From positions 41,973 to 105,972 of the IMG/VR virus record IMGVR_UViG_3300032053_000017: a stretch of DNA of 64,000 nt. One strand, given 5' to 3'. Each line of letters opens with the position of its first letter. The first letter of the stretch is position 1. A model generated the notes under the pieces. The model was not told where the DNA came from. It saw only the letters and a list, made by a program, of their open reading frames with translations, and searched no databases. Shown here in pieces: positions 1 through 64,000 of the stretch. This DNA is from a virus. The position numbers and the translations under genes are program-made.

Positions 1-1
1 T

Positions 2-187
2 TGCGCTGTCAACCCGCAGCTGAAGTCGCTAGAGACCTCTGAGGGTCACGGCGACAGTTTTTGGTCGAACGCGTTGATGGTTCAGGCGGCAGCAGATGGG
101 CCGGGGATAACGATTCTGGGCGACGTCAATGAGATCTGGTCGCGTAGTCCAGTTGACCAGTTCAAACGCGGCAATAGACCCGTATGA
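2..187 (+). CDS. terminase large subunit, C-terminal end (partial)
   Basis: Open from the left edge of the window in frame 2 and ending at TGA 185-187, giving 61 residues. The segment holds GHGDSFW followed by NALMVQAA, which resembles the 'HGD-FW-ALA' end of the nuclease domain of phage large terminases, the ATP-driven packaging motor. Its place just upstream of the portal block supports this. Only the tail of the protein is present, so the ATPase motifs cannot be checked. Confidence 0.6.
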   Translation, partial: CAVNPQLKSLETSEGHGDSFWSNALMVQAAADGPGITILGDVNEIWSRSPVDQFKRGNRPV

Positions 188-218
188 GGTTTCTAGATAG
201 GGCACGGTGAGATAGTAT
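188..218 (+). promoter_or_regulatory. class A phage promoter P1
   Basis: GGTTTCTA at 188-195, a 17-base gap, then TAGTAT at 213-218. It directly follows the terminase stop codon. The predicted start of transcription falls at about 225, on the ATG of the next gene, and no ribosome binding site lies between, so that message may be leaderless. Confidence 0.5.
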
Positions 219-224
219 AGTACT

Positions 225-449
225 ATGCCAAATATCAACACGAATCGACGGCATCTTGAGGAGGCGCAGCGGCGCAGAGCTTTGAGGGAACGCGCCGGCA
301 GTCTTGCCGGACGTCGTGGCCAATTCATCAGGTACATGGAGGATAACGGTTTTTCGTCCGAAGCCCGTGAGGCCGAACTTAAGAAGTACGAGGAGCTGGT
401 CGAGCGTCTGGAGGAGCAGGCCGAGTACGAGGCTGTAGATGGACTCTGA
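225..449 (+). CDS. small basic helical protein
   Basis: 74 residues, rich in Arg, Glu and Ala, probably one long helix or coiled coil (the stretch from residue about 8 to 70 has few helix breakers). No family recognised. The start ATG has no Shine-Dalgarno sequence and coincides with the predicted transcript start of promoter P1. The next gene starts inside its last codons. Confidence 0.6.
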   Translation: MPNINTNRRHLEEAQRRRALRERAGSLAGRRGQFIRYMEDNGFSSEAREAELKKYEELVERLEEQAEYEAVDGL

Positions 450-756
450 TCACGGCTTTCGGCTTACTTCACCTTTTGCGCGGTCGCGTGAGCGGCCCAA
501 ACTTCCAGTTGAGTTGCTTGACTTGACCGAGGCTGACTATGCTGCGCAGCTGCGGGAGTACGGGTATGGCGAGCGCGCCATCCAGAAGGAGTTGGTCAAG
601 CTGCGGGACTACCTTATCAAGATGACGCCAGTGGACACGACGCCGACTGTGCAGCCCGGTCCCGTTAAGGGTCGGCTGTTCAATGACTGGGCGCGTGCGG
701 CGCGGAGACGGCGGGTACGAAAGGAATACAGCGATGACGAGACGAACGAGCGGTAA
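439..756 (+). CDS. hypothetical protein
   Basis: 105 residues. Overlaps the previous gene by 11 bases and the next by 23, typical of translational coupling. The middle (LTEADYAAQLREYGYGERAIQKELVKL) is helical; the C-terminus is Arg-rich. Function unknown; by position it may be a small head or packaging factor. Confidence 0.6.
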   Translation: MDSDHGFRLTSPFARSRERPKLPVELLDLTEADYAAQLREYGYGERAIQKELVKLRDYLIKMTPVDTTPTVQPGPVKGRLFNDWARAARRRRVRKEYSDDETNER

Positions 757-1087
757 GATACCGGGTGTCGGGTATGTGCGCCAGTCTGTTTCTGTTGATG
801 CGCTCCAGATGATCGGGCGGTGGCTGGTGGTTGCGGAGGAGTTCGACAATCCGGTGCAGGCGTCGGGTCTTTTGATTGTTCGCCCTGGCACGCTGAATAC
901 TGTGTTTGGACGGGTGCTGCGTGCTGGCCCAGAGTGTGAGCTTGATGGCGTTAAAGAGGGCGATCGAATCTTGTTTGAACGGTGGGCTGGCGGACGGTGG
1001 GCCTTGAAGGACGCAGAGGGACTTGATGTACGCGTACTTATCATGAGCGCGGACTCGATTGTCGCCCGTGTCGAGGTAACTGATTGA
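734..1087 (+). CDS. GroES-like co-chaperonin (first copy)
   Basis: 117 residues from ATG 734, chosen because AAAGGA sits 6 bases upstream. The segments 'GLLIVRPGTLNTVFGRVL', 'GVKEGDRILFERW' and 'IMSADSIVARVE' follow the GroES beta-barrel pattern (variable loop, G-V-L-G segment, D-x-I-F strand, D-I-A end). Co-chaperonins cap GroEL-type rings during folding of capsid proteins; T4 gp31 is the known phage example. The mobile loop is divergent. A second GroES-like gene lies at 8219. Confidence 0.7.
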   Translation: MTRRTSGKIPGVGYVRQSVSVDALQMIGRWLVVAEEFDNPVQASGLLIVRPGTLNTVFGRVLRAGPECELDGVKEGDRILFERWAGGRWALKDAEGLDVRVLIMSADSIVARVEVTD

Positions 1088-1797
1088 TGCCGACAGGCGT
1101 ATTTGAACGAACGCCCGAGTTACGCGCACGGATTGGCGCGACTTTGAGGGGTCAGTCAAAGTCTCCTGAGCATTGTACGGCTATCAGTGCTGCTCGGAAG
1201 ACATCTCCTGCGGCTGCTGCGCAGCTGGCGAGACTGCTTATGGATCCTGTGATACGGATGAAGCGAGGTACGTCATTGAGGATGAGCCTAAAGGCTATTG
1301 CTCAACGGGAGATGCTTAATCACGATCCCACAATTATGGCGAGGAGGCGTGAGTCACTGAGGACAAGTCCGAAAGCGAAAGCCCATAATCAAGTCGTGGG
1401 TGCTATGGGCAGGGCGGCCGCACGTCAAGCCCATCCTACTGGTATCGAGTGTATCTTGCGCGAGTTCCTGTTGCCGACGCTCCTGCCTGGGCGGCGTATA
1501 CTTAGCGAGCACCGTATCAAGTGCCCTGCGGATTTTCGCAATCAGCTTATGTATCAGGTCGATGCCTATGTCCCGGCCCTCCGTCTGGTGGTTGAGGCCG
1601 ACGGCGACTATTGGCACGGCCTGCACGACGTGCGGGTTCGCGACTACTACAAGGATGAGTTCTTGCGGACCGACGGTTTCACCGTGGTCCACTTCATGGG
1701 GAATGAGCTCAACGCGTGGGTCGGCGGGCGGGACCCTGGTTCAGAGTTTTGGCGGAAGATAGACATCCTCTTGGCAGTGGTCAGGGAGGAGGAATAA
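1087..1797 (+). CDS. Vsr/DUF559-like homing endonuclease
   Basis: 236 residues; ATG 1087 overlaps the preceding stop as TGATG (an in-frame TTG lies three bases earlier). The N-terminal half has repeated short modules like those of NUMOD DNA-binding regions (KSPEH, KTSPAAAAQ, RTSPKAKAH). The C-terminal half resembles a Vsr/PD-(D/E)XK nuclease: IECILRE, then D in 'YQVDAYVPALRLVVEADG' and 'YWHG'. Related to 25021-25500 and 48474-49094. It separates the co-chaperonin and portal genes, as free-standing homing endonucleases do. Confidence 0.7.
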   Translation: MPTGVFERTPELRARIGATLRGQSKSPEHCTAISAARKTSPAAAAQLARLLMDPVIRMKRGTSLRMSLKAIAQREMLNHDPTIMARRRESLRTSPKAKAHNQVVGAMGRAAARQAHPTGIECILREFLLPTLLPGRRILSEHRIKCPADFRNQLMYQVDAYVPALRLVVEADGDYWHGLHDVRVRDYYKDEFLRTDGFTVVHFMGNELNAWVGGRDPGSEFWRKIDILLAVVREEE

Positions 1798-1801
1798 CAG
1801 C

Positions 1802-3787
1802 ATGAGCTGGCAGACCTATCTGCGGTCAGTGATGAACCGCGCACTTGTGCCACCGGGTGGACAGAGCCTCGGCGCTGGCCCCAGCTCGTATGGATCGAAC
1901 CTCATGGACTTCCTAGGGGAAAGGATCCAGGCGGGAGGCTCGGGGCTGTCTACTGCGGAGTTTGCGCGTGACGTGATGCTGAAGTCTGCCGCGCACGCTT
2001 CTGGTGGACTCATAGGCATTAACGACTACGGGTTCAAGGGCAAGCGCCAGTACATAGCCGACAGGCGCTACCTGCTGGACCTTTATGTCATACACTACAA
2101 CAACTCTGACATCAGGACGGTGACCACCCACCTTCGGAATGAGATATTCCGGCGCGGCATCGAGTGGGAGCCGGCATTTGAGTGGAAGTGCGGGCAGTGC
2201 GAGAAGGAGTACACTTCGTCTGAGGCTAAGACGATGAAGAATCGCTGCCGTGCGTGCGGTCCTTGGCATAAGGTCGTGGATGGCCAGAAGGTGCTGCTTG
2301 GCGCGGATGGCAAGCCTGTCAGAGACGAGCAGCGACCCGATGGTCGGGTGGCAAAGACAAAGCCGGCACGACCGCCGCTCTATCAGCCAGACGAGCGACA
2401 GAAGAAGCGGTTTGAGGGTTTCTTGACCGAGGCGAACTACTTTGGACAGAGCCTCGAGACCGTTCTCAGGGAGTGCGAGGACGATATCAACACGATCGAT
2501 GATGCGTTCTTGTACTTGCGACCCGAGTACACCATCCGTGCGGAGGATCACCAGGCCGCGATTGAGGGTAAGGATGTCCACCCGCAGAAGACGGTAAGGC
2601 ACATCTTGCGGCTGGACCCGGTATTGATCGAGTATGACCTCGACTACCGTGGCATTCCCGGTATGCGCCATCATCTGTGTGTCTTTCACCGGGAAAACAT
2701 CATGGAGGTCCCGCCTGAGGAGGGATGGGAAGAGGAGTGGAAGGGTAAGTGCGGTGTCTGCGGACTTCAGACGTACCCTGTCTACTACAAGTACAACGAG
2801 CAGTACCTCCAGGGTGGCTATGGATCTGCGCAGACGAAGGTCATGTATCTGCTGCGCGATGAGGTTGTTCACTGGAGTTACTACACGCCGACGGAGCTCT
2901 ATGGATACCCGCCTATCCTGAGCATCTACGAGAAGGCTCTGACGCTTATCGGTATGGACCGGTACGTCTATGATTATTTCTACGAGCGCAAGGTCCCGCA
3001 GGGGATCATAGCGACGGCGACCGACGACCCGCAGGGTATGGAGCAGCGCAAGGCCACGATCGAGGCGCGCATGCGGCAGGACCCCCACTACATCCCCTGG
3101 ATCGCCGTGTCGAGCAAGACCGGCCAGGGGCGGACCGAGTTCGTACGGTTCGCTTACAGTCTCGATGAGCTGAACTACCTTCCGGTCCGTGACGAGATCA
3201 GGGAGCGTATCGCCGGCCTCTACGGCGTGTCCGCCATCTGGATGTCCTCGACCCAGAGCTCGGGCGGGCTCAACAACGAGAGCCAGCAGCTTGTCGTCAT
3301 GAGTCGTGTGGTTGAGGGCAAACAGCGCATCTACCACGAGGCGGTGTTCCCGCCCCTCATCGCCGCGTTTGGCATCACCGATTGGCACCTTCAGCTGCGG
3401 CAGCCGGAGGAGATGTCAGAGTTGGCGGAGATACAGGTACAGACCTCGAAGGCAGCTTGGGCCAGCACTATGGCTAGTATGGGCTTCGGCGTTCGGTACG
3501 ACCAGGGCAAGGACGAGTACGAGATCTTCGGCGAGGTCAAGCCGGCGACAGAGCGTCAGCAGCAACAGGGCGGCGAGGCTGGAGGTCAGCCCGGCGGTGG
3601 AGGCGCAGCGGGCGGTGGACCGCCGGTGCCTGGTACATTTGGGTTGATGCAGAAGTCTGACCCGGGCGCTGAGGAGACGGCTGAGGGCGATATCGATGGG
3701 ATCATCGATGAGCCGCCTCAGGAGCCTATGGACACGCGCGGTGAGGAAGAGGATGTTGTACTGGGTATAGATGATGACCTCTGGTAG
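1802..3787 (+). CDS. portal protein
   Basis: 661 residues. The portal is the dodecameric ring at one capsid vertex through which DNA is packaged and ejected. The central part ('YDYFYERKVPQGI', 'PVRDEIRERIAGLYGVSAIWM', then 'LNNESQQLVVMSRVVEGKQ') follows the stem and wing region of phage portals. Unusually, two zinc-ribbon-like Cys pairs are inserted (CGQC..CRAC at residues about 129-152 and CGVC near 320). The C-terminus is Gly/Pro-rich then acidic and probably disordered. The next gene, a MuF homologue, overlaps its end by 17 bases, as is usual for portal-MuF pairs. Confidence 0.85.
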   Translation: MSWQTYLRSVMNRALVPPGGQSLGAGPSSYGSNLMDFLGERIQAGGSGLSTAEFARDVMLKSAAHASGGLIGINDYGFKGKRQYIADRRYLLDLYVIHYNNSDIRTVTTHLRNEIFRRGIEWEPAFEWKCGQCEKEYTSSEAKTMKNRCRACGPWHKVVDGQKVLLGADGKPVRDEQRPDGRVAKTKPARPPLYQPDERQKKRFEGFLTEANYFGQSLETVLRECEDDINTIDDAFLYLRPEYTIRAEDHQAAIEGKDVHPQKTVRHILRLDPVLIEYDLDYRGIPGMRHHLCVFHRENIMEVPPEEGWEEEWKGKCGVCGLQTYPVYYKYNEQYLQGGYGSAQTKVMYLLRDEVVHWSYYTPTELYGYPPILSIYEKALTLIGMDRYVYDYFYERKVPQGIIATATDDPQGMEQRKATIEARMRQDPHYIPWIAVSSKTGQGRTEFVRFAYSLDELNYLPVRDEIRERIAGLYGVSAIWMSSTQSSGGLNNESQQLVVMSRVVEGKQRIYHEAVFPPLIAAFGITDWHLQLRQPEEMSELAEIQVQTSKAAWASTMASMGFGVRYDQGKDEYEIFGEVKPATERQQQQGGEAGGQPGGGGAAGGGPPVPGTFGLMQKSDPGAEETAEGDIDGIIDEPPQEPMDTRGEEEDVVLGIDDDLW

Positions 3788-4649
3788 TCCTGGTCCTCGG
3801 TACACATTGTATCCCGGCGTGCGGGATATTGCTCAGAGCCTCGAGAGTGTGCTCGGTGATGCGTACACCGGGCTTCTAGACAAGATCGTCGAGGATTGGC
3901 GTGCTCAGGGGGGCATGCTGACTCCGACGCTTGCTCGGCAGATCGTTGAGAGAGAACTGCTTGAGTGGCCGATGATCACGGCGGGGCAGTACGCTGGACT
4001 GATCGACGATATCTTCATCGCCGGGTTCATGGTCGGGATCGCAGACACGGGTGTACGCGTAGGACCTGACCATGGTGATGCGATGGCTCTGGACTGGATC
4101 AAGAGTAACCAGCATGGGTTCATCCCGGCGTTGCAGCGGTTCGCGGATGATGAGCGGAAGTTCTTCGAGGATGTGCTTGGGGACGCATACAAGGGGGTTG
4201 ACCGCGAGGGTCGTATACGTCCGTTTGACCTCGACGACATGACCAGGCGAGTTCAGGAGCATACGCAAGCCACTAAGTCGAGCATCGAGCGGGTGGTACG
4301 CACTGAGACTGCTAAGGTTACATCGCTGGGCAGGATCGCGGCCTGGGATAACGACCCTGACAAATACCTCTATGATTATCACTGGGTAGCGACCCACGAC
4401 GACAGGACGAAGGACGTTTCGCTCCTCTTTGAGCGTGAGGGGCCGTACGAGTTCGACGGCATCAAGCAGCGGTGGACCGAGGACCACAATAAGCCGTGGC
4501 CGGTCATTAACAGGCACACCAACAAGCTTGAGTATCAGACATCGGCGTTCAACTGTCGCTGTACGGCGGCCAGAGCGCCTAAGTCCCCAGATACGCTGCT
4601 CGCACAGGGGCTCATCACCCATGAGCAGTATGAGGCGATGACCACTTAA
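3771..4649 (+). CDS. MuF-like minor head protein
   Basis: 292 residues. The C-terminal half has the phage Mu gpF/SPP1 gp7 hallmarks: 'RTETAKVTSLGRI', then 'HWVATHDDRTKDVS' and the closing 'NCRCTAAR'. Such proteins bind the portal inside the procapsid and are often ejected with the DNA. It starts within the portal gene. No toxin domain is fused to this copy; effector domains are instead found in the giant proteins at 31806-41495. Confidence 0.8.
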   Translation: MMTSGSPGPRYTLYPGVRDIAQSLESVLGDAYTGLLDKIVEDWRAQGGMLTPTLARQIVERELLEWPMITAGQYAGLIDDIFIAGFMVGIADTGVRVGPDHGDAMALDWIKSNQHGFIPALQRFADDERKFFEDVLGDAYKGVDREGRIRPFDLDDMTRRVQEHTQATKSSIERVVRTETAKVTSLGRIAAWDNDPDKYLYDYHWVATHDDRTKDVSLLFEREGPYEFDGIKQRWTEDHNKPWPVINRHTNKLEYQTSAFNCRCTAARAPKSPDTLLAQGLITHEQYEAMTT

Positions 4650-4680
4650 GAGGTATTCTATCTCTGGAGGGAGACTGATT

Positions 4681-6039
4681 TTGGAGATTTTCTGGACCGA
4701 GGAACGAAAGCGGGCGCTGGCCGACTGCGTGGGCACAGAACAGATGCGCGCAGCATTTCCTGACCATGACCTTCATTATCTTGTCCAGCGACGCGCGCTA
4801 TTTCGAAGGCAGCTGAAGGCACGCGGCGAGACGGTGCCAGAGGGGCGCAAGAGTCGGGCGTATGTCGCCGTAGAGGGCAGAGCGGTGGTGGAAGGGTCAG
4901 TGGATCAAGACATACTGATGTTGAAGGATCAGCGCATTGACCTGTTGACAACTGTCAACAAAACTCTTAAGGCTAAGCTGGCGCATGCCATCGGCGACAA
5001 GTCTGTGCTTGAGGCGCTGCGCTATACGTCTGATGAGGAGGCCAAACTGGTTCGCGCGAGTTTCGCCTCGTTGGGTTCCTCTGAACTGCCGATCCCAAAC
5101 ATCATCCACAAGCACCCTCAGGACGCGGTGCTGTTCGAGAGCTGCCTCCACTACGGTGAGGTGGTGTCGCTGGCTGAGACTGGCGGGATCAGCAGCTATG
5201 ATATCCCGACGGCCCAGGCCGCGTACCAGGTCTTGACTGAGGCAACGCTGGACCTACTGCGTAATCACCATTCAGGCGAGCAGTTCGAGACGGTGTGGGT
5301 TATCGACGTGGGCGACAACGTGTCGGGCGACATCCATGATGAGTTGAAGATCACGAATGAGCGGCCTATTGTCAGTCAGGTCAAGGGGGCGGCGCTGCTG
5401 AAGTCGCTGCAGTTGCGCGATATAGCCCGGCACTTCAAGCGCGTAGTGTTCGTAGGACTGCCGGGTAACCACGCGCGGACTACGCGCAAGCCCAGCTTCA
5501 AGCAGAAGTCTGAGGACTCGTTCGACCGTGCGGTATACGAGGACATGGCGCTGCTACTGTCGCAGATCCCGAACGTTGAGATGCGCATTCCGCGGTCGTC
5601 TCGCGAGGTCGTTAACATCAACGGGCACAACTTCATGTTTGAGCATGGGGACAGTATCCCGTCCTGGATGGGCATTCCCTTCTATGGTGCCCAGCGCGAG
5701 GACGCTAAGTTGACCAAGCTCTACACCAACTATTTCAACCAGGGGTTCCGTTACTTTGGGTTCGGGCACTTCCATCAGGTGGGGTTCCTTCAGACGCCGG
5801 GCGGTGGTGAGATGATCATGACTGGCTCGCCGAAGGGCGGTGATGAGTTCTCGTTGGGCAGACTTTCGACTGCGTCACAGCCTTCACAGATCCTGTTTGG
5901 GGTGCATCCGACGCGTGGGGTATCATTCAGGTACCCGTTGGACTTGAGCACCCGTGATCCGGAGATACATACGGAATACCAGTTTGAGCTGTCAGACATG
6001 ACTCTGCTGGAAGCCGCAAAGGGGCTTGGGTTGCTGTAG
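4681..6039 (+). CDS. calcineurin-like metallophosphoesterase with N-terminal HTH-like region
   Basis: 452 residues from TTG 4681, preceded by GGAGGG. Residues 1-45 resemble a small helix-turn-helix; the remainder carries the two-metal phosphoesterase signature: 'DVGDNVSGD', 'LPGNHAR', 'MFEHGDS' and 'FGHFHQ'. The family cleaves phosphodiesters in nucleic acids, nucleotides or phosphoproteins. Its place between MuF and neck genes suggests a DNA-processing role in packaging or a protein carried in the head; the substrate cannot be told from sequence. Confidence 0.8.
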   Translation: MEIFWTEERKRALADCVGTEQMRAAFPDHDLHYLVQRRALFRRQLKARGETVPEGRKSRAYVAVEGRAVVEGSVDQDILMLKDQRIDLLTTVNKTLKAKLAHAIGDKSVLEALRYTSDEEAKLVRASFASLGSSELPIPNIIHKHPQDAVLFESCLHYGEVVSLAETGGISSYDIPTAQAAYQVLTEATLDLLRNHHSGEQFETVWVIDVGDNVSGDIHDELKITNERPIVSQVKGAALLKSLQLRDIARHFKRVVFVGLPGNHARTTRKPSFKQKSEDSFDRAVYEDMALLLSQIPNVEMRIPRSSREVVNINGHNFMFEHGDSIPSWMGIPFYGAQREDAKLTKLYTNYFNQGFRYFGFGHFHQVGFLQTPGGGEMIMTGSPKGGDEFSLGRLSTASQPSQILFGVHPTRGVSFRYPLDLSTRDPEIHTEYQFELSDMTLLEAAKGLGLL

Positions 6040-6042
6040 ATC

Positions 6043-6345
6043 ATGGTTGAGGAGAACGCGGTACAATTTTCGCCAGAGGAACTGCTCTACTACCTCTACC
6101 TGAAGCGGCGGCGCAAGGCTGGGGAAGTTGGCTCGCGTATGACCATGGGTGATGTTGTTGTGGCGCACAACAAGCTTCGTGCTTTACTGGGTGACGGCAT
6201 GACCATATCCGAGGAGGGAGATGTAAGCTCGGTGAAGAGCACGGCGGGGCCGCTACAGGTCGAGATGACTGAGGAGATGCAGGCGCTCTGTGATCTGCTT
6301 TACGTTGAGATCTCGAGCGAGCAGGGAGGGGAGGATGCCCCTTGA
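6043..6345 (+). CDS. hypothetical protein
   Basis: 100 residues, acidic, mostly helical (EELLYYLYLKRRRKAG). No family recognised. It sits in the head-neck gene run; the next gene begins 11 bases before its end. A head-tail connector role would fit the position but no residue pattern proves it. Confidence 0.6.
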   Translation: MVEENAVQFSPEELLYYLYLKRRRKAGEVGSRMTMGDVVVAHNKLRALLGDGMTISEEGDVSSVKSTAGPLQVEMTEEMQALCDLLYVEISSEQGGEDAP

Positions 6346-6757
6346 GAATAGACTCGTACGCGCGATGACCCGTGGCCTGCAGGACTTTGGTGAGGCCGTG
6401 TTTCTCCTCTCGCAGCAGCCTGGCTACGTTCCAGTAGATAAGGGCACACTGAAGAAAAGCGGGGTTTTCAGGTTGCTGCCCAATGGTTTTGAGATCGTGT
6501 ACCGCACTCCGTATGCGGCGCCAGTTCATTTTGGGGTTCCTGAGCATGATGAGACGGTTCGACGGCATTGGGTGCGTCCTTTCAGAAGGATCAAGCCACG
6601 TTCAACGCTGGTGCACGGGCACTTCCGGGGTCCGTTTGGACGGCACATGAGCACACGGGAAGCTCGGCCCTGGCTGCAGAACGCTGTTGACAGTCTATAT
6701 CCAGAGATCGGCAAATACTTGAAACGGCGACTCGTCATTGAGTTCCAAGGGCGGTAA
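6335..6757 (+). CDS. HK97 gp10-like neck/tail-completion protein
   Basis: 140 residues from ATG 6335, preceded by GGGAGGGGAGG. It follows the HK97-gp10 pattern: an N-terminal helix, 'VDKGTLKKSG', beta strands with 'YAAPVHFG', an Arg/His-rich segment, and an end 'ARPWLQNAVDSL'. Such proteins form the neck or tail terminator joining head and tail. No other neck gene is certain nearby. Confidence 0.65.
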   Translation: MPLENRLVRAMTRGLQDFGEAVFLLSQQPGYVPVDKGTLKKSGVFRLLPNGFEIVYRTPYAAPVHFGVPEHDETVRRHWVRPFRRIKPRSTLVHGHFRGPFGRHMSTREARPWLQNAVDSLYPEIGKYLKRRLVIEFQGR

Positions 6758-6758
6758 G

Positions 6759-6959
6759 ATGGCAGCCAGGCAACGTCGATATCGTAAGGCTACAGTGTCC
6801 GCGCGGGTGCTCGCTGCTGAGCTAGCTGCCGCGGTCCGCAAGTATGTGGTGCCTGCCGAAAGTGGTCCGAGGAAAAAGACATTCAGGCGTATCAATCCGC
6901 TCAATCTGCCAGACGACGCTGGCGCAAGCTACGGCAGTAACTACGGACCTGTCTCGTAG
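6759..6959 (+). CDS. small basic protein
   Basis: 66 residues starting at ATG 6759 just after the neck gene's stop. The first 40 residues are Arg/Lys/Ala-rich and helical, and the last 20 are Gly/Ser/Asn-rich. Could bind nucleic acid. No family recognised. Confidence 0.5.
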   Translation: MAARQRRYRKATVSARVLAAELAAAVRKYVVPAESGPRKKTFRRINPLNLPDDAGASYGSNYGPVS

Positions 6960-6974
6960 GGGAAGGGGTAGTAC

Positions 6975-7433
6975 TTGAGACTCATCGGACTTGACTTATC
7001 GACGAAGAAGATCGCGATAGCTGTATATGACGGCGAGGGTACCGTCCCGCGGTTCGTAGAGGTGGTTGCACGCGGCAGACACGCCACCGATAGGCTGGAC
7101 GCTCTTCTGGTGAACTTCCGCAACCAACTTGCACAGCTTAAGCCGGTGTGGGGCGCATTCATCGAGGACGTCTCGTTTGTCAGGAGTCGTCGCGCTGAGC
7201 TGGACCTGGCACAGGTCTTAGGCGGGGTGAAGGCGCACTTGATTGAGGCCGGGATCACCTACATAGCAGTCAACAACATGACCTGGAAGCATGATCTGGG
7301 ACTCGGGGGGCGAGCGTCCAAGACTAACATCGCCGAGTACGTCAGTGAGCGTTGGCTCGGCTTGGTGGTGCCGAGTCAAGACTGTGCTGACGCGCTTTGT
7401 GTGCTTGAGTGGGGGGTTCTGCAAGATGGGTAA
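6975..7433 (+). CDS. RuvC-like resolvase/nuclease
   Basis: 152 residues from TTG 6975 behind GGAAGGGG. RNase H-fold RuvC family: first acidic residue in 'GLDLSTKKIAIAV' (D7), second in 'FIEDVSF' (near 60), then helix 'LAQVLGGVKAHL' and the closing 'DCADALCV' pair of acids. RuvC-type enzymes resolve Holliday junctions; phages use them to debranch DNA before packaging. All expected acidic positions are present, so it is probably active. Confidence 0.8.
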   Translation: MRLIGLDLSTKKIAIAVYDGEGTVPRFVEVVARGRHATDRLDALLVNFRNQLAQLKPVWGAFIEDVSFVRSRRAELDLAQVLGGVKAHLIEAGITYIAVNNMTWKHDLGLGGRASKTNIAEYVSERWLGLVVPSQDCADALCVLEWGVLQDG

Positions 7434-7665
7434 GAATGCACAGAGGCGGCGGGAGGTTAAGGCCGCACGGCCTGCAGGGGTGGCGAGCGTGCTTATCCCT
7501 CTACGGGGGAGCCGGGCGCTGCGTCGGAGATTTGATCGGGTGATGCATAACGCGATTACGCGCGAGATGCGGCGTGCACAGCGTAGACACGTAGTGGAGG
7601 AGACCGATGGTGACGGCAGTAAAGCCAAAGCCCCAGACGGTCCAGACGATCAGAGTTCCGGTTGA
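7426..7665 (+). CDS. small Arg-rich protein
   Basis: 79 residues, ATG 7426 overlapping the RuvC stop. Strongly basic (QRRREV, RRRFDRV, RRAQRRH), consistent with nucleic-acid binding. No family recognised; the next gene starts 59 bases before its end. Confidence 0.5.
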   Translation: MGKNAQRRREVKAARPAGVASVLIPLRGSRALRRRFDRVMHNAITREMRRAQRRHVVEETDGDGSKAKAPDGPDDQSSG

Positions 7666-7843
7666 GCTCAACAGAGTCGTAGATCGGGACCGGTTCTTCA
7701 TCTTTGTCGCTGACCTGCTGACAGCTCTCGTAGATCGGCGCGAGAAGTACGCCATGCTGGCGGCCGGTAGGGGTCAGATGACTGTATTTCTAGGCGACCA
7801 CGAGTACGACGTGCGCAACGCTCAGCGTCCCAAGGAGAGGTAA
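7607..7843 (+). CDS. hypothetical protein
   Basis: 78 residues from ATG 7607 with GGAGG upstream. Mixed alpha/beta character, with the segment 'DRDRFFIFVADLLTALVDRR' as an amphipathic helix. Overlaps the preceding gene in another frame. Unknown function. Confidence 0.55.
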   Translation: MVTAVKPKPQTVQTIRVPVELNRVVDRDRFFIFVADLLTALVDRREKYAMLAAGRGQMTVFLGDHEYDVRNAQRPKER

Positions 7844-7844
7844 G

Positions 7845-8222
7845 ATGCCAGACGATGAGTCGGCCTACACTATGGAGTTCGACGAGATCCTTGCCCTTCT
7901 GAATGGCCCGCAGGAGTCATTTCCTGAACTGCGCGGGCAGGCGGAGGCGTTGATGCTCGGCAAGTATGACGAGATGATTCATCAGGTCGCTCATCATATG
8001 CTGCTCTTGGGTATGGTAGCTCCCACCCGCTGCGACATCATGCAGCCCGTGCTGTACACGATGATCGTTTTCGGTTACATACTTGGTGCGACAGGCGCGA
8101 AACTGTCTCCTGATGAGGAGGGCGCGGAGCCGAAGCGCATCATGAGCGGTGAGGAGCTGGGCAAGCTACTGGGTGACCTTGATTTGAATCTGGAGTCAGA
8201 CAGTGAGGAGAAAATAGAATGA
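7845..8222 (+). CDS. hypothetical acidic protein
   Basis: 125 residues; start ATG 7845 after GAGAGG. Contains a hydrophobic central helix (YTMIVFGYILGATGA) and an acidic tail. Coupled to the next, GroES-like gene by ATGA overlap, so the two may be made in fixed ratio. Not recognised. Confidence 0.6.
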   Translation: MPDDESAYTMEFDEILALLNGPQESFPELRGQAEALMLGKYDEMIHQVAHHMLLLGMVAPTRCDIMQPVLYTMIVFGYILGATGAKLSPDEEGAEPKRIMSGEELGKLLGDLDLNLESDSEEKIE

Positions 8223-8560
8223 CGGCTGTATACACGCCGATCGACAACCGGGTGTTGGTAGAGGTTGTCCGTCCCAGTGCGGAGACTGTCGGGGGAATCT
8301 TTATCCCTGAGTCGGCGCAGGAGATCTCGGCTGTCGGAATAGTGCTGGCGCGCGGCCCACTGGCGTACGAGGCCATCGTAGTAGGTGCTCGCGTGCTCTT
8401 TCATCCGCTCTTGGTTGATGAGGCATGGGATGAGGATGGCAGGCGGCTGGCGTTCATGCTCGATGATAACATCTACGCGGTCATAGCAGACGCCTATGAT
8501 GGTACTGGGAGGATCCCTGACACACTGCCAGGAACACTGTTGAGTGATAAAGGAGAATAG
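8219..8560 (+). CDS. GroES-like co-chaperonin (second copy)
   Basis: 113 residues. 'PIDNRVLVEVVRP', 'GGIFIPESAQE', 'AVGIVLARGP', 'VVGARVLFHP' and 'LDDNIYAVI' match the order of strands and the mobile loop in Cpn10/GroES. This copy keeps a canonical mobile loop (ETVGGIFIP), unlike the copy at 734. Two different co-chaperonins within 8 kb suggests dedicated folding of particular virion proteins with the host GroEL. Confidence 0.85.
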   Translation: MTAVYTPIDNRVLVEVVRPSAETVGGIFIPESAQEISAVGIVLARGPLAYEAIVVGARVLFHPLLVDEAWDEDGRRLAFMLDDNIYAVIADAYDGTGRIPDTLPGTLLSDKGE

Positions 8561-8562
8561 CG

Positions 8563-8952
8563 GTGCAGGTTGAGCTGGTAACACTTCTGGGTATCTTTGC
8601 GGCGGCGTGCGCGGTCAACCAGATCTCGCACCTGATCTTGGAGGGAAGCCTGTTCGCAGGGCTGCGGCGGTGGGCGGAGCAGAAGGAGTTCGTGCGCGAG
8701 GGGCCCGGGGTGAAGGGCATAGCGCTGCGTGAGAAGAGAGGCCTCTTTTCATCATACATCCGCGGGTTGTTTGACTGTCGGCTCTGCTTCGCGCAGGAGG
8801 TCGCCGTCGCGGTGACGTGGGCGACACTCGCGCTGGCGTATTCGGTTGACCCGGGGTTGACAAGCTGGCAGGGCTGGGCGGGAGCTGCAGTCTTTGGCCC
8901 GTTCATTGTCGGTGGTGTTGACTGGATTCTCAACGCATGCAGGGAGAACTAG
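8563..8952 (+). CDS. DUF1360-like membrane protein
   Basis: 129 residues from GTG 8563. Hydrophobic helices at about 5-25, 82-95 and 105-122, with a conserved-looking 'LFDCRLCFAQE' between the first and second. The order (R-rich cytosolic loop, C-x2-C, membrane helices) is like DUF1360 proteins. Function unknown; a role in host envelope change or superinfection exclusion is possible. Confidence 0.55.
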   Translation: MQVELVTLLGIFAAACAVNQISHLILEGSLFAGLRRWAEQKEFVREGPGVKGIALREKRGLFSSYIRGLFDCRLCFAQEVAVAVTWATLALAYSVDPGLTSWQGWAGAAVFGPFIVGGVDWILNACREN

Positions 8953-8954
8953 TA

Positions 8955-9212
8955 GTGGACAGCGTGCCCGTCGGTTCGATAGTCGAGATAACCTGGTGCG
9001 ACTCCGCGCAGCACATGCTGGAGTGGGCGACAGTTAAGGAGGCCGTGGGGTTTCCTCTAGCGACCGTCTACTCGGTCGGTTATCTTCTACTGGTGGACGA
9101 CGAGAAGATCGTGCTTGCATCGGATAAAGATGGAGACGATGACGTTAAGAACTTCACTGTCATCCCGCGCGGGTGCGTGCTTATGCTTAGCGCATTGGGG
9201 GTGGCAGAGTGA
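8955..9212 (+). CDS. small beta-rich phage protein
   Basis: 85 residues from GTG 8955, preferred over an upstream in-frame ATG because GGGAGA lies 7 bases before it. 'VYSVGYLLLVDDEKI' and 'FTVIPRGCVLML' give a small beta-barrel look shared by many short phage proteins. Function not known. Confidence 0.55.
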   Translation: MDSVPVGSIVEITWCDSAQHMLEWATVKEAVGFPLATVYSVGYLLLVDDEKIVLASDKDGDDDVKNFTVIPRGCVLMLSALGVAE

Positions 9213-9421
9213 TGGGTGTGCTGGTGAGGACCCTAGTCACGGAGACAAAGGACGGACTTGTTTCCTACGTTACTCAGGAGACGGCCGACCGTATCAAGGC
9301 TGACGGGTTTACAGTTGTCCACCCGCTGGTCCATTTCAAGATCCATGTCAACCCTTTGACAAGGGGTTTCTTATCCGTAGTGACGCCAGAAGACGTTATG
9401 GCGCTGTTCGTGAAGCCATAA
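9212..9421 (+). CDS. hypothetical protein
   Basis: 69 residues, ATG 9212 overlapping the previous stop. Short alpha/beta protein with no recognised family. Confidence 0.5.
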   Translation: MGVLVRTLVTETKDGLVSYVTQETADRIKADGFTVVHPLVHFKIHVNPLTRGFLSVVTPEDVMALFVKP

Positions 9422-9423
9422 TA

Positions 9424-9699
9424 ATGCGGTACCTGCTGCGCATCAAGGTCGATAGTCAGCCTGTTCTGTACGTTGATACCCACGGTAAGGCGCACTGGGT
9501 TGACCTTGAGAAACTGCAAGGTTTCTGCGAACGTTTTCTTACGGCCACCATCATCGAGTCAGCTCGCCGTGGGCCGGCGACCGAACTGACAGACACGTCG
9601 GCTATAGATATGGATCTACGTTCGGTGGGACTACCTACAGATGGTTCCCGGGCCAGCGTGGTGCTGGGCTTCGGGGTGGAGGACCGTCGTGCGCTCTAG
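9424..9699 (+). CDS. hypothetical protein
   Basis: 91 residues following the previous stop by two bases. Beta-strand start (RYLLRIKVDSQPVLYV) then a helix. The next gene begins within its last codons. Not recognised. Confidence 0.5.
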   Translation: MRYLLRIKVDSQPVLYVDTHGKAHWVDLEKLQGFCERFLTATIIESARRGPATELTDTSAIDMDLRSVGLPTDGSRASVVLGFGVEDRRAL

Positions 9700-10000
9700 G
9701 CTTCCCTTTATCAGACCGCTGTCGCAGGGAATCGCTGAACATGTGGGTTTGACCTGGTTTTTGAGCTTCGGGGGCATAGCGCTTGCTATCATGGGGCAGC
9801 TGCGTCTCGCCGGCTTGGCATGGTTCGGGCTGGGGGCTGGCGCGGTGGGCGTCGCCTTCGCGCGGGCGACTGGTACCGAGGACCTCAGGTTTATGAATGT
9901 GCGCCGGCATCTGGACGAGAAGGAGGTCGACTTCCTTCTTGGACATCTGCCATTTCTAGTCTTCGGGCTGCTTGCTCTGCTGCACAGGGAGGATAGGTAG
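9689..10000 (+). CDS. small membrane protein
   Basis: 103 residues from GTG 9689 behind GGAGG. Two hydrophobic helices (about 22-38 and 40-57) and a third near the C-terminus (FLLGHLPFLVFGLLALL). Could be a holin-like or envelope protein; no charged pattern decides it. Confidence 0.5.
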   Translation: MRSRLPFIRPLSQGIAEHVGLTWFLSFGGIALAIMGQLRLAGLAWFGLGAGAVGVAFARATGTEDLRFMNVRRHLDEKEVDFLLGHLPFLVFGLLALLHREDR

Positions 10001-10002
10001 AC

Positions 10003-10224
10003 ATGCCGATATATGAGTTTCGGTGCCCATATTGCGGGCACGAGTTCGACAAACTGGTGCCTTATGGAACCGACGAGGCCCCGTGTTCAAATATCGGGAT
10101 GATGGATAGTTACGGTAAACCGTGCGGGGCGTCGGCCAAGCGCGTGGAGGTGCCGTCCTCCCCGCCGGTGACTATTTTTAAGGCTGGCGGGTTCACCCGT
10201 TCAAGCAATAACGAGAAGCGGTAG
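10003..10224 (+). CDS. FmdB-type zinc ribbon protein
   Basis: 73 residues. Begins 'MPIYEFRCPYCGHEFD', the FmdB signature, with a second pair of Cys (C30 and C42) completing the ribbon, followed by 'FKAGGFTRS'. The family is small, zinc binding and often regulatory. Overlaps the next GTG start by one base. Confidence 0.75.
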   Translation: MPIYEFRCPYCGHEFDKLVPYGTDEAPCSNIGMMDSYGKPCGASAKRVEVPSSPPVTIFKAGGFTRSSNNEKR

Positions 10225-11072
10225 TGGACTGTTCAACTTGTGGTCGCGTACGATCTAGTGGGCCTGAGGTGCAGATCATTAGAGCATGGGATGGGACTGT
10301 GACGGCGGTGTCTCGTAATCATGAGGCTACGGAAAACGTGGTGGCCTTGACATACGCACCGAATGGGTTTAGGGAACGTGCCCGACAGCTCTTGGTCTTG
10401 TACGCTGAGAAGCACCAGTGCAATGGCATGTTTGACGACAGGCCGTCAATACCGAGCCACTATGCTGCTCGTTGGGAGCCTCTTACCCACGCGGTGGGCC
10501 ATATCGTGCCGCAAGAGTTGGCAGACCAGCTTGCTGAGTTGACACAAGAGGCTATCGAGTGGTTTCATGATCCTGCCCATGTACTGTTGGGCGACCCGAC
10601 GGTGCGCGTGATCCCAGACGATGAGGTGCATACACGCATCATGGGGATGCAGTATGCCATGGATAAGGAAGTCATGCGGATCAATGGCGGTGGGCAGATC
10701 ATGTCGCTGGTGAATCCCGAGACCATGGAGGGTTACGACCAGTTCATAGAGTGGTACGAGTTGAGTCTTGCGCGTCGAATGACATCACCTAGCTACAGTC
10801 TTGAGGCGCTCGGTTTCTACGCGGAGACTGTGGAGCGCTACGACTTGACGAAGTTGCCATACGAGCAGCAGCGCGCTCTGGTGGAGCGGTGGGAGCGTGC
10901 TCACATCGACTATCTTGCCGCGCATCTAGATGTCGGATACGACGTGGACGGAGGCTATCTGCGTCAGCCATATCGGATCTTTGATCGTGAAGAACTGAAG
11001 CCGGCATCCTGGTCGGCGTACGATCCTTCACAGCAGTATACGCATTATTTCTATGACTACGATGGGAGGTAA
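10224..11072 (+). CDS. hypothetical protein with N-terminal Cys pair
   Basis: 282 residues from GTG 10224. Starts with C-x2-C (MDCSTCGR); the rest is rich in Tyr, Glu and Trp and probably helical with no membrane segment. No catalytic pattern recognised. Lies between an FmdB-like protein and a duplicated beta-barrel protein in a compact run. Confidence 0.55.
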   Translation: MDCSTCGRVRSSGPEVQIIRAWDGTVTAVSRNHEATENVVALTYAPNGFRERARQLLVLYAEKHQCNGMFDDRPSIPSHYAARWEPLTHAVGHIVPQELADQLAELTQEAIEWFHDPAHVLLGDPTVRVIPDDEVHTRIMGMQYAMDKEVMRINGGGQIMSLVNPETMEGYDQFIEWYELSLARRMTSPSYSLEALGFYAETVERYDLTKLPYEQQRALVERWERAHIDYLAAHLDVGYDVDGGYLRQPYRIFDREELKPASWSAYDPSQQYTHYFYDYDGR

Positions 11073-11074
11073 AA

Positions 11075-11731
11075 GTGCCACGAAGTGATGAACTCGACAG
11101 TTACATAGGGAGGACCGTTCGAGCGATCAGGTTCGACGGCGCGCGTATCGAGGGCGTGCTGGAGTCGGTATCCCATCAGGATGTGGACGATATACTGGTG
11201 ATCGGTCCAGATCCAATTCGGCTTGGGAAGCTTACGCAGCTGTTCGTTATCGATGACAGCAGCCCGCCAGACATCGGGTATCCTCAGATCTGGCCGGAGT
11301 CAGGTGGCACGCCTTTCATCGAGGACGTAGCTGAAGAGACCGACCAAGAGATCTACGACAAGGCCATCCAGCTCTTGGAGAGGTCTGTCATAGTGTCTAT
11401 CGGACAAGAGAAGCTGAGCGGGACGCTTGAGGCGGTGAGTCCGTCGACTGCATCTGAGGGCTCTGTGCTGTATCTAGGTCTTACTGAGGGCGGGCCTACT
11501 TTGCGCATCAACCTGGTTGGGGTTACAGACATCGAGGAGGATATAGGCCAGGGCGTGCCGCTGACGGTCACGGATTTGGAGTCGATGCTTCTCTCGGAGG
11601 ATACCCCTGCCGAGGATGATCTGGACATCGTGCTAGACCCCGAGGTTAAGGGGGCAGCGGAGGAGCCGCAGTATCCGGCCGACGCCACGGTCGATCCAGA
11701 GGACGGTGGACTGCTCGCTCCGCCGGCATAG
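11075..11731 (+). CDS. protein with tandem SH3/Sm-like modules
   Basis: 218 residues from GTG 11075. Residues about 8-65 and 105-160 look like two copies of one small barrel: 'IGRTVRAIRFDGARIEGVLE' then 'IRLGKLTQLFVID', and 'LERSVIVSIGQEKLSGTLE' then 'LRINLVGVTDIE'. The spacing recalls Sm/SH3-like barrels. The C-terminal 60 residues are acidic and disordered. RNA binding or virion assembly is possible, not shown. Confidence 0.5.
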   Translation: MPRSDELDSYIGRTVRAIRFDGARIEGVLESVSHQDVDDILVIGPDPIRLGKLTQLFVIDDSSPPDIGYPQIWPESGGTPFIEDVAEETDQEIYDKAIQLLERSVIVSIGQEKLSGTLEAVSPSTASEGSVLYLGLTEGGPTLRINLVGVTDIEEDIGQGVPLTVTDLESMLLSEDTPAEDDLDIVLDPEVKGAAEEPQYPADATVDPEDGGLLAPPA

Positions 11732-11761
11732 GTTTCTAGACCGTAGGTTCTCTGATACGAT
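11731..11761 (+). promoter_or_regulatory. class A phage promoter P2
   Basis: GGTTTCTA at 11731-11738, 17-base gap, TACGAT at 11756-11761. It begins on the last base of the preceding stop codon. The leader to the next ATG is about 100 bases and can form a GGGACGGT/ACCGTCC hairpin. Confidence 0.55.
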
Positions 11762-11867
11762 AGCATAGAGAAACGTTTGGGACGGTTTTGACTGGTTTGC
11801 GTAGCGGGCACTGGGGGGTTCCCTGGTGGCTGGAAGGGACCGTCCTTTACGCGATATGGAGGGCGAG

Positions 11868-12272
11868 ATGCCAGCACTAAGTTTGAGCAAGTGTTCACAG
11901 CTGCTTGAGGCAGCCAGTTTCGAGCCCCTGCCTGGACGTACGTCGGGCGAGTCGGTAACTGCCCTCTGTATGGCGGCCAGCATGCATAAGTCGGCGGTCG
12001 AGAACGGATTGACTGCTGAGGTTCTGCTTGAGCTACGGACCAGTCGTTTTCCCATGCTGACCAAGACGGTCGAGGGCGGCTTCAAGCACATGATCTCAGT
12101 TGACAGCGGTGCCGTCTATGCTGAGCTTTGGAGCAAGGGCGACAACTGGTACGCGGTCACGGATGCCGCGATCAACCTAGTCAAGGGGATCCGCAAGGGC
12201 ATGGATGCGCGAGATGCGGTGCCTCTGTTTCTGAAGGCCGTGTTCCCTCGAAAGCGTTGCTGCGGTGGATGA
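11868..12272 (+). CDS. hypothetical protein
   Basis: 134 residues from ATG 11868, chosen over upstream in-frame starts because GGAGGG lies 5 bases before it. Alpha/beta mix; ends 'FPRKRCCGG'. First gene after promoter P2 and coupled to the phosphatase gene downstream. Not recognised. Confidence 0.55.
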   Translation: MPALSLSKCSQLLEAASFEPLPGRTSGESVTALCMAASMHKSAVENGLTAEVLLELRTSRFPMLTKTVEGGFKHMISVDSGAVYAELWSKGDNWYAVTDAAINLVKGIRKGMDARDAVPLFLKAVFPRKRCCGG

Positions 12273-12777
12273 GCCGGTAGTACTACTTAGCAGTGGGGTT
12301 GGCGTCTACGGTATAACGCAGGGCCTCTATCAGTCGAGCGAGCCCATGGTGGACGCAGACTGGGACAAACTGTGGGAGCTGGCAGACGTGATCGTTGGGC
12401 TTAACGCGGCGGTAGTCAGCGAGGTGCCGACCAACAAGATGTTGGTCAAGTGGCCTATCGAGGATGGTCCGCTGCCGAACCTTGAGGTACTGCGCGGGCT
12501 GGTGGAGCTGCTGGCCGAGCTGCTAGAGAACGAGAAGCGTATCGTGGTATTCTGCGGCGCGGGTGCAAATAGGTCGGGACTGATCACAGCATTGGTCGTC
12601 CGCCAGCTAACAGGTGAGACTGGGCGCAGGGCCGCAGATCATGTGCGGACACGTCGACCGGGAGCGCTTATAAGCGGGACATTCAATATGTACCTCAACG
12701 CCTTGCCCGACCTGGAGGAAGAACTGGTAGGGGCAGGGCCTGAGACGCCCCAAGAGGGCGAGATCGAGGGGATCTAA
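12265..12777 (+). CDS. dual-specificity protein phosphatase
   Basis: 170 residues from GTG 12265. The cysteine phosphatase loop C-x5-R is clear: 'VVFCGAGANRSG' with Cys near residue 97, plus an upstream general-acid region ('WPIEDGPLP', D near 74). The family removes phosphate from Tyr/Ser/Thr or other phosphate esters. A phage phosphatase could reverse a host kinase signal; the HipA/PI-kinase-like domain at 38081-40423 is a possible counterpart, but no direct link is visible. Confidence 0.8.
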   Translation: MDEPVVLLSSGVGVYGITQGLYQSSEPMVDADWDKLWELADVIVGLNAAVVSEVPTNKMLVKWPIEDGPLPNLEVLRGLVELLAELLENEKRIVVFCGAGANRSGLITALVVRQLTGETGRRAADHVRTRRPGALISGTFNMYLNALPDLEEELVGAGPETPQEGEIEGI

Positions 12778-12778
12778 G

Positions 12779-12931
12779 ATGATCGAGCAGAAGTCGCTGA
12801 CTCCCGAGGATCTGAGTAAGCTTGAGGCCGCCAAGGTGGCTCGCGAGCAGGAGCAGGCGAAGCCACGCGGCTGGCCGCCTATCCAGGGTCCTGCCGAGCA
12901 GCAGACCGGCGATGAGCCGGCGAGGGGGTAG
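12779..12931 (+). CDS. small hypothetical protein
   Basis: 50 residues from ATG 12779: helical N-terminus (SLTPEDLSKLEAAKVAREQ) and a Gly/Pro/Gln tail. Sits in a tight run with one base before and four bases after. Unknown. Confidence 0.5.
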   Translation: MIEQKSLTPEDLSKLEAAKVAREQEQAKPRGWPPIQGPAEQQTGDEPARG

Positions 12932-12935
12932 TACG

Positions 12936-13607
12936 ATGCCGTCAGATATGCAGAAGGCGGTCAACAAGGCGAAGGACGAGGTCGACGAGGTCGAAGAGAT
13001 TGACTTCGATACTCTGTGGGGGCCAAGCAAGCCCGGTGATGGTGAGATGAGCGACAACATCTTCACTGATGAGACCAAGGACCCCGACAAGAAGTACGCC
13101 AAGGTCTACAACGTCGGCGACATCGACGTGGAAGGCGACGTGCCGGGTGTGATAAAGAAGGGTCTCTCGGTGAACGTGGCCGATGCGATCCATGACCTTC
13201 AGGAGGCGGCCGCGACTCTAGCTGAGATCGGGGACGGGCTGGACAACGTAGGTAAGGCCGTGTCCTGCAAGGCCTGCGGTGGTAAGGTCTCGGAGGGACA
13301 GCGGAACCTCTACCGGAAAACGATGATGCGGCGCGGCTGGAAGCCGGAGGGACACAAGGCCTTCTGGTCGAAGATCTCTTCGGGCATGGACAAGGGTGGA
13401 CCGGGTGGGCACCGGGCGTGCGTCGCGCGTATGGAGGGAAAGACGGATGATCCCCACTCGTACTGCGCATGGGCTGAGAACGAGGCGACTGGGAACTGGC
13501 CGTCAGAGGACCAGACCCAGGTGCAGGCTGTACGAAAGGCCCGCACGCTTGGAAGCCGCCTGGCCAAGCAGGCCCGGGCGCTGAACAGCTACCTCAAGGG
13601 GCTCTAG
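12936..13607 (+). CDS. virion-type protein with 'CV-x-YC' motif (motif D)
   Basis: 223 residues from ATG 12936. Acidic N-terminus; Cys-rich centre (CKACGGKVSEGQ); then a motif of the form R-A-C-V-A-R-M-E-G-K with a DDPHSYCAW continuation near residues 165-185. A related motif (DCVSRN..NPDAYCGSI) opens the protein at 42380. Basic C-terminus. Function unknown; the shared motif suggests both belong to the same structural or injected set. Confidence 0.6.
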   Translation: MPSDMQKAVNKAKDEVDEVEEIDFDTLWGPSKPGDGEMSDNIFTDETKDPDKKYAKVYNVGDIDVEGDVPGVIKKGLSVNVADAIHDLQEAAATLAEIGDGLDNVGKAVSCKACGGKVSEGQRNLYRKTMMRRGWKPEGHKAFWSKISSGMDKGGPGGHRACVARMEGKTDDPHSYCAWAENEATGNWPSEDQTQVQAVRKARTLGSRLAKQARALNSYLKGL

Positions 13608-13636
13608 TTGCCAACTGCGGTCGGTTGTGTTATAAT
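13608..13636 (+). promoter_or_regulatory. sigma70-type promoter of the structured RNA unit
   Basis: TTGCCA at 13608-13613, exactly 17 bases, then a perfect TATAAT at 13631-13636. Unlike the phage's GGTTTC class, this matches the general bacterial consensus, so the host polymerase could use it from the start of infection. Transcription would start near 13643. Confidence 0.75.
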
Positions 13637-13642
13637 GGACAC

Positions 13643-13966
13643 AGACAGGGTATAGTACTACAGAGGAGGACGGGGTGTTCGACGAGTCCATAGAGACGGC
13701 CCAAGGATGGAAGGGCTTTTACCGAAGTTCAGGAATAAGCACGCCTACTGCTAATGTCCGACAGGCGTGGAGCTTCGGCTGGCTCGTTGACCCCCGTCGT
13801 GGGAAAAGCGGTGGCGCAGCGGTCGCGGAAACGACAGGCGGGTTGGCTGGGCGCAATCGGTCCAGGCGCCACCACATTTCAGAACTGAATAGCGATGACG
13901 GTACATAGCGTGCGGTAGAGCCTAGACGGTTTTACTGCGCGCCGTGTCCACCGACACGGCGTTTTT
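13643..13966 (+). ncRNA. candidate structured non-coding RNA, about 325 nt
   Basis: Bounded by a consensus promoter and a perfect terminator. Long complementary segments fold it: CCGAAG 13722-13727 with CTTCGG 13773-13778, enclosing CACGCCT 13740-13746 with AGGCGTG 13763-13769; then GGTGGCGC 13810-13817 with GCGCCACC 13866-13873, enclosing GTCG/CGAC (13822-13835) and CTGG/CCAG (13847-13865). A 77-codon GTG frame (13675-13908) with a GAGGAGG site exists, but its product looks unlike a protein and the pairing explains the sequence better. It lies beside a tRNA array, as phage GOLLD and ROOL RNAs do, but is shorter and I do not recognise its consensus. Confidence 0.55.
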
Positions 13967-13976
13967 GTTGTCTAGG
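13921..13976 (+). terminator. strong intrinsic terminator with outer clamp
   Basis: Perfect 9-bp stem CGCCGTGTC (13940-13948) / GACACGGCG (13953-13961) with a CACC loop followed by TTTTTGTT. An outer inverted repeat CCTAGAC (13921-13927) / GTCTAGG (13970-13976) brackets the whole. It ends the 13643 transcript, so the tRNA genes need readthrough or another promoter. Confidence 0.85.
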
Positions 13977-14134
13977 GTTCAGGTCTCGGTGAAAGTACCG
14001 ATAATACAGACGAGAGTGTATGACACGGGTGCGGGCAGGCATGGTGTAAAGCGAAGCACGCCGAGTCGGGGATCCCAACGACGCGGAGGCTGCTGGGCAT
14101 ACGGGTCCAGGCTGCCGGCTCGATATAACAACAC
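13977..14134 (+). other. non-coding spacer with a hairpin like one in the upstream RNA
   Basis: No convincing gene. Holds CTGG...CCAG (14089-14107 region) followed by GGCTGCC, closely like the CTGG...CCAGGCGCC segment of the structured RNA, and a D-arm-like GGTGTAAAGCGAAGCAC. It could be a decayed tRNA or a partial copy of the RNA's 3' part. Confidence 0.3.
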
Positions 14135-14222
14135 GGACGGTTGGCCGAGCGGACTATGGCGCCGCGGTGCTAACGCGGAGGTCCTTCGGGGCCCGGGAGT
14201 TCGAATCTCTCACCGTCCGCCA
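14135..14222 (+). tRNA. tRNA-Ser(GCT)
   Basis: Acceptor GGACGGT/ACCGTCC, discriminator G and encoded CCA; anticodon loop GTGCTAA gives GCT. Long variable arm as expected for Ser. First tRNA of the array. Confidence 0.9.
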
Positions 14223-14230
14223 ATTTTAAC

Positions 14231-14328
14231 GGGGAGTGGTGTAACAGGGCACACTGGTCTTTGTAGGGCCAGAGGAGATGGGTAAAACGTCTGGGGCAAC
14301 CCAGGGACCGGCCCATCCTTCCCCGCCA
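14231..14328 (+). tRNA. tRNA-like element, Thr(TGT)-type, with enlarged T arm
   Basis: Acceptor GGGGAG pairs with TTCCCC before G-CCA. D arm GTGT/ACAC and anticodon stem TGGTC/GGCCA with loop TTTGTAG (TGT) are normal. The T arm is not: GATGG/CCATC encloses about 31 bases containing a CTGGG-GCAA-CCCAG hairpin, with no TTCRA loop. A canonical Thr(TGT) gene lies at 14661, so this copy is free to be a pseudogene or a specialised RNA. Confidence 0.45.
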
Positions 14329-14351
14329 TATAGGTGAGAGGAACGATCAAG

Positions 14352-14492
14352 ATGACAGGTCTGTGTGGCAGGTGTAATCATCCGGCCATCATGAAGATGA
14401 CGGACAGCAATGCTACGGTCAAGGTCTGCGCGTACCACTGGCACGTGTTGTCTGGGCAAGGCTGGAAGCAGGTTTACCCGAAGGGGCGGTAG
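14352..14492 (+). CDS. small Cys/His protein within the tRNA array
   Basis: 46 residues from ATG 14352: C-x2-C-N-H near the start and C-x2-H-W-H later, a possible single zinc site. Its stop codon lies inside the next tRNA (Asp), overlapping its first 10 bases. Unknown function. Confidence 0.5.
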   Translation: MTGLCGRCNHPAIMKMTDSNATVKVCAYHWHVLSGQGWKQVYPKGR

Positions 14493-14557
14493 CTCAGCGG
14501 CAGAGCGCCCGGCTGTCGACCGGGAGGTCGCGGGTTCGATGCCCGTCCGCCCCGCCA
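14483..14557 (+). tRNA. tRNA-Asp(GTC)
   Basis: Acceptor GGGGCGG/CCGCCCC, anticodon loop CTGTCGA (GTC), T arm CGGGTTCGATGCCCG, encoded CCA. Confidence 0.92.
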
Positions 14558-14560
14558 TAC

Positions 14561-14650
14561 TGGGGAGTGGCCGAGTCTGGATTATGGCGACCGTCTCGAA
14601 AACGGTTGGTCCGAGAGGGCACGGGGGTTCGAATCCCTCCTCCCCAGCCA
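14561..14650 (+). tRNA. tRNA-Ser(CGA)
   Basis: Acceptor TGGGGAG/CTCCCCA, GCCGAG D arm, anticodon loop CTCGAAA (CGA), long variable arm, encoded CCA. Confidence 0.9.
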
Positions 14651-14660
14651 TATTAACAAT

Positions 14661-14737
14661 GCTGGAGTAGCTCAAGTGGGGAGAGCGGCTGTCTTGTAAA
14701 CAGCGGGTTGGGGGTTCGAGGCCCTCCTCCAGCTCCA
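14661..14737 (+). tRNA. tRNA-Thr(TGT)
   Basis: Acceptor GCTGGAG/CTCCAGC, anticodon stem GCTGT/ACAGC with loop CTTGTAA (TGT), encoded CCA. The regular partner of the atypical element at 14231. Confidence 0.9.
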
Positions 14738-14746
14738 TAATAGCGG

Positions 14747-14822
14747 TGCGGGGTAGAGCAATGGTTAGCTCGACGGCCTCATAAGCCGTAGATTGAGGGT
14801 TCGAATCCCTCCCCCGCTACCA
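14747..14822 (+). tRNA. tRNA with CAT anticodon (Met or Ile2)
   Basis: D stem GAGC/GCTC, anticodon stem ACGGC/GCCGT with loop CTCATAA (CAT), encoded CCA. The first acceptor pair is a T-T mismatch, a feature otherwise typical of initiator tRNA, but the anticodon stem lacks the three G-C pairs of initiators. Confidence 0.8.
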
Positions 14823-14835
14823 AATAATAATCAGC

Positions 14836-14912
14836 GCCGAGGTAGCTCAGCATGGTAGAGCGCCTGGTTGAAGGCCAGGGCGTCAGCGGTTCAACTCCGT
14901 TCCTCGGCACCA
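14836..14912 (+). tRNA. tRNA-Phe(GAA)
   Basis: Acceptor GCCGAGG/CCTCGGC, anticodon stem CCTGG/CCAGG with loop TTGAAGG (GAA), encoded CCA. Confidence 0.9.
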
Positions 14913-14914
14913 CA

Positions 14915-14991
14915 CGCGGGGTAGAGCGTTGGTCGCTCGCCAGCTTCATACGCTGGAGGTAGTTGGGTTCGATTCCCTTCCCCCGCTACCA
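14915..14991 (+). tRNA. tRNA with CAT anticodon (second)
   Basis: Same acceptor plan as the tRNA at 14747, again with a mismatched first pair (C-T). Anticodon stem CCAGC/GCTGG, loop TTCATAC (CAT), encoded CCA. One of the two may be the lysidine-type Ile tRNA. Confidence 0.8.
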
Positions 14992-15061
14992 TGGGGTCGG
15001 TAGCTCAGTGGTCAGAGCGCGGTCGCACCGAGGACGCGGGTTCGAATCCCGCCCCTCCCCA
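14992..15061 (+). tRNA. truncated tRNA-like element
   Basis: Perfect D arm (GCTC..GAGC) and T arm (CGGGTTCGAATCCCG), but the region between them is about 5 bases too short: CGGT-CGC-ACCG leaves a 3-base loop, so there is no normal anticodon. Ends CCCCA without CCA. Probably a decayed tRNA. Confidence 0.5.
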
Positions 15062-15074
15062 TTTTAACAAGCAA

Positions 15075-15153
15075 GGGCCCGTAGCTCAGTTGGAATCAGA
15101 GCGCCGGTCTTCGAAACCGGGCGGCGGGGGTTCGAGTCCCTCCGGGCCCGCCA
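15075..15153 (+). tRNA. tRNA-Arg(TCG)
   Basis: Acceptor GGGCCCG/CGGGCCC, anticodon stem CCGGT/ACCGG with loop CTTCGAA (TCG), encoded CCA. Confidence 0.92.
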
Positions 15154-15171
15154 TTAAACATAGGTGAATCT

Positions 15172-15585
15172 GTGCATAGGAAAGGAAACCCGAATCATCC
15201 CGCAATGTGCCAGTGTCCTTGGCACGGTGGATGTCGAAAGCCAGCGACGTTGGCTAAGACGGGCGTTCATTTGCGGCGTGGTAACGGGCATCATCGCATC
15301 GATTGCCTATGTCCGTTTTGTATTCCGAAGTCTGGCGATAAGAGCCCTACGTGGAAAGGCGGACAAGGGAAGTTTCAGTGGGAATGTAATGGATGGAAGG
15401 CCGCACGGCGGGTGGTCTGGGCGCGGGATAAAGTGTGCCGTATATGCGGCGGGCCGCCTCGGAAGCGGCGGTTGGATGTTCATCATATCATCGCTCGACG
15501 CGATGGCGGGACTAACGATCCGAGCAATCTGATCGGGGTTCATCAGGGCCGATGTCACAAGTCGGTCGAGACGTACAAAAACTGA
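15172..15585 (+). CDS. HNH homing endonuclease
   Basis: 137 residues from GTG 15172 behind AGGTGA. N-terminal half has Cys/His pairs (CQCPWH, CLCPFC) like DNA-binding zinc modules. The HNH nuclease follows: 'CRICGG', 'LDVHHIIARRDGG', 'NDPSNLIGV..RCHKS'. It sits between tRNA-Arg and tRNA-Val, ending two bases before the latter. It shares the 'CPWH' opening with the HNH gene at 17067. Confidence 0.85.
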   Translation: MHRKGNPNHPAMCQCPWHGGCRKPATLAKTGVHLRRGNGHHRIDCLCPFCIPKSGDKSPTWKGGQGKFQWECNGWKAARRVVWARDKVCRICGGPPRKRRLDVHHIIARRDGGTNDPSNLIGVHQGRCHKSVETYKN

Positions 15586-15587
15586 AT

Positions 15588-15663
15588 AGGGGCGTAGCTC
15601 AATTGGAAGAGTGCCTGTTTTACAAGCAGGAAGTTGGGGGTTCGATTCCCTCCGCCCTTACCA
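15588..15663 (+). tRNA. tRNA-Val(TAC)
   Basis: Acceptor AGGGGCG/CGCCCTT, anticodon stem CCTGT/GCAGG with loop TTTACAA (TAC), encoded CCA. Confidence 0.9.
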
Positions 15664-15671
15664 GATATCGC

Positions 15672-15738
15672 AGGGGCTGGCAAGTCCTGGCTCTCACCAG
15701 GCACCGGGTGCCTACGTATAAGGCGTCAGCCCCTATCA
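15672..15738 (+). tRNA. D-armless tRNA-like element
   Basis: Acceptor-like AGGGGCT (15672-15678) / AGCCCCT (15728-15734); anticodon-like stem CCTGG/CCAGG with loop CTCTCA; T-arm-like TGCCT/AGGCG with 7-base loop ACGTATA. Only seven bases stand where a D arm should be and the tail reads A-TCA instead of CCA. Could be a decayed tRNA or a tRNA mimic. Confidence 0.4.
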
Positions 15739-15810
15739 TGGGACATTTCGGTGGACATTTTGTCTGTCGAGTAGGTTCGAATCAGATAGGGACACAACAC
15801 GGGACATTAT
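15739..15810 (+). other. spacer with tRNA remnants
   Basis: No gene seen. Contains the 8-mer GGGACATT twice (near 15741 and 15801) with a near match between them, and an isolated T-loop-like GGTTCGAATC, suggesting recombination debris between tRNA genes. Confidence 0.3.
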
Positions 15811-15885
15811 GGGCTGGTAGCTTAATGGGAGAGCGGGTGCCCTGCAAGCATTCAGATGTCGGTTCGAGTCCGACCCGGTCCACCA
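15811..15885 (+). tRNA. tRNA-Ala(TGC)
   Basis: Acceptor GGGCTGG/CCGGTCC keeps the G3-U70 pair that marks alanine tRNAs. Anticodon loop CCTGCAA (TGC), encoded CCA. Confidence 0.92.
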
Positions 15886-15898
15886 CCTTAACAAATGT

Positions 15899-15975
15899 GG
15901 CTCTCTAGCCCAACTGGTAGAGGCATCTGCCTTAGAAGCAGATCAGTCAGAGTTCGAATCTCTGGGGAGCCACCA
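15899..15975 (+). tRNA. tRNA with TAG anticodon (Leu codon CTA), short variable loop
   Basis: Acceptor GGCTCTC/GGGAGCC, anticodon stem TCTGC/GCAGA with loop CTTAGAA (TAG), encoded CCA. The variable loop is only about five bases, whereas bacterial Leu tRNAs have a long variable arm, so its charging identity is uncertain. Confidence 0.8.
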
Positions 15976-15978
15976 TAA

Positions 15979-16054
15979 GCGACGGTAACTCAATTGGTAG
16001 AGTGTCTGCCCTCCAAGCAGGTCGTTGCGGGTTCGAGTCCCGCTCGTCGCTCCA
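15979..16054 (+). tRNA. tRNA-Gly(TCC)
   Basis: Acceptor GCGACGG/TCGTCGC, anticodon loop CCTCCAA (TCC), encoded CCA. Confidence 0.9.
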
Positions 16055-16056
16055 AC

Positions 16057-16131
16057 GCGGGGGTAGCTCAGCGGCAGAGCGCCTGCTTGCCATGCAGGAG
16101 GTCGTGGGTTCGAGCCCCATTCCCCGCTCCA
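16057..16131 (+). tRNA. tRNA-Gly(GCC)
   Basis: Acceptor GCGGGGG/TCCCCGC, anticodon stem CCTGC/GCAGG with loop TTGCCAT (GCC), encoded CCA. Confidence 0.92.
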
Positions 16132-16132
16132 G

Positions 16133-16207
16133 AGGCGGGTAGCTCAGGGGTAGAGCAACGGCCTTATAAGCCGTACGTCGAAGGTCCGATTCCTTCCCCG
16201 CCCACCA
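16133..16207 (+). tRNA. tRNA-Ile(TAT)
   Basis: Anticodon stem ACGGC/GCCGT with loop CTTATAA (TAT); acceptor AGGCGGG/CCCGCCC with the first pair mismatched; encoded CCA. A TAT anticodon for codon ATA is rare in bacteria, which normally use a lysidine-modified CAT tRNA. Confidence 0.85.
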
Positions 16208-16208
16208 T

Positions 16209-16284
16209 GGGCCGGTAGCTCAGAGGATAGAGCGGCAGTTTCCTAAACTGCGCGGCGCGGGTTCGAGTCCCGCTCGGCCTTCCA
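16209..16284 (+). tRNA. tRNA-Arg(CCT)
   Basis: Acceptor GGGCCGG/TCGGCCT, anticodon stem GCAGT/ACTGC with loop TTCCTAA (CCT), encoded CCA. Confidence 0.9.
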
Positions 16285-16285
16285 T

Positions 16286-16361
16286 AGACGGGTAGCTCAA
16301 CAGGCAGAGCAGGAGTCTGATACGCCCCAGGTTGGAGGTTCGAGTCCTCCCCCGTCTACCA
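16286..16361 (+). tRNA. tRNA-Ile(GAT)
   Basis: Acceptor AGACGGG/CCCGTCT, anticodon loop CTGATAC (GAT), one A-C mismatch in the anticodon stem, encoded CCA. Confidence 0.85.
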
Positions 16362-16362
16362 C

Positions 16363-16437
16363 ACCAGGGTGGCGCAACGGTAGCGCGGCTCCCTGTTAAG
16401 GAGACGGTTGCAGGTCCGAATCCTGCCCCTGGTGCCA
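16363..16437 (+). tRNA. tRNA-Asn(GTT)
   Basis: Acceptor ACCAGGG/CCCTGGT, anticodon loop CTGTTAA (GTT), encoded CCA. Confidence 0.9.
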
Positions 16438-16438
16438 T

Positions 16439-16512
16439 GGCCCACTCGTTTAACGGCAGGACATCTCCCCCTCAAGGAGAAGACGTCGGTTCGACCCCGG
16501 CGTGGGCTACCA
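16439..16512 (+). tRNA. tRNA-Glu(CTC)
   Basis: Acceptor GGCCCAC/GTGGGCT, Glu-type D region (TTTAACGGCAGGACA), anticodon stem TCTCC/GGAGA with loop CCCTCAA (CTC; base 33 is C rather than T), encoded CCA. Confidence 0.85.
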
Positions 16513-16568
16513 TTCCTTAATAAATAACGGTCATAACTGTAAGAATAGTCGGCCATAGCTTTACAATC

Positions 16569-16644
16569 GGCGGCGTAGCCCAATTGGCAGAGGTACCGGG
16601 TCCAAACCCCGGGGATCAGAGTTCGAATCTCTGCGTCGCCACCA
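16569..16644 (+). tRNA. tRNA with CAA anticodon by geometry (Leu codon TTG)
   Basis: Acceptor GGCGGCG/CGTCGCC, anticodon stem CCGGG/CCCGG with loop TCCAAAC. Strict geometry gives CAA, but base 33 is then C; a one-base slip would read CCA (Trp). The variable loop is short, as in the TAG tRNA at 15899. A regular Trp tRNA lies at 16730. Confidence 0.75.
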
Positions 16645-16646
16645 AT

Positions 16647-16722
16647 GGGAGTGTAGCTCAACGGCTAGAGCAGCTGCCTTTTAAGCAGAGGGATGGGGGT
16701 TCGAGTCCCTTCGCTCCCACCA
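16647..16722 (+). tRNA. tRNA-Lys(TTT)
   Basis: Acceptor GGGAGTG/CGCTCCC, anticodon loop CTTTTAA (TTT), encoded CCA. Confidence 0.92.
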
Positions 16723-16729
16723 TAATGAT

Positions 16730-16805
16730 ACGGACGTAGCTCAGAGGCCAGAGCGGTTGTCTCCAAAACAACTGGTCGGAGGTTCGACTCCTCTCGTCCG
16801 TGCCA
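16730..16805 (+). tRNA. tRNA-Trp(CCA)
   Basis: Acceptor ACGGACG/CGTCCGT, anticodon stem GTTGT/ACAAC with loop CTCCAAA (CCA), encoded CCA end. Confidence 0.92.
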
Positions 16806-16806
16806 A

Positions 16807-16884
16807 GGGGGCGTAGCTCAGTTTGGTTAGAGCGGCGGACTCTTAATCCGCGCGGCGGGGGTTCGAATCCCTCCGCCCCTACCA
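16807..16884 (+). tRNA. tRNA-Lys(CTT)
   Basis: Acceptor GGGGGCG/CGCCCCT, anticodon stem GCGGA/TCCGC with loop CTCTTAA (CTT), encoded CCA. Confidence 0.92.
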
Positions 16885-16887
16885 TAT

Positions 16888-16963
16888 CAGCGCGGTAGTG
16901 TAAGTGGCAGCACGAGAGGTTGTGGCCCTCTTAGAGTGGGTTCGAATCCCACCCCGCTGACCA
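16888..16963 (+). tRNA. tRNA-His(GTG)
   Basis: Anticodon stem AGAGG/CCTCT with loop TTGTGGC (GTG). Eight-pair acceptor CAGCGCGG/CCCCGCTG with one mismatch, in keeping with the extra pair of His tRNAs. Encoded CCA. Confidence 0.88.
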
Positions 16964-16982
16964 TCATTCAGGTATTCTATAC

Positions 16983-17056
16983 TCGGGGGTAGGCTAGCGG
17001 TAGACCGCCTGACTCTGGATCAGGAAAGAGAGGTTCGAATCCTCTTCCCCGAGCCA
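16983..17056 (+). tRNA. tRNA-Gln(CTG)
   Basis: Acceptor TCGGGGG/TCCCCGA, anticodon stem CCTGA/TCAGG with loop CTCTGGA (CTG), encoded CCA. Preceded by GGTATTCTATA (16970-16980). Confidence 0.9.
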
Positions 17057-17066
17057 AGGAGATGAT

Positions 17067-17438
17067 ATGTGCGATGGTTGCGTATTCCATAACGGGCGCA
17101 GAGACCACAAGCCGGGGTGTCGATGTCCCTGGCATAGTGGGCATTCCGAACGCGCATTGAAGAATAATCCGCGGCATGCCCGTCCGCTCGCGGAGTTACT
17201 TGTGGAGAACGGCCAGGCGGGTAAGGCTCAGCGCATAAAGGCTAGGCTTCTCAAGGAGGGGCTTATCAAGGACCGCTGTGAGATATGTGGACTTGGGCCG
17301 GAGTGGCAGGGTCAGCAACTGGTGCTGCCGTTGGATCATCGCAATGGCAATAGGCGGGACTGGCGATTGGAGAATCTTCGGGTCCTCTGTCCCAACTGTC
17401 ATACGCAGACGGCTACATTTTCTGGGCGTAAACTATGA
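17067..17438 (+). CDS. HNH homing endonuclease
   Basis: 123 residues. N-terminal Cys/His module 'CDGC..CRCPWHSGH'; HNH core 'CEICGLG', 'LPLDHRNGNRRDWRLENLRVLCPNCH', a complete H-N-H set. Inserted between the Gln and Pro tRNA genes. The 'CRCPWH' opening links it to the HNH protein at 15172, so the two share DNA-binding modules. Confidence 0.88.
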   Translation: MCDGCVFHNGRRDHKPGCRCPWHSGHSERALKNNPRHARPLAELLVENGQAGKAQRIKARLLKEGLIKDRCEICGLGPEWQGQQLVLPLDHRNGNRRDWRLENLRVLCPNCHTQTATFSGRKL

Positions 17439-17608
17439 GCTGTACGCCGGGATACAACAAGCGGGAGCGGGCGCTGCTTTTCGCGCTTCGCCATCTGATA
17501 GGTAAGAACCACCCGCTCGACCCTGAAAGGTGCGAGGGATGCATGGAGATTGCCGGGTTCCTCACTATACCAGGGTATGAGTCGGTAAACAAGCAGGATG
17601 TCCATTGA
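17435..17608 (+). CDS. small hypothetical protein
   Basis: 57 residues from ATG 17435 overlapping the HNH stop (ATGA). Contains C-x2-C (CEGC) and a helical start (KRERALLFALRHLIG). Its stop overlaps the next ATG. Unknown. Confidence 0.55.
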   Translation: MSCTPGYNKRERALLFALRHLIGKNHPLDPERCEGCMEIAGFLTIPGYESVNKQDVH

Positions 17609-17937
17609 TGGTGCAGGTAGTACACTGCAAGCGTGAACGATACGATGTCTATATCGGTCGGCCGTCAAAGTGGGGCAACCCGTTTGTGATCGGACCAGAT
17701 GGCGACCGCGGTGAGGTCATAGCGAAGTACCGCGCATATCTGCTGGCCAGTCCGGGGCTTATGGCCGCCCTGCCGGAGCTGCGGGGAAAGGTGCTGGGGT
17801 GCTGGTGCAAGCCAGCCGCATGCCACGGGGACGTACTGGCGGAGCTGGTGGATTCTGAGCTCTGGACATTTGGCCAGCTTGATGAGCTTGATCGCATCAT
17901 CGCGGAGGGCGAAGGTCGCGATGAAGGCGTGCTGTAG
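17608..17937 (+). CDS. DUF4326 family protein
   Basis: 109 residues from ATG 17608. 'DVYIGRPSKWGNPF' and 'LRGKVLGCWCKPAACHGDVLAEL' are the family hallmarks; the C-W-C..CHGD segment looks like a metal or nucleotide site. DUF4326 proteins are widespread in phages and of unknown activity. It ends just before tRNA-Pro. Confidence 0.85.
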   Translation: MVQVVHCKRERYDVYIGRPSKWGNPFVIGPDGDRGEVIAKYRAYLLASPGLMAALPELRGKVLGCWCKPAACHGDVLAELVDSELWTFGQLDELDRIIAEGEGRDEGVL

Positions 17938-17938
17938 T

Positions 17939-18016
17939 CGGGGTGTAGCTCAGTTAGGTCAGAGCACGCGGCCTGGGACCGCGGGGTCGGGAGTTCGAAT
18001 CTCTCCGCCCCGACCA
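17939..18016 (+). tRNA. tRNA-Pro(TGG)
   Basis: Acceptor CGGGGTG/CGCCCCG, anticodon stem CGCGG/CCGCG with loop CCTGGGA (TGG), encoded CCA. Confidence 0.88.
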
Positions 18017-18034
18017 TAACAAGGGTATTCTATA

Positions 18035-18131
18035 TTGGAGGGGAATTGCTCTATTTGAGGAGGGCTAGCCAGTGAGGCGGGACTGCTCATTCGCCGGTGA
18101 GACACCCGGTCTAGAGGTTCCGCCCCTCCAA
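18035..18131 (+). tRNA. tRNA-like element with 9-bp terminal stem
   Basis: TTGGAGGGG (18035-18043) pairs perfectly with CCCCTCCAA (18123-18131). The interior can form AGTGAG/CTCATT and CCGG/CCGG hairpins but no normal anticodon or TTCRA loop, and no CCA follows. Lies between Pro and Tyr tRNAs and is preceded by GGTATTCTATA. A degenerate tRNA, an unusual long-acceptor tRNA or another small RNA. Confidence 0.4.
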
Positions 18132-18139
18132 ATGATAAT

Positions 18140-18231
18140 GGGCCGGTGGCCGAGTCTGGCTGAAGGCGGCGGATTGTAGACCCGCTCTTCCTAACGGGGG
18201 CACGGAGGTTCGAATCCTTCCCGGCCCACCA
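18140..18231 (+). tRNA. tRNA-Tyr(GTA)
   Basis: Acceptor GGGCCGG/CCGGCCC, GCCGAG D arm, anticodon loop TTGTAGA (GTA), long variable arm, encoded CCA. Last tRNA of the array. Confidence 0.9.
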
Positions 18232-18246
18232 ACATCTTTGACCGAA

Positions 18247-18258
18247 CTGTGTTACAAT
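18247..18258 (+). promoter_or_regulatory. possible extended -10 promoter
   Basis: TGTGTTACAAT resembles the TGTGTTATAAT of the promoter at 13608, but no -35 box lies at the right distance. It precedes the 18267 gene by 8 bases, which leaves little leader. Confidence 0.3.
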
Positions 18259-18266
18259 AAGGAGAG

Positions 18267-18560
18267 ATGAAGATGAAACTGTATAGAGACGGACATACCT
18301 GGGTAGCTGAGAACATCGGCGAGACGCTGGGTAACCTCATCGCGTTCAGCGGCGACCTGAAGCTCGTGCTGCTTGAGTTGAACTTCGGTCTGCAACTGTT
18401 CGGATTTGGGTTTGACGGTTGGTTCAGCGCAAGCAAGTTCTACGGTCAGGCGGGTGGTGGGATAAGCCTCTTTACGCCAGCTGCTGGGTTCACCGTGGAA
18501 GGTGGGGTGAAGTGGACAGGGGAACTTGAGCGTCTGGACAGGCGCTCGGGTTGCATATAG
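18267..18560 (+). CDS. hypothetical protein
   Basis: 97 residues, ATG 18267 behind AAGGAGAG. Alternating aromatic and Gly residues (FGLQLFGFGFDGWF, GQAGGGISLF) suggest a beta-rich, possibly outer-surface protein. The next protein has similar character, so the two may be partners. Not recognised. Confidence 0.6.
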   Translation: MKMKLYRDGHTWVAENIGETLGNLIAFSGDLKLVLLELNFGLQLFGFGFDGWFSASKFYGQAGGGISLFTPAAGFTVEGGVKWTGELERLDRRSGCI

Positions 18561-18576
18561 CGAGGAGAAGGATAGC

Positions 18577-18939
18577 ATGAGCATCAAGCCGTATGTATCT
18601 GTCGGTTCGTCTATAGCCAAGAGCGTTGGTGAGGCGCTGAAGAGGATCCCGGTCTTTGACCTGCAGGCGTACGCCACCCTTTCCGATGGGTTCGAGCTCG
18701 GCATTGGGCTCACGATAGCCGGCTTCTCGCTGGCGGTAGCGCTCAGTGCAGACAATGGGTTCGGCGACCTGAGCATCCAAGCTGGGTTCGAGACGCCCGC
18801 GTTCGGCGCAGACGTCATCATAGGACTAGCTTGGCCGGGTACCCTCCAGCGGCAGTTCGAAGCTGATGTACGCGCGGCGCTGACGACCCTAGCGACTGGT
18901 GACGCTGCCGGCGACGTTGCTGAGGTAGACCCGAAGTAG
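18577..18939 (+). CDS. hypothetical Gly/Ala-rich protein
   Basis: 120 residues from ATG 18577 behind GAGGAGAAGG. Repeated short strands ('FELGIGLTIAGFSLAVAL', 'LSIQAGFETPAFGADVIIGLAW') like the preceding protein, then an acidic tail. May be beta-barrel-like; no family recognised. Confidence 0.6.
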   Translation: MSIKPYVSVGSSIAKSVGEALKRIPVFDLQAYATLSDGFELGIGLTIAGFSLAVALSADNGFGDLSIQAGFETPAFGADVIIGLAWPGTLQRQFEADVRAALTTLATGDAAGDVAEVDPK

Positions 18940-18946
18940 CGGCGGG

Positions 18947-19093
18947 GTGGATAACGCAGAACTGGTTCACTGGATGCTCATAGGAGCCATCGGTCTTGTG
19001 GTAGGAACCGTCTGTGGCGGTGCCACAGCGAGTGTTCTCATCTTCTGGCTGATGATCAAACAGGGGTTCTTCAAGAAGGGTTGGCTTGACTGA
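18947..19093 (+). CDS. small membrane protein
   Basis: 48 residues from GTG 18947: hydrophobic helix (MLIGAIGLVVGTVCGG then VLIFWLMI) with a basic end (KQGFFKKGW). One or two membrane passes. Confidence 0.5.
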   Translation: MDNAELVHWMLIGAIGLVVGTVCGGATASVLIFWLMIKQGFFKKGWLD

Positions 19094-19097
19094 TAGC

Positions 19098-19607
19098 ATG
19101 ATCCACAAAATAGTCATAGAGAAGAACAGAAGGCGGCCGGTCCTGCACGAGGTCTGCCGCGCGGTGCTGCCAGACGATGTGGACTGGCCGAAGATCCAGA
19201 AACTGGCGGACGACCTCGCTGACACGCTTGAGGCGAATCCCGATGCTGTTGGCCTCGCGGCCCCACAGGTCGGGGTCCCAGTGCGCGTCATCGCGGTACG
19301 GACCGGCAAGACGCAGATCACCGTGTTGGTGAACCCAGAGGTGGAGGTCGAGCGCGGGTGGAGGATGATTGAGGAGGGCTGTCTGTCGCTTCCGAAGCGT
19401 ACGTTCCTTGTGCAGCGTTCACAGACTGTGTGCGTGCGCGCTCTCAAGGCATCCGATGGCACTTCGGTGAAGCTGACGGCGCGGGGCAACGCGCTAGCTC
19501 AAGCGCTTCAGCACGAGATAGACCACTTGAACGGGGTGCTTTTGACCGAGCGGGGTAAGGAGCGCCTGCCAGGTGTCCAGAAGATCATCGACCCCTGGGC
19601 GAAGTGA
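19098..19607 (+). CDS. def: peptide deformylase
   Basis: 169 residues from ATG 19098. All three family motifs are intact: 'GLAAPQVG' (near 51), 'EGCLSLP' (near 93; metal-binding Cys) and 'QHEIDHLNG' (near 138; two His and the catalytic Glu). It removes the formyl group from new proteins. Phage copies probably keep pace with heavy viral translation. It stands in the translation-support region with the tRNAs and RtcB. Confidence 0.95.
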   Translation: MIHKIVIEKNRRRPVLHEVCRAVLPDDVDWPKIQKLADDLADTLEANPDAVGLAAPQVGVPVRVIAVRTGKTQITVLVNPEVEVERGWRMIEEGCLSLPKRTFLVQRSQTVCVRALKASDGTSVKLTARGNALAQALQHEIDHLNGVLLTERGKERLPGVQKIIDPWAK

Positions 19608-19711
19608 TGTCGAAGCGTGGGAGCAGAAAACGTCATTCCCTACCGCGGCCGACCAAGTCCCGCAGGGGAAGCAGGAAGGCCAACGCCAGGCGGTACAAGC
19701 GGCTGGGGTAA
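19607..19711 (+). CDS. tiny Arg/Lys-rich protein
   Basis: 34 residues from ATG 19607 overlapping the deformylase stop. Nearly half are Arg/Lys/Ser. May bind nucleic acid; could also be non-functional. Confidence 0.35.
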   Translation: MSKRGSRKRHSLPRPTKSRRGSRKANARRYKRLG

Positions 19712-19756
19712 AGGTTCTGGCTAAGGTGCCGATAATAGAGGTAGGAGGCGTAGATC

Positions 19757-19888
19757 ATGGGTACTCTGGTAAACATCGTCGTTATACTTTTGCTCGCGTG
19801 GCTTGGCGTGATTGTGCTCTTAGGCTTGACAGCCGTATTTTGTACAGTATTTGCGGCGGTCACATACCTGCTACGGTCGTCCAGATAG
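19757..19888 (+). CDS. small membrane protein
   Basis: 43 residues from ATG 19757 behind GTAGGAGG: two hydrophobic stretches (VVILLLAWLGVIVLL, FCTVFAAVTYLL) and a basic end. Confidence 0.5.
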   Translation: MGTLVNIVVILLLAWLGVIVLLGLTAVFCTVFAAVTYLLRSSR

Positions 19889-19901
19889 GAGGCTAGCGGC
19901 C

Positions 19902-20237
19902 ATGACTATGAAATACCGGGGCAGGAACGGGCACACGGTCGAGAAGCTCGTGTATGGCTGCTGGGAGCCACTCCCATTGGCGCCGAGTCTTAAGATCAGA
20001 AACCATTCTCCGACGGGGTTCAGCTGGGGCTACCTTGGCAGTGGTCCGGCACAGCTCGCGCTGGCGCTGCTGCTGGACGCGATGGACGCACAGACCGTCG
20101 ATGAGATCGCCGACATCACCAGTGAGTACCAGAACTTCAAGACGAAGTTTGTGGCCAGGTGGCACACAGATGGCGAGTGGGAGATCGACGCCATGACGAT
20201 CCGTGACTGGCTGTTTGAGAAGGGAAACCCACTGTGA
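19902..20237 (+). CDS. DUF6166 family protein
   Basis: 111 residues. The core 'SPTGFSWGYLGSGPAQLALALLLD' pattern (residues about 36-60) and a following 'YQNFKTKFVARW' are typical of DUF6166, a small phage/bacterial family of unknown role. Coupled to the next gene by a GTGA overlap. Confidence 0.75.
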   Translation: MTMKYRGRNGHTVEKLVYGCWEPLPLAPSLKIRNHSPTGFSWGYLGSGPAQLALALLLDAMDAQTVDEIADITSEYQNFKTKFVARWHTDGEWEIDAMTIRDWLFEKGNPL

Positions 20238-20626
20238 GAGCTGAGAGCGCGGTATTCTATCTGTCGGGCGGCTTCTATGGCGACTGGCAGACGCGGCTCC
20301 AGAAGGAGTGCGCCGGCCTCAAAGCATTCAACCCTGAGACAGCCGTCGGTGGAGATGCTCTCTATATGTTCGTAGCTGCTGACCTCGATGCGATCGATGT
20401 GGTCGACGGGGTTATCGCGCGTTGGGACACCTACCCGTACGTCGAGGGGACGATGGCCGAGATAGGTTACGCCGTGGCACGGGGCAAGCCTGTGCTCCTT
20501 ATCTTAGACGGTGTGACTATTCCGAACCCCTTCATCCTTGGCCTGGCGCGACGGGTCTTTGTAGGTATGGATGCGTTCATCACCTGGTGGAACGACCGGG
20601 TGAAAAAGGGAACTCCGATAGCTTAG
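20234..20626 (+). CDS. nucleoside 2-deoxyribosyltransferase-like protein
   Basis: 130 residues from GTG 20234. 'VFYLSGGFYGDWQ' (nucleotide-binding start), 'DLDAIDVVDGVIARWDTYPYVEGTMAEIGYAVARGKPVLLI' with the family's D..G-T-x-x-E-I-G-Y pattern; the glutamate in 'AEIGYA' is the usual nucleophile. Such enzymes swap or hydrolyse bases of deoxynucleosides and could feed or modify phage nucleotides. Confidence 0.7.
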   Translation: MRAESAVFYLSGGFYGDWQTRLQKECAGLKAFNPETAVGGDALYMFVAADLDAIDVVDGVIARWDTYPYVEGTMAEIGYAVARGKPVLLILDGVTIPNPFILGLARRVFVGMDAFITWWNDRVKKGTPIA

Positions 20627-20646
20627 CTAGGTGAAAGGACGGTACA

Positions 20647-21678
20647 ATGGGTAAGTGGTTTAAGGTAGCTATAGTAGGACTCATAGCGGCAGCGGCTGTC
20701 GTGCTGGCCTCCGCGGTGTACACGCCGGCATCGGCAGTTGGTGTTGGTGGTGGCGGCGGCGGCGGCGGCGGCAAGACGCACACGCCGACAGCGACGGCGA
20801 CGGCAACATCTACGCCTCAGACGTACCAAGTCATTGAGGCGAAGGCGCTGACCGAGCACGAGTGCGACTGCCACGAGTGGCACTTCGTCATCAACAAGGT
20901 CAAGGAAGGCCCGCAGGGCGACAGGTACAAGTATGTTCCGTCGCACATCCACGTAACTTGGGCCAATGGCGATACTGAGCGTGTGGACGTGGACGAGAAG
21001 TATGCGGACGGCAATTGGAGGGTTGGGCACTACACCGTGGACCATAACCTCAACTTCACGGTTACCAGCGCTACGGCCGAGATATATGGGGAGTGGGACG
21101 GGCAGTTCAACCTCAGTCATGGTCCGTGTCCTCCGTCAACTAAGACGCCGACTCCGACGCTTACACCAACGGCGACTGCGACGACGGTTCCGACGGATAC
21201 TCCGACGGCGACTCCGACGGACACGGCTACGCCTGAGCCGACGGCAACGGATACCCCGGAACCTACGGCAACAGAGGTCCCGCCGACGGATACCGCGGTG
21301 CCCACGGCGACGCTGACCCCGACCCCGGAGGATACGGATACTCCTGTCCCGACGGACACGGCTACCCCGCTTCCGACGGATACGGCGACGGCGACCCCTT
21401 GGCATCGTGAGCACACTCCAACGCCTGAGGCGACCTCTACAGTTGCTCCGGAGCCTACAGCTACAGCGACGATACCTCAGGCGCGTCTTGAGCCTCTGGT
21501 CCCGCCGGCGCCGCCTGCGGTTGTACTACCTAGCGCTGGAGAAGGTTTGGAGAAGACTGACGTTCCGCTGGGGCTCGCGATTGGCGTGGCGGTATGTCTC
21601 GTCATCATGTCCGGGTTCATCACCGTTATCGTGGCGTGTTGCGTTCGTGGCGCAAGGTGGTTGAGGAGGGACAGTTGA
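20647..21678 (+). CDS. secreted, membrane-anchored protein with Thr/Pro stalk
   Basis: 343 residues. Signal peptide (1-29, AAAAVVLASAV), a run of nine Gly, a small folded domain (about 58-160) with C-x-C-x-E-W-H, then some 115 residues of TPTATPT-type repeats, and a C-terminal membrane helix (about 308-333) with a basic tail. The layout is that of a cell-surface display protein, with the stalk spanning the envelope. The stalk style is common in Chloroflexota proteins. It may alter the infected cell's surface, for example to block superinfection; the function is inference. Confidence 0.75.
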   Translation: MGKWFKVAIVGLIAAAAVVLASAVYTPASAVGVGGGGGGGGGKTHTPTATATATSTPQTYQVIEAKALTEHECDCHEWHFVINKVKEGPQGDRYKYVPSHIHVTWANGDTERVDVDEKYADGNWRVGHYTVDHNLNFTVTSATAEIYGEWDGQFNLSHGPCPPSTKTPTPTLTPTATATTVPTDTPTATPTDTATPEPTATDTPEPTATEVPPTDTAVPTATLTPTPEDTDTPVPTDTATPLPTDTATATPWHREHTPTPEATSTVAPEPTATATIPQARLEPLVPPAPPAVVLPSAGEGLEKTDVPLGLAIGVAVCLVIMSGFITVIVACCVRGARWLRRDS

Positions 21679-22823
21679 GGATCATAGACAGCTCCCCAGA
21701 GGGTGGCCTGCAGATCTTCGACTGGGCAGACAACCTCGAGCAGGGGGCGTTTCACCAGGCGCGTGACATCGCGGCGTTGCCGTTCGCGTTCCATCATGTG
21801 GCTGTCATGGCTGACGGGCACCAGGGCTTTGGGATGCCGATCGGCGGGGTGCTCGCGACGCGCGGCGTCGTGGTCCCGAACGCGGTTGGCGTTGATATCG
21901 GCTGCGGGATGATAGCTGTCAGGACCGACAGGTCGGTCTTCGGCTTGACGCCGGATACGCTCAAGAGGATCCTTGCAGACGTGCGTAGGACGGTTCCGCT
22001 TGGTTTGGGTAAGCGCCATGACCAGTCGCAGGACTGGGAGGGGTTTGGTCGTGCACCGAATCTGCCCGTCATCCAGCGGCAGCTGGAGGCGGCTAGGAAG
22101 CAGCTCGGTACACTGGGCGCGGGCAACCACTTCATCGAGATACAGGCTGATGATGCTGGCTCCGTATGGGTGATGGTTCACTCCGGCAGTCGTAACTTCG
22201 GGCTGCAGGTTGCCGGCGAGTATCACAGGACAGCTAAGGCCCTGTGCGAACGGTGGCACTCCAAGCTCCCGACGCCAGATCTTGCATTCCTGCCCATCGA
22301 GACACAGGACGGCAAGGACTATATGGAGGCCATGAACTACTGCCTCGAGTTCGCGAAGGCGAGCAGGGCGTTGATGATGACTCGGGTTGTCGAGGCGCTT
22401 GGGGCAACGGTCTTTAAGTCACTTGACATACACCACAACTATGCTGCATGGGAGCGTCACTTCGGTCAGGATGTGCTCGTCCACCGGAAGGGCGCGACAT
22501 ACGCCGGCTTGGGAGTGGAGGGGATCATACCTGGTTCGATGGGTACGGCGAGCTACATCGTCAACGGGCTTGGCAACCGTCTGAGCTTCAACTCGTGCTC
22601 GCACGGGGCGGGCAGATGTATGAGTCGCACGGCTGCACGGCATGACCTCGACCTGGTGGAGGAGCAGGCGAAGATGGGCAGTGTGGTCGGAGGGCCACGG
22701 ACTGTTGCGGACCTCGATGAGGCGCCAGGCGCATACAAGGACATCGACGCGGTCATGGCCGCACAGGTCGACCTCGTGGAGGTTGTTACAAAGCTGCACC
22801 CATTGGCCAGCTTGAAGGGATAG
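21675..22823 (+). CDS. rtcB: RtcB-type RNA ligase
   Basis: 382 residues from TTG 21675 behind GAGGAGGG. Metal-binding 'GVDIGCGM' (near 73-80), 'GNHFIE' (near 150), 'HSGSRN' (near 170), 'HHNYA', and 'SHGAGR' (near 308) with the His that accepts GMP, all intact. RtcB joins 2',3'-cyclic phosphate and 5'-OH RNA ends. Beside a phage tRNA array the natural role is mending tRNAs cut by host anticodon nucleases. Length suits the short RtcB subgroup. Confidence 0.93.
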   Translation: MRIIDSSPEGGLQIFDWADNLEQGAFHQARDIAALPFAFHHVAVMADGHQGFGMPIGGVLATRGVVVPNAVGVDIGCGMIAVRTDRSVFGLTPDTLKRILADVRRTVPLGLGKRHDQSQDWEGFGRAPNLPVIQRQLEAARKQLGTLGAGNHFIEIQADDAGSVWVMVHSGSRNFGLQVAGEYHRTAKALCERWHSKLPTPDLAFLPIETQDGKDYMEAMNYCLEFAKASRALMMTRVVEALGATVFKSLDIHHNYAAWERHFGQDVLVHRKGATYAGLGVEGIIPGSMGTASYIVNGLGNRLSFNSCSHGAGRCMSRTAARHDLDLVEEQAKMGSVVGGPRTVADLDEAPGAYKDIDAVMAAQVDLVEVVTKLHPLASLKG

Positions 22824-22830
22824 AGCAGTG

Positions 22831-23046
22831 ATGAAACGATGGGGCGGTGAGTTCCCGCACACGATCAAGAAGTGGCCGCAATTCTCCTGGCGCGTGGTGT
22901 GGGCGTTCGTTTGTCAGTGGGGTCCATGGCAGTTCAGCCACCATGGCGACATGGAGGCAGGGGGTGCCAGACACCTGATTCACGAGTATCGTGTATGCAT
23001 GTTTCCTGGCTGCGATGCGCGGCAATGGAGGAGTCGCTGGGTATGA
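22831..23046 (+). CDS. hypothetical Trp/His-rich protein
   Basis: 71 residues from ATG 22831. Unusual content of Trp (nine) and His with C-x4-C-D near the end. Unknown; overlaps the next gene by ATGA. Confidence 0.5.
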   Translation: MKRWGGEFPHTIKKWPQFSWRVVWAFVCQWGPWQFSHHGDMEAGGARHLIHEYRVCMFPGCDARQWRSRWV

Positions 23047-23225
23047 GCACTGAGCCGGGGTGGTTGACAGAGTACTGGGACGCATACGTCGACCTCGTTA
23101 GCGAGAGGACCGCCAGCGTGTGGGAACTCTACCGCGGCGGGTCTTTTGTCGCGATGCTGCTGCTGTACTCGGCGGAGTTTAACGCTGAGATCTCGGCAGC
23201 TGCTCGGGAGGCGGTGAAAGCATAG
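23043..23225 (+). CDS. small hypothetical protein
   Basis: 60 residues from ATG 23043. Amphipathic helices; hydrophobic 'FVAMLLLYSAEF'. Ends on the start of the next gene. Confidence 0.5.
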   Translation: MSTEPGWLTEYWDAYVDLVSERTASVWELYRGGSFVAMLLLYSAEFNAEISAAAREAVKA

Positions 23226-23401
23226 TGGCTCCAACTCAAGAAGAGAAGAAGCAGTTCTACGAGAATGTCCAGACGCTTGGTGAGGCGCTGCTTGCGGCCA
23301 TGCCACACCTCGGGTGTGACGCGTGCAAGGCACCGAAGGAGGTCAAGCGGTGCCGATGTGATTGCCACGTGGACTACTACCCAGGTGAGGTGGAGCCGTG
23401 A
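23225..23401 (+). CDS. small Cys-rich protein
   Basis: 58 residues from GTG 23225. Helix, then C-x2-C...C-x-C-x-C-H, enough for one zinc site. Unknown role. Confidence 0.5.
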   Translation: MAPTQEEKKQFYENVQTLGEALLAAMPHLGCDACKAPKEVKRCRCDCHVDYYPGEVEP

Positions 23402-23529
23402 GCAAACAGGTTATCTTTGAGATTGTGTTCTGGACATTGGCCTACGGCCTGTCAGTGGCGCTTTTGTTGGGGGTCTTCTATTCGGTTTTCAGGATAGAGG
23501 CGATTATGAGCAAGGGAGGCTGTCCATGA
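23398..23529 (+). CDS. small membrane protein
   Basis: 43 residues from GTG 23398, overlapping both neighbours. One membrane helix (VFWTLAYGLSVALLLGVFYSVF). Confidence 0.5.
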   Translation: MSKQVIFEIVFWTLAYGLSVALLLGVFYSVFRIEAIMSKGGCP

Positions 23530-23597
23530 AGAAGAAGTTCTGTTATTCAGGTAGACGCCCGACCAAGCGTATGAAGAAGGGGCCAAAGAGTGTCTAG
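23526..23597 (+). CDS. tiny basic peptide
   Basis: 23 residues (MKKKFCYSGRRPTKRMKKG...). Start overlaps the previous stop (ATGA) with GGGAGG upstream, which is the main support. Confidence 0.35.
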   Translation: MKKKFCYSGRRPTKRMKKGPKSV

Positions 23598-23709
23598 GAT
23601 AGCGTTGGTCGTTGTTGCAGGGCTGCTACTAGCAGGGGCAATTCCGGCAGAAGCGGGCTGGCTCTTGATTGTCTTTGGTCTAAGCCTGTGGGACTGGCTG
23701 GCGTCATGA
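23590..23709 (+). CDS. small membrane or secreted peptide
   Basis: 39 residues from GTG 23590. Signal-like start (IALVVVAGLLLAGAIPAEAG) and a second hydrophobic part. Confidence 0.4.
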   Translation: MSRIALVVVAGLLLAGAIPAEAGWLLIVFGLSLWDWLAS

Positions 23710-23975
23710 CCAAGGAGAGCAGCGCTGAGAAGAATAGGGCTCTTCTGCCGCTGGCTGAACAGATGGCGAAGAGCGCGCGGCTGCTAAGGGAGTTCAATAC
23801 TCAACGCGATGCGTGCAGAAGCTCGAACAAGGGTAGGAAGCAGTCGACTTTTGAATATCCGTTCGAGGAGACGATAATCGGTTTTGACAAGGGCGAGGTT
23901 ACCCTCGATGAGGTCATGGCCGAGTATAGGGAGCGCCTCCGCCTTGCTAGAGAAGGGAGGACACACAGGTCGTGA
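23706..23975 (+). CDS. hypothetical helical protein
   Basis: 89 residues from ATG 23706 (ATGA overlap). Mostly charged helices; segment 'FDKGEVTLDEVMAEYRERL' is acidic. No family recognised. Confidence 0.5.
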   Translation: MTKESSAEKNRALLPLAEQMAKSARLLREFNTQRDACRSSNKGRKQSTFEYPFEETIIGFDKGEVTLDEVMAEYRERLRLAREGRTHRS

Positions 23976-24325
23976 GTGTTGGAAAGGTGATCAACCGACT
24001 TGTAACGGCGGTAGTGTGCGCGGCTCTGTCGGTATGCGTGGTCTTAATGCTGTGGGTGATGTTCAATAGCGCAGTTACGCTGGTGGAAGCGGTGCTGGGT
24101 AGCGACAGTGCGCCGCGCACTTGCTACACCGTGACGGACGAGCGCGGCGGGATCTACAGAACGGACTCGCCGGTGCAGGCCATGGAGGTGGTAGCTGGGA
24201 TGCCGGCCGTGAGGTGGGAGGATAATGGGGAGGTGATCTATCTCTTCAGGCCGCTGTCGGTGACGTACAACGCGGACCTGTGCGAGACCGGCCAGAACAT
24301 CAAGGCTGTGGAGGCGCAGAGATGA
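23972..24325 (+). CDS. membrane-anchored protein
   Basis: 117 residues from GTG 23972. One membrane helix (about 9-33), then an exterior domain with two Cys (46 and about 104) that may pair. Unknown. Confidence 0.5.
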   Translation: MSVGKVINRLVTAVVCAALSVCVVLMLWVMFNSAVTLVEAVLGSDSAPRTCYTVTDERGGIYRTDSPVQAMEVVAGMPAVRWEDNGEVIYLFRPLSVTYNADLCETGQNIKAVEAQR

Positions 24326-24540
24326 CAGACGCTGGGATATTCAGAGACACCGATTATCGTCTTCCCGAAGAGCCAGCGCCGGAATTGTGTGATGAGGACG
24401 GCTGCGAGGAGGAGGGGATCCACGAGCTGGAGTGCGGGACGTGCGGGGGTATCGTGGGCCGGCTCTGCGACGGGCATATCGAGGAACTGGAGAGAAGGCT
24501 GATGGCCAATCGCGCAAGGAAGGTCGAGGTGCAGAAATGA
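24322..24540 (+). CDS. small zinc-binding protein
   Basis: 72 residues from ATG 24322. Cys/His ladder (C..C..H..C-x2-C..C-D-x-H) compatible with two zinc ions, then a basic helix. Confidence 0.5.
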   Translation: MTDAGIFRDTDYRLPEEPAPELCDEDGCEEEGIHELECGTCGGIVGRLCDGHIEELERRLMANRARKVEVQK

Positions 24541-24818
24541 TGACCGACGAGGCTCCCAGGCAGCGGTGGGAGATCGTCCCGCCGCCGGGGTCTGACAAGG
24601 CCCTGGATGCGGGGTGTAGGTGCCCAGTCATGGACAACGGTCATGGCAGGGGACGGGGTAACCCGCCGGAGTTCTGGGTTAGCGAGGATTGCCCGATGCA
24701 TGGGAAGGGTTACGCGGTTGACGGACCTCAGGGTCCTGATGGCATAGACCCAGGCCACTCAGTCGATGGTATAGACCCGGGCCATTCAGTCGATGGACCT
24801 CAGGGGAGGCGCGCATGA
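24537..24818 (+). CDS. small protein with short tandem repeat
   Basis: 93 residues. 'CRCPVMDNGHGRG' and 'CPMHGKG' form a Cys/His pattern seen in many short phage proteins. The C-terminus repeats GIDPGHSVD twice, flanked by two copies of DGPQG; the DNA repeats too (about 24725-24805), so copy number may vary. Confidence 0.55.
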   Translation: MMTDEAPRQRWEIVPPPGSDKALDAGCRCPVMDNGHGRGRGNPPEFWVSEDCPMHGKGYAVDGPQGPDGIDPGHSVDGIDPGHSVDGPQGRRA

Positions 24819-24937
24819 AGGATAAGCAGGTGTGTAGACTTAACAGCAGGCTGGGGGTGGCTGATAATCGAAAGGGGGTGATCCAGTATCGTCTTTCGGA
24901 TGCTGTTGGTCTGAGTCGCTCTAAGGAGTGCGTATGA
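24815..24937 (+). CDS. small hypothetical protein
   Basis: 40 residues from ATG 24815 (ATGA overlap). Last gene before the terminator at 24964. Unknown. Confidence 0.4.
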   Translation: MKDKQVCRLNSRLGVADNRKGVIQYRLSDAVGLSRSKECV

Positions 24938-24963
24938 AGTAGCAGAGAGCTAAGTGTGTTATG

Positions 24964-24995
24964 GGCCGGTCCGGGTTTCTCGGGCCGGTCTTTTT
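24964..24995 (+). terminator. intrinsic terminator overlapping promoter P8
   Basis: GGCCGGTCCG / CGGGCCGGTC stem (two G-U pairs) with loop GGTTTCT followed by TTTTT. It ends the small-gene operon. The GGTTTC of promoter P8 lies in the loop, so ending and restarting are combined. Confidence 0.75.
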
Positions 24996-25005
24996 GTCGT
25001 ATAAT
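24974..25005 (+). promoter_or_regulatory. class A phage promoter P8 (18-base spacer)
   Basis: GGTTTCTC at 24974-24981, 18-base gap, perfect TATAAT at 25000-25005. Drives the endonuclease gene at 25021 with a very short leader. Confidence 0.5.
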
Positions 25006-25020
25006 GGCAATGAGGATATG

Positions 25021-25500
25021 ATGCCAATTGGAGTGTATGAACGAACGCCTGAAACGCGCATAAAGATGGGCATAAGCCAAAGGACAAGTGTTAAGGCTAT
25101 TGCTCATCGAACGGTTATGCACACAGCGTTGAAGCGATGGTGGGCGTCAATGACTTTAGATGCGCGTCAGAAACATCTTGCTCACGCGTGGAACGCTGCT
25201 CGTCATGCTAGAAGCCCTAATAAGGCGGAGTTGCGACTGTTTAAGATAATTGAGAATCTAGGCTTTCCGCGCTTCACCGGTAGTGGCACGGTTCGGATAG
25301 GCAGTAAATACCCTGACTTTGTACACAGCGGGTTGCCGGTGGTGGTTGAGATGTTCGGTAATTGGTGGCACAAAGGGGATGACGGCCGTGCTCGTAGAGC
25401 CTATCTCGCCCGGCGCGGCTATCGGATGGTGATCGTGCGTGAGCGCGAACTCAGTCATCCAGATGTTATCCGGCGTCGAGTAGAACGAGCGCTCAATTAG
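25021..25500 (+). CDS. Vsr-like homing endonuclease
   Basis: 159 residues from the second of two consecutive ATGs. Opens 'MPIGVYERTPETR', almost the same as the endonuclease at 1087 (MPTGVFERTPELR). Nuclease part: 'KAELRLFKIIENLGF', 'YPDFVHSGLPVVVEMFGNWWH', 'YLARRGYRMVIVRERELS', the Vsr/DUF559 layout. Its DNA is visibly richer in A+T than neighbours, a sign of recent arrival. It has its own promoter and a terminator before it. Confidence 0.75.
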   Translation: MPIGVYERTPETRIKMGISQRTSVKAIAHRTVMHTALKRWWASMTLDARQKHLAHAWNAARHARSPNKAELRLFKIIENLGFPRFTGSGTVRIGSKYPDFVHSGLPVVVEMFGNWWHKGDDGRARRAYLARRGYRMVIVRERELSHPDVIRRRVERALN

Positions 25501-25534
25501 CCAAAGGAGGTGGTTCTTATGGAGGCAGACGACT

Positions 25535-25714
25535 ATGACAGACAAGAAACTGCCACCGGTAGTCCTCAGCGGCGCGGTTGCGCTCTTCGTGTACCGTTAC
25601 TTCATGCGTGTTTCTCCGCCCGGACCAGCTTCCGAGAAGGTGTTTCAGATAGTGCGCAAGAGTCTTAAGCGGGGGCTTGACGACTCTGGAATTGACGCCC
25701 AGATTAATGTCTAG
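25535..25714 (+). CDS. small membrane-like protein
   Basis: 59 residues from ATG 25535 with GGAGG upstream. Hydrophobic helix (VVLSGAVALFVYRYF) and a charged end. A competing frame from ATG 25519 exists; this one has the more protein-like product. Confidence 0.45.
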   Translation: MTDKKLPPVVLSGAVALFVYRYFMRVSPPGPASEKVFQIVRKSLKRGLDDSGIDAQINV

Positions 25715-25715
25715 A

Positions 25716-25746
25716 GGTTTCATCAGTACATCACAAAGTATACAAT
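25716..25746 (+). promoter_or_regulatory. class A phage promoter P5
   Basis: GGTTTCAT at 25716-25723, 17-base gap, TACAAT at 25741-25746. Two bases after the preceding stop. Leader to the next gene is about 88 bases. Confidence 0.55.
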
Positions 25747-25840
25747 TGATACGTCGGTAGAAATGGACGCCCCCATCTATAATAGAAGGGCTGAATCTGA
25801 TCGATGTAAGCACCGGCCAGCAAGAAGAGAGGGGTTGACG

Positions 25841-26053
25841 ATGGTTAAGCACGACTCGTTCCTCTGCCCACCGCACGTGGACGACTGCGACTGCGACGAC
25901 AAGGTGAACACGGTGTGCAACCCGTACTGCGTCCTGGGCTACTGTCCGACAGACGGCGCTGGCGATGAGTGCCAAGCGGACCCGAGCCAGTTGGAGAAGG
26001 TACCCTCGGGTATCGGCTTCACGTGGGCGTTCAAGAAAGGAGCAGAGCGGTGA
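25841..26053 (+). CDS. Cys-rich small protein
   Basis: 70 residues from ATG 25841 with AGAGAGGGG upstream; a longer frame from 25763 lacks such a site. Contains a dense run of Cys and Asp (DDCDCDD, C-x3-C-x4-C) suggesting metal binding. First gene after P5. Confidence 0.55.
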   Translation: MVKHDSFLCPPHVDDCDCDDKVNTVCNPYCVLGYCPTDGAGDECQADPSQLEKVPSGIGFTWAFKKGAER

Positions 26054-26451
26054 AAGACAGACGGAGTGTGAAGCGGATCCGCGAGGACGCACGACAGCCC
26101 GATATCAGCGAGCTGCACGAGCTGGTCAGGCGCTACAAGCCAGCGTACGCCGAGGGTGGTATGCAGGACCCGCCAGGACTGCGGGGCATCCCACTGGCAC
26201 GCACACCACTGGGTCCGACCAAGATCAAGGGCGCAGCTCGGAAGGTACAGGCGGCGGTGATGGCAGCAGCAACGCTGCCGTTCGCTGAGCTCATGCGCAT
26301 CAGACGTGATACCGGCAGCTTTGAGCCTGGGGTGGGCACCGTTCATGACATCGCGGGCAAGCTGGACCAGACCATAGACGAGGCCATGGACAGTCTCGTC
26401 GTTGACCCGGTCAGGACCGGGCCGATCGGACCAGAAGGTCAGGTATCGTAG
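26050..26451 (+). CDS. hypothetical basic protein
   Basis: 133 residues from GTG 26050 (GTGA overlap). Basic N-terminus, middle helix (AARKVQAAVMAAATLPFAELM). Not recognised. Confidence 0.55.
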   Translation: MKDRRSVKRIREDARQPDISELHELVRRYKPAYAEGGMQDPPGLRGIPLARTPLGPTKIKGAARKVQAAVMAAATLPFAELMRIRRDTGSFEPGVGTVHDIAGKLDQTIDEAMDSLVVDPVRTGPIGPEGQVS

Positions 26452-26636
26452 TGGTCATCGACATCGAGCAGTTCCTCGCCATCATCGGTGGCACTGTCCT
26501 TGCTCTAGTCCTGGGTACGGCGTTCGTCCACTGGTTCTTCGAGATGTTCAGCTGCCTCACCGACTGCTACGGCAACTGTGTAGAGTACGGGCCGGGAGCG
26601 CGACTTGTCAGGACCCTGCTGCGGAGGCACGACTGA
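26451..26636 (+). CDS. small membrane protein
   Basis: 61 residues from GTG 26451. One membrane helix (FLAIIGGTVLALVLGTAFVHWFF) followed by C-L-T-D-C-Y-G-N-C. Confidence 0.55.
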   Translation: MVIDIEQFLAIIGGTVLALVLGTAFVHWFFEMFSCLTDCYGNCVEYGPGARLVRTLLRRHD

Positions 26637-26926
26637 TGGACCCAGCCAAGGAGATCTGCAAGGCGCTCGGCCTCGATGAGCTGAGCGTGACGAACCTCAA
26701 GATCAACGTACGGCCGACAGAGATCCGTGTAGAGGCTGTCGTGGTCGTCCGTGAGAGCGGCAAGCTGGTGGAGGTACTCAGGCGCTTCAAGCTGGTGCCT
26801 GACGAGCTGGCCGTGGAGCCCGCATGTGTGGTCTGCGGTGCACGGTCCTGGTGGCTGCAGCATGACGGCAGGTGCGGCAACTGCTATACCCCGGAAGTAG
26901 ATGACGAGCCAGCGGTGCGTAAGTGA
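26636..26926 (+). CDS. hypothetical zinc-ribbon-tailed protein
   Basis: 96 residues. Beta strands then C-x2-C (CVVC) and C-x2-C (CGNC) near the C-terminus, one zinc ribbon. Unknown. Confidence 0.55.
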   Translation: MDPAKEICKALGLDELSVTNLKINVRPTEIRVEAVVVVRESGKLVEVLRRFKLVPDELAVEPACVVCGARSWWLQHDGRCGNCYTPEVDDEPAVRK

Positions 26927-27156
26927 CCGCGACCGAGCGGCTCAACAAGCGCTACCGTGAGGGGCGCATAACGGCGTGGCAGCACTACTGCCTGGTGCAG
27001 CGTCGCACGGCACGGCTGCTTGGAACGGAAGTTGGACGAGCACAGATCGCGCGCGAGGCCGCGCAAAGACTGGTGGAGCGGATGTCCAAGGACTGGCAGC
27101 CCATCAAAGACTGCGGCGAACGCGTCCACCACGTGGCTTCGGAGCCTGACGACTAG
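26923..27156 (+). CDS. hypothetical basic helical protein
   Basis: 77 residues from GTG 26923 (GTGA overlap). Helical and basic (ERLNKRYREGRI, QRRTARLLG), possibly nucleic-acid binding. Confidence 0.5.
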   Translation: MTATERLNKRYREGRITAWQHYCLVQRRTARLLGTEVGRAQIAREAAQRLVERMSKDWQPIKDCGERVHHVASEPDD

Positions 27157-27202
27157 AGGGTGAGGACGACCCTGGTGTCAAGTGGTACCACGGCTCAGGA
27201 CC

Positions 27203-27391
27203 ATGCAGATCTGGGAGCGGGGGACGCACCGGGTAGTGATAGCCGGCAAGTTCGTCATGGTGGTCAACAAGAGGACCGGACGCTCGTGGCACATCTCACT
27301 CAAGAGGATGCGGTGCGACATGGGCGAGCACGGGTACGACCTGGTCGACCAGGTGAGGTACAGGATGTCGAAGCGGGGACAGCTGCTGTGA
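27203..27391 (+). CDS. small basic protein
   Basis: 62 residues from ATG 27203. Beta-rich N-terminus then a basic helix. The overlapping frame from 27160 was judged a shadow up to 27388. Confidence 0.5.
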   Translation: MQIWERGTHRVVIAGKFVMVVNKRTGRSWHISLKRMRCDMGEHGYDLVDQVRYRMSKRGQLL

Positions 27392-27720
27392 GCATACAGG
27401 TCGGAAGGTATATACGACGGCTGCTGCTCAAGGTCCTCCGCGTGGAGGTGGTCTTGCAGCTGGACGCGGCCAAGGCGTTCGATGTGCTGCCGCCCCAGGA
27501 CCCCATGTGGGAGCGGGTCCGACAGCGGCTGGTACGCGGTGAGTTTCCGTCCAAGCGGCACAGGCTGACGGTCTACGCTATGGACACCAGCGGCAACAGC
27601 GTGGTGCTGCGGTGCGTTGACATCGACGAGGAGGTCTTCCTGGCCGACATCAAGGTGGATGCCGACCTGCTTAAGAAACTGCTCCATATCGCGAGTATCG
27701 CGCTTGGGACCGACAAGTAG
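27388..27720 (+). CDS. hypothetical protein
   Basis: 110 residues from GTG 27388 (GTGA overlap). Ends with a helix (DADLLKKLLHIASIAL). Last gene before the fibre block. Unknown. Confidence 0.5.
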   Translation: MSIQVGRYIRRLLLKVLRVEVVLQLDAAKAFDVLPPQDPMWERVRQRLVRGEFPSKRHRLTVYAMDTSGNSVVLRCVDIDEEVFLADIKVDADLLKKLLHIASIALGTDK

Positions 27721-27743
27721 ATAACAACCGGAGGTAAAGCAAC

Positions 27744-28112
27744 ATGCCAGACAAGCCATTCAGATTTGGACCAGTAGCGCTGACCAACACCCTGACCACC
27801 GACCTCCTGAAGGGACCGGTGCAGGCGGCGGCAGGAACGGGCATCGCCGCTCAGAACATCTATATGCTTATGCGCCATATCCGGGTCGTGAACAAGACGG
27901 CGGGTGCCGTGACCTTCAGCCTGTGGCTGGGTGCTACCGGTGGCAACGCGGCCGGTACCGAGGTCATCGGACAGGCCAAGTCGGTGGCGGCCAACTCAGA
28001 GTTCGACTGGTACGGGCAGATGCGCATGGATCCCGCTGACTACCTGGTCGGCGGTGCAAGTGCGAACACCTCTCTGACCATCCAGGGTGAGGGTGTGCTA
28101 GCCGTCGCCTAG
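27744..28112 (+). CDS. virion beta-sandwich protein
   Basis: 122 residues behind GGAGG. Beta-rich, with 'RHIRVVNKTAGAVTFSLWLG' and 'LTIQGEGVLAVA'. The same layout occurs in the protein at 29723. Such short jelly-roll-like proteins decorate heads or fibres. Assignment rests on character and position. Confidence 0.6.
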   Translation: MPDKPFRFGPVALTNTLTTDLLKGPVQAAAGTGIAAQNIYMLMRHIRVVNKTAGAVTFSLWLGATGGNAAGTEVIGQAKSVAANSEFDWYGQMRMDPADYLVGGASANTSLTIQGEGVLAVA

Positions 28113-28123
28113 GGGAGCTGAGC

Positions 28124-29713
28124 ATGCCGATCCTTGAGGTTGACCCAGCAACAGCCGCGCACTACGCCTATGTGCACCGGCCGGACTTCATCAACGAGCC
28201 GACGCTGCCTCCGTTTATCTATGTGAACCGGGGCACAAGCCGGCAGCTGCTGATCAACCTCGCAACGGTCCTGGACGAGGCGGCGGGACTTGTCGAGCAC
28301 GATGCACTTGAGGGTCCGTTCGGCGGTGCTGGCAGCGCTCTAGCCAGTATCCCGGGGATCGATGGCGTTGACGGGGAAGACGGTTTGGACGGCTTCCCCG
28401 GTGCTGAGGGTGCAGCAGGTGCTCCAGGCGCTGATGGTTCAGACGGGGCGGCTGGTTTCCCGGGCGTTGATGGGGTAGATGGTACGGACGGTCTGGATGG
28501 CTTCCCTGGCGCTGCAGGCTCAGATGGAGCCCCTGGCGCTCCAGGAGCCGGTGGGGCAGATGGTACAGACGGAGCCCCAGGACTTGACGGCTTGGACGGG
28601 GCCGACGGCTCGGATGGTGTGCCTGGTCTACCTGGTCTAGACGGAACTGACGGTGTAGGCGTCCCAGGACTTGATGGTCTGGATGGGGCTGACGGCTTCG
28701 ATGGTATACCCGGTCTTCCAGGTGCGGCCGGTGCGGCCGGGGCAGCAGGAGCTGACGGAGCTGACGGGGCAGTCTTTGGACTGAACCTCTGGTTTGACAA
28801 CGTCGACTGCGACGTTGTCCTGCCGACCATCACAGCCGACAACACCATCGCCTTTGTAACAGCCTCAACCCCTGACACGATGACTATCGGGGGCGGGGCA
28901 GACCTTGTGACCTTGGGGTTTGTCGCCGGGATGAAGATCAGGGTATCGGGCGGGTTGAATGACGGCAGGATCTACGTGATCCTCTCGGTCGCTGCCGGCG
29001 CGCTTACCTTCATCAGATCGACTGCGGTGGTCAATGAGGCTGCTGGGGCTGCAATATCGATCCAGGTCCAGAGGGAAAAGCTCACCCGCGTTCCAGTCTC
29101 AGGAGTACAGATAACAGAGAGCGTCTTGGTCAACAGCGACGTTCCAGAAAACACAGTTGGCGCGGCGATAGACTCCTATGTGACCCCTCCCCTGGTCCCT
29201 GGAACGGTTACTGTCCCTGCTGGACTCTGGACCTTCCGCTTCTGGGCTTACGCGGACAGTCAAGCTAGTAACTCATACATCCATTTCGTCGTCTCCAAGA
29301 TCTCGGCCCTCGGGATCGAGACGGTGCTGTTTACCACCATCGCGGGTAAGACACAGATCACGTCCCTTGTGGGGAGTACGAACGCGCAGAAGAGGTTCGT
29401 CCATCCCTACGCCATGGTTACGGACAGCACGATCTTGACTACAGACAGACTGGTGGTCAGGGTGGTGGGAACTGTTGCGACCAACGCAAGAACTATATCA
29501 TTTATCTATCAGGGGACCGCGATGGCCTCTTACATCGAGACGCCGCTTGCGGTCTCCGCTCCAGCAGGACCGGCGGGCGCGGCCGGAACTCCAGGGGTCG
29601 ATGGTATGGACGGCATCGATGGCCTGGACGGTGTACCTGGTGTACCTGGTGCAGACGGAGCACCTGGACCAGGAGATGAGGTGCTGGTGCTGGCGTACGC
29701 GGTAGCACTCTAG
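28124..29713 (+). CDS. collagen-like fibre protein
   Basis: 529 residues. Residues about 80-215 are Gly-X-Y triplets (GVDG, GLDG, FPG types), with a shorter collagen stretch near 480-515. Between lies a beta-rich globular part. Collagen-like repeats form trimeric rods in phage tail and head fibres. The triplets are rich in Asp and Ala rather than Pro-Pro, typical of bacterial collagens. Such repeats expand and shrink by recombination. Confidence 0.85.
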   Translation: MPILEVDPATAAHYAYVHRPDFINEPTLPPFIYVNRGTSRQLLINLATVLDEAAGLVEHDALEGPFGGAGSALASIPGIDGVDGEDGLDGFPGAEGAAGAPGADGSDGAAGFPGVDGVDGTDGLDGFPGAAGSDGAPGAPGAGGADGTDGAPGLDGLDGADGSDGVPGLPGLDGTDGVGVPGLDGLDGADGFDGIPGLPGAAGAAGAAGADGADGAVFGLNLWFDNVDCDVVLPTITADNTIAFVTASTPDTMTIGGGADLVTLGFVAGMKIRVSGGLNDGRIYVILSVAAGALTFIRSTAVVNEAAGAAISIQVQREKLTRVPVSGVQITESVLVNSDVPENTVGAAIDSYVTPPLVPGTVTVPAGLWTFRFWAYADSQASNSYIHFVVSKISALGIETVLFTTIAGKTQITSLVGSTNAQKRFVHPYAMVTDSTILTTDRLVVRVVGTVATNARTISFIYQGTAMASYIETPLAVSAPAGPAGAAGTPGVDGMDGIDGLDGVPGVPGADGAPGPGDEVLVLAYAVAL

Positions 29714-29722
29714 GAGACCACT

Positions 29723-30046
29723 GTGGCATCTACTCCGATCCCGATCAACCTTGAGGTTACGAACGCGGCGACCACACTCTACACGGCGTATGTAGGCGGT
29801 ACGACCACGTCTGCCCAACTGGTGTCGCTTGACCTGCAGAATAAGACCGACTCGGAGATCACGGTTGACGTGTGGATACTGGTCGGCGCCACCCTTACCC
29901 TGCTCGCTGATGATATGCCCATCCGTCCCAGGGGCCACGCGGCCTGGCGGGGACTGGTCGCGCTGGCAGACGGCGATATCTTGAAGGCACAGTCATCGGT
30001 TGCCAACTCTGTTGACGCCCTCGGTACAGTGGTGGAGACTGTATAA
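29723..30046 (+). CDS. virion beta-sandwich protein
   Basis: 107 residues from GTG 29723. 'LVSLDLQNKTDSEITVDVWIL' parallels the strand order of the 27744 protein. Probably a trimmed paralogue flanking the collagen-like fibre. Ends on the next ATG. Confidence 0.6.
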   Translation: MASTPIPINLEVTNAATTLYTAYVGGTTTSAQLVSLDLQNKTDSEITVDVWILVGATLTLLADDMPIRPRGHAAWRGLVALADGDILKAQSSVANSVDALGTVVETV

Positions 30047-30648
30047 TGGTGATGGAAAAGGGCGGTTGGTCCCTCGGGCAGGTTGGGATACCACTGGTGA
30101 CGTATCCGTTGTGGGTAGCGGGGCGCTACTATAGCTCTCCTGCAACATACACTCTGTCAACCTCCAATACTGCGGAGCGCCTTTTCACTTTTCCCATCTA
30201 TGTGCCTGGGGTAAATGGGTGCGCCATCGACGAGTTGGGGCTTGAGATAACGGCGGGTGGAACTGCTGGCGGCTTGGCCCGCGTTGGTCTCTACGCTGAC
30301 AAGGAGGGTATCCCTTGGGACCTACTTTTGGACGCCGGCACTATCCCTATAGATGGGGTAGGCTGGCAGCACGCAAATGTTAACGTACGGTTGCGTGGAT
30401 GGGTCTGGGTAGCCATAGCCATAGGCAAGTACGCATCGAAGCCAACATACAGGGCAAGCTCGGCTCAGGTTACGCTCCTGGGCTACAACGGCACTATTGA
30501 CATACGAAACATCATAGGCTATACGTGCACGTGCGAGAACGGCAACATACAGGTTGGTCTGTACGCGCGTTTTCCGACGAATCACGAGCACACGGTCTTG
30601 CCGGGCCTCTACGGGGTATTTCCTAGACTGATGGTGAGGGCCGCATAA
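30046..30648 (+). CDS. fibre/decoration protein, one jelly-roll module
   Basis: 200 residues. Central module (about 40-190) has 'ARVGLYADKEGIPWDLLLDAGTI' then 'WVWVAIAIGK' and matches each of two modules in the next protein. A surface lectin-like or fibre-tip role is likely. Confidence 0.65.
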   Translation: MVMEKGGWSLGQVGIPLVTYPLWVAGRYYSSPATYTLSTSNTAERLFTFPIYVPGVNGCAIDELGLEITAGGTAGGLARVGLYADKEGIPWDLLLDAGTIPIDGVGWQHANVNVRLRGWVWVAIAIGKYASKPTYRASSAQVTLLGYNGTIDIRNIIGYTCTCENGNIQVGLYARFPTNHEHTVLPGLYGVFPRLMVRAA

Positions 30649-31805
30649 TGTGGAGGAGAACAAAGAAGCTGGCCTTGCGGCAGGTCCCGAGCAGTGAGAC
30701 GGGGGCTGTCAGAACGCCTCTTCGGGGCGGTCTTTGGACCGCACCGGCGACAGAGCAGACTGCGGGGACGTTGGTCCTTGCCGTTGACACGCTCTACGCG
30801 ATGCCGTTGTACGTTCCAGTCACAGCCTTCTGTCAGGCCATCGGCATATCGGTCACGATAGGCGCGGCCGGATCTCATATCCGCATGGGTATATATGCTG
30901 ACAGCGGCGGTCTACCTGGGGACTTGATAGTAGACGCCGGCGTAGTTTCCGGCGCGGCTATTTCTGAGGTTGCACTGGCGTTGACAAACTGGCTCCGCCC
31001 CGGCTGGTACTGGTTGGCTGTCTTGACTGATGGCACGCCATCAGTTAGGGGGGTATCGCCTGGATTGTCTCTGCTGGGGCACGCTACGAATATCGACTCG
31101 ACCGTTGGTAGCCCCGGAGTGTCTGTCGCGCAGGCATATGGCGCGTTGCCTACGCCCTTCACACCGGGCGCTGCTTATCTAGGGGCCAACGCCGGTCCGC
31201 GCTCCATGCTTTTGGCACTGTCAGGCATGGAAGATGTCAGTGATGGCTGGCGGGCAACCCAGGATGTTGAGGAGGGCGAGCTTCTTATACCGCCCCACAT
31301 CAGTGGCCGGTACTACGGGTCCTCGTTCATGGTCGGCGCATTCAGTACGCGCGTCATAACACTGGTCGCTGACCAGATATACGCGATGCCATTCTTGACC
31401 GATGAGACACGGGCCTTTGACCGTATCTCGATCCAGGTAACGACCGCTGGCGCTGCTGGTACACTGGCGCGGCTTGGGATCTACAACGACAGCGGGGGGC
31501 TGCCTGACGAGCTTGTCCTTGACGCGGGAACCGTATCCGTTGCCTCAACCGGCGGTAAGGAGATCAACATCAACCAGACCTTGACGCCCGGCTGGTACTG
31601 GCTGGTCTGCCTCTCCGACGGGACGCCTATCCTGCGAAGCTACGAGGTGGGGACCCAGTTGGGCTGGCTCGGCTTCAACACCGGCATTGATGTGACCTAT
31701 CATGGCGGTATGATAGTGAAGGAGATTTTCGGCGCACTGCCAGACCCGTTCACACCCGGCGCTATCCTGGGCGCGGTACACCGCGGTATGCTGAGGGCCA
31801 CCTAG
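30648..31805 (+). CDS. fibre/decoration protein, two jelly-roll modules
   Basis: 385 residues. Two copies of one module of about 150 residues: 'IRMGIYADSGGLPGDLIVDAG' ... 'PGWYWLAVLTDGTP' ... 'GALPTPFTPGA' and 'ARLGIYNDSGGLPDELVLDAG' ... 'PGWYWLVCLSDGTP' ... 'GALPDPFTPGA'. With the preceding gene this makes three copies. Prob­ably virion surface. Adjacent to the effector block. Confidence 0.7.
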   Translation: MWRRTKKLALRQVPSSETGAVRTPLRGGLWTAPATEQTAGTLVLAVDTLYAMPLYVPVTAFCQAIGISVTIGAAGSHIRMGIYADSGGLPGDLIVDAGVVSGAAISEVALALTNWLRPGWYWLAVLTDGTPSVRGVSPGLSLLGHATNIDSTVGSPGVSVAQAYGALPTPFTPGAAYLGANAGPRSMLLALSGMEDVSDGWRATQDVEEGELLIPPHISGRYYGSSFMVGAFSTRVITLVADQIYAMPFLTDETRAFDRISIQVTTAGAAGTLARLGIYNDSGGLPDELVLDAGTVSVASTGGKEININQTLTPGWYWLVCLSDGTPILRSYEVGTQLGWLGFNTGIDVTYHGGMIVKEIFGALPDPFTPGAILGAVHRGMLRAT

Positions 31806-34800
31806 ATGAGCAGAAGTTTCTACCGTATCGCGACCGTTGACGGTGAGGGTTCTGTCAGCCTCTTCAAGGACAGGTCTGGCAACCTCCAGATCCACACGCG
31901 CGGTGCGGTCTACGACCTCAAGGACGTCCTCCGTGGCAGCGTCTCCATAAACATGCTCGGCGCGCTGAACACGCTGGCTCGGGCTGGGCTGCTGCCAAGA
32001 CTCGCGACAGAGACGGTGGGTAAGGCTGTAGCACACATCTTGCAGGGCTCAAAGTTGACCAAGGCCGCGCGGCACTTCCTAGTTACACCTGATACCGTGC
32101 CGCACTACGAGCCCAACGCGGGGCCGCCCGCCAACAGACTGCCGATGCACTATGCTGAGAACTCCGACGGACGACTGGCATACCTCGTCGAGCGTCCAGA
32201 TGGTACGTTCGACGTCGAGACCCGTGATGAGCGCAAGCCGCTTCGAGATATTGTAGGCCTGCCTGAGATCCACGTCCACATCGACCTTGGTGCCGTCGTA
32301 GACGATATGGTCAAGATACGCGAGCAGGCCCGGGAGCAGGCACGACGGCTGCGCAAGGAGCAGAACTATTCCAGCCTCGCGACCGCCCCTGTACCCGCGG
32401 CTGACCAGGGGCGCAAGGTGCTCCAGGAGCCGGGGCAGCCATTGGTACGACGCCAGCGCAGGCCGCCCGGTGTACCGCTGGGTGGGGATGCACAGGCCGA
32501 GCAGCCGCTCTACATCCTCAGGACCGGTAACAACCCGCTGGGCAAGGCGGACGAGGAGCACATCTATCTGAAGCCGGGCGAGGAGCCACCTGACAACGAG
32601 TGGGTCCACGAGGGCGAGCGGGGCGGCCACTACTACATCCCCGGCCAGCGTGACCCGTCGGATAAGCCGAGCACTCCGAGCAAGCCTAGCCCGTTCAAGC
32701 GGCCGGAAGACGCCCAGAACCGGGAGTTCTTGGCGCTGATCAACCGGATCGTTGAGGGCGATATAAGCACGGGTCAGCTCAGGTACGCCACACAGAACAT
32801 GAGTGAGGGCGCGCTTGAAGACGCTATCTACACGCTTGGCGAGTACCAGGAGCAGCTGACAGCCACCGGCAGTGCGGGTCGGTACAGCGCTGCGCGCGAC
32901 ATCCTCGGGCAGGAGCTTAGTGAGCGGCGCAGGCACAAGCACGAGCAGCTCGTGCTGAGCGTCGGACTTGGTGATATGCCGCTGGGCAAGTTTGCTGACA
33001 TCATCAGCAGTTTTACCGATTTGGAGCTTGACAGCCTCAAGGGCTACGTGCTCCCGATGCAGCTGCAGATTATGGAGACGCGCAAGGCCAAGAAGCTGCT
33101 TAAGGACGCGCTCAGGAGTGTCAACTGGACGATCGGCTCGCGTGAACGGACCTACCTCCACGGCACGACCGAGGCGAACCTTAAGGCGATCTTAAAGGTT
33201 GGCCTGCTAACCAATAAGACAGCGTCCAACTTCGGCATCTCCAAGAAGGGGGTCGTCTATCTGAGCCCCTCGACCCCGGTGGGCAGGGAGCTGTCGCTTA
33301 CGGTCGGGGCTGCTGCTGCCATCATGCACAACCAGCGCAGGTTCGCGCTACTGAACGTCAAGACAGCTGCCTCGGACATCCAGACGGACCCTGACGCGGG
33401 CTTCGCGGGCGCTGTGCTCACCAGGAAGAATGTGCCGGCGCAGGCGGTAACGAGCTACGAGATCTACGATGTCAAGGACTTTGGGGAGCTCTACACGGAT
33501 GCGATGGCTCAGCGCGATAAGGCGCTTGCTGAGGGTAAGAAGGTCGGTGGCCTCGACTGGGTCAGAAACTTCGTCGACTCGTTCGAGGGGTACGTGCTGG
33601 ACCACGGTATGCCGAATCCGGTCCGTGAGGTCGATCTGAGCCGCAGGCACAAGGCAGCTGCGGGCGGCATGTTTGTCGCGCCGGCTACAGTCGACACTAT
33701 CAGGAGCCTGCACCAGGCGCTCGACAACATCGAGAAGCAGGGTTTCACCCACGAGCACGACGGCTACCCCAGGCACCCGATAGGCGTGAAGCACCACGAC
33801 GAGTACTTCCGCGACCGCGGTGAGACAGCCGATACAGCCAAGCCCTATGCGCAGCCTGAGGGGCCCTCGACAGGGGTGGCAGAGCCCCAGCAGGTCAGTG
33901 AGCACGCTGAGGTCGAGCTGACGCGCTGGTGGGAGGACCTGAACAGGAAGCGCCATCAGCACGGCGCTGAGCCGACAGACAATATGGTCATCTCGGCGAA
34001 CGACAAGGGTGAGGCCGGCGAGCTGGCACGACTGCTGTGGGACGAGGTCCACCCGCTCCCGGCGACGGAGGAGTTCGCGCCCGGCGAGGGCAGGGTCGGC
34101 CACTTCAAGGTCAGGACACGGCAGGTGGACACCCTGCGGAACGTCACGATCTTCGAGGAGGTCAAGGACCCGGGCAAGGGGCTGACACCGAAGCTGCGCG
34201 CGCGACTCGATGAGCGGGAGCGGCGACGACGTGTCGAGCAGGACAAGGTAGCACAGACACACGGACTGCAGCCCATGTTCACCCCGGACGGAAGGCACAG
34301 GCTTACTGATGGTAGGTCTATACCTCCGGAGGATTCTCGGGCACCAGAGGGAATTGGGGGGACGTCTGGCGTATCTGAGAAGAGCACCCAAAAACGGGAT
34401 ATCACCGGGGCGTCGCCCGAGGTGTTGAAGCACCCAGGCCACGATGACCAGAGCGTCCACGATCCACGGAGCAAGGCCTCGGAGGCTGGCAAGCGGGTAG
34501 CGATCCCCAAGGCTCTACGGGACGCCGTCTTGGGCGACGCGCCCATCTGTGCGTTCTGCGGCACGTCCAAGGGGCCATTCCACGCCGACCACATCGTGCC
34601 CGTCAAGGTGGGTGGCAAGAACTTGAAGATCAACCTGCAGCCGGCGTGCAGGGCGTGTAACCTAGCACGGCGTGCGAAGGACCCGTCGCAGAAGCTCGAC
34701 TGGATCAAGTACAGTCAGCGGCAGATGCGGGAGATCATGCAGCAGGTGCTCGCCAGGCCGCGTGTCAACCACATGCTGAAGATGTGGGGGGATACGCTCT

Positions 34801-37800
34801 ACCTGTCGGTGCCCAGCCCCGAGCTGGAGGCTATGCTGCGGAAGCACCCCGGACACGATGATCAGAGCGTCCACGGCAAGAAGGGCAGCGGCACGCCAAA
34901 GATGCCAGGCCCAGAGTGGAGCCCAGGTAGGGGCATGGCCTACCACGTCCTGCCAACACACGAGCTTGCGAGCATCAGACAGCGGGGCGTCAGGCCCGGC
35001 TCCCACAGCGAGGGGTACAAGCTGCCACGCGTGTTCGTGTTCACCAACCCGGACGAGGCCGAGTGGTACGCGGACATGCAGGCCGACGACGCTGAGAGCG
35101 AGGGCATCACAGCTCCCAATGGCGAGCGCATCAGGATGCAGGTTCTGCCGGTCGATATCACCGGCCTGCCGACGATGCACGACGATACGCTGCGGCCCAA
35201 CGATGAAGAGGAGACCACAGCACTGCAGGTGGCTTATGGCATCCCCTCGAGTCGCATCAGAAAGCACAACACGCCGCGCAGCCCGCACCGGCTCCACGAC
35301 CCCCGGGTCAGGGCCAAGGAGGAGACGCGCTTCAAGGAGCAGGCGCGACGTGAGCAGGAGGCCGCCGGCCAGGTCGAGAGGGTCGACGACGAGATGCACG
35401 CGAGCTTCAGGGCACTGGGCCTCAAGCGCACTACCAGGGTGCCGGTCGAGCGTGGCCCGTTGGACCGTAAGGCGTGGCGCGCGATCAGACACAACATCGA
35501 CGCCCACATCTCAGAGCACGCAGCGTACATGACACAGGACACACAGAAGATGACCAGGCGCGAGCTCAGCAGGCAGCTCGGCTTGTTCATCAGAACGGGC
35601 ATGGCCAAGGATGCTAGACTGCTGGATGCCTATATGGACCACGCGACCGACGCGCTCGCCTACCAGGAGCTGCACGCGTGGCGGCGCCAGCTCGGGGACC
35701 ATGGCATCAGGCACATCACCGAGGACCAGCGCCTGACGGACGAGATGCTGCGGGAGCTGGGCGGCACGGTCGGGCACGTGAGCAGCAGGGAACGCCTGCT
35801 GGCAGCCATCGCGCTGACGTATCACGACATCGGCTACACGGCCAAGCCCGCGCGTGAGACCTTCGCCGGCACAAAGCTGCACCAGGTCTACAGCGCTCAG
35901 TTTGTCAGACAGCAGCCCATCTTGCAGAAACTACTGGGCGATGATATGAATAGGGTCTGCGACTGGATCGAGACGCACCAGGACAGCGACATCGACTGGG
36001 CTGAGGATCCTGTAGGTTCGTCTATCAGACTGTCGGACAATTTGGCCTTGTTCGCCCGTGAGAAGCTGCCGGCGTTGTTCAGATATGTGCCGGGCGCGGT
36101 CGAGGAGCTGAAGGCGATGGCCATCGACCTGCAGAGTGGCAAGGCTGACCACGTCAAGCGTCGGAAGGCTAAGCTACGGAGCATGGTCGAGGGGGCACGT
36201 CTTGCGCCAGGCATGAAGCGCAACCTTATGAACGCGGTGGACGACATCTTCCAGCTTACACCGAAGTTCACGCTTGGGATGCTGGCTGGCCACACGCTGC
36301 AGCCCAAGTTCGATGGCCAGACGATGCACATCCCGATCCAGTACAGCGCGTTCGCTAAGACGCTCCAGGACCTGTTCCAGATGGGGCAGGAGCAGTTCAT
36401 CAAGCTGGGCGACTCGTACGGACTGAAGCCGGCGGATGTGGACAAGGGGGAGTTCACCTTCACAAACAAGCACGGCATCCCGGTGCTTCACTGCAAGGTG
36501 GTGGGTGCACCGAGCGGTGTGTTCAAGCACCTGCCGGACCAGCACGACCAGGCCGACCATGGAAGCGACGGGGAGGGCGAGAAGCCTAAGACGCCCTACC
36601 ACCGCTGGCTGCACAGGGACGAGCTTGACCAGGCCACCTTCGAGAAGCCGGGGTTCCCCGACATCAGGCGTGGCTACAAGTGTGACAGCGACGGCAGGGT
36701 CCAGGGCGCGCACACATTCTACCACGGCACAAGCGCCGAGAGCGCAGCGAAGATCCTGCACGAGGGGCTGCGGGACGAGAGCTGGCTCGCTGAAGAGCCG
36801 TCGGTCTCGACCCACTTCGCGCGGGTCCAAGCTAAGCACCACGGTGGGAAGAGGGACCGGGGTGTCCTGTTCGCGGTGCATGTCTCCTCGGGGGCAGCCC
36901 TGGACATGGACGCGGCCAACGAGGCCGGGATCGGCTTCAAGACGTTGGGCAATATCTCGCCGGACAACATCGAGGTGCTGGGCGCGGTCATATCGGTTGA
37001 GGGCGGCCGAGTGTATGTCGAGCTCAACGAGGAGCTCAACAACCAGCTCAGCAAGCACCTCCCCGGTGAGCACAGGCAGGAGGACCACGGCACGCCTGCA
37101 CCGCCTGACCCGCCGAAGCCGCTCGAGCTGCTGACGAACGATGAGTATCACAGGTGGATCAGGCCCTGGCTCCAGCAGGCGGAGGATGACGCCATGAAGG
37201 CGGCTGGAGCTACACAGGAAGGTTCGGACAAGTGGTATGAGATCCGCGACAAGTTCCGGCCTCTGGAGCGCGAGAACTATGAGAAGTGGCGCAAGGCCGT
37301 GGAGGGGCGCAAGCTTACACCGACACCTGGGGTGCCGCTGAAGCCGACGCCCAAGTACCGTGAGGCGATCCGCGCGTGGGCGACCGCTGAAGAGAAGAAG
37401 CACGGTGGTGTCATTGGGTCACCAGACGGTGTCGTCATCCTGAGCTCGCCCTACCGTGCGACCGACGAGACCGACGCGATGGCCGAGTACATGGAGAAAC
37501 GGTCGAGCAGGGAGTCGATGGTCCGAGCGCTATCATCGCAGACAAGCTGGAACATGGGCGGGGGCTGGGCCGAGTGGGCAGCGGCTGCCAAGATCGTAGG
37601 CCGGGAACTGCCGAAACAGTCTGGGGGGTTCTATCACAGGGATGAGCCGGAGCTTTCGGACGACGACCTCAAAGCGTATGAGGCGCGCGCGGAGTTTATC
37701 CAAGCCCGCATCCGCGAACGGTACGGCGACGAGATCATGGTCTTCCGTGGCCTCAAGGGCGCGTTCGCGCGCAAAGTCAAGGAGGCCGCTGTGAAGGTCG

Positions 37801-38093
37801 ACGAGCCCGGTGGCGGCTACCACTACGAGGCGGAGCTGCCTGTGCGTGAGCTCTCGAGCTGGACACCAAGCGCTAGGACGGCCGGCGACTTCGCCTACGG
37901 CTACAACCGACGGGGGCAGCAGAAGCACGGCAAGGGCTGTGTAGTCTCGATGCAGATGAAGACCGACGATGTCTTCAACTCGAACGAGGTGGGCGCGAAG
38001 AACGTCATCAGGTTTACAGATGATCACGACGAGCTGGTCATGCTGGGCAGGGAGCCCACAGTCACAGTGAAGATGGAGCGATGGGAAAACTAA
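31806..38093 (+). CDS. giant multidomain effector ('polyvalent') protein: four ART-like, HNH and HD domains
   Basis: 2,095 residues. In order: unknown N-terminal part; motif B (252-278); ART-like domain 1 (about 445-560, 'YLHGTTEANLKAIL'); motif C (646-668); unknown part; motif A (875-885); HNH nuclease (914-960, 'CAFCG', 'HADHIVPV', 'CRACN'); motif A (1013); ART-like 2 (about 1043-1155, 'YHVLPTHELASIRQRG'); HD phosphohydrolase (about 1295-1425, 'ALTYHDIGY'); motif A (1574); ART-like 3 (about 1635-1745, 'FYHGTSAESAAKIL'); motif A (1750); ART 4 (about 1975-2090, 'VFRGL', 'SSWTPSARTAGDF', 'HDEL'). ADP-ribosyltransferases modify host proteins or nucleic acids. The layout fits proteins carried in the virion and injected. 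Confidence 0.8.
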   Translation: MSRSFYRIATVDGEGSVSLFKDRSGNLQIHTRGAVYDLKDVLRGSVSINMLGALNTLARAGLLPRLATETVGKAVAHILQGSKLTKAARHFLVTPDTVPHYEPNAGPPANRLPMHYAENSDGRLAYLVERPDGTFDVETRDERKPLRDIVGLPEIHVHIDLGAVVDDMVKIREQAREQARRLRKEQNYSSLATAPVPAADQGRKVLQEPGQPLVRRQRRPPGVPLGGDAQAEQPLYILRTGNNPLGKADEEHIYLKPGEEPPDNEWVHEGERGGHYYIPGQRDPSDKPSTPSKPSPFKRPEDAQNREFLALINRIVEGDISTGQLRYATQNMSEGALEDAIYTLGEYQEQLTATGSAGRYSAARDILGQELSERRRHKHEQLVLSVGLGDMPLGKFADIISSFTDLELDSLKGYVLPMQLQIMETRKAKKLLKDALRSVNWTIGSRERTYLHGTTEANLKAILKVGLLTNKTASNFGISKKGVVYLSPSTPVGRELSLTVGAAAAIMHNQRRFALLNVKTAASDIQTDPDAGFAGAVLTRKNVPAQAVTSYEIYDVKDFGELYTDAMAQRDKALAEGKKVGGLDWVRNFVDSFEGYVLDHGMPNPVREVDLSRRHKAAAGGMFVAPATVDTIRSLHQALDNIEKQGFTHEHDGYPRHPIGVKHHDEYFRDRGETADTAKPYAQPEGPSTGVAEPQQVSEHAEVELTRWWEDLNRKRHQHGAEPTDNMVISANDKGEAGELARLLWDEVHPLPATEEFAPGEGRVGHFKVRTRQVDTLRNVTIFEEVKDPGKGLTPKLRARLDERERRRRVEQDKVAQTHGLQPMFTPDGRHRLTDGRSIPPEDSRAPEGIGGTSGVSEKSTQKRDITGASPEVLKHPGHDDQSVHDPRSKASEAGKRVAIPKALRDAVLGDAPICAFCGTSKGPFHADHIVPVKVGGKNLKINLQPACRACNLARRAKDPSQKLDWIKYSQRQMREIMQQVLARPRVNHMLKMWGDTLYLSVPSPELEAMLRKHPGHDDQSVHGKKGSGTPKMPGPEWSPGRGMAYHVLPTHELASIRQRGVRPGSHSEGYKLPRVFVFTNPDEAEWYADMQADDAESEGITAPNGERIRMQVLPVDITGLPTMHDDTLRPNDEEETTALQVAYGIPSSRIRKHNTPRSPHRLHDPRVRAKEETRFKEQARREQEAAGQVERVDDEMHASFRALGLKRTTRVPVERGPLDRKAWRAIRHNIDAHISEHAAYMTQDTQKMTRRELSRQLGLFIRTGMAKDARLLDAYMDHATDALAYQELHAWRRQLGDHGIRHITEDQRLTDEMLRELGGTVGHVSSRERLLAAIALTYHDIGYTAKPARETFAGTKLHQVYSAQFVRQQPILQKLLGDDMNRVCDWIETHQDSDIDWAEDPVGSSIRLSDNLALFAREKLPALFRYVPGAVEELKAMAIDLQSGKADHVKRRKAKLRSMVEGARLAPGMKRNLMNAVDDIFQLTPKFTLGMLAGHTLQPKFDGQTMHIPIQYSAFAKTLQDLFQMGQEQFIKLGDSYGLKPADVDKGEFTFTNKHGIPVLHCKVVGAPSGVFKHLPDQHDQADHGSDGEGEKPKTPYHRWLHRDELDQATFEKPGFPDIRRGYKCDSDGRVQGAHTFYHGTSAESAAKILHEGLRDESWLAEEPSVSTHFARVQAKHHGGKRDRGVLFAVHVSSGAALDMDAANEAGIGFKTLGNISPDNIEVLGAVISVEGGRVYVELNEELNNQLSKHLPGEHRQEDHGTPAPPDPPKPLELLTNDEYHRWIRPWLQQAEDDAMKAAGATQEGSDKWYEIRDKFRPLERENYEKWRKAVEGRKLTPTPGVPLKPTPKYREAIRAWATAEEKKHGGVIGSPDGVVILSSPYRATDETDAMAEYMEKRSSRESMVRALSSQTSWNMGGGWAEWAAAAKIVGRELPKQSGGFYHRDEPELSDDDLKAYEARAEFIQARIRERYGDEIMVFRGLKGAFARKVKEAAVKVDEPGGGYHYEAELPVRELSSWTPSARTAGDFAYGYNRRGQQKHGKGCVVSMQMKTDDVFNSNEVGAKNVIRFTDDHDELVMLGREPTVTVKMERWEN
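32559..32639 (+). repeat. motif B copy 1
   Basis: Encodes Y-L-K-P-G-E at the start and G-E-R-G-G-H-Y-Y at the end, 27 residues. Precedes the first ART-like domain of the giant protein. Confidence 0.8.
33741..33809 (+). repeat. motif C copy 1
   Basis: Encodes GFTHEHDGYPRHPI followed by H-H-D-E-Y-F. Separates ART-like domain 1 from the next segment. Confidence 0.8.
34428..34460 (+). repeat. motif A copy 1
   Basis: Encodes KHPGHDDQSVH, about 30 residues before the HNH domain. Confidence 0.85.
34842..34877 (+). repeat. motif A copy 2
   Basis: Encodes KHPGHDDQSVHG, about 25 residues before ART-like domain 2. Confidence 0.85.
36525..36563 (+). repeat. motif A copy 3
   Basis: Encodes KHLPDQHDQADHG, about 50 residues before ART-like domain 3. 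Confidence 0.85.
37053..37091 (+). repeat. motif A copy 4
   Basis: Encodes KHLPGEHRQEDHG, at the end of ART-like domain 3 and before the helical part leading to ART domain 4. Confidence 0.85.
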
Positions 38094-40423
38094 GGGTCGA
38101 GGACGACGAGGGTCTGCAGGAGTGGGGGCGCTACCTCACCGGGCAGCGCGTCGAGAAACACCTCCCGGGTGAACACGACCAGGACACCCACGGCACCCGG
38201 CACGAGCGCAGCGCTGACCAGCAGAAGACGCTCAAGATGTTGCAGAGCTACATGAGCGCCATGGTGGAGATGCGCGGGGCGAAGAAGCCCAAGGGCTGGC
38301 GCTTCAACTCTGTTGAGGAGCTGCTGCTCAAGCACGGTCAGACGTTCTCCAACGACCCCTACACATCAGATGAGGAGGAGGTGATCCTCAGGTTGGCGGC
38401 CACACTTGGCCCATGCCACGAGAAGGAGTGCTACCTCACGGCCCTGCGCGGCGCGCTGGAAGCCGATATGACAAGCATGGAGATCCACTACGCCGAGGGT
38501 CTTGCTATGGCCAAGGGTCTGCCGCTCCCTATCAACCACGCGTTCTTGGTCCTCAACAACAAGCCAGTCGACCTAACGTGGCGACGCGACTACAGTGTTG
38601 GGCACGGTTACAGGTCAGCCAAGCGGCTGCTCGAGCGAGCGAAGGAGAACCTCGAGGACGACGTCTACATCGGCATCAAGATCCCGACTGACCATATCAG
38701 ACGGCAGGCGTTCGATACGGGCCAGGCCGCGCCGATCCTCGACGATTGGGAGCGTGGCTACCCGCTGCTGCAGCGCGGGATCCCCAAGAGCTGGGAGAAA
38801 CTGCAGAAGGCTCTGTCGCCGTTTACGCATGAGCACGACGAATACCCGCGGCACTCGATCAACAAGACTCATTATGACACCAATGATAATATCACCGACG
38901 TTGATAAGCACCTACCGGGCAAACATGACCAGGCCACCCACGCTGGCGTCGAGAGCGTCAAGCATGATCTAGACGAAGCCACGGACAAGGACCTCGAGGG
39001 GTGGCTCAAGTTTATTGGGCGCAGGGGAAGACAGAACGATAAGGACGCCAGCATCGACGAGGCGGTCTCGATAAGTCTGATGCAGAGCGCGCTCCGCGAG
39101 CACCCCGACAGGACCTGGGTACTGCGCGACCCAAGCGGTAAGGCTCAGGCATTCGCGGCGCTGTCGAAGCCTGATCCTAAGGGCTGGAGTGAGCTACAGT
39201 ACGGAGCAGCGCCCTGGCACACCGTAGCTGAGGGTGTACACGGCTACGGCCTGCAGGTGGTGCGAGAGGCAGTTCAGGCCGCCATAGACGGCAAGCGCTG
39301 CAAGGCTATCTGGGCTGAGCCTGTGAACGACCGCTCGTGGCATATCCTCGAGCAGGCGGGGTTCGAGGGTGGGCGTGAGGGGGAGCCGCCTGGTGGCTAC
39401 ATGGTGAGCATGAACCTGCGGCCGTTCCTGAGCAAGGCTGAGCCGATCAAGCACTTCACCCACGAGCACGAGGGCTGGCCGCGCCACCCTATCAATGTGA
39501 AGAACCATGCCAAGTACTTCACAAAGCATCCTGAGCTGCACGGGCCCTTCCCAAAGGTGCCCAAGCCGTCTCCGCCACGCGCGTCGTCGCCGTCGCTGTA
39601 CGCGCTCGCGGGCAAGACCCCACCAAGGGAGGAGATCGACGCCGAGCAGAGTTTTTCTGAGGCTGGCCTGCGCGGTGGCATCTGGCTGGAGCGCACGACC
39701 GTCGTCGAGTGCAAGCCTGGGATGCTTCCCGAGGTTGAGGGTCTGTCGGATGTACGGCTCATCCACAAGACCTTCACGGGGGAGTCTGTGACCGAGTACA
39801 CGGTGTACAAGTTGTTCGAGCTGCTCAGACCTGGCTTCTGTCCGACGGTCATGATAGACGAGAAGGGCGAGGGCCACACGATGCGGTGGGTGGACGACGC
39901 TGGCTTTGGCGGGAATGCTATAGTCCTGGAAAAGGATACCACGACCCGAAGCCACGGCTTTAGCATAGAACAGGCGGAGGACGCGGGCTTTATGCAGGTG
40001 GTCGACTGGCTGGCCGGAAACCCGGACAGACACACTGGCAATGTCGTCCTCGACGGCGACCGTCTCTGGCCGATCGACAATGGGCTCTGTAACCTCAGCT
40101 ACGGCCAATATCGTTTTAGTGTAAACTGGACCTGGACGTCGCGGCTGGAGCCTGGTGACGCGAAGTCGCGGCGGGCATTCAGAGACTCAGCTCTGCGTAC
40201 ACTCAACCAGGTAGCGGAGAACGCGGACAAGATCATTGAAGTTATAGCGACCAAGGGTGGGCTGCCGCAGCGTCAGGAGCCTGGTGCCTTTGCGCATGGG
40301 CCGGCCGTCAGGCCTAAGCCTAAGTTTGTTGTCTCCGCGGTCAAGGCTGCACGCAAGGAGCTGAGGGCGTGGTACAAGCAGGCGGAGGACAACGCTAACG
40401 AGAGGCGCAGGAGGATGGCATAA
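38081..40423 (+). CDS. multidomain effector: transglutaminase/papain-like, GNAT-like and HipA/PI-kinase-like domains
   Basis: 780 residues; starts 13 bases inside the end of the giant gene. Motif A (26-38); a C-H-D type domain (C117 in 'ECYLTALRGALE', H153 in 'NHAFLV', D164 in 'VDLTW') like papain/transglutaminase folds; motif C (about 247-265); motif A (276-288); a GNAT-like acetyltransferase (about 325-450, 'RSWHILEQAGF'); motif C (about 459-480); then a kinase-like domain (about 515-720) with 'VVDWLAGNPDRHTGN' and 'IDNG', the catalytic and metal-binding loops of HipA/PI3-4-kinase-type enzymes. Each module follows a tag motif. Targets are unknown. Confidence 0.75.
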   Translation: MGKLRVEDDEGLQEWGRYLTGQRVEKHLPGEHDQDTHGTRHERSADQQKTLKMLQSYMSAMVEMRGAKKPKGWRFNSVEELLLKHGQTFSNDPYTSDEEEVILRLAATLGPCHEKECYLTALRGALEADMTSMEIHYAEGLAMAKGLPLPINHAFLVLNNKPVDLTWRRDYSVGHGYRSAKRLLERAKENLEDDVYIGIKIPTDHIRRQAFDTGQAAPILDDWERGYPLLQRGIPKSWEKLQKALSPFTHEHDEYPRHSINKTHYDTNDNITDVDKHLPGKHDQATHAGVESVKHDLDEATDKDLEGWLKFIGRRGRQNDKDASIDEAVSISLMQSALREHPDRTWVLRDPSGKAQAFAALSKPDPKGWSELQYGAAPWHTVAEGVHGYGLQVVREAVQAAIDGKRCKAIWAEPVNDRSWHILEQAGFEGGREGEPPGGYMVSMNLRPFLSKAEPIKHFTHEHEGWPRHPINVKNHAKYFTKHPELHGPFPKVPKPSPPRASSPSLYALAGKTPPREEIDAEQSFSEAGLRGGIWLERTTVVECKPGMLPEVEGLSDVRLIHKTFTGESVTEYTVYKLFELLRPGFCPTVMIDEKGEGHTMRWVDDAGFGGNAIVLEKDTTTRSHGFSIEQAEDAGFMQVVDWLAGNPDRHTGNVVLDGDRLWPIDNGLCNLSYGQYRFSVNWTWTSRLEPGDAKSRRAFRDSALRTLNQVAENADKIIEVIATKGGLPQRQEPGAFAHGPAVRPKPKFVVSAVKAARKELRAWYKQAEDNANERRRRMA
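38156..38193 (+). repeat. motif A copy 5
   Basis: Encodes KHLPGEHDQDTHG near the N-terminus of the second effector protein. Confidence 0.85.
38822..38878 (+). repeat. motif C copy 2
   Basis: Encodes FTHEHDEYPRHSIN then T-H-Y-D, after the transglutaminase/papain-like domain. Confidence 0.8.
38906..38946 (+). repeat. motif A copy 6
   Basis: Encodes KHLPGKHDQATHA, before the GNAT-like domain. Confidence 0.85.
39455..39520 (+). repeat. motif C copy 3
   Basis: Encodes FTHEHEGWPRHPIN then N-H-A-K-Y-F, before the kinase-like domain. Confidence 0.85.
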
Positions 40424-40424
40424 G

Positions 40425-41495
40425 ATGAGGGCAGTAGTCTGGGTCATGAGCGATGGTAAGCTGGAGCTGGCCGCGGAGGTGCTCGAGGACGGACAGGTGA
40501 ACGGCCCGTTCGCCGAGTCGCTCAGCCGCTGGATCCAGAGCAGCGGACTCGAGGGCGAGAAGATGCTGCGCGTCCTGGCCAAGCGGTGGACCAACGGTTA
40601 TATGGCCGTCGAGCTCCGCGGCGGCAAGGTCGAGAAGACCAGCACAGCCACAGCGATCAGGACGTACATCACGTCGGGCGAGGACGCGCCCGAGGGCGTG
40701 AGCGTCAAGCGCGGACCCCGCGGCGGCCGGTACTACGAAGGCAAGGCGCCTGAACCGAAGGAGCGGTTCGAGTTCAGTCCGAACGAACCACCAGATACCA
40801 AGGCGAAGCCGTACTCGCCGACCTTGGGCGAGTTAATCAACAACCCCTCGTGGGACGACCTGCCATGGAGAAAAGTCTCGTCGTACAAGGAGCTCTTCGA
40901 CCAGTACCATCTGAACATGCGCGCGAAGGCCGGCACAGCTGCAGCGATCGCGATGGATATCTGGAAGGATATACCTCTTGAGCACTTTATAGGCGTGCAT
41001 GAGGTTCACAATGAGCGCGCAACGCCAGAGAGGCTGGCCTCTTACGATCGGAACAAGATGAGTATAGCCCTCGCGTTCGACGGTTCACCGTGCGCGAAGA
41101 ACGTCAAACGACAGGGTGCCGTACACGAGGTAGGCCACGCCGTGTTTGACGGACTGTGGCGTCCACCAGGCCTCGACAAGAAGTCCGTTGATGCCGCAGC
41201 GACAGAACTGCGCAAACGGGTGCTGGCGTCCTACGCTGGGGCAATCAGGGAGGCCGGCGCTGATGTCATGCTGACTGTACTTACGGGCATCATGTTGGTG
41301 GGGACTCCTGAAGAATTCTTCAAACGCGTTCAAAAGGCGCGCGCGGTTACACCATACGCCCTGTCAGACGTCAACGAATGGTTCGCTGAGAACTACTCAT
41401 GGTATGTGCTGCACTCGAAGGGCTTGAAGAAAACGAACCCCGAGATGTATGATATAATGGTTACAGTATTTGGGGGAAAGGAATACAAGCGATGA
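40425..41495 (+). CDS. zincin-type metalloprotease effector with motif B
   Basis: 356 residues. Motif B at residues 80-106, then a zincin core: 'AVHEVGHAVFD' with HExxH at 234-238 and a downstream 'EWFAENYSWYV' whose Glu is a candidate third ligand, as in gluzincins and anthrax-lethal-factor-like toxins. The N-terminal 75 residues are unrecognised. It starts one base after the stop of the kinase-bearing gene, and its stop overlaps the next ATG. Likely a protein-cleaving effector. Confidence 0.7.
   Translation: MRAVVWVMSDGKLELAAEVLEDGQVNGPFAESLSRWIQSSGLEGEKMLRVLAKRWTNGYMAVELRGGKVEKTSTATAIRTYITSGEDAPEGVSVKRGPRGGRYYEGKAPEPKERFEFSPNEPPDTKAKPYSPTLGELINNPSWDDLPWRKVSSYKELFDQYHLNMRAKAGTAAAIAMDIWKDIPLEHFIGVHEVHNERATPERLASYDRNKMSIALAFDGSPCAKNVKRQGAVHEVGHAVFDGLWRPPGLDKKSVDAAATELRKRVLASYAGAIREAGADVMLTVLTGIMLVGTPEEFFKRVQKARAVTPYALSDVNEWFAENYSWYVLHSKGLKKTNPEMYDIMVTVFGGKEYKR
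40662..40742 (+). repeat. motif B copy 2
   Basis: Encodes TYITSGEDAPEGVSV then R-G-P-R-G-G-R-Y-Y-E-G, in the zincin protein. Confidence 0.85.
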
Positions 41496-41926
41496 TCACC
41501 ATCAAGGACCCCCGTGGCAGAGTGGTGGGCAGCGCCGACGATAAGCGACTGACGGTCACCGACCCGCGCCTACGGCGCCACCTCGAGGCTGTGCTGCGTC
41601 ATGGCATCCCTATGGGGCCCGACGCGGGCGTCAAGGGCCGGCCAGGTGTCGTGCTGCTGTTGGACTACCTCAGCCGGGCAGGCTACACCATAGAGGTCAG
41701 CGGGGGACTTAAGAAGGCGCCTGGTATCTCAGCGAGCGGCAGCGAGAGCCCCGACCCAGGACATGTTATCAGCGGCGACAGCCCAGGACACCTCATCGGA
41801 CCGGTCCGCAGGGTACGGCGTATAAACAAGGACATCGGCGGGGTGGGAGCACCAACGACAGGCGCGATGGTGAGCACGCCGACAGCAGGCGGTGGTAGAC
41901 GCAGGAGAAGACCCCCAGCTGTGTAA
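41492..41926 (+). CDS. hypothetical protein with basic tail
   Basis: 144 residues, ATGA overlap with the zincin gene. First 75 residues look folded (ITIKDPRGRVVGSADD...); the rest is Gly/Ser/Pro-rich with 'DPGHVISGDSPGHLIG' and ends GGGRRRRRPPAV. Could be an inhibitor or partner of the zincin; no direct evidence. Confidence 0.6.
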   Translation: MITIKDPRGRVVGSADDKRLTVTDPRLRRHLEAVLRHGIPMGPDAGVKGRPGVVLLLDYLSRAGYTIEVSGGLKKAPGISASGSESPDPGHVISGDSPGHLIGPVRRVRRINKDIGGVGAPTTGAMVSTPTAGGGRRRRRPPAV

Positions 41927-41945
41927 GTGATAGATACACGGAGGA

Positions 41946-41976
41946 GGTTTCCGCCGCGCCCACAAGAGGATATGAT
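41946..41976 (+). promoter_or_regulatory. class A phage promoter P7
   Basis: GGTTTCCG at 41946-41953, 17-base gap, TATGAT at 41971-41976. The next ATG is at 41983, so the message would be nearly leaderless. Confidence 0.55.
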
Positions 41977-41982
41977 AGCGCT

Positions 41983-42165
41983 ATGAAGAGATGCTACAGG
42001 TGTGGGGAGTGGGTGGACCCAGAGAGCGACGGCCCCTGTCATGACGGCAAGTACTACTGCTTCGAGTGTATACTCGGCAACAAGTGCGGCTGCAGCATAG
42101 ACATCAAGAGACTACGCGGGCTCCTGGGCAGGATCTGGAACGCCGTCCGCGGTTTGCGCGTTTAG
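41983..42165 (+). CDS. small zinc-finger protein
   Basis: 60 residues. C-x2-C-G-E-W (CYRCGEW), C-H-D-G-K-Y-Y-C-F-E-C and C-G-C: LIM- or treble-clef-like pattern, then a basic helix. No visible ribosome site; its ATG lies about at the P7 transcript start. Confidence 0.6.
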   Translation: MKRCYRCGEWVDPESDGPCHDGKYYCFECILGNKCGCSIDIKRLRGLLGRIWNAVRGLRV

Positions 42166-42177
42166 GGGGTTAAGCTC

Positions 42178-42369
42178 TTGAATGACACGGACGATCACAT
42201 CGACACAGACCGCGTGGACATCGATGCCCGCCGCGTCATCGTTAATACGGGCTGGACCATCGAGATGGCCAAGTGGAATACGATAGGCACGCTGGGCGGC
42301 TTCTTCGTTGGCGTGGCGTCGCTAGTGCTGTCCGCTATCGCGATCGTGATAGTGCTGACGCAGCGCTGA
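42178..42369 (+). CDS. small membrane protein
   Basis: 63 residues from TTG 42178 behind AGGGGG. Acidic N-terminus and a single C-terminal membrane helix (FFVGVASLVLSAIAIVIVL). Confidence 0.55.
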   Translation: MNDTDDHIDTDRVDIDARRVIVNTGWTIEMAKWNTIGTLGGFFVGVASLVLSAIAIVIVLTQR

Positions 42370-42379
42370 GGAGATAGAT

Positions 42380-44170
42380 ATGCCCTTCGCAGGATATGAT
42401 AATTTCGCTGACTGTGTGTCCCGCAACAGGGACAAGAACAACCCCGACGCGTACTGCGGTTCGATCAAGCACAAGGTGGAGGACAAGTCCATGAATGAGG
42501 TACTTGACCAGGGTGGGATGGCATCGACCCTCCGTCGGAAGCTCGCAAAGGCTGCGACATTCGCATTTGACCTGGCGACTGCTATCTTCAATGCGGGTCC
42601 ACCGCCGAGGGGCAAACGCAAGCCGGGCGACAGCGAGTACGAGAGGCCGTACGGGCCGGGTGTTGGCAGGCGTGGCAAGGAGCCAAGCACGCCAGCGGAC
42701 GAGGGCAACCTCGCCGGCAAACGTGAGGCCGCGGGACGCCTGACAGGCGACGAGGGTAAGGGTCGAGCGGGCCAGAACCAGAGCCGTGCTCGCACCTATC
42801 TGAAGCCAGGCGAGAGTCCGCCCCACGGCGTCGCAATCCGGCAGGGGGAGCGGGGTGGCCGCTACTACGAGGGCGGGCCGGCGGGTAAGCCTGGACCAGC
42901 ATACCAGCCTCGGGGTGCGAAGCCACAGCGGTCCGAGCGCGAGCCGTATGAGATGCCTGCTGGACAAGGTGTCCCAGACTTTGAGGGCACAGAGGCAGAT
43001 GAGCCGCCGAGGGGGGTCCCGGACTATGATCCTGACCGTGGACCGAGCTACAACGTACCAGGTAAGGGCGCGGCCGAGCGGACTCCCTACTGGGGACCAG
43101 ACGATGAGGGCAGTGAGGCTGACGAGCCGTCGCGACAGGAGACCTGGCCGTTCGAGGAGGACCAGGAAGGTAGCGAGGCCGATGAGCCCCCGCGGTCCGA
43201 ACAGGGCGGTAGCAACCTCCAGCACGTAGTTGACCAAGTAACAGATCACTTTGGCCCCGAAGGTCTCTATCGGATGCGCGTGAGAGATATAGCCACTGAG
43301 ATCCAGCGTCGTGATCCTGGTATCCCCAACGAGCGCGCCGCAATGGCCGCAAAGAAGATACACCGAAGCGCTCTGGAGGAACTGCGCTATGCTGGGATGC
43401 GGGGCATGGGTCAACCGTCTGGGAGTCCAGAACAGCACAAGATGCGCAAGGCTATCAGCACGGGAAGCGTCGCCGCGCTTTCACTTGAGGCTGACATCGT
43501 GCTTAAGGGTGGTGGCCGCACCTATCTGAAGCCAGGCGAGAAGGCTCCGGCAGGTCAGCACGAGCAACAGGGCGCGCGTGGTGGCCGGTATTACGAGGGC
43601 CCGCGCGGCACAAGTCCTGAGACCCAAGCCGATGAGAACTGGGCACGGGGTAAGAGACCTGGCGCAGGTTCCGCTGGATTTGGCCGGCCAATGGACGGGG
43701 GCGAGGAGCCGACAAAGCCGCCTACTCGTGCAGGAAGTCCCGAGACCCAAGCGGACGAGGACTGGGCACGGGGTAAGCGACCCGAGGGCTTTGGTAAGCC
43801 AAAGGGAGATGTGAAGCCTAAGCCGCAGCAGAGTTTCTCAGCGCGTCTGAAGGACCAGGCAAAGGCTGTCTATGCACAGTTGAAGGGCGGTGACTATCAT
43901 CACTGGCGCGGGCAGGAGGATGAGCTGGCGCAGGACATAGTTGACGGGATGTTTCCAGATGAGGAGCCCGGTGATACTCTTGACGATCAGCAGTGGGACG
44001 CAGCAGCCCATATAGCATACCGTATGGCTCAAAAGCTTATCAGGGGCGACACGCCAAAACGACAACCTCGCAAGCCCAAGTCGCACGCAGCCCGTAGAGG
44101 TGACGCGCTACCCCCGTCTAGCGGGCCGCTTCGACCGGGCGATAGAATCTACCCGCGAGACTACCCTTAG
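42380..44170 (+). CDS. low-complexity virion protein with motifs D and B
   Basis: 596 residues. Opens with motif D ('DCVSRNRDKNNPDAYCGSI'), also present at 12936. Carries motif B twice (residues 139-165 and 381-407), EG(S/T)EADEPPR-type repeats three times (about 193-275) and SPETQADE-WARGKRP twice. The stretch about 285-350 is a plausible small domain; the rest is probably disordered. Between the effector genes and the protease gene, so it may be an internal head or scaffold-like protein that gathers tagged effectors. Confidence 0.65.
   Translation: MPFAGYDNFADCVSRNRDKNNPDAYCGSIKHKVEDKSMNEVLDQGGMASTLRRKLAKAATFAFDLATAIFNAGPPPRGKRKPGDSEYERPYGPGVGRRGKEPSTPADEGNLAGKREAAGRLTGDEGKGRAGQNQSRARTYLKPGESPPHGVAIRQGERGGRYYEGGPAGKPGPAYQPRGAKPQRSEREPYEMPAGQGVPDFEGTEADEPPRGVPDYDPDRGPSYNVPGKGAAERTPYWGPDDEGSEADEPSRQETWPFEEDQEGSEADEPPRSEQGGSNLQHVVDQVTDHFGPEGLYRMRVRDIATEIQRRDPGIPNERAAMAAKKIHRSALEELRYAGMRGMGQPSGSPEQHKMRKAISTGSVAALSLEADIVLKGGGRTYLKPGEKAPAGQHEQQGARGGRYYEGPRGTSPETQADENWARGKRPGAGSAGFGRPMDGGEEPTKPPTRAGSPETQADEDWARGKRPEGFGKPKGDVKPKPQQSFSARLKDQAKAVYAQLKGGDYHHWRGQEDELAQDIVDGMFPDEEPGDTLDDQQWDAAAHIAYRMAQKLIRGDTPKRQPRKPKSHAARRGDALPPSSGPLRPGDRIYPRDYP
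42794..42874 (+). repeat. motif B copy 3
   Basis: Encodes TYLKPGESPPHGVAI then G-E-R-G-G-R-Y-Y-E-G. Confidence 0.85.
43520..43600 (+). repeat. motif B copy 4
   Basis: Encodes TYLKPGEKAPAGQHE then G-A-R-G-G-R-Y-Y-E-G. Confidence 0.85.
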
Positions 44171-44178
44171 AGGATAGT

Positions 44179-47100
44179 ATGAAGATCAGCAAGTCGGTCG
44201 AGCAGGACTGGTCCAGTGTCCTCCAGGATGCTGTCCCCCAGGGGGTGGCGGCCGAGTACGGGCGTATCCAGATCCTGTACAAGCAGGGGGGCCTGGAGGA
44301 GGACTATGAACTGGTCGTAGCCGGCTATGCCTCCCCACAGATCATCGACCGCGAGAAACACCTGATCACCAAGGAGGCCATGCAGAACGACCTCCCGCGG
44401 TTCCTGGCGCACCCCCACTACCGGAACGCAATGATCGTGCACTCCAACATCCAGGTTGGTGAGGTACTGCCGCGCTGGACGAACCCCAAGACCAACGAGG
44501 AGTTCGAGACCAAGGTCGACGACATCGGCCTGTTCGTAGTGGTCAAGCTGCGGACCGACAAGTACCGTCCCGAGATCTGTGAGAAGGTCGAGAAGGATAT
44601 CCAGGCCGGTAAGCTCTCGGCGTTCAGCATCTCAGGCGATGCGCCGTTCGACAGCAGGCGGCACGTCTGCCACAACGGCACGTGTTTCTGGATTATCGAC
44701 AAGATCATCTTCTATGAGATCACCATCTGCGAGCAGGGCGTGAACCAGGACGCCAAGTTCGCCATCCTGAGCAAGATGGCCCACTGCACCGACGGCGTCT
44801 GCGAACTGCCGCTGCCGAGCTATGTGACCACCGGCGCTATTCAGAACGCCTTGGACAAGCACATGGAGCCGGGCATGAAGCCGCACCAACACGGGCCAGC
44901 GACCCACCAGCCGTTCAGCGAGCCGGCCGAGGGTGAAACACTGCAGCCCGAGCCAGAGCGGTGGCCCAAGCGGGGCGCCAGGCCACGTGATGTCTTTGGA
45001 CTTCCCAAGCGCGGGTATGGTCGCGAGATCGGCAAGGCCGGTGGGGGTGGCGCGATAACGCCGGAGACCCCGATGCAGGATACCGAGGCGGGCAAGGACC
45101 CGACCAAGCCTGACATCGGCGAGAAGGCGGGCGGTGCCGCGACAGGACACGGCAGTATCCCGACTGGGTCAACCGAGCAGAAGGGTGAGGTCACGGTCGC
45201 TGAAGACTTCGCGCAGCGTATGTGGCAGGGCATGGGCCGGCCGTACAGTTTCGACCAGTTCAAGGTGGGACTGGGCGTCGAGTGGGAGCATGCTGATATC
45301 CTGGGCGGCGACTGGATGAAGGTCGCAGCGGTCGTGCTGGACCACCTCAAGGAGGACGAGCAGTACTACACCAAGCTGGCGCAGGTCGAGAAGGGACACG
45401 GTGTGCTCGGCAGGGCTGTGGTCAAGACTGTTGCGCGGAAGTCCGGATTCGCAGGCGGGGGCAATACAGCTGATGTTGGCAGCGGCTGGGCCGAGGAGGT
45501 TCACGACGTCGATACCGCGGGCAAGCCGGGCGGCATGCAGACTGACCGGACGTTCGATGAGGCCGAGGAGGAGAAGCGCGAACCATACGAGGCTCCAGGA
45601 CTTGTCGGCAGTCCCACCTCTGGGCCACTTGAGACTAAGTGCAAGCACGGTATCGTGAAGGGTGGCCAGACATGGGGGCCGCCAGACTTCGAGTGGGCCG
45701 GCCAGGAAGATGATGAGAAGGCGGAGAAGCACGCCACGAACGATACACACAAGCATGGCAGTGACGGCGTGCTTCCGACGATCCCGCAGATCAAGCGGCC
45801 AAAGCCCGTCAAGCAGGCTGGCGTAACATACAAGGCTGCGATCGACCCGAGTAAGACTACGCAATTCAGCCCACAGTACGCGCGCGATGATGCTGCTGGT
45901 GGCGAGGAGTCTGAGGAGTATTATCTGAACAAGGGTGAGCTATCACCAGACCTGATGACCGGCAGAGAGTCCGATAGGTTCTACCAGCGCTGTCCACTCT
46001 GTGCGACACAGAGCATCATCGAGCGGGCGCTGGATAACAGGACGCTCTACAGCCGCATGTCCGGGGAGTTCCGGGGCGTGCTGAGGCACTGCCTCATGGT
46101 GCTCCAGCAGGGCACGGGCGGGCTCGATTATATCCCCGGCAAGGGCTGGCTCGCTCTGGCTGATGACCACGCGTACACCGGTTACATGCGCTCGGGCTAC
46201 GGGGTGCCGCTGGCGCTGGCCGTAGCTACCATCGGTGTAAGCGCGTTCGACATCGGCGACGCAGCGCTGGTTAGGGCAGCGACCGAGACGGCCAACAGAC
46301 TGCTTGACCAGCACCCGCTCAGCAAGGGCGAGTATGAGCAGTTACTCGCGCGGGTGACCGGGTGGATGGGCAAGAATTTGGGCCTCGTGATCGCCAGGGC
46401 TAAGACCCTCTCGAAGGGTTACTCTGTCGGGTGGCTCGGTGACGCGCAGCGAACACTCCAGAGCGTACAGGGCTCGCTGGCGAACGTCGACCGCAAGGCA
46501 CTGAGTGATGATTTGAATGTGGCGCTTGGGAGCATCAGCGATGACGTGGAGCACCTGGTGGCCGCGCTTGGCCTGACCGAGCAGATGAAGGGCCAGGTGA
46601 AGGGCGTGGAGCCGGCCGCTCTGGACGTAGTGCGTGAGGTTGCCAAGGATACCGAGCACGACGTCGATGCAGCCAACGAGGCGCTGGAGGCGATCGATCC
46701 CGAGCGGATCGAGCAGCGCGGCGATAGCGAGAAGAATGAGCTAGATAACCCCGATCAGACGATCCACCCTGACGAGGTCGCTGTCATGACAGGAGCGCCC
46801 CCGGGTGTACCGACCGGCAACGCAAATGCGAGCGTAATCCACCGTGGCATGGATACCATGGTGGAGCGCCTGCTGGGCTGGCTGCCGCCTGAGAATACGC
46901 TCCGTCAGCTTTACAGTCGTATCTTCGGACAGGAGGAGCCCATCGAGGGTCCGGACGATATCGAGACGCTCATCATCGAGTGGGGACGGGCGAACCCGAT
47001 GCCAGACGTGGGCACGGAACAGATCACTGAGGATACAGTACCGTTGGCTAAGGCTATGATGCCACCGGGGCTTGGCACAACTTCGAAGACGGATGAGAAC

Positions 47101-47811
47101 TTTGACCTTTGGGGCGCGCCAAACCGTAGCGAACAGAACAGAGGCCCGGGCCGACGTCAGATGGGACCGACGACCGAAGAGTTTGACACTCTCGACCAGG
47201 GTCAGCACCCGGCCTATGACTTCAGCAGGCCGACGCAACCTGAGGGTCTGACGAAGGACGCGGGCGCGCCGACCGCCGGGATGCCTGAGGCGGACGTTGC
47301 TGTAAACCGTGGGGTAGCGACCGACGAGGAGCCCGAGGATCCACTGGCTGTAGCAGCGTTCGGTATGGAGCCTGACGAGCCTAGACAGCCTGACCCTGAC
47401 TCAACGGCGGGGCACGTCGAGGAGAAGGACACGGGTGCACGGAACGATCGTTTTGTGCCAGACCCAAGCAGGGTAAGCAACTTGAACAAGGACCCTGCAA
47501 CGGATGAGCCGGTACACGTCAAGGGGGCTGGAGCGGGCAGACGTGACCAGTTCAGTGATCAGGGGCCGCCCGGTGTAGTAAACCACCGCCAGCCAATCCA
47601 AGAGCGGGAGTATGACAATAGAGGAGCATTGGTGCCCCAACTCAATATGGGGGTTGAGGATGCCAAGGCCCTGTTCAAACTGCACGCATCGTTGTGGTCG
47701 CGGTATGTCAGCGACAAGCACTTCGGCCTCGCTGTTGTAGAGCTGGACGACGATGGCGAGCCTGTCCAGATCGTTGATGTCGCGCGGAGGCAGAAACGCC
47801 GTGATAAGTAA
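44179..47811 (+). CDS. XkdF-like prohead protease with long C-terminal extension
   Basis: 1,210 residues. Residues about 30-200 match the XkdF-type head maturation protease: 'ELVVAGYASPQIIDREKHLIT', H88 in 'AMIVHSNIQ', S150 or S152 in 'LSAFSISGDA', 'KIIFYEITICEQGVNQDA'. The remaining 1,000 residues include two 'G-P-P-D' low-complexity stretches, a Cys-bearing segment (about 600-720) and helices. Prohead proteases trim scaffold and internal proteins and are usually near 200-300 residues; here the extension may serve as scaffold or be self-cleaved. It is the best candidate to cleave at the tag motifs upstream. Confidence 0.75.
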   Translation: MKISKSVEQDWSSVLQDAVPQGVAAEYGRIQILYKQGGLEEDYELVVAGYASPQIIDREKHLITKEAMQNDLPRFLAHPHYRNAMIVHSNIQVGEVLPRWTNPKTNEEFETKVDDIGLFVVVKLRTDKYRPEICEKVEKDIQAGKLSAFSISGDAPFDSRRHVCHNGTCFWIIDKIIFYEITICEQGVNQDAKFAILSKMAHCTDGVCELPLPSYVTTGAIQNALDKHMEPGMKPHQHGPATHQPFSEPAEGETLQPEPERWPKRGARPRDVFGLPKRGYGREIGKAGGGGAITPETPMQDTEAGKDPTKPDIGEKAGGAATGHGSIPTGSTEQKGEVTVAEDFAQRMWQGMGRPYSFDQFKVGLGVEWEHADILGGDWMKVAAVVLDHLKEDEQYYTKLAQVEKGHGVLGRAVVKTVARKSGFAGGGNTADVGSGWAEEVHDVDTAGKPGGMQTDRTFDEAEEEKREPYEAPGLVGSPTSGPLETKCKHGIVKGGQTWGPPDFEWAGQEDDEKAEKHATNDTHKHGSDGVLPTIPQIKRPKPVKQAGVTYKAAIDPSKTTQFSPQYARDDAAGGEESEEYYLNKGELSPDLMTGRESDRFYQRCPLCATQSIIERALDNRTLYSRMSGEFRGVLRHCLMVLQQGTGGLDYIPGKGWLALADDHAYTGYMRSGYGVPLALAVATIGVSAFDIGDAALVRAATETANRLLDQHPLSKGEYEQLLARVTGWMGKNLGLVIARAKTLSKGYSVGWLGDAQRTLQSVQGSLANVDRKALSDDLNVALGSISDDVEHLVAALGLTEQMKGQVKGVEPAALDVVREVAKDTEHDVDAANEALEAIDPERIEQRGDSEKNELDNPDQTIHPDEVAVMTGAPPGVPTGNANASVIHRGMDTMVERLLGWLPPENTLRQLYSRIFGQEEPIEGPDDIETLIIEWGRANPMPDVGTEQITEDTVPLAKAMMPPGLGTTSKTDENFDLWGAPNRSEQNRGPGRRQMGPTTEEFDTLDQGQHPAYDFSRPTQPEGLTKDAGAPTAGMPEADVAVNRGVATDEEPEDPLAVAAFGMEPDEPRQPDPDSTAGHVEEKDTGARNDRFVPDPSRVSNLNKDPATDEPVHVKGAGAGRRDQFSDQGPPGVVNHRQPIQEREYDNRGALVPQLNMGVEDAKALFKLHASLWSRYVSDKHFGLAVVELDDDGEPVQIVDVARRQKRRDK

Positions 47812-47938
47812 ACCGACCAAGAGTGAACGCAGGGAGCAGCGGCGCAAGACTGCCCGCAAGATGGGCGTGAGCGGAAGCGGCGTTAAGCGCGTATACCCAG
47901 ACGCTGTACAGAAGCGCGCTAAGGAGACGAAGGAGTAG
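47801..47938 (+). CDS. tiny basic protein
   Basis: 45 residues from GTG 47801, overlapping the protease stop. Lys/Arg-rich (KSERREQRRKTARK). Unknown. Confidence 0.45.
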   Translation: MISKPTKSERREQRRKTARKMGVSGSGVKRVYPDAVQKRAKETKE

Positions 47939-47940
47939 CC

Positions 47941-48129
47941 ATGATAATTCAGCAGAGGTCAGTGATGACGTGGGATGAGCTACGCACTCAGCTGGAGCTA
48001 CTCTTGATCGAGGACGTACACGCAGATGCGTACGGTCAACCGAACACAAGTGAGCTACGCAAGGCTACACGACACTCCACAGATATCATGCAACTGTTTG
48101 AAACGTACCTCGCAGGAAGGAGAAGTTAG
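47941..48129 (+). CDS. small hypothetical protein
   Basis: 62 residues from ATG 47941, two bases after the previous stop. Helical; ends AGRRS. The stop overlaps the region of the next TTG start. Confidence 0.5.
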   Translation: MIIQQRSVMTWDELRTQLELLLIEDVHADAYGQPNTSELRKATRHSTDIMQLFETYLAGRRS

Positions 48130-48130
48130 T

Positions 48131-48472
48131 TTGAACGACACAACGGTACCGGTCAAGCTGACAGAGCAGGATGCGTGGGCGATCCAAAGCTCGGTCAAGC
48201 ATGACATGACCGTTCGACTTGATAGTAAGGAGGGGCGGGCTGCAGGACTGACGCTCCGGGAGAAGGTAAACAGTCTTATCGTCGAGTACGCTGAAAAACG
48301 AAATGGCGACCCGCGCCCGGAGGGCGTGGACATCGCGCTGACAGCCGAGGAGCTCTGGTTGATCGACAAGCAGCTACTTCTCACATATGCTGGGGCGCGT
48401 GAATTGTTGGTTCGCGTCTTTAAGGCCCTCATCAAGCTTGAGACAGCCTCGTTGTGGGACGGGGAAAGTTGA
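48131..48472 (+). CDS. hypothetical helical protein
   Basis: 113 residues from TTG 48131 behind AGGAAGGAGAAG; the longer upstream frame has no site. Two similar helical halves ('LTEQDAWAIQSSVKHDM' and 'LTAEELWLIDKQLLLTYAG') hint at an internal duplication. Unknown. Confidence 0.55.
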   Translation: MNDTTVPVKLTEQDAWAIQSSVKHDMTVRLDSKEGRAAGLTLREKVNSLIVEYAEKRNGDPRPEGVDIALTAEELWLIDKQLLLTYAGARELLVRVFKALIKLETASLWDGES

Positions 48473-48473
48473 T

Positions 48474-49094
48474 ATGCTCGGCAAGGGAATTTGCGGGTCT
48501 ACCCACGCCTGGTGCAAACTGTGTAGACCAGATGTTGTTAAGAAACTGAGCATAATTTTGACAAATAAGACGAAGTCGCCAGAACATACGTCAGCAAATA
48601 GGGTAGCTCAGTTAAAGTGTTATAGCAACCCGGCACGACGTGCTGTTCATAGCGCATCTATGGCTCGATGGTGGGCTAATGTGACGCCAGAAAAGCGCAG
48701 GAATAGACTGACTTCTGCCCAACATGCCGCTCGACATACCGCTGGCCCGTCGGGCATCGAATGCATTCTCCGCGAACTGCTGCTGCCCGTCCTGCTGCCA
48801 GGTCGCCGCATCGTGGCGGAGCACCCCTGGCACGGCTACTCCATGGACGCCTTCGTGCCCGCGCTGAACCTCTGCATCGAGGCCGACGGCTGGCGGCACC
48901 GCAAGGACCCGCGGACCCGGCGGATCGATCGTCGCAGAAATAGGCAGATGCGGGCTGCGGGCCTAAGTGTCGTGCGATTTTGGGACCGAGAGCTGGAGGC
49001 CTATGCCGTAGGGCAGGACCTTGGCCAACGCTTTTGGAAAAAGATTGACCGGGTCATAAGTCTGGAAGAGGTTTCAACCGCCTCTGTTGCGTGA
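48474..49094 (+). CDS. Vsr/DUF559-like homing endonuclease
   Basis: 206 residues from ATG 48474. N-terminal Cys/His part (CGSTHAWCKLC) and NUMOD-like 'TKSPEHTSANRVAQLK'; nuclease part 'IECILRELLLPVLLPGRRIVAEH', 'SMDAFVPALNLCIEADGW', 'RAAGLSVVRFWDRELE'. Very like the endonuclease at 1087 in 'IECILRE-LLP-LLPGRRI'. Codons of the first 240 bases are A+T-rich, unlike the C-terminal half, so parts have different histories. Promoter P6 lies inside its end. Confidence 0.75.
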   Translation: MLGKGICGSTHAWCKLCRPDVVKKLSIILTNKTKSPEHTSANRVAQLKCYSNPARRAVHSASMARWWANVTPEKRRNRLTSAQHAARHTAGPSGIECILRELLLPVLLPGRRIVAEHPWHGYSMDAFVPALNLCIEADGWRHRKDPRTRRIDRRRNRQMRAAGLSVVRFWDRELEAYAVGQDLGQRFWKKIDRVISLEEVSTASVA

Positions 49095-49100
49095 TATAGT
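49070..49100 (+). promoter_or_regulatory. class A phage promoter P6
   Basis: GGTTTCAA at 49070-49077, 17-base gap, TATAGT at 49095-49100. The -35 part is within the endonuclease gene. A GGGCC-catgc-GGCCC hairpin follows in the leader just before the next ribosome site. Confidence 0.6.
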
Positions 49101-49141
49101 AGCATCAGGAGTCCGGGCCCATGCGGCCCACGGGAGGTAAC

Positions 49142-49453
49142 ATGAGCGAAAAGGAGCAGATCGACTACTGCATCCTGTGTGACGGCGTGCAGGGGCCGGA
49201 CCACGTGCACATCTGTGCCAACTGCGGCGTAAAGGTCGAACTGGCACAGCTGCTGTCGTTTGGCAACGATGCAGAGCCCAGACGGATATACTGCAGCCTC
49301 TTTTGTCACATCACGGCGGAGCCTGACGGCGCGTACGCGCAGGGAATGACGGCAGAGGCCAAGAACAGGATGATGCGACGCGAGGAGCTGAATTTCAAGA
49401 TGCGTGAGCTGAAGCGCCAGTGCATCGAGGAGGGCGTACCGTGGATCCACTAA
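49142..49453 (+). CDS. zinc-binding small protein
   Basis: 103 residues from ATG 49142 behind GGGAGG. Cys/His ladder (C-x2-C..H-x-H-x-C-x2-C..C-x3-C-H) indicating two zinc sites, then a charged helix. Unknown role. Confidence 0.6.
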   Translation: MSEKEQIDYCILCDGVQGPDHVHICANCGVKVELAQLLSFGNDAEPRRIYCSLFCHITAEPDGAYAQGMTAEAKNRMMRREELNFKMRELKRQCIEEGVPWIH

Positions 49454-50010
49454 ACGAGGGAATCGGCGCAACTGAGGAGCTGGGTCTTGCTACCCGCGTG
49501 CACGATCAGATAGGCTGGAGCACGCACTGGAAGCTCGAGAAGCGTGAGGGTGACGGTGCGACATACCCAGGCGGCATCGAGGCCTTTAAGCGGGATGTTA
49601 AGCCCTACGAGGTACTCGAGTTCGATGGCAACTTGCTGGTGAACATGGGCGGCCACGCCATGTGGGACATCCTGACGGCGACGGGTCCAGTGCACGCCTG
49701 TTTCACCAATGCGCTTGCAAACCTGGGTGTCGGTGACTCGGCTGCGGCTGAGGCGGTCGGCCAGGTTGACCTGCAGGCGGGCCCCAACAAGCTCCGGAAG
49801 GCCATGAACGGCGGTTACCCGACGTATACCAACATGGTCGTCACCTTCCAGTCCGACTTCACGGGCGCGGAGGCCACGTGGACCTGGGCTGAGGTCGGAA
49901 CGTTCAACGCTGCCGCTGCGGGCGACATGCTGAACCGCAAGGTATCGGCGCTCGGTGTTAAGGGCGCTGGCGCGACCTGGACGCTGACCGAGACCATCAC
50001 TCTGTCGTAA
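49441..50010 (+). CDS. virion structural protein (beta-rich)
   Basis: 189 residues from GTG 49441. 'NLLVNMGGHAMWDILTATG', 'ATWTWAEVGTFNAAAAGDMLNRKV' and 'GATWTLTETITLS' match a structural protein type often met near phage fibre genes. Function within the particle is not known. Confidence 0.6.
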   Translation: MDPLNEGIGATEELGLATRVHDQIGWSTHWKLEKREGDGATYPGGIEAFKRDVKPYEVLEFDGNLLVNMGGHAMWDILTATGPVHACFTNALANLGVGDSAAAEAVGQVDLQAGPNKLRKAMNGGYPTYTNMVVTFQSDFTGAEATWTWAEVGTFNAAAAGDMLNRKVSALGVKGAGATWTLTETITLS

Positions 50011-50078
50011 GAAACGCCGGCTGGTACGACTCGGGGTCACCCGGGCACGACCGGCCTATCGGCGGTTAGGAGGAGCCT

Positions 50079-51326
50079 GTGACGACAGCCTTTAAGGCGG
50101 TCAAGGACAGAGCCTTCAGCACTGTCGCGGCTGGATTGAACAACGTCACTGACCCGGTTGCATTCACTGTAGCCGCTGGCGAGGGGACGCGTTTTCCTGA
50201 TCCTGCCGCAGACGGTGAGTTCAAGGTCACTATCGGCACTGAGATCGTACTTTGCACGGTCCGCGCTGTCGATACTCTGACCGTTTCGCGGGGACAGGAC
50301 GGTACGACGCCTGCGGTGCATGCCAACGGCAGCGGCGTAGAGCTGCGAGTCATCGCGTCGTTGTTTGACGACCTCTACACGGCCATCAACGCGGTTGAGG
50401 CTGGCTTTGTAAAGATGCCGGGCACACTAGCAAATGCCCTGCTGCGTATGAGCGGCGTCTATGTTGATGGCGACGAGTTTACCATCGGCACAGACATCTT
50501 CAGGATCGACCCGATCGCCACCGACTCGACAGATGATACGGGAGGCGGCCTCTGGAACAATGTCACCGACCCATTGACGGTCGCAATGGCGGCGGCCCAA
50601 TATCCTGTCATCGGAGTAGGTGGCACAGGCCCGCTGAAACTCGGCGAGCTGGTCTACATCAACACCGAGTACCTGCGGGTCACCGTCATAGCTGGTAACA
50701 ACGTGACCTTCAGACGCGGCGCGGGTGGCTCGGCTATCGGGGCTCACGCCAACGGCGTGCATATTATGGTCAGCGCGGCGCGGCCGATCACGCACATCCC
50801 GATAGGCGTACAGGCTGACTTCTCTATCGCAACTGTGACTCCGATCTTTGCCTCTTCGATCAACGAGCCAGCGGGCGCTGCAGGACAGTCGGCAGACGTG
50901 ACGGCGATGAGTCTTGAAGCCGGCGTCGTCATGCTGGTTGTGGCTGAGATAGCGGGTATCATGGTGCTCGCGACAACCCAGGTATCGACCAACGGACTGT
51001 GGGACAATGCGATAATGCGGCGCGGCGCGGCGGCTGTCATGAAGCAGGTTTACAGGACCACAGTTGTGCCTGACACCGAAGAGGTTACAGCGGAGAAGAT
51101 CTATATACCGCTACCATTCGCCCCCTCAACCGTACTCGTGCGCGTACTCGTAACAGCAGACGGTAAGGAGCTGGAGACAGCGGCCGCAAACGCTGTACAG
51201 AAGTGGGATGGGGCAACCCAGATTATAGCAGCGGCAGCGCCTGCGCCAGACTACGTGCTGTTGACAGCGGGCACGACTGTCAAATGGACAGGGGCCCACT
51301 CGTTGCACATACTAGCGCTGGAATAG
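50079..51326 (+). CDS. fibre/baseplate-type protein
   Basis: 415 residues from GTG 50079 behind GGAGGAG. Two copies of a fibre motif: 'DTLTVSRGQDGTTPAVHANG' (about 65-85) and 'NNVTFRRGAGGSAIGAHANG' (about 207-227), each after a beta strand with 'E-I-V/Y-L'. This is typical of phage fibre or spike stems. C-terminal half beta-rich. Confidence 0.65.
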   Translation: MTTAFKAVKDRAFSTVAAGLNNVTDPVAFTVAAGEGTRFPDPAADGEFKVTIGTEIVLCTVRAVDTLTVSRGQDGTTPAVHANGSGVELRVIASLFDDLYTAINAVEAGFVKMPGTLANALLRMSGVYVDGDEFTIGTDIFRIDPIATDSTDDTGGGLWNNVTDPLTVAMAAAQYPVIGVGGTGPLKLGELVYINTEYLRVTVIAGNNVTFRRGAGGSAIGAHANGVHIMVSAARPITHIPIGVQADFSIATVTPIFASSINEPAGAAGQSADVTAMSLEAGVVMLVVAEIAGIMVLATTQVSTNGLWDNAIMRRGAAAVMKQVYRTTVVPDTEEVTAEKIYIPLPFAPSTVLVRVLVTADGKELETAAANAVQKWDGATQIIAAAAPAPDYVLLTAGTTVKWTGAHSLHILALE

Positions 51327-51338
51327 CAGGAGCTCGTC

Positions 51339-53363
51339 ATGTGGTCCTCTCAGATACTCCTCGACGAGGAAGAATTTGACAGTGTAGCCGCGGTGGTCCC
51401 TATAACCGTGGCTGATACCGTCTTGTTCACTGAGACACTCAGCCCATTTTGGAACGTTTTTCGATGGACACGGCTCGGCATCTCGAGCCTGTCTAACCCA
51501 CTTGGCTACCCCGGCGGGATCCCGATCATCGTCAAGAACGAGCCTGGTGCCGCGGGGATCTTTGTCGCCTACCAGGCCGGCAGTAAGGGCGCTGGAGGAC
51601 TGGTCTACCAGCAGAGCGATGACCGCGCTGTAACCTGGCTCGGCGAAGTGGTGATTGACGCTGACATCGACAAGCGAGCTGCAGCAGTCATAAACCCCGT
51701 CACGTACGACATCCACCTGATCTACTTCCAGATCGGCGAGCCGACGCTGACCACGGCCTCGAACGTCTGGTACCGTGTTCTAGCGTGGAGCGGCGGCGTG
51801 TGGACTATCGGGGTCGAGAAGCAGATCATACTCGCTAGCACTACACACGGCTATGCCAACGCATCGCTGGAGGTCAGGGCCGGCTATCTGATGGCCCTGC
51901 TTTACGACAGGACGTCAACCACCGTACGAAACTTGTACTCCGCCAAGGCCGTCGGTACGTGGGATCTAGCTACCAGCGTCAACCTGGACATCGAGCAGAT
52001 TATGACGCCTAGCGCCGTGGTCCACGTTGATCTGACGCGGGATGACGTAAATGACGAGTGGTACATCACCACCGAGCAGGGTGGTACGTTCACCATCTGG
52101 AGCATATCAGAGACGCTGCGACCGCCGGGTGAGATAACCCCAGTCAACCTCGCGACGTGGTACGCGGCGACTACTGAGCAGCTCGACACGGTATATAGCC
52201 CATCGACTCTTACCGTCGGCATCGTTCAGGAGAATGGCGGTGTGCTGCAGTTCCGGACGTTTGACCCGTTGACAAGCCTGGTAAGCGCGCCCACAATCAT
52301 TGAGGCAAGCGGCGCGTTCTGGCCCTGTATCGCGGTCGACTCAGCTGGACGGTTCATCATAGCGTATATGAAGACCATGTCGGGCGATAAGCGCAGTCTG
52401 GTGGTCGTGCGTTCGGACGACTGGACAGCGAAGCACGCGATCGCAACAGATAGCGCGGCTGAAGAGTGGGGTGGAACCCACATGGCGCGGATCCACGCCG
52501 GTGTCGACGGACTGGTTATCGCGTGGTGCGACACCGCGGATAATGACGCTGACACCAACTACCGGGTGTTCTGCGGGGTCCTCGATCAGCAGGTGTTTAA
52601 GAATGTGGCGGACACGATTCTTGCGACTGAGTTTATACGCACCTTGCACTCGGCCGCGGATGTAATCGCATTCACTGAGGCGCTGCACGCGTCAGAGCCG
52701 AAGAGCGTAGCTGACACGATCCACGCTACAGAGGCTTTGGCAACATGGATAAGAGTGGCGGATACGATCCACGCTACCGAGTATAACACGATCAACTATC
52801 ATGTCGCAGACGCGATCCTATTTACAGATGTGTTTCGGCTCAACATCCCCGTTGCTGACACCGGCGTCGTGACCGAGGCTGTTAGCTGGGCGGCACAGAT
52901 AACTGTCGGCGATACGATCGCCGCCACCGACGCGGTACAGCGGGTGGCTATGGCTGTAGCAGAAGTGATATCAGCCGATGATGCACTAGGCGCGATAGCC
53001 ATAGCGCTTGCGGATGCGATCGCGGCTGGGGACGCGCTTGTCGTCAATATCAACATCGCCGAAACCGCTGCTGCCGCAGATCAATTGACCATTGGTCAGG
53101 CAGTCGCGGAGGGTGTTGCTGCAACAGAGATCATCAACATGATCTACCGGGTTGCTGATAGTATACTGGCAACCGAAGGGCTAACAGCGGGCGCGCTGGC
53201 GGTCGAGCAGATCTCCGCGACAGATGCGATCTTGCAACTTTCGATCCATGCTGACGACACTGTGACCGCAGTTGAGGGTTTTACTAAGGCGACCGATATT
53301 CGTATCAGCGTACGGCTTCACCTGAGCAAGGGTGTCGCGCGTCTACGCATGGAAGGATGGTAG
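51339..53363 (+). CDS. fibre protein with beta-propeller-like core and VADT repeats
   Basis: 674 residues. Residues about 50-420 have Ser/Asp-box-like segments ('YQQSDDRAVTW', 'VVVRSDDWTAKHA') suggesting a beta-propeller that could bind or cut glycans. Residues about 420-640 hold about a dozen repeats of the type 'VADTIHATEAL' every 17-22 residues; the N-terminus has one too (VADTVLFTETL). The repeat tail likely forms a fibrous rod. Confidence 0.65.
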   Translation: MWSSQILLDEEEFDSVAAVVPITVADTVLFTETLSPFWNVFRWTRLGISSLSNPLGYPGGIPIIVKNEPGAAGIFVAYQAGSKGAGGLVYQQSDDRAVTWLGEVVIDADIDKRAAAVINPVTYDIHLIYFQIGEPTLTTASNVWYRVLAWSGGVWTIGVEKQIILASTTHGYANASLEVRAGYLMALLYDRTSTTVRNLYSAKAVGTWDLATSVNLDIEQIMTPSAVVHVDLTRDDVNDEWYITTEQGGTFTIWSISETLRPPGEITPVNLATWYAATTEQLDTVYSPSTLTVGIVQENGGVLQFRTFDPLTSLVSAPTIIEASGAFWPCIAVDSAGRFIIAYMKTMSGDKRSLVVVRSDDWTAKHAIATDSAAEEWGGTHMARIHAGVDGLVIAWCDTADNDADTNYRVFCGVLDQQVFKNVADTILATEFIRTLHSAADVIAFTEALHASEPKSVADTIHATEALATWIRVADTIHATEYNTINYHVADAILFTDVFRLNIPVADTGVVTEAVSWAAQITVGDTIAATDAVQRVAMAVAEVISADDALGAIAIALADAIAAGDALVVNINIAETAAAADQLTIGQAVAEGVAATEIINMIYRVADSILATEGLTAGALAVEQISATDAILQLSIHADDTVTAVEGFTKATDIRISVRLHLSKGVARLRMEGW

Positions 53364-53366
53364 AAG

Positions 53367-53582
53367 ATGAAGCTAAACATCTCATCGAAAAAGATGATAC
53401 TGGGCCTGGCTGGCCTGACAGTCATCCTTGGTGAGGCGATCCTGGACTCTATACTGGGCTTGCCACACGCAGACCTGCTGGTCAAAGCGACCGTGACGAT
53501 GGGCCTCGGCGGTGTTGGTACACAGGGCGCTATCGACCTGGTCAAGGAGTTTCTTAAAAATGTGGGCGGGCCTCAAAAGTAG
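53367..53582 (+). CDS. holin candidate
   Basis: 71 residues: basic start (KLNISSKK), hydrophobic helix (MILGLAGLTVILGEAILDSILGL) and a second weaker one, charged end. Two genes upstream of the GH25 endolysin, the usual place for a holin. Family not identified. Confidence 0.5.
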   Translation: MKLNISSKKMILGLAGLTVILGEAILDSILGLPHADLLVKATVTMGLGGVGTQGAIDLVKEFLKNVGGPQK

Positions 53583-53766
53583 ACTACTCCGCCGGCTAGG
53601 CCGGGACGCTGCTGAGTATACAGAGTCAACGGTCGGTAAGATCGTGATCACGTGTGACGGGTGTGGCAAGCCGGTAGATTCTGTTATGAGATCTACGAAG
53701 AAACCAGATAAGTGGCTCTGCAACCCATGCATAATCAAGGAGCTGGCTGAATACTGGGATCCATAG
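53560..53766 (+). CDS. small zinc-ribbon protein
   Basis: 68 residues from ATG 53560 behind AAGGAG. C-x2-C (CDGC) and C-x2-C (CNPC) form one ribbon; basic N-terminus. In the lysis region; function unknown. Confidence 0.55.
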   Translation: MWAGLKSRLLRRLGRDAAEYTESTVGKIVITCDGCGKPVDSVMRSTKKPDKWLCNPCIIKELAEYWDP

Positions 53767-53775
53767 AGGAACAAA

Positions 53776-54543
53776 GTGCCAGGAGATGACGTAGTAGACC
53801 TCAGCGGCTGGGGTGGCGAGCTCAGCGTTGATATCGTCCGCTGCTGGGCCAGGCAGGGGAAGCGGAAAGCCATCGTCGGCGTCGGGCCGGACGTCGCGCT
53901 GGCGCGCAGGCAGATGCTGGCGGTGCTCGCTGGTGGCCTGCTTCTGGAGGTATACGTCTACCCATACTACGAGATGGACCCAACGAGGTATCTCGACCGC
54001 GTGGATGCGGCGACAGCGGGACTGCCGGTCGGCTTCAGGTGGCTGGACTTCGAGGATACCGAGACGTTGCCGGGCGGGTACCTGTGGCAGCAACTCGTGG
54101 TTCTGTGGATCCACCAGTGCATGAATGAGGCGGCCACCCGTTGGGGCGCTGAGAGCATCGGTCTATACACTGGGGCGTGGTGGTGGCAGCAGTATACAGC
54201 CGACAGCACAGAAGGCGCCAGTTGGCCGCTGTGGGCTGCAGACTACGACTATGAAGCCAACGCGTTGTTTACCCCGTTTGGAGGCTGGACGCGGTGCCGC
54301 ATCAAGCAGTACAGTGGGACCACCGAGCTGTGCAAGTTCTCGGTGGACCTGGATTTCGAGGAGGGTCGTGAGATGGACGCGGAGACAGAGAAGCAACTGA
54401 AGCGTAGCATGGCTTACCAGCGGTGGGGCGCGATGGTCATGACTGGGGACGACACACAGATCGAGCAGGCACTGCGTGAACTGGTATATGTCAGACTGCT
54501 CGCGGGTCTGCCTGCGGTACCGCCTGTGCCGGAGGAGAAGTAG
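53776..54543 (+). CDS. GH25-type lysozyme (endolysin)
   Basis: 255 residues from GTG 53776. 'VVDLSGWGG' (first catalytic-barrel strand), 'RWLDFEDTE' (residues 89-96; the D-x-E pair), 'IGLYTGAWWW', 'PLWAADYD', 'RIKQYSGT' and a late 'VDLDF' give the complete GH25 muramidase pattern. It cuts the MurNAc-GlcNAc bond of peptidoglycan. The C-terminal 60 residues are a helical addition, perhaps cell-wall binding. No signal peptide, so it depends on a holin. Confidence 0.85.
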   Translation: MPGDDVVDLSGWGGELSVDIVRCWARQGKRKAIVGVGPDVALARRQMLAVLAGGLLLEVYVYPYYEMDPTRYLDRVDAATAGLPVGFRWLDFEDTETLPGGYLWQQLVVLWIHQCMNEAATRWGAESIGLYTGAWWWQQYTADSTEGASWPLWAADYDYEANALFTPFGGWTRCRIKQYSGTTELCKFSVDLDFEEGREMDAETEKQLKRSMAYQRWGAMVMTGDDTQIEQALRELVYVRLLAGLPAVPPVPEEK

Positions 54544-54545
54544 TC

Positions 54546-54836
54546 ATGAACCCCGCGATCAATCCGATGACGGGCTTGCCGTATCCAGAGTACACCGAGC
54601 CGTGGCCCACTACGCCAGGCTGGCCATACACGCCGACATTTCCGCCGTACTACCCACCGATACCGGTGTTTCCGCAGGCGCAGCTTTGTCCTGTGTGCAT
54701 GGGTTCGGGTCGGTCGACATGTGGGACCTGCCATGGATGCGGCGGTAGAGGCTGGGTGGTTGTTGGGACAACGGGCTGTCCGCCTAATATCACGGTGACG
54801 TACTCGACTGGTGGGCCCCCGGGGCAGGAGGGTTAG
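54546..54836 (+). CDS. small Pro-rich protein with DnaJ-type zinc motif
   Basis: 96 residues. Pro/Tyr-rich first half, then 'CPVCMGSG' and 'CGTCHGCGG', the C-x2-C-x-G-x-G style of DnaJ zinc centres. Such small proteins occur in phage lysis and tail regions; role unknown. Confidence 0.6.
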   Translation: MNPAINPMTGLPYPEYTEPWPTTPGWPYTPTFPPYYPPIPVFPQAQLCPVCMGSGRSTCGTCHGCGGRGWVVVGTTGCPPNITVTYSTGGPPGQEG

Positions 54837-54837
54837 C

Positions 54838-55527
54838 ATGGAGATCGTTGCGACACCGGTGGTCATCGGCCCGTTCTTCACCGGTAACACGAACCCAGAT
54901 GTGGAAGGGTTTCTTACGCATGACGCCGGCGGCTATGTAGACTTGACCGGGGCGTCCGCGCAATTCATTGTTCGACGTTGGAACCAGCTCAAGGAAGAGG
55001 CCTACGGTCCGGTTGTTACGGGCGGGCTCTGTAGCTTTGGCGCGACCGCAAATGGGGAGGTCATCTATAGTTGGACGACAGCTCCGTTGCCAGCCACCCC
55101 TGGCTGGTACTGCGGGCGGTTTATCATCACGTTCCCTGGTGCCAAGACTCAGGACAGCCAGGACTGCGTCTTCGAGGTTCAGGAGGGGTCGCCGACTGTC
55201 CTAGGGCCTACGGTGGTGGTCGTCGACCACGCGGACGCTTCGCCGAAGACACTTTTGGCCGCTGATGCGAACATCAATAGAGTGGTGATCGTGCAGGCTA
55301 CGGCGACTGAGGCGGCCGCTGGTGGGCCAGAGTTTGATGTGGGCTCGGAGACAACCGACACGAACGCTGTGTTTGATGACGTGGGCGCGGGGGTATGGGT
55401 GCTTGGCGCCAGTTATCTCGGCGTCTGTGTACTGCCCAAGACCGAGAAGCTCATCTGCACAATCATCGGTGCTGGGACTGCCGGAAAGATCTCGATGCGC
55501 TGCACCGCGCTACCGCCGCCGCCATAG
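54838..55527 (+). CDS. surface protein; C-terminal domain shared with 63300
   Basis: 229 residues. N-terminal 115 residues are beta-rich and resemble baseplate upper-protein (BppU-like) domains. C-terminal about 80 residues (LLAADANINRVVIVQATATE...FDVG...VCVLPKTEKLICTI) are matched by the C-terminus of the protein at 63300. Probably a fibre or decoration component. Confidence 0.6.
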   Translation: MEIVATPVVIGPFFTGNTNPDVEGFLTHDAGGYVDLTGASAQFIVRRWNQLKEEAYGPVVTGGLCSFGATANGEVIYSWTTAPLPATPGWYCGRFIITFPGAKTQDSQDCVFEVQEGSPTVLGPTVVVVDHADASPKTLLAADANINRVVIVQATATEAAAGGPEFDVGSETTDTNAVFDDVGAGVWVLGASYLGVCVLPKTEKLICTIIGAGTAGKISMRCTALPPPP

Positions 55528-55557
55528 GTTTCAAAAGACCAGTGTTTGAGGTATACT
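55527..55557 (+). promoter_or_regulatory. class A phage promoter P3
   Basis: GGTTTCAA at 55527-55534, 17-base gap, TATACT at 55552-55557. No + strand gene follows; it points into the 3' ends of the minus-strand operon and produces at most a short RNA before the hairpin at 55565-55637. Confidence 0.6.
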
Positions 55558-55564
55558 ATAGGTG

Positions 55565-55637
55565 AGCGGCCCGGGAGGCCAGATCTTCTCACCCTACACT
55601 ACTTAAAGGGAGATCTTGGACCTGCCTCTGGGCCGCT
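55565..55637 (+). ncRNA. candidate 73-nt rod-like RNA / terminator hairpin
   Basis: AGCGGCCC (55565-55572) pairs with GGGCCGCT (55630-55637), extended by GAGGC/GCCTC (55575-55579 with 55624-55628) and AGATCT/AGATCT (55581-55586 with 55611-55616). Transcription from P3 would start at its 5' edge and TTTGTT follows its 3' edge. It may be a discrete small RNA, a two-way terminator between converging genes, or both. Confidence 0.5.
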
Positions 55638-55640
55638 TTG

Positions 55641-55784
55641 TTATGTCTTAAGCGTATCAGCCGGCTTTTTGGGAACCCATACCGCACCCTCTTTAACCTG
55701 GACTCCGTGAGGGGCCGCCCGGATATTGGGCGCTACCGGAACCGAGACGCCGTCCGCATCTATGTAGAGACCGCCGGTCTTCAT
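55641..55784 (-). CDS. small hypothetical protein
   Basis: 47 residues; last gene of the minus-strand operon, its start overlapping the previous stop (ATGA). Beta-rich (GGLYIDADGVSVPVAPN), ends KKPADTLKT. Unknown. Confidence 0.5.
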   Translation of the reverse strand: MKTGGLYIDADGVSVPVAPNIRAAPHGVQVKEGAVWVPKKPADTLKT

Positions 55785-55909
55785 CTCGCGCCCCCCGCCC
55801 ACCATGTGAAAGCCGTCGGCGGGTTGAGATTCGGCGGTTCGGTGCGCGCGAATTCGCCCACCGTTATGGCGGCGATCGCAAACACCATCGCGATCAAGAA
55901 TCTTCTCAT
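55781..55909 (-). CDS. small secreted or membrane peptide
   Basis: 42 residues with an N-terminal signal-like helix (RRFLIAMVFAIAAITVG). Overlaps both neighbours by ATGA, so made with the lytic transglycosylase-like protein; may act in the same place. Confidence 0.5.
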   Translation of the reverse strand: MRRFLIAMVFAIAAITVGEFARTEPPNLNPPTAFTWWAGGAR

Positions 55910-56391
55910 GATACCGCGCAGTCCCACGGCTGCCATGATCCGTTGGCCTGGTCCCAAATGATGCGCGCTGCCTGGTGGTTGAGCACATCATTGAGGACGA
56001 TGTCCTCCCACGTCCACCCATATTCATCGGCGAAAAAGTCTGCCCAGATAGCCTTACTGATCTGCATGACGCCACCGTGGGCTGCGTCAAGATCGTAGGT
56101 CCTGGGGTCTTGGCCATGCTTGGACTCGCAGCCCTCAACAGCATAGGCGCTCTCTCGCTCCTGCTCAGGCCACGCGTCAAACCGGTCAATGGGCTGTGGG
56201 GTGTCAATACCGGCTCCGCACTGGCCTACCGCACTCCCTGCTGGCGCCGTGCAAACTGGCGGTCGAGCTTCGCTGAGAACTGAGATGCTGATGAGCGCCC
56301 CAGTGTCTTGTTCGGCGCGCGCGGTACCTCCTCCGAGCATTAGCGCGCTCAACAAGATCATCGGCGCGATAAGATGATAGAGGGGTGTCAA
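55906..56391 (-). CDS. secreted lytic-transglycosylase/lysozyme-like protein
   Basis: 161 residues from TTG 56391 with GGAGA upstream. Signal peptide (1-26, ILLSALMLGGGTARA). The C-terminal part has 'CESKHGQDPRTYDL', 'AHGGVMQISKAIWADFF' and 'QAARIIWDQANGSWQPWDC', the SLT/goose-lysozyme layout with its Glu and G-x-M-Q-I. Unlike the endolysin it is exported, so it may loosen or remodel the wall from outside. Confidence 0.7.
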   Translation of the reverse strand: MTPLYHLIAPMILLSALMLGGGTARAEQDTGALISISVLSEARPPVCTAPAGSAVGQCGAGIDTPQPIDRFDAWPEQERESAYAVEGCESKHGQDPRTYDLDAAHGGVMQISKAIWADFFADEYGWTWEDIVLNDVLNHQAARIIWDQANGSWQPWDCAVS

Positions 56392-56618
56392 ACAGTCTCC
56401 TTACTCTCTTCGTTCTCCCGGTCTTCGTTGGCGACCGCCTCTTCAAGGACCCGGTTCAGCTCATCAAGCCGGCGTATTCGATCAGGGTTGAACATGCTGC
56501 TCACCGGGTGAGGGATCCGTTCGAGGAGCACCTGTAACAGGTCAAGTTCGCGGCTTGCCATGTACACGATGTCTCGCGCGGTCTCGAGCGGCATGGCCAG
56601 TACGATGTTCTTCGCCAT
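56388..56618 (-). CDS. hypothetical helical protein
   Basis: 76 residues from ATG 56618 behind GGGGAGG; the longer frame to 56756 lacks a site. Acidic coiled-coil-like C-terminus. Unknown. Confidence 0.55.
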   Translation of the reverse strand: MAKNIVLAMPLETARDIVYMASRELDLLQVLLERIPHPVSSMFNPDRIRRLDELNRVLEEAVANEDRENEESKETV

Positions 56619-56619
56619 G

Positions 56620-56886
56620 CTAGGCCTCCCCTGCTTCTTGAAATGCGGCCTTGGTAAGCTCCTGGGCCTTGCGCCACTTGCACTCGGAAGCGTGGTGTTC
56701 CAGCACGGAGCTGGCAAATTGGTTGCAGGACTTGCAGCGGTCCCAGTGGTCATCATTGCCCCACTGAGTCAGCTCATGCTGAGCCTTCAAGGCCTTCAAT
56801 AGCGTGGGTGCGGCGTGGTGCAGAATGCAGCGCTCGCGCGTAGGGGCGCGGATGAGGACGCGTCCTACTTGGACATATTCTGTCAT
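56620..56886 (-). CDS. hypothetical Cys/His protein
   Basis: 88 residues. C-x2-C (CKSC) and H-H-x3-C in one segment, possibly a zinc finger, within a helical protein. One base separates it from the next start. Unknown. Confidence 0.55.
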   Translation of the reverse strand: MTEYVQVGRVLIRAPTRERCILHHAAPTLLKALKAQHELTQWGNDDHWDRCKSCNQFASSVLEHHASECKWRKAQELTKAAFQEAGEA

Positions 56887-56887
56887 G

Positions 56888-57610
56888 CTATGACTCCTTT
56901 CGGGCCCGCAAGTCGTGCGTCAATCCCTTGTTAAATGTGTCCAAATGTTTCTCTGGGATATGCTTGGTGATCTTGTTGATATCGGCTATCCAGCGTCCGC
57001 GCCCAAGCTCGAAACCCAGCGCGAGAAGTTCAAACACGACCGCGTTCTTGCTGATCACCCAAGCGGTCGGCCCGTGCCTAGGGAACGCAGATACCGTGCA
57101 GAATCCAGCCAAGAAACTGGCTAGCCAAGCGGCCTCGTCGTTCGAGGCTTTGAAATGAATCCTGCCGGAGTAAGCATTCCACTGTCCTGGGGCCTCCTCA
57201 AGCACGTAGATCCCGCCCTGATCCTCTGACACGTGAGTCAGTCCCTGAAGGTCGTCGAGCAACTTGTCGAGCGCCATCGGCGGTACCTCGAACTGCAGCG
57301 CCCTGACACTCGTTGCCAGAAACCCGACCATCGTCCACCAGCGCCAGTCACGGCGTCTCCAGTCCTCGATGAACCTCTGGCCACGCTCCTCTGCTTCGAT
57401 ATCTTGGCTTGGAAAACGGGTGCCGTTGCGTACCCGCTGTCCGATCTCCTGGTTTGTGATGATGCGAGCTTGGATCTCAGCGTTCAGCGTCTCGGTTAGG
57501 AATGAGCCGTCGCGCCTGACTGTAAGCTCAACGCCGTCGTTGGCAAGCACCACATACGGTCCCTTGCCATTTTTGTATATCTGACCGACCTCAATCTCTG
57601 TTGGTTTCAT
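56888..57610 (-). CDS. hypothetical protein
   Basis: 240 residues from ATG 57610 with GGAGGG upstream and a class B promoter 19 bases before it. Small beta-barrel-like start ('EVGQIYKNGKGPYVVLANDGVELTVRRDGS'), then a mixed domain. Not recognised. Likely an early protein, judging by strand and promoter. Confidence 0.6.
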   Translation of the reverse strand: MKPTEIEVGQIYKNGKGPYVVLANDGVELTVRRDGSFLTETLNAEIQARIITNQEIGQRVRNGTRFPSQDIEAEERGQRFIEDWRRRDWRWWTMVGFLATSVRALQFEVPPMALDKLLDDLQGLTHVSEDQGGIYVLEEAPGQWNAYSGRIHFKASNDEAAWLASFLAGFCTVSAFPRHGPTAWVISKNAVVFELLALGFELGRGRWIADINKITKHIPEKHLDTFNKGLTHDLRARKES

Positions 57611-57628
57611 TTGGTACCCTCCATATCT

Positions 57629-57659
57629 ATAGTCGGCACAAACCTAGGAACCTTTAACC
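57629..57659 (-). promoter_or_regulatory. class B phage promoter 1
   Basis: Minus strand GGTTAAAG (57652-57659), 17-base gap, GACTAT (57629-57634). Within a conserved 30-base block repeated at 58636 and 59422. Transcript would start just before the GGAGGG of the 57610 gene. Confidence 0.55.
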
Positions 57660-57856
57660 TCAGGCTCCCAGAACCATAGGCCAAAGTTGGATCCTGTCTG
57701 ATATTCCACAAAGCCGCGTTCAAACAGGTGCCCTGGCGAGGGAGCCCCCAGCCCGCGCAGCCACATTATATCGCTGTCTTCAGTGATGACCCGATAGCTG
57801 TAGAAGTTGTCGCGAGTCGGAACCTCAGTGATCATAGCGCGTTTTCTGCTCTTCAT
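57644..57856 (-). CDS. small hypothetical protein
   Basis: 70 residues, ATGA overlap with the SprT-like gene. Aromatic-rich (YSYRVITEDSDIMWLRGLG, FGLWFWEPE). Its last codons contain the -35 region of class B promoter 1. Unknown. Confidence 0.55.
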   Translation of the reverse strand: MKSRKRAMITEVPTRDNFYSYRVITEDSDIMWLRGLGAPSPGHLFERGFVEYQTGSNFGLWFWEPEVKGS

Positions 57857-58617
57857 CGCCCTGCCCTCCGGGGCCTAGCGCGCAGCAGTCGCCAGAACTC
57901 CTGTTGGCTGCTGATCTTCACGCGGTACTTGCTCATACTGTAACGCCCATCGAAGTAGCCGGCCCAGGCCATCACCTCTTTGTAACAGCGCCAGAACTGT
58001 GCGCCGTGGGCAGCGAATCCTGTAGAGCCGTAGATATGATAGACCATGTGGTGGGCAAACTCATGCAGCACGGTTAGGGCGCACGTTCCACGTTTGGCCG
58101 AGCTACGGATCCTGATGAACCCTGGGCTATAATAGGAAGCTGAGTCGCCGCTGCCCCGTGTGTACTCGAGAAGCGGCACCGACGTTCGGAACCGACGGGA
58201 CACGCGCTTGGCGAGGACCATAGCCTCCTCGACAGTCAGGCGCGCTTCTGCGGCCCCGTGGAACAAGCGGTACTCGAGTGTGTAGACCTTGCGGCGCTGC
58301 GCGTCGACTGGCCGACCGCGGCGCGTCCGCCCTGCCGTCCGATAACCGGAGCAGTAGTCGCACTCCTTGGCAGACCAGTACAGCGGCCGTCCGCACTTGC
58401 AACGGTAGATCCCACGCTCGCACCAGTGGCAGACGGGGCCGTCAACCTGGGTCCAGGTGTTAATCTCTGGCTTACCGTCGACGTGATATATGGATCTCCG
58501 TTCTTTGGTCGGGAACCCGCCTGCCTCTTGAAGCCGTCGTGGCAGGTTCTGGACCGAAACGTGGCCGTAGCCAACGCTGGTCTTGTGCCCGCAGACTACG
58601 CAAAGTTTGTTGTTCAT
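57853..58617 (-). CDS. SprT-like metallopeptidase with N-terminal zinc fingers
   Basis: 254 residues. First about 95 residues have several C-x2-C pairs (CVVC, CHWC, CKC, CDYC). The rest is a SprT-like domain with 'VLHEFAHH' (HExxH at 185-189) and a further His in 'AAHGAQFW' (204). SprT/Spartan-type proteases cleave proteins stuck to DNA; zinc fingers would bind the DNA. Preceded by class B promoter 2. Confidence 0.75.
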   Translation of the reverse strand: MNNKLCVVCGHKTSVGYGHVSVQNLPRRLQEAGGFPTKERRSIYHVDGKPEINTWTQVDGPVCHWCERGIYRCKCGRPLYWSAKECDYCSGYRTAGRTRRGRPVDAQRRKVYTLEYRLFHGAAEARLTVEEAMVLAKRVSRRFRTSVPLLEYTRGSGDSASYYSPGFIRIRSSAKRGTCALTVLHEFAHHMVYHIYGSTGFAAHGAQFWRCYKEVMAWAGYFDGRYSMSKYRVKISSQQEFWRLLRARPRRAGR

Positions 58618-58635
58618 GCGTATCCTCCTATATAG

Positions 58636-58666
58636 ATCATCGGCACAAACCCAGAAACCTTTAATC
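58636..58666 (-). promoter_or_regulatory. class B phage promoter 2
   Basis: Minus strand GATTAAAG (58659-58666), 17-base gap, GATGAT (58636-58641). Transcript would start at the AGGAGG of the SprT-like gene. Confidence 0.55.
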
Positions 58667-59335
58667 TACCGGGCAGCCGATACAGACCGGCGTCCCATTG
58701 GGGCGCAGGCCGAGCTCAGCACCACATTTGATGCAGGGTCCCGGCTTCGGTAGCGAATTGCGACTTGGGAAGCGTCGGCTGGGCAGCGTCTTTTCGTACC
58801 ACCGGCGTCGTGCGACCTTGTCGGTCGAAAGGGCGGTATGATCTGCGGCAAGCTGGTCCCAGGACTCATCCCAGACCAAGAGGTGGAGCGGGTTCAGCAA
58901 CGTAGGGTGAACGCTTAGTTCGACCCACCAACGGTCTTGCCAGCCGAAGCGGACCTCGTCTAGATAGACATAGAAGTCGCCGGCCATGCGACCGTTGTAG
59001 CGCCAGATAGTGCCGCGGTCGTCGATAAGCAGACCCCACGAGGTGATCTCCTTACCCCTGGCATCATGCGGTATGAAGGGGCTAAGGGGGATAGGGATCA
59101 ATGGGTGACGCTCCTCAGGCTGCTCGGGCGTGTAGCGCCAGCGGCCCCGCGTCCCCTCCTGGAGATATTCTCGGCAGTCTGCGCAGGCCGCGATGGGTGT
59201 CTGCCAATCCTCGTGCCGCGAGGTGCGCAACTGGATAGACTTGCACTGGACCTTGTCGCCGAAGTAGGCGCTACTGTCACGTAAGCAGTAACCACACCGG
59301 GCCTCGGCGTCAATCCCGCGTGTCTTTGTAGCCAT
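58661..59335 (-). CDS. hypothetical protein with terminal zinc ribbons
   Basis: 224 residues. C-x2-C (CGYC) and C-x2-C (CADC) at the N-terminus, C-x2-C (CIKC) and C-x2-C (CIGC) at the C-terminus; the middle is Trp/Arg/Asp-rich. Possible DNA binder; first gene of the minus-strand operon with a structured leader. Not recognised. Confidence 0.6.
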   Translation of the reverse strand: MATKTRGIDAEARCGYCLRDSSAYFGDKVQCKSIQLRTSRHEDWQTPIAACADCREYLQEGTRGRWRYTPEQPEERHPLIPIPLSPFIPHDARGKEITSWGLLIDDRGTIWRYNGRMAGDFYVYLDEVRFGWQDRWWVELSVHPTLLNPLHLLVWDESWDQLAADHTALSTDKVARRRWYEKTLPSRRFPSRNSLPKPGPCIKCGAELGLRPNGTPVCIGCPVD

Positions 59336-59344
59336 CTGTTATCT

Positions 59345-59412
59345 CCGATCTTCTCGTCTGGGCTGCCCGAGCGGCCCAGGCCAGAGGGCCGGAGCCCCCT
59401 GGAGAATGCGTT
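59345..59412 (-). promoter_or_regulatory. structured leader of the minus-strand operon
   Basis: On the minus strand: CCAG..GGC..GCC..CTGG then CTGGGC/GCCCAG, two tandem hairpins in the roughly 80-base leader before the gene starting at 59335. No T-run, so control of translation or message stability is more likely than termination. Confidence 0.4.
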
Positions 59413-59421
59413 TTCATTTAT

Positions 59422-59452
59422 ATAGTCGGCGCGTTTCCCAGAACCTTTAACC
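59422..59452 (-). promoter_or_regulatory. class B phage promoter 3
   Basis: Minus strand GGTTAAAG (59445-59452), 17-base gap, GACTAT (59422-59427). The element is divergent from class A promoter P4; the region between 59453 and 59544 holds no gene. Confidence 0.55.
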
Positions 59453-59544
59453 TACTACTATTATACCACATCCTGGATCAACTGGATCACCAAAGTGGGA
59501 TGATCTGGCATCAAATTTTGGTGATTCTTCAATCTCAGTCAACA

Positions 59545-59575
59545 GGTTTCAATCTGCCGCCTGGTAAGTTATGAT
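59545..59575 (+). promoter_or_regulatory. class A phage promoter P4
   Basis: GGTTTCAA at 59545-59552, 17-base gap, TATGAT at 59570-59575. Drives the scaffold and capsid genes; leader about 63 bases with GACAGGAGG before the ATG at 59645. Confidence 0.6.
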
Positions 59576-59644
59576 AGCCCTACAAGACTACTTAGGGGCG
59601 GGCAGTGTCCCGCGACTTTCACGACAGGAGGCATTGGAGAGCTC

Positions 59645-60517
59645 ATGAAGAAGGGCAGGAGCCTCATCCGTCTATCTGACAACCCCTACGGCGGCGACGA
59701 AGACCCGTTGGACCCAACTGGCGGTGAGCTAGGTGGAGACGACGAGGAGGAAGAGGCGCCGTTTGGAGAGGAAGCTCCAGAAGAGGACGAGATGAGCGGC
59801 ATGTACTCGATGCGAAAGGGGCGGAGGGTCAGCGGTCCCCGTGTCAAGCTGTCGCTAGAGAAGCTGGACAACCGCATGACCGGCATCGAGAGGGCTGTGG
59901 TAGATCTGGCCGAGACCGTATCGTCTTTGGCTCAGTCTAACTCTGTCGTGGGTAAGGCGGTTCTTGCCCGACTCCGCAAGGACGACGAGAAGGACGAGGA
60001 AGACGAGAAGGAAGACAAGGCCAGTCTCCGCAAGGACTATGCGTCGGACACCGGTATCGGTGATACCAAGGATGTCGGCGACGACAGGACTTCTGAAGAG
60101 GAGACCAAGAACGAGGTAGGCATCACCGAGGGTGACCTGACCAAGAACCGACGGCTCGCCAAGGACGACGCTGCAAGCAGCTTCGGCGAGAAGGACGACG
60201 ACATGCCCGGCAACAAGCCGGCCGGTATTGACGAGAAGGACAAGAGCCCCGACGACTACCTGCTTCAGGGTGACGCAAGTGACGGACCGGGCCCAACGGT
60301 GAGCGCGGCGCTCAAGGCTGACCTTGCGAAGGCAGCTGCTGCGGTGTACGCTCGACACGGAATCGTTATGAAGGCCTCGGGACCGCGTCCGGGTACGGGC
60401 GGCAGCGAGCCAACAACCGATGTGGATGATCTCTTCGCCAGGGCGCGCAACATGAGCTTCCGAGAGCTCAACAGGAAGCGCGTTGAGGTCGGAGATCTTC
60501 CTGACGGACTGATCTAG
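59645..60517 (+). CDS. scaffold-like protein
   Basis: 290 residues, highly acidic and Lys/Asp-rich, with a predicted coiled coil at about 72-125 (LEKLDNRMTGIERAVVDLAETV). Just upstream of the major capsid gene, the normal place of a scaffold or capsid-assembly protein. Low sequence complexity prevents a family match. Confidence 0.6.
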   Translation: MKKGRSLIRLSDNPYGGDEDPLDPTGGELGGDDEEEEAPFGEEAPEEDEMSGMYSMRKGRRVSGPRVKLSLEKLDNRMTGIERAVVDLAETVSSLAQSNSVVGKAVLARLRKDDEKDEEDEKEDKASLRKDYASDTGIGDTKDVGDDRTSEEETKNEVGITEGDLTKNRRLAKDDAASSFGEKDDDMPGNKPAGIDEKDKSPDDYLLQGDASDGPGPTVSAALKADLAKAAAAVYARHGIVMKASGPRPGTGGSEPTTDVDDLFARARNMSFRELNRKRVEVGDLPDGLI

Positions 60518-60530
60518 GGGGAGGGCGAGA

Positions 60531-61934
60531 ATGAGACTTCCAGCTTCGATGGTAAACAAGGGCGGTCAGGTCTGGACTCCCAAGACGCTCTCTGACTGGT
60601 TGCTGCGGGTTCCGGGCGGCGTCTCGCCACGTGAGGCACGCTACGGTTACTTCGGCCCAGGTTCTGGGTTGCTGCAGAAGGACATCACCGCGGCCGGTGA
60701 CGCCTTCCTAAGCACCGACTTCTTCGTCAACACGTTCGGCGCGAAGGTGTGGGACTCGCTTAACAGCCAGACCCGCTTCTTCAACCTGCTCCGCAAGGTT
60801 GCATGGGGACCAACAACTGGTTACAGGATCCGGTCGGGTCGTAACTTGAGCACACAGCCTGTCTCCGAGACAGGTGCGCTGCCCACGATCGACAGCCCGG
60901 ACCTGCAGACTGTGTACATCCAGCCGAAGTTCATCGTGACCTCGCTCGGTGTCACAGCTCTGGCCCAGTTCCTCGGCACTCTTGAGGGTGGTATCGGGGA
61001 CGCGCTGGCCGTGTCTCAGGAGACCGCCATGATCGACCACACCAAGAAGTTGAACCAGATGCTTCTGGCTTCTGGCTCGCAGCGTGTTGTGGCCGGTGGT
61101 GGTACCCCAGATGAGGTCGTAGATGTGAACTGGTTGAGCGTCGGTGATATCGTCAACGGCACAACGGTTGCCGGCGATGTCACGGTCGTCACCGTCACAC
61201 CAGCGACCAACATTATGAGCTACGCGGGCAACGCCCTGGCGACTGATGAGATCATCTTCATCAAGTCGCGGGCCGGTTTCGCGAGTATCGACGACATCGT
61301 CGAGATGACCAACCGCACCATCAACGGTGTAGCGCTGGGTGCTGCCAAGGCGCCGAACTACGGCTCCCTGGTTATGGCCGACCGTGACACCGGCGAGTGG
61401 AACGCGAGCCAGGTCTACGACAATGCCGGCGTTCTGCGCCACATGACCACGGGCCTTCTTGACCAGGCTATCGACTCGGTCCGCCGAAAGGGCGGTGAGC
61501 CTGACCTGGTCGTGACAGGCGTCGAGCAGGTCACGCGGCTGGGTACGATCCTGCAGGCTAACCAGCACTTCATCGGTGAGGGTACCTTCCAGGTCAAGCT
61601 CGGCGGCGAGGGCACGCTGAAGGGTTATCCGACCGGCTTCCAGGTTGCGACGTACAAGGGTATCCCAGTCTTCCACGACTTCGATGCTCCGACGTCCGTC
61701 CAGTTGGCTGCGAACGGTGACTCCAAGCGCGGCGCGAATGCGTACGTCCTGGACACGCGGTTCCTCGAGATCCCGGTGCTGTTCACAACGCAGTACATGG
61801 AATCGAGAGACTACCTCCAGAACAACATGCTGGGCATCAAGGCCATCTACCTGACGGCCGGTGACCTCCGATGTCTGGACTTCGTCAAGCAGGCTAAGAT
61901 CTGCGACCTGAGCGACGGTATCAACCTAGTCTAG
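60531..61934 (+). CDS. major capsid protein (candidate)
   Basis: 467 residues. Preceded by a scaffold-like gene, followed by decoration-like genes. Segments such as 'FFVNTFGAKVWDSLNSQTRFFNLLRK', 'YIQPKFIVTSLGVTALAQFLGTL', 'DLVVTGVEQVTRLGTILQ', and 'PVFHDFDAPTSVQ' then 'YVLDTRFLEIPVLFTTQYMES' fit the N-arm, E-loop, P and A domains of HK97-fold capsid proteins as in large-headed phages. Codon use is strongly biased to C-ending codons, in line with very high expression. Confidence 0.75.
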   Translation: MRLPASMVNKGGQVWTPKTLSDWLLRVPGGVSPREARYGYFGPGSGLLQKDITAAGDAFLSTDFFVNTFGAKVWDSLNSQTRFFNLLRKVAWGPTTGYRIRSGRNLSTQPVSETGALPTIDSPDLQTVYIQPKFIVTSLGVTALAQFLGTLEGGIGDALAVSQETAMIDHTKKLNQMLLASGSQRVVAGGGTPDEVVDVNWLSVGDIVNGTTVAGDVTVVTVTPATNIMSYAGNALATDEIIFIKSRAGFASIDDIVEMTNRTINGVALGAAKAPNYGSLVMADRDTGEWNASQVYDNAGVLRHMTTGLLDQAIDSVRRKGGEPDLVVTGVEQVTRLGTILQANQHFIGEGTFQVKLGGEGTLKGYPTGFQVATYKGIPVFHDFDAPTSVQLAANGDSKRGANAYVLDTRFLEIPVLFTTQYMESRDYLQNNMLGIKAIYLTAGDLRCLDFVKQAKICDLSDGINLV

Positions 61935-61965
61935 GTCGCGGCACGAGATAGGTTAGATTAGCTGA

Positions 61966-61990
61966 GGGGGCCGGCCAGGCGTCGGCCCCC
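61966..61990 (+). terminator. strong hairpin after the capsid gene
   Basis: GGGGGCCG (61966-61973) / CGGCCCCC (61983-61990) with a 9-base loop, no T-run. May protect the 3' end of capsid messages or slow the polymerase rather than terminate it. Confidence 0.5.
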
Positions 61991-62066
61991 CAGGCCTTGA
62001 AGGGGAGTCCCATAGCCCCGCTGCCTCCCACGGCAGCCAAAGAAACTATGGTGTAAGGAGGTCAAG

Positions 62067-62513
62067 GTGGGACGCGTGACTATCAGACAGGAGCTTGGCA
62101 AGGGTATGGAGGTTGCGCGGCAGTACAGCGCTACCGGCATCGACCCCGCTGGCTCGACCCAGTATATCCTCATCTGCGTGCCCAAGTTCCGCTACAACGT
62201 CGACAAGCTCGAGTTCTACTCGGCTGTCGCAATCGCGGTCGGGGCTAACTTCGTTGACATCTACAAGGACGAAGCCGCGCCTGTCGAGATCATGACACAG
62301 TTCGACCCCGACACGGTCGTTGCGGGTGCAGCGCCTCTCGAGAAGACCGTGCTTGCGGCCGGCAAGGGTGTCCTTGCAGGAACGCCACTGTACATGAAGC
62401 TCGTGTGTGCCGGCGGAAACGCAGCTGCACCGCCTGATCTGAGTGTAGTCGTCCACATATCGCCTGACATCAAGGGTTACGACGGTGAGTTGACCGTCGG
62501 GACCTACGAATAG
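62067..62513 (+). CDS. decoration/surface protein
   Basis: 148 residues from GTG 62067 behind AAGGAGG. Opens 'VTIRQELGKGMEVARQY', ends 'APPDLSVVVHISPDIKGYDGEL'. The following protein shares both ends. Likely a head decoration or tail protein expressed with the capsid. Confidence 0.6.
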   Translation: MGRVTIRQELGKGMEVARQYSATGIDPAGSTQYILICVPKFRYNVDKLEFYSAVAIAVGANFVDIYKDEAAPVEIMTQFDPDTVVAGAAPLEKTVLAAGKGVLAGTPLYMKLVCAGGNAAAPPDLSVVVHISPDIKGYDGELTVGTYE

Positions 62514-62525
62514 GGGGTGTCGACG

Positions 62526-63287
62526 ATGCTGAGGATACGTACCGAGGTCGGCAAGGGCCTTGAGATAGACCGCCATGCGGTCGCGGCGTTCCAGTGCGTC
62601 AACAACGGCGCCAACGCCATGACCAAGGCGGTATGCAGGCCGCGGACCCGATTCGACATCGCGCGGGTTGAGGTCTACTCCGCCGTAGCGCTTGTGGCCG
62701 GTGTCAACCTGCTGGACGTCTGCGTAGGGCTACCGGGGGGTACGGCACTTGTTGCTGCGGCCGACCCGAACGCTATGGTGGTGGCTGGATTTGCAACTAT
62801 CGCCACACAGTCAGACATCCCGCGCAGGGTGCAGATGCAGCTGTCGGACAACGCGGGTGCTGACCTCGTCGTGACCGCGACGGTGGTCGGTCGGGACGCG
62901 GACGGTGCGCCGCTTACGGAGGTCATCGTCAACGCAGCTCCGGGCACAGGTACCACGCTCGGTACCCAGCGGTTCAGGGAGATCTTATTGGTGACGATCG
63001 TTATCGGCGCGGGTGCCGGCGACGCGGCAGATACGCTCGCGCTCGCTACAGTCGATGAAGGTGTCATCGCCCAGTTCAACCCCGACACGATAGTTGCCGG
63101 CGCTGCGCCTGTCTCGCAGACGTTGACCGGCGCCGCGTATAACATCCCGGCCAACGCACCGGTGTGGGCGCGGCTCGTGACAGATAACGGTGCTGTAGCA
63201 GCCCCACCAGATATTGGTGTAGCCGTACACTGGCAGTCGTATATGGGCGCTTACGACGGTGAGACCGCTTACGGCGGCTACGAGTAG
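62526..63287 (+). CDS. decoration/surface protein, expanded paralogue
   Basis: 253 residues from ATG 62526 behind AGGGGGTG (an in-frame GTG lies 9 bases earlier). Start 'LRIRTEVGKGLEIDRH' and end 'FNPDTIVAGAAPVSQTL...APPDIGVAVHWQS' match the preceding protein, with about 100 residues added in the middle. A tandem duplication followed by a domain insertion. Confidence 0.6.
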   Translation: MLRIRTEVGKGLEIDRHAVAAFQCVNNGANAMTKAVCRPRTRFDIARVEVYSAVALVAGVNLLDVCVGLPGGTALVAAADPNAMVVAGFATIATQSDIPRRVQMQLSDNAGADLVVTATVVGRDADGAPLTEVIVNAAPGTGTTLGTQRFREILLVTIVIGAGAGDAADTLALATVDEGVIAQFNPDTIVAGAAPVSQTLTGAAYNIPANAPVWARLVTDNGAVAAPPDIGVAVHWQSYMGAYDGETAYGGYE

Positions 63288-63299
63288 GGAGGACAGACA

Positions 63300-64000
63300 G
63301 TGGCTATTCCAATCCGAACCAGAATCGCGCTCAGTGCGCTTCCAGCCAGTATAAGCGGGGTGAGGCTCGAGTACTTCTACGATGATACCGACTCGAACCC
63401 CTTCTTCTGGATCACCGATACCAATGGAGCCTACTCGGGGTTTGGCATCAACCTTGCCGCGCTCATAGGCTCGACAGGTAAGATCGCCGCTGAGCTTGAG
63501 AACCTTGAGCTCGCGACGGCTGAGCTGGCGGACGGCGCGCTCTCAGCTGATGCTGCTGGCCGCTTGAAGATAGCTAACGGTTTCTTTGATGCTGCAACGG
63601 TGCTCAACAAGTTCGCCGCTGGTGCGCTGGTCGGCTCTCTGATATCAGACAAGGCGGTCAACTACACCGACGACGCGACGGAGGTTGAGGTCGAGCACAG
63701 CGGTGCCGCATCTGTAGTCCTCCTAGGGGCTGATGCGAACGTCGACCGGGTGGTGCTCGTACAGGCCATCGCTACCGAGACCTGCGTAGGAGCCGGTCCC
63801 CGCACAAAGTTTGATGTGGGCACAACGGGTCTCCTAACATCCTGCTTCAACGACCTAGCCACGGGCGCGTGGGTTGCCGGCGAACGGTACTTCGGCATCT
63901 GTGTTGTACCGAAGACAACAGAGCTCCTGTGCTCCGTTGTAAACGGTGGCGGCGGCGTACCGGCCGGTAAGGTCAAGTTCCGGATGCTGGTAGTCACGCC
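63300..64000 (+). CDS. surface protein (partial), C-terminal domain shared with 54838
   Basis: Open from GTG 63300 (behind GGGAGG) to the right edge, at least 233 residues. First about 115 residues include helices (LGRLKIANG-type region) and 'LEYFYDDTDSNPFFWI'; from about 140 a domain 'VVLLGADANVDRVVLVQAIATE...KFDVGT...FGICVVPKTTELLCSVV' matches the C-terminus of the 54838 protein. Virion surface role inferred. Confidence 0.65.
   Translation, partial: MAIPIRTRIALSALPASISGVRLEYFYDDTDSNPFFWITDTNGAYSGFGINLAALIGSTGKIAAELENLELATAELADGALSADAAGRLKIANGFFDAATVLNKFAAGALVGSLISDKAVNYTDDATEVEVEHSGAASVVLLGADANVDRVVLVQAIATETCVGAGPRTKFDVGTTGLLTSCFNDLATGAWVAGERYFGICVVPKTTELLCSVVNGGGGVPAGKVKFRMLVVT

Follow-up and report, generated by a model that had tools for sequence, protein, structure and literature searches.

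A probable structured noncoding RNA gene at the head of a phage tRNA array

What is encoded in the short stretch that separates a conserved phage gene from the first gene of a tRNA array? The question is raised by the record of an uncultivated phage of 105,972 bases, of which bases 41973-105972 were analyzed. This 64-kb stretch is referred to as the window, and positions are those of the window unless a relative is named. Portal and major capsid protein are encoded within the window, and about 26 tRNA genes are located at 14135-18231 (ARAGORN, Rfam). The locus considered here lies in the interval from the end of a conserved gene (13607) to the first tRNA gene (14135). Relatives of the phage were retrieved from IMG/VR by searches with the capsid and with the upstream gene, and a search by capsid for related prophages in genome contigs found none. 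The upstream gene, which is 57% identical to its counterpart in the relative G001, is also conserved in the relative G009, and this conservation anchors the synteny of the locus with both. The boundaries of the locus are as follows.

12939..13607, plus strand: upstream gene, conserved in G001 and G009, start not fixed
13608..13636, plus strand: sigma-70-type promoter, TTGCCA-17-TATAAT, extended -10 (TG)
13643..13968, plus strand: predicted transcript of about 326 nt, from the positions of promoter and terminator
13939..13967, plus strand: intrinsic terminator, with its stem-loop at 13939-13962

Transcription signals and fold of the predicted RNA

The stronger evidence for this locus comes from its transcription signals and not from its fold. 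The promoter consists of the -35 hexamer TTGCCA (13608-13613), a 17-nt spacer, and the -10 hexamer TATAAT (13631-13636) with a TG one base ahead of it, and matches the consensus at 11 of 12 positions. TATAAT occurs 10 times on the two strands of the window, and only the copy at 13631-13636 is accompanied by a -35 hexamer matching at least five of six positions; 30 dinucleotide shuffles of the 64 kb contained no such site. The perfect -10, good -35, and 17-base spacing noted in a preliminary description of this DNA are therefore confirmed and are the only combination of that quality in the window. The predicted transcript start at 13643 was placed 7 nt past the -10. The terminator, which had been noted as well, holds up equally: its stem-loop has 10 pairs and a 4-nt loop and is followed by TTTT, and no other stem in the window combines 8 or more perfect pairs with a TTTT directly after them.

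The whole transcript (13643-13968) folds at -135.9 kcal/mol with a z of -4.16, or about -3.4 with separate shuffles. With the terminator left out, z amounts to -1.7 for 13643-13932 and to -3.0 for 13669-13899; part of the fold excess comes from the terminator, and the remainder is modest. Three structured elements precede the terminator.

13669..13798, plus strand: domain 1, a closing helix around two hairpins; z about -3.7 (13668-13800)
13810..13873, plus strand: domain 2, helix GGUGGCGC/GCGCCACC; z -1.5
13910..13940, plus strand: 13-bp hairpin, GUGCGGUAGAGCC/GGUUUUACUGCGC; z -3.7 for 13907-13938

The closing helix of domain 1 is composed of 7+7+3 bp (GACGGGG/CCCCGUC, CGACGAG/CUCGUUG, and CCA/UGG), and the hairpins inside it, at 13698-13717 and 13722-13778, have 5 bp and 9+7 bp. 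Among 913 background windows of equal length, only 0.3% reach the z of domain 1, and the excess disappears when the 133-nt window is shifted by 25 nt. In domain 2, an 8-bp helix encloses hairpins of 4 bp and 6 bp. The hairpin ahead of the terminator, counting 11-13 bp, adjoins the 5' arm of the terminator and can extend into that arm; it may be what had been described as an “outer clamp” of the terminator. This 3' third, hairpin and terminator together, folds about as well as domain 1. The RNA structure is real, yet it is not extraordinary, and the at least five nested inverted repeats reported earlier do exist, but most of them lie side by side.

Noncoding RNA or small messenger

The region 13608-13968 seems to be an independently transcribed and terminated gene, about 326 nt long, for a structured noncoding RNA; it heads the tRNA array. 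We assign this reading a probability of roughly 0.55, the figure covering solely the step to a noncoding structured RNA gene. In its favor are the strong promoter and terminator, a fold moderately above chance, the lack of a coding signature, and the finding that G001 and G009 likewise have at this place a structured noncoding RNA driven by a promoter. Against it count the modest fold excess outside the terminator, the lack of detectable homology to the RNA of these two relatives, and an open frame that is discussed below. As to the self-contained structured RNA gene that had been postulated beside the tRNA array, the self-contained transcription unit with its unique promoter and terminator stands, and that it is noncoding and structured is probable.

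A less likely explanation would be a small mRNA comprising a 32-nt leader, AGGAGG, a GTG start, the coding region for a 77-aa phage protein, and the terminator, the fold being incidental. Two features are concerned.

13664..13669, plus strand: AGGAGG, Shine-Dalgarno-like, 5 nt ahead of GTG
13675..13908, plus strand: GTG open frame of 77 codons, probably not a gene

This frame covers most of the transcript. Frames of at least 77 codons are present in 14% of shuffles, and a Shine-Dalgarno sequence plus such a frame in just 1.1%, which keeps the small messenger alive and counts against a noncoding RNA. However, the codon score of the frame (-0.19) lies below that of 99% of real windows (1st percentile of real 76-codon windows, -0.04; shuffle median, -0.29), and its GC content by codon position is flat (0.58/0.61/0.59), i.e., without periodicity. 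The codon test is not absolute, because a genuine HNH gene of the tRNA array scores no better (-0.29) and has an equally flat GC distribution. Neither tblastn, Pfam, and PHROGs nor a back-translated scan of IMG/VR revealed relatives of the 77-codon frame. Homologues conserving this frame, the outcome named beforehand as speaking against an RNA gene, were looked for, and neither an ORF homologue nor a shared frame at the syntenic locus of G001 and G009 was encountered. An AlphaFold model of the 77-aa product reached a low pLDDT of 50.5 and, being computed from a single sequence, is uninformative. Furthermore, domain 1, whose fold ranks in the top 0.3%, is situated within the frame. Among the marks of a gene for a small protein, the Shine-Dalgarno-like AGGAGG is present, and codon usage and a conserved frame are absent.

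If the locus is a noncoding RNA gene, host RNA polymerase would need no phage factor to transcribe it, and its product, a stable RNA, would act in trans, neither as a messenger nor by switching the tRNA array. This RNA would most likely bind to the translation machinery or to a protein of the host, as the phage devotes this region to parts for translation, although the partner is a guess.

The same locus in related phages

In G001 (99,994 bases) and G009 (55,514 bases), the upstream gene is followed by TATAAT and then by an RNA.

G001, L020:3500-3679: RNA of about 180 nt
G009, L031:5711-5890: RNA of about 180 nt

The two RNAs align with a mean column identity of 94% and, judged by this alignment, are homologous to each other. 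In a hand-drawn structure 98.9% of the chosen helix cells are paired, and the helices show a double change (U-A to G-C) once and G-U changes twice; covariation, with two sequences, is no better than in shuffles. Owing to stops and single-base indels, the two share no frame. The fold of this RNA has a z of -1.56, and there is no obvious terminator, so that in these two phages the RNA may serve as a leader to the gene that comes next. In G001, a transglycosylase-like gene directly follows the RNA, and a similar frame occupies this position in G009. The likely window counterpart of this gene, judged by eye, is encoded far off on the other strand, which speaks against an obligate pairing of RNA and transglycosylase-like gene.

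The RNAs of G001 and G009 resemble the window RNA in their locus, in the upstream gene, in a weakly similar promoter neighborhood (10/500 and 8/500 shuffles as good, respectively), in being structured, and in having no shared ORF. They differ in that they comprise about 180 nt with no terminator seen, whereas the window RNA comprises about 326 nt and has one. The RNA bodies of the window and of G001 and G009 are not alignable (294/300 and 237/300 shuffles as good), and covariance models gave no cross-match, either for the G001/G009 RNA against the window or for the window domains against the relatives. The motif AGACGGTYTT, which the window RNA and those of the relatives have in common close to their 3' ends, was discarded, as such a 7-mer match is expected by chance and the alignment of the whole RNAs is no better than that of shuffles.

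The relatives also bear on another explanation, which we consider improbable, namely that the RNA is an attenuator or antitermination leader, riboswitch-like or similar to put of HK022, that would decide whether polymerase reads through the terminator (13939-13968) and on into the tRNA genes (from 14135). The order of promoter, structured leader, terminator, and tRNA array is as such a leader would have it, and the 13-bp hairpin can extend into the 5' arm of the terminator before the 3' arm is made. Likewise, the tRNAs of G013 are preceded by a promoter and a small hairpin resembling a terminator, and in G006 (L024:3240-3415) a TTGACG/TACACT promoter and a structured leader of about 150 nt (z -2.6) run into the first tRNA. 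The put RNA of HK022 has about 70 nt and two stem-loops and promotes read-through (PMC9378689). Like put RNA, the window RNA is predicted to be structured, to be transcribed by host polymerase from a promoter of the phage, and to precede a terminator, but it differs in its length of about 326 nt. However, the attenuator reading finds no clear support, since the competing hairpin does not exceed chance, 9% of shuffled leaders matching it; the pairing with the terminator arm is equalled by 28%. In addition, no Rfam cis-regulatory model, whether for T-box or for another known riboswitch, matches the RNA, a GATAAT at 14000 may serve the tRNA array, and in G001 several small ORFs separate the RNA from the array. 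In G003, a phosphatase gene runs straight to the tRNAs.

That the promoter-terminator pair encloses a functionless relic or chance structure would agree with the modest fold excess outside the terminator and with the lack of a homologue in any collection searched, but is very improbable given that promoter and terminator are each unique in 64 kb, that phage genomes are compact, and that a promoter-driven RNA is found at the same place in two relatives.

An orphan RNA and the RNAs of tRNA islands

Searches with the region or with its predicted structure yielded no homologue of the window RNA. Rfam, at the gathering threshold and at E up to 10, gave nothing beyond tRNA and chance matches, and blastn against phage and plasmid records gave just a tRNA-Ser or chance similarity. 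The covariance search that had been proposed earlier, in which 14 related IMG/VR records were scanned with a model of each window domain, gave no match, and sequence comparison with related IMG/VR records brought up no homologue either. An exact 18-mer scan of GTDB genomes produced 10 matches, by estimate about the number expected by chance, and none of them was confirmed by the model. A similarity in G004 at 76572 falls inside an ORF and was dismissed as chance. The longest antisense match to other phage genes comprises 13 nt, the same as in shuffles. The “new compact class” announced in the preliminary description therefore finds no backing in these collections; to speak of a class is premature, because a class needs homologues and the collections searched gave none.

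Phages with tRNA arrays can carry a tmRNA, which combines a tRNA-like domain with a tag reading frame and is of similar length to the window RNA, and a tmRNA was considered and rejected, as neither ARAGORN nor Rfam recognized one here. Based on sequence and model comparisons, the window RNA appears to be an orphan outside GOLLD, ROOL, tmRNA, T-box, and any Rfam family, since even the RNA of G001 and G009 cannot be aligned to it. GOLLD and ROOL are noncoding structured RNAs of phages and prophages that often occur by tRNA islands, many members of GOLLD exceeding 800 nt (PMC12286853). An association of RNAs with tRNA islands is thus already known, and it is likewise known that such islands attract large RNAs with no assigned function. 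Like GOLLD, the window RNA would be a phage noncoding RNA by tRNA genes, and like ROOL, a structured phage RNA near a tRNA island. However, it has about 326 nt and matches neither the GOLLD covariance model (up to E 10) nor that of ROOL; it is an orphan of the GOLLD/ROOL kind and not a member of either.

A possible, though doubtful, extension of the noncoding reading is that this group of phages reserves the front of its tRNA array for a compact structured noncoding RNA. Gene and promoter would be kept, and the RNA body would have been replaced between relatives or have diverged beyond recognition, with 18024-18131 as a second such element and the whole as a compact counterpart of the association of GOLLD and ROOL with tRNA islands. 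If a compact, independently transcribed RNA indeed changes its body as its promoter stays, tRNA islands in general would be places where new phage RNAs arise, and probing, folding, and testing would be far easier with an example of 326 nt than with one of 800 nt. If the locus encodes a small mRNA instead, it would be ordinary.

The element at 18024-18131 is structured, is closed by TTGGAGGGG/CCCCTCCAA, and lies between tRNA-Pro and tRNA-Tyr. At the same spot G001 has TATAAT and a structured RNA (L020:7151-7296), and the tRNA-Pro/tRNA-Tyr spacers of the window and of G001 are alignable (1/500 shuffles as good). Within G001, the RNAs at L020:3489-3690 and L020:7151-7296 are weakly alike (28/500 shuffles as good) and have the elements TATAATA..GATG and GGGCGAG(G)GCGAAG in common, a hint that these two promoter-driven RNAs might be paralogues, for which a covariance model gave no confirmation.

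Within the tRNA array, an element at 14229-14329 that is called neither by ARAGORN nor by Rfam is tRNA-like: it has an acceptor-like stem CGGGGAG/CTTCCCCG and CCA, a Gln-like anticodon loop CTTTGTA, a GATGGG/CCCATC hairpin in place of the T-arm, and a z of -3.0. The tRNA at 14994-15060 is recognized by Rfam and not by ARAGORN. A minus-strand tRNA-Asp call by ARAGORN at 40021-40108 lies within a long plus-strand ORF, has no Rfam support, and is probably false. Two HNH endonuclease-like genes are located inside the array (15172-15585 and 17067-17438), and this phage with its large tRNA array also possesses a gene for an RtcB RNA ligase (21594-22823; Pfam E 8e-108), whose role is possibly tRNA repair.
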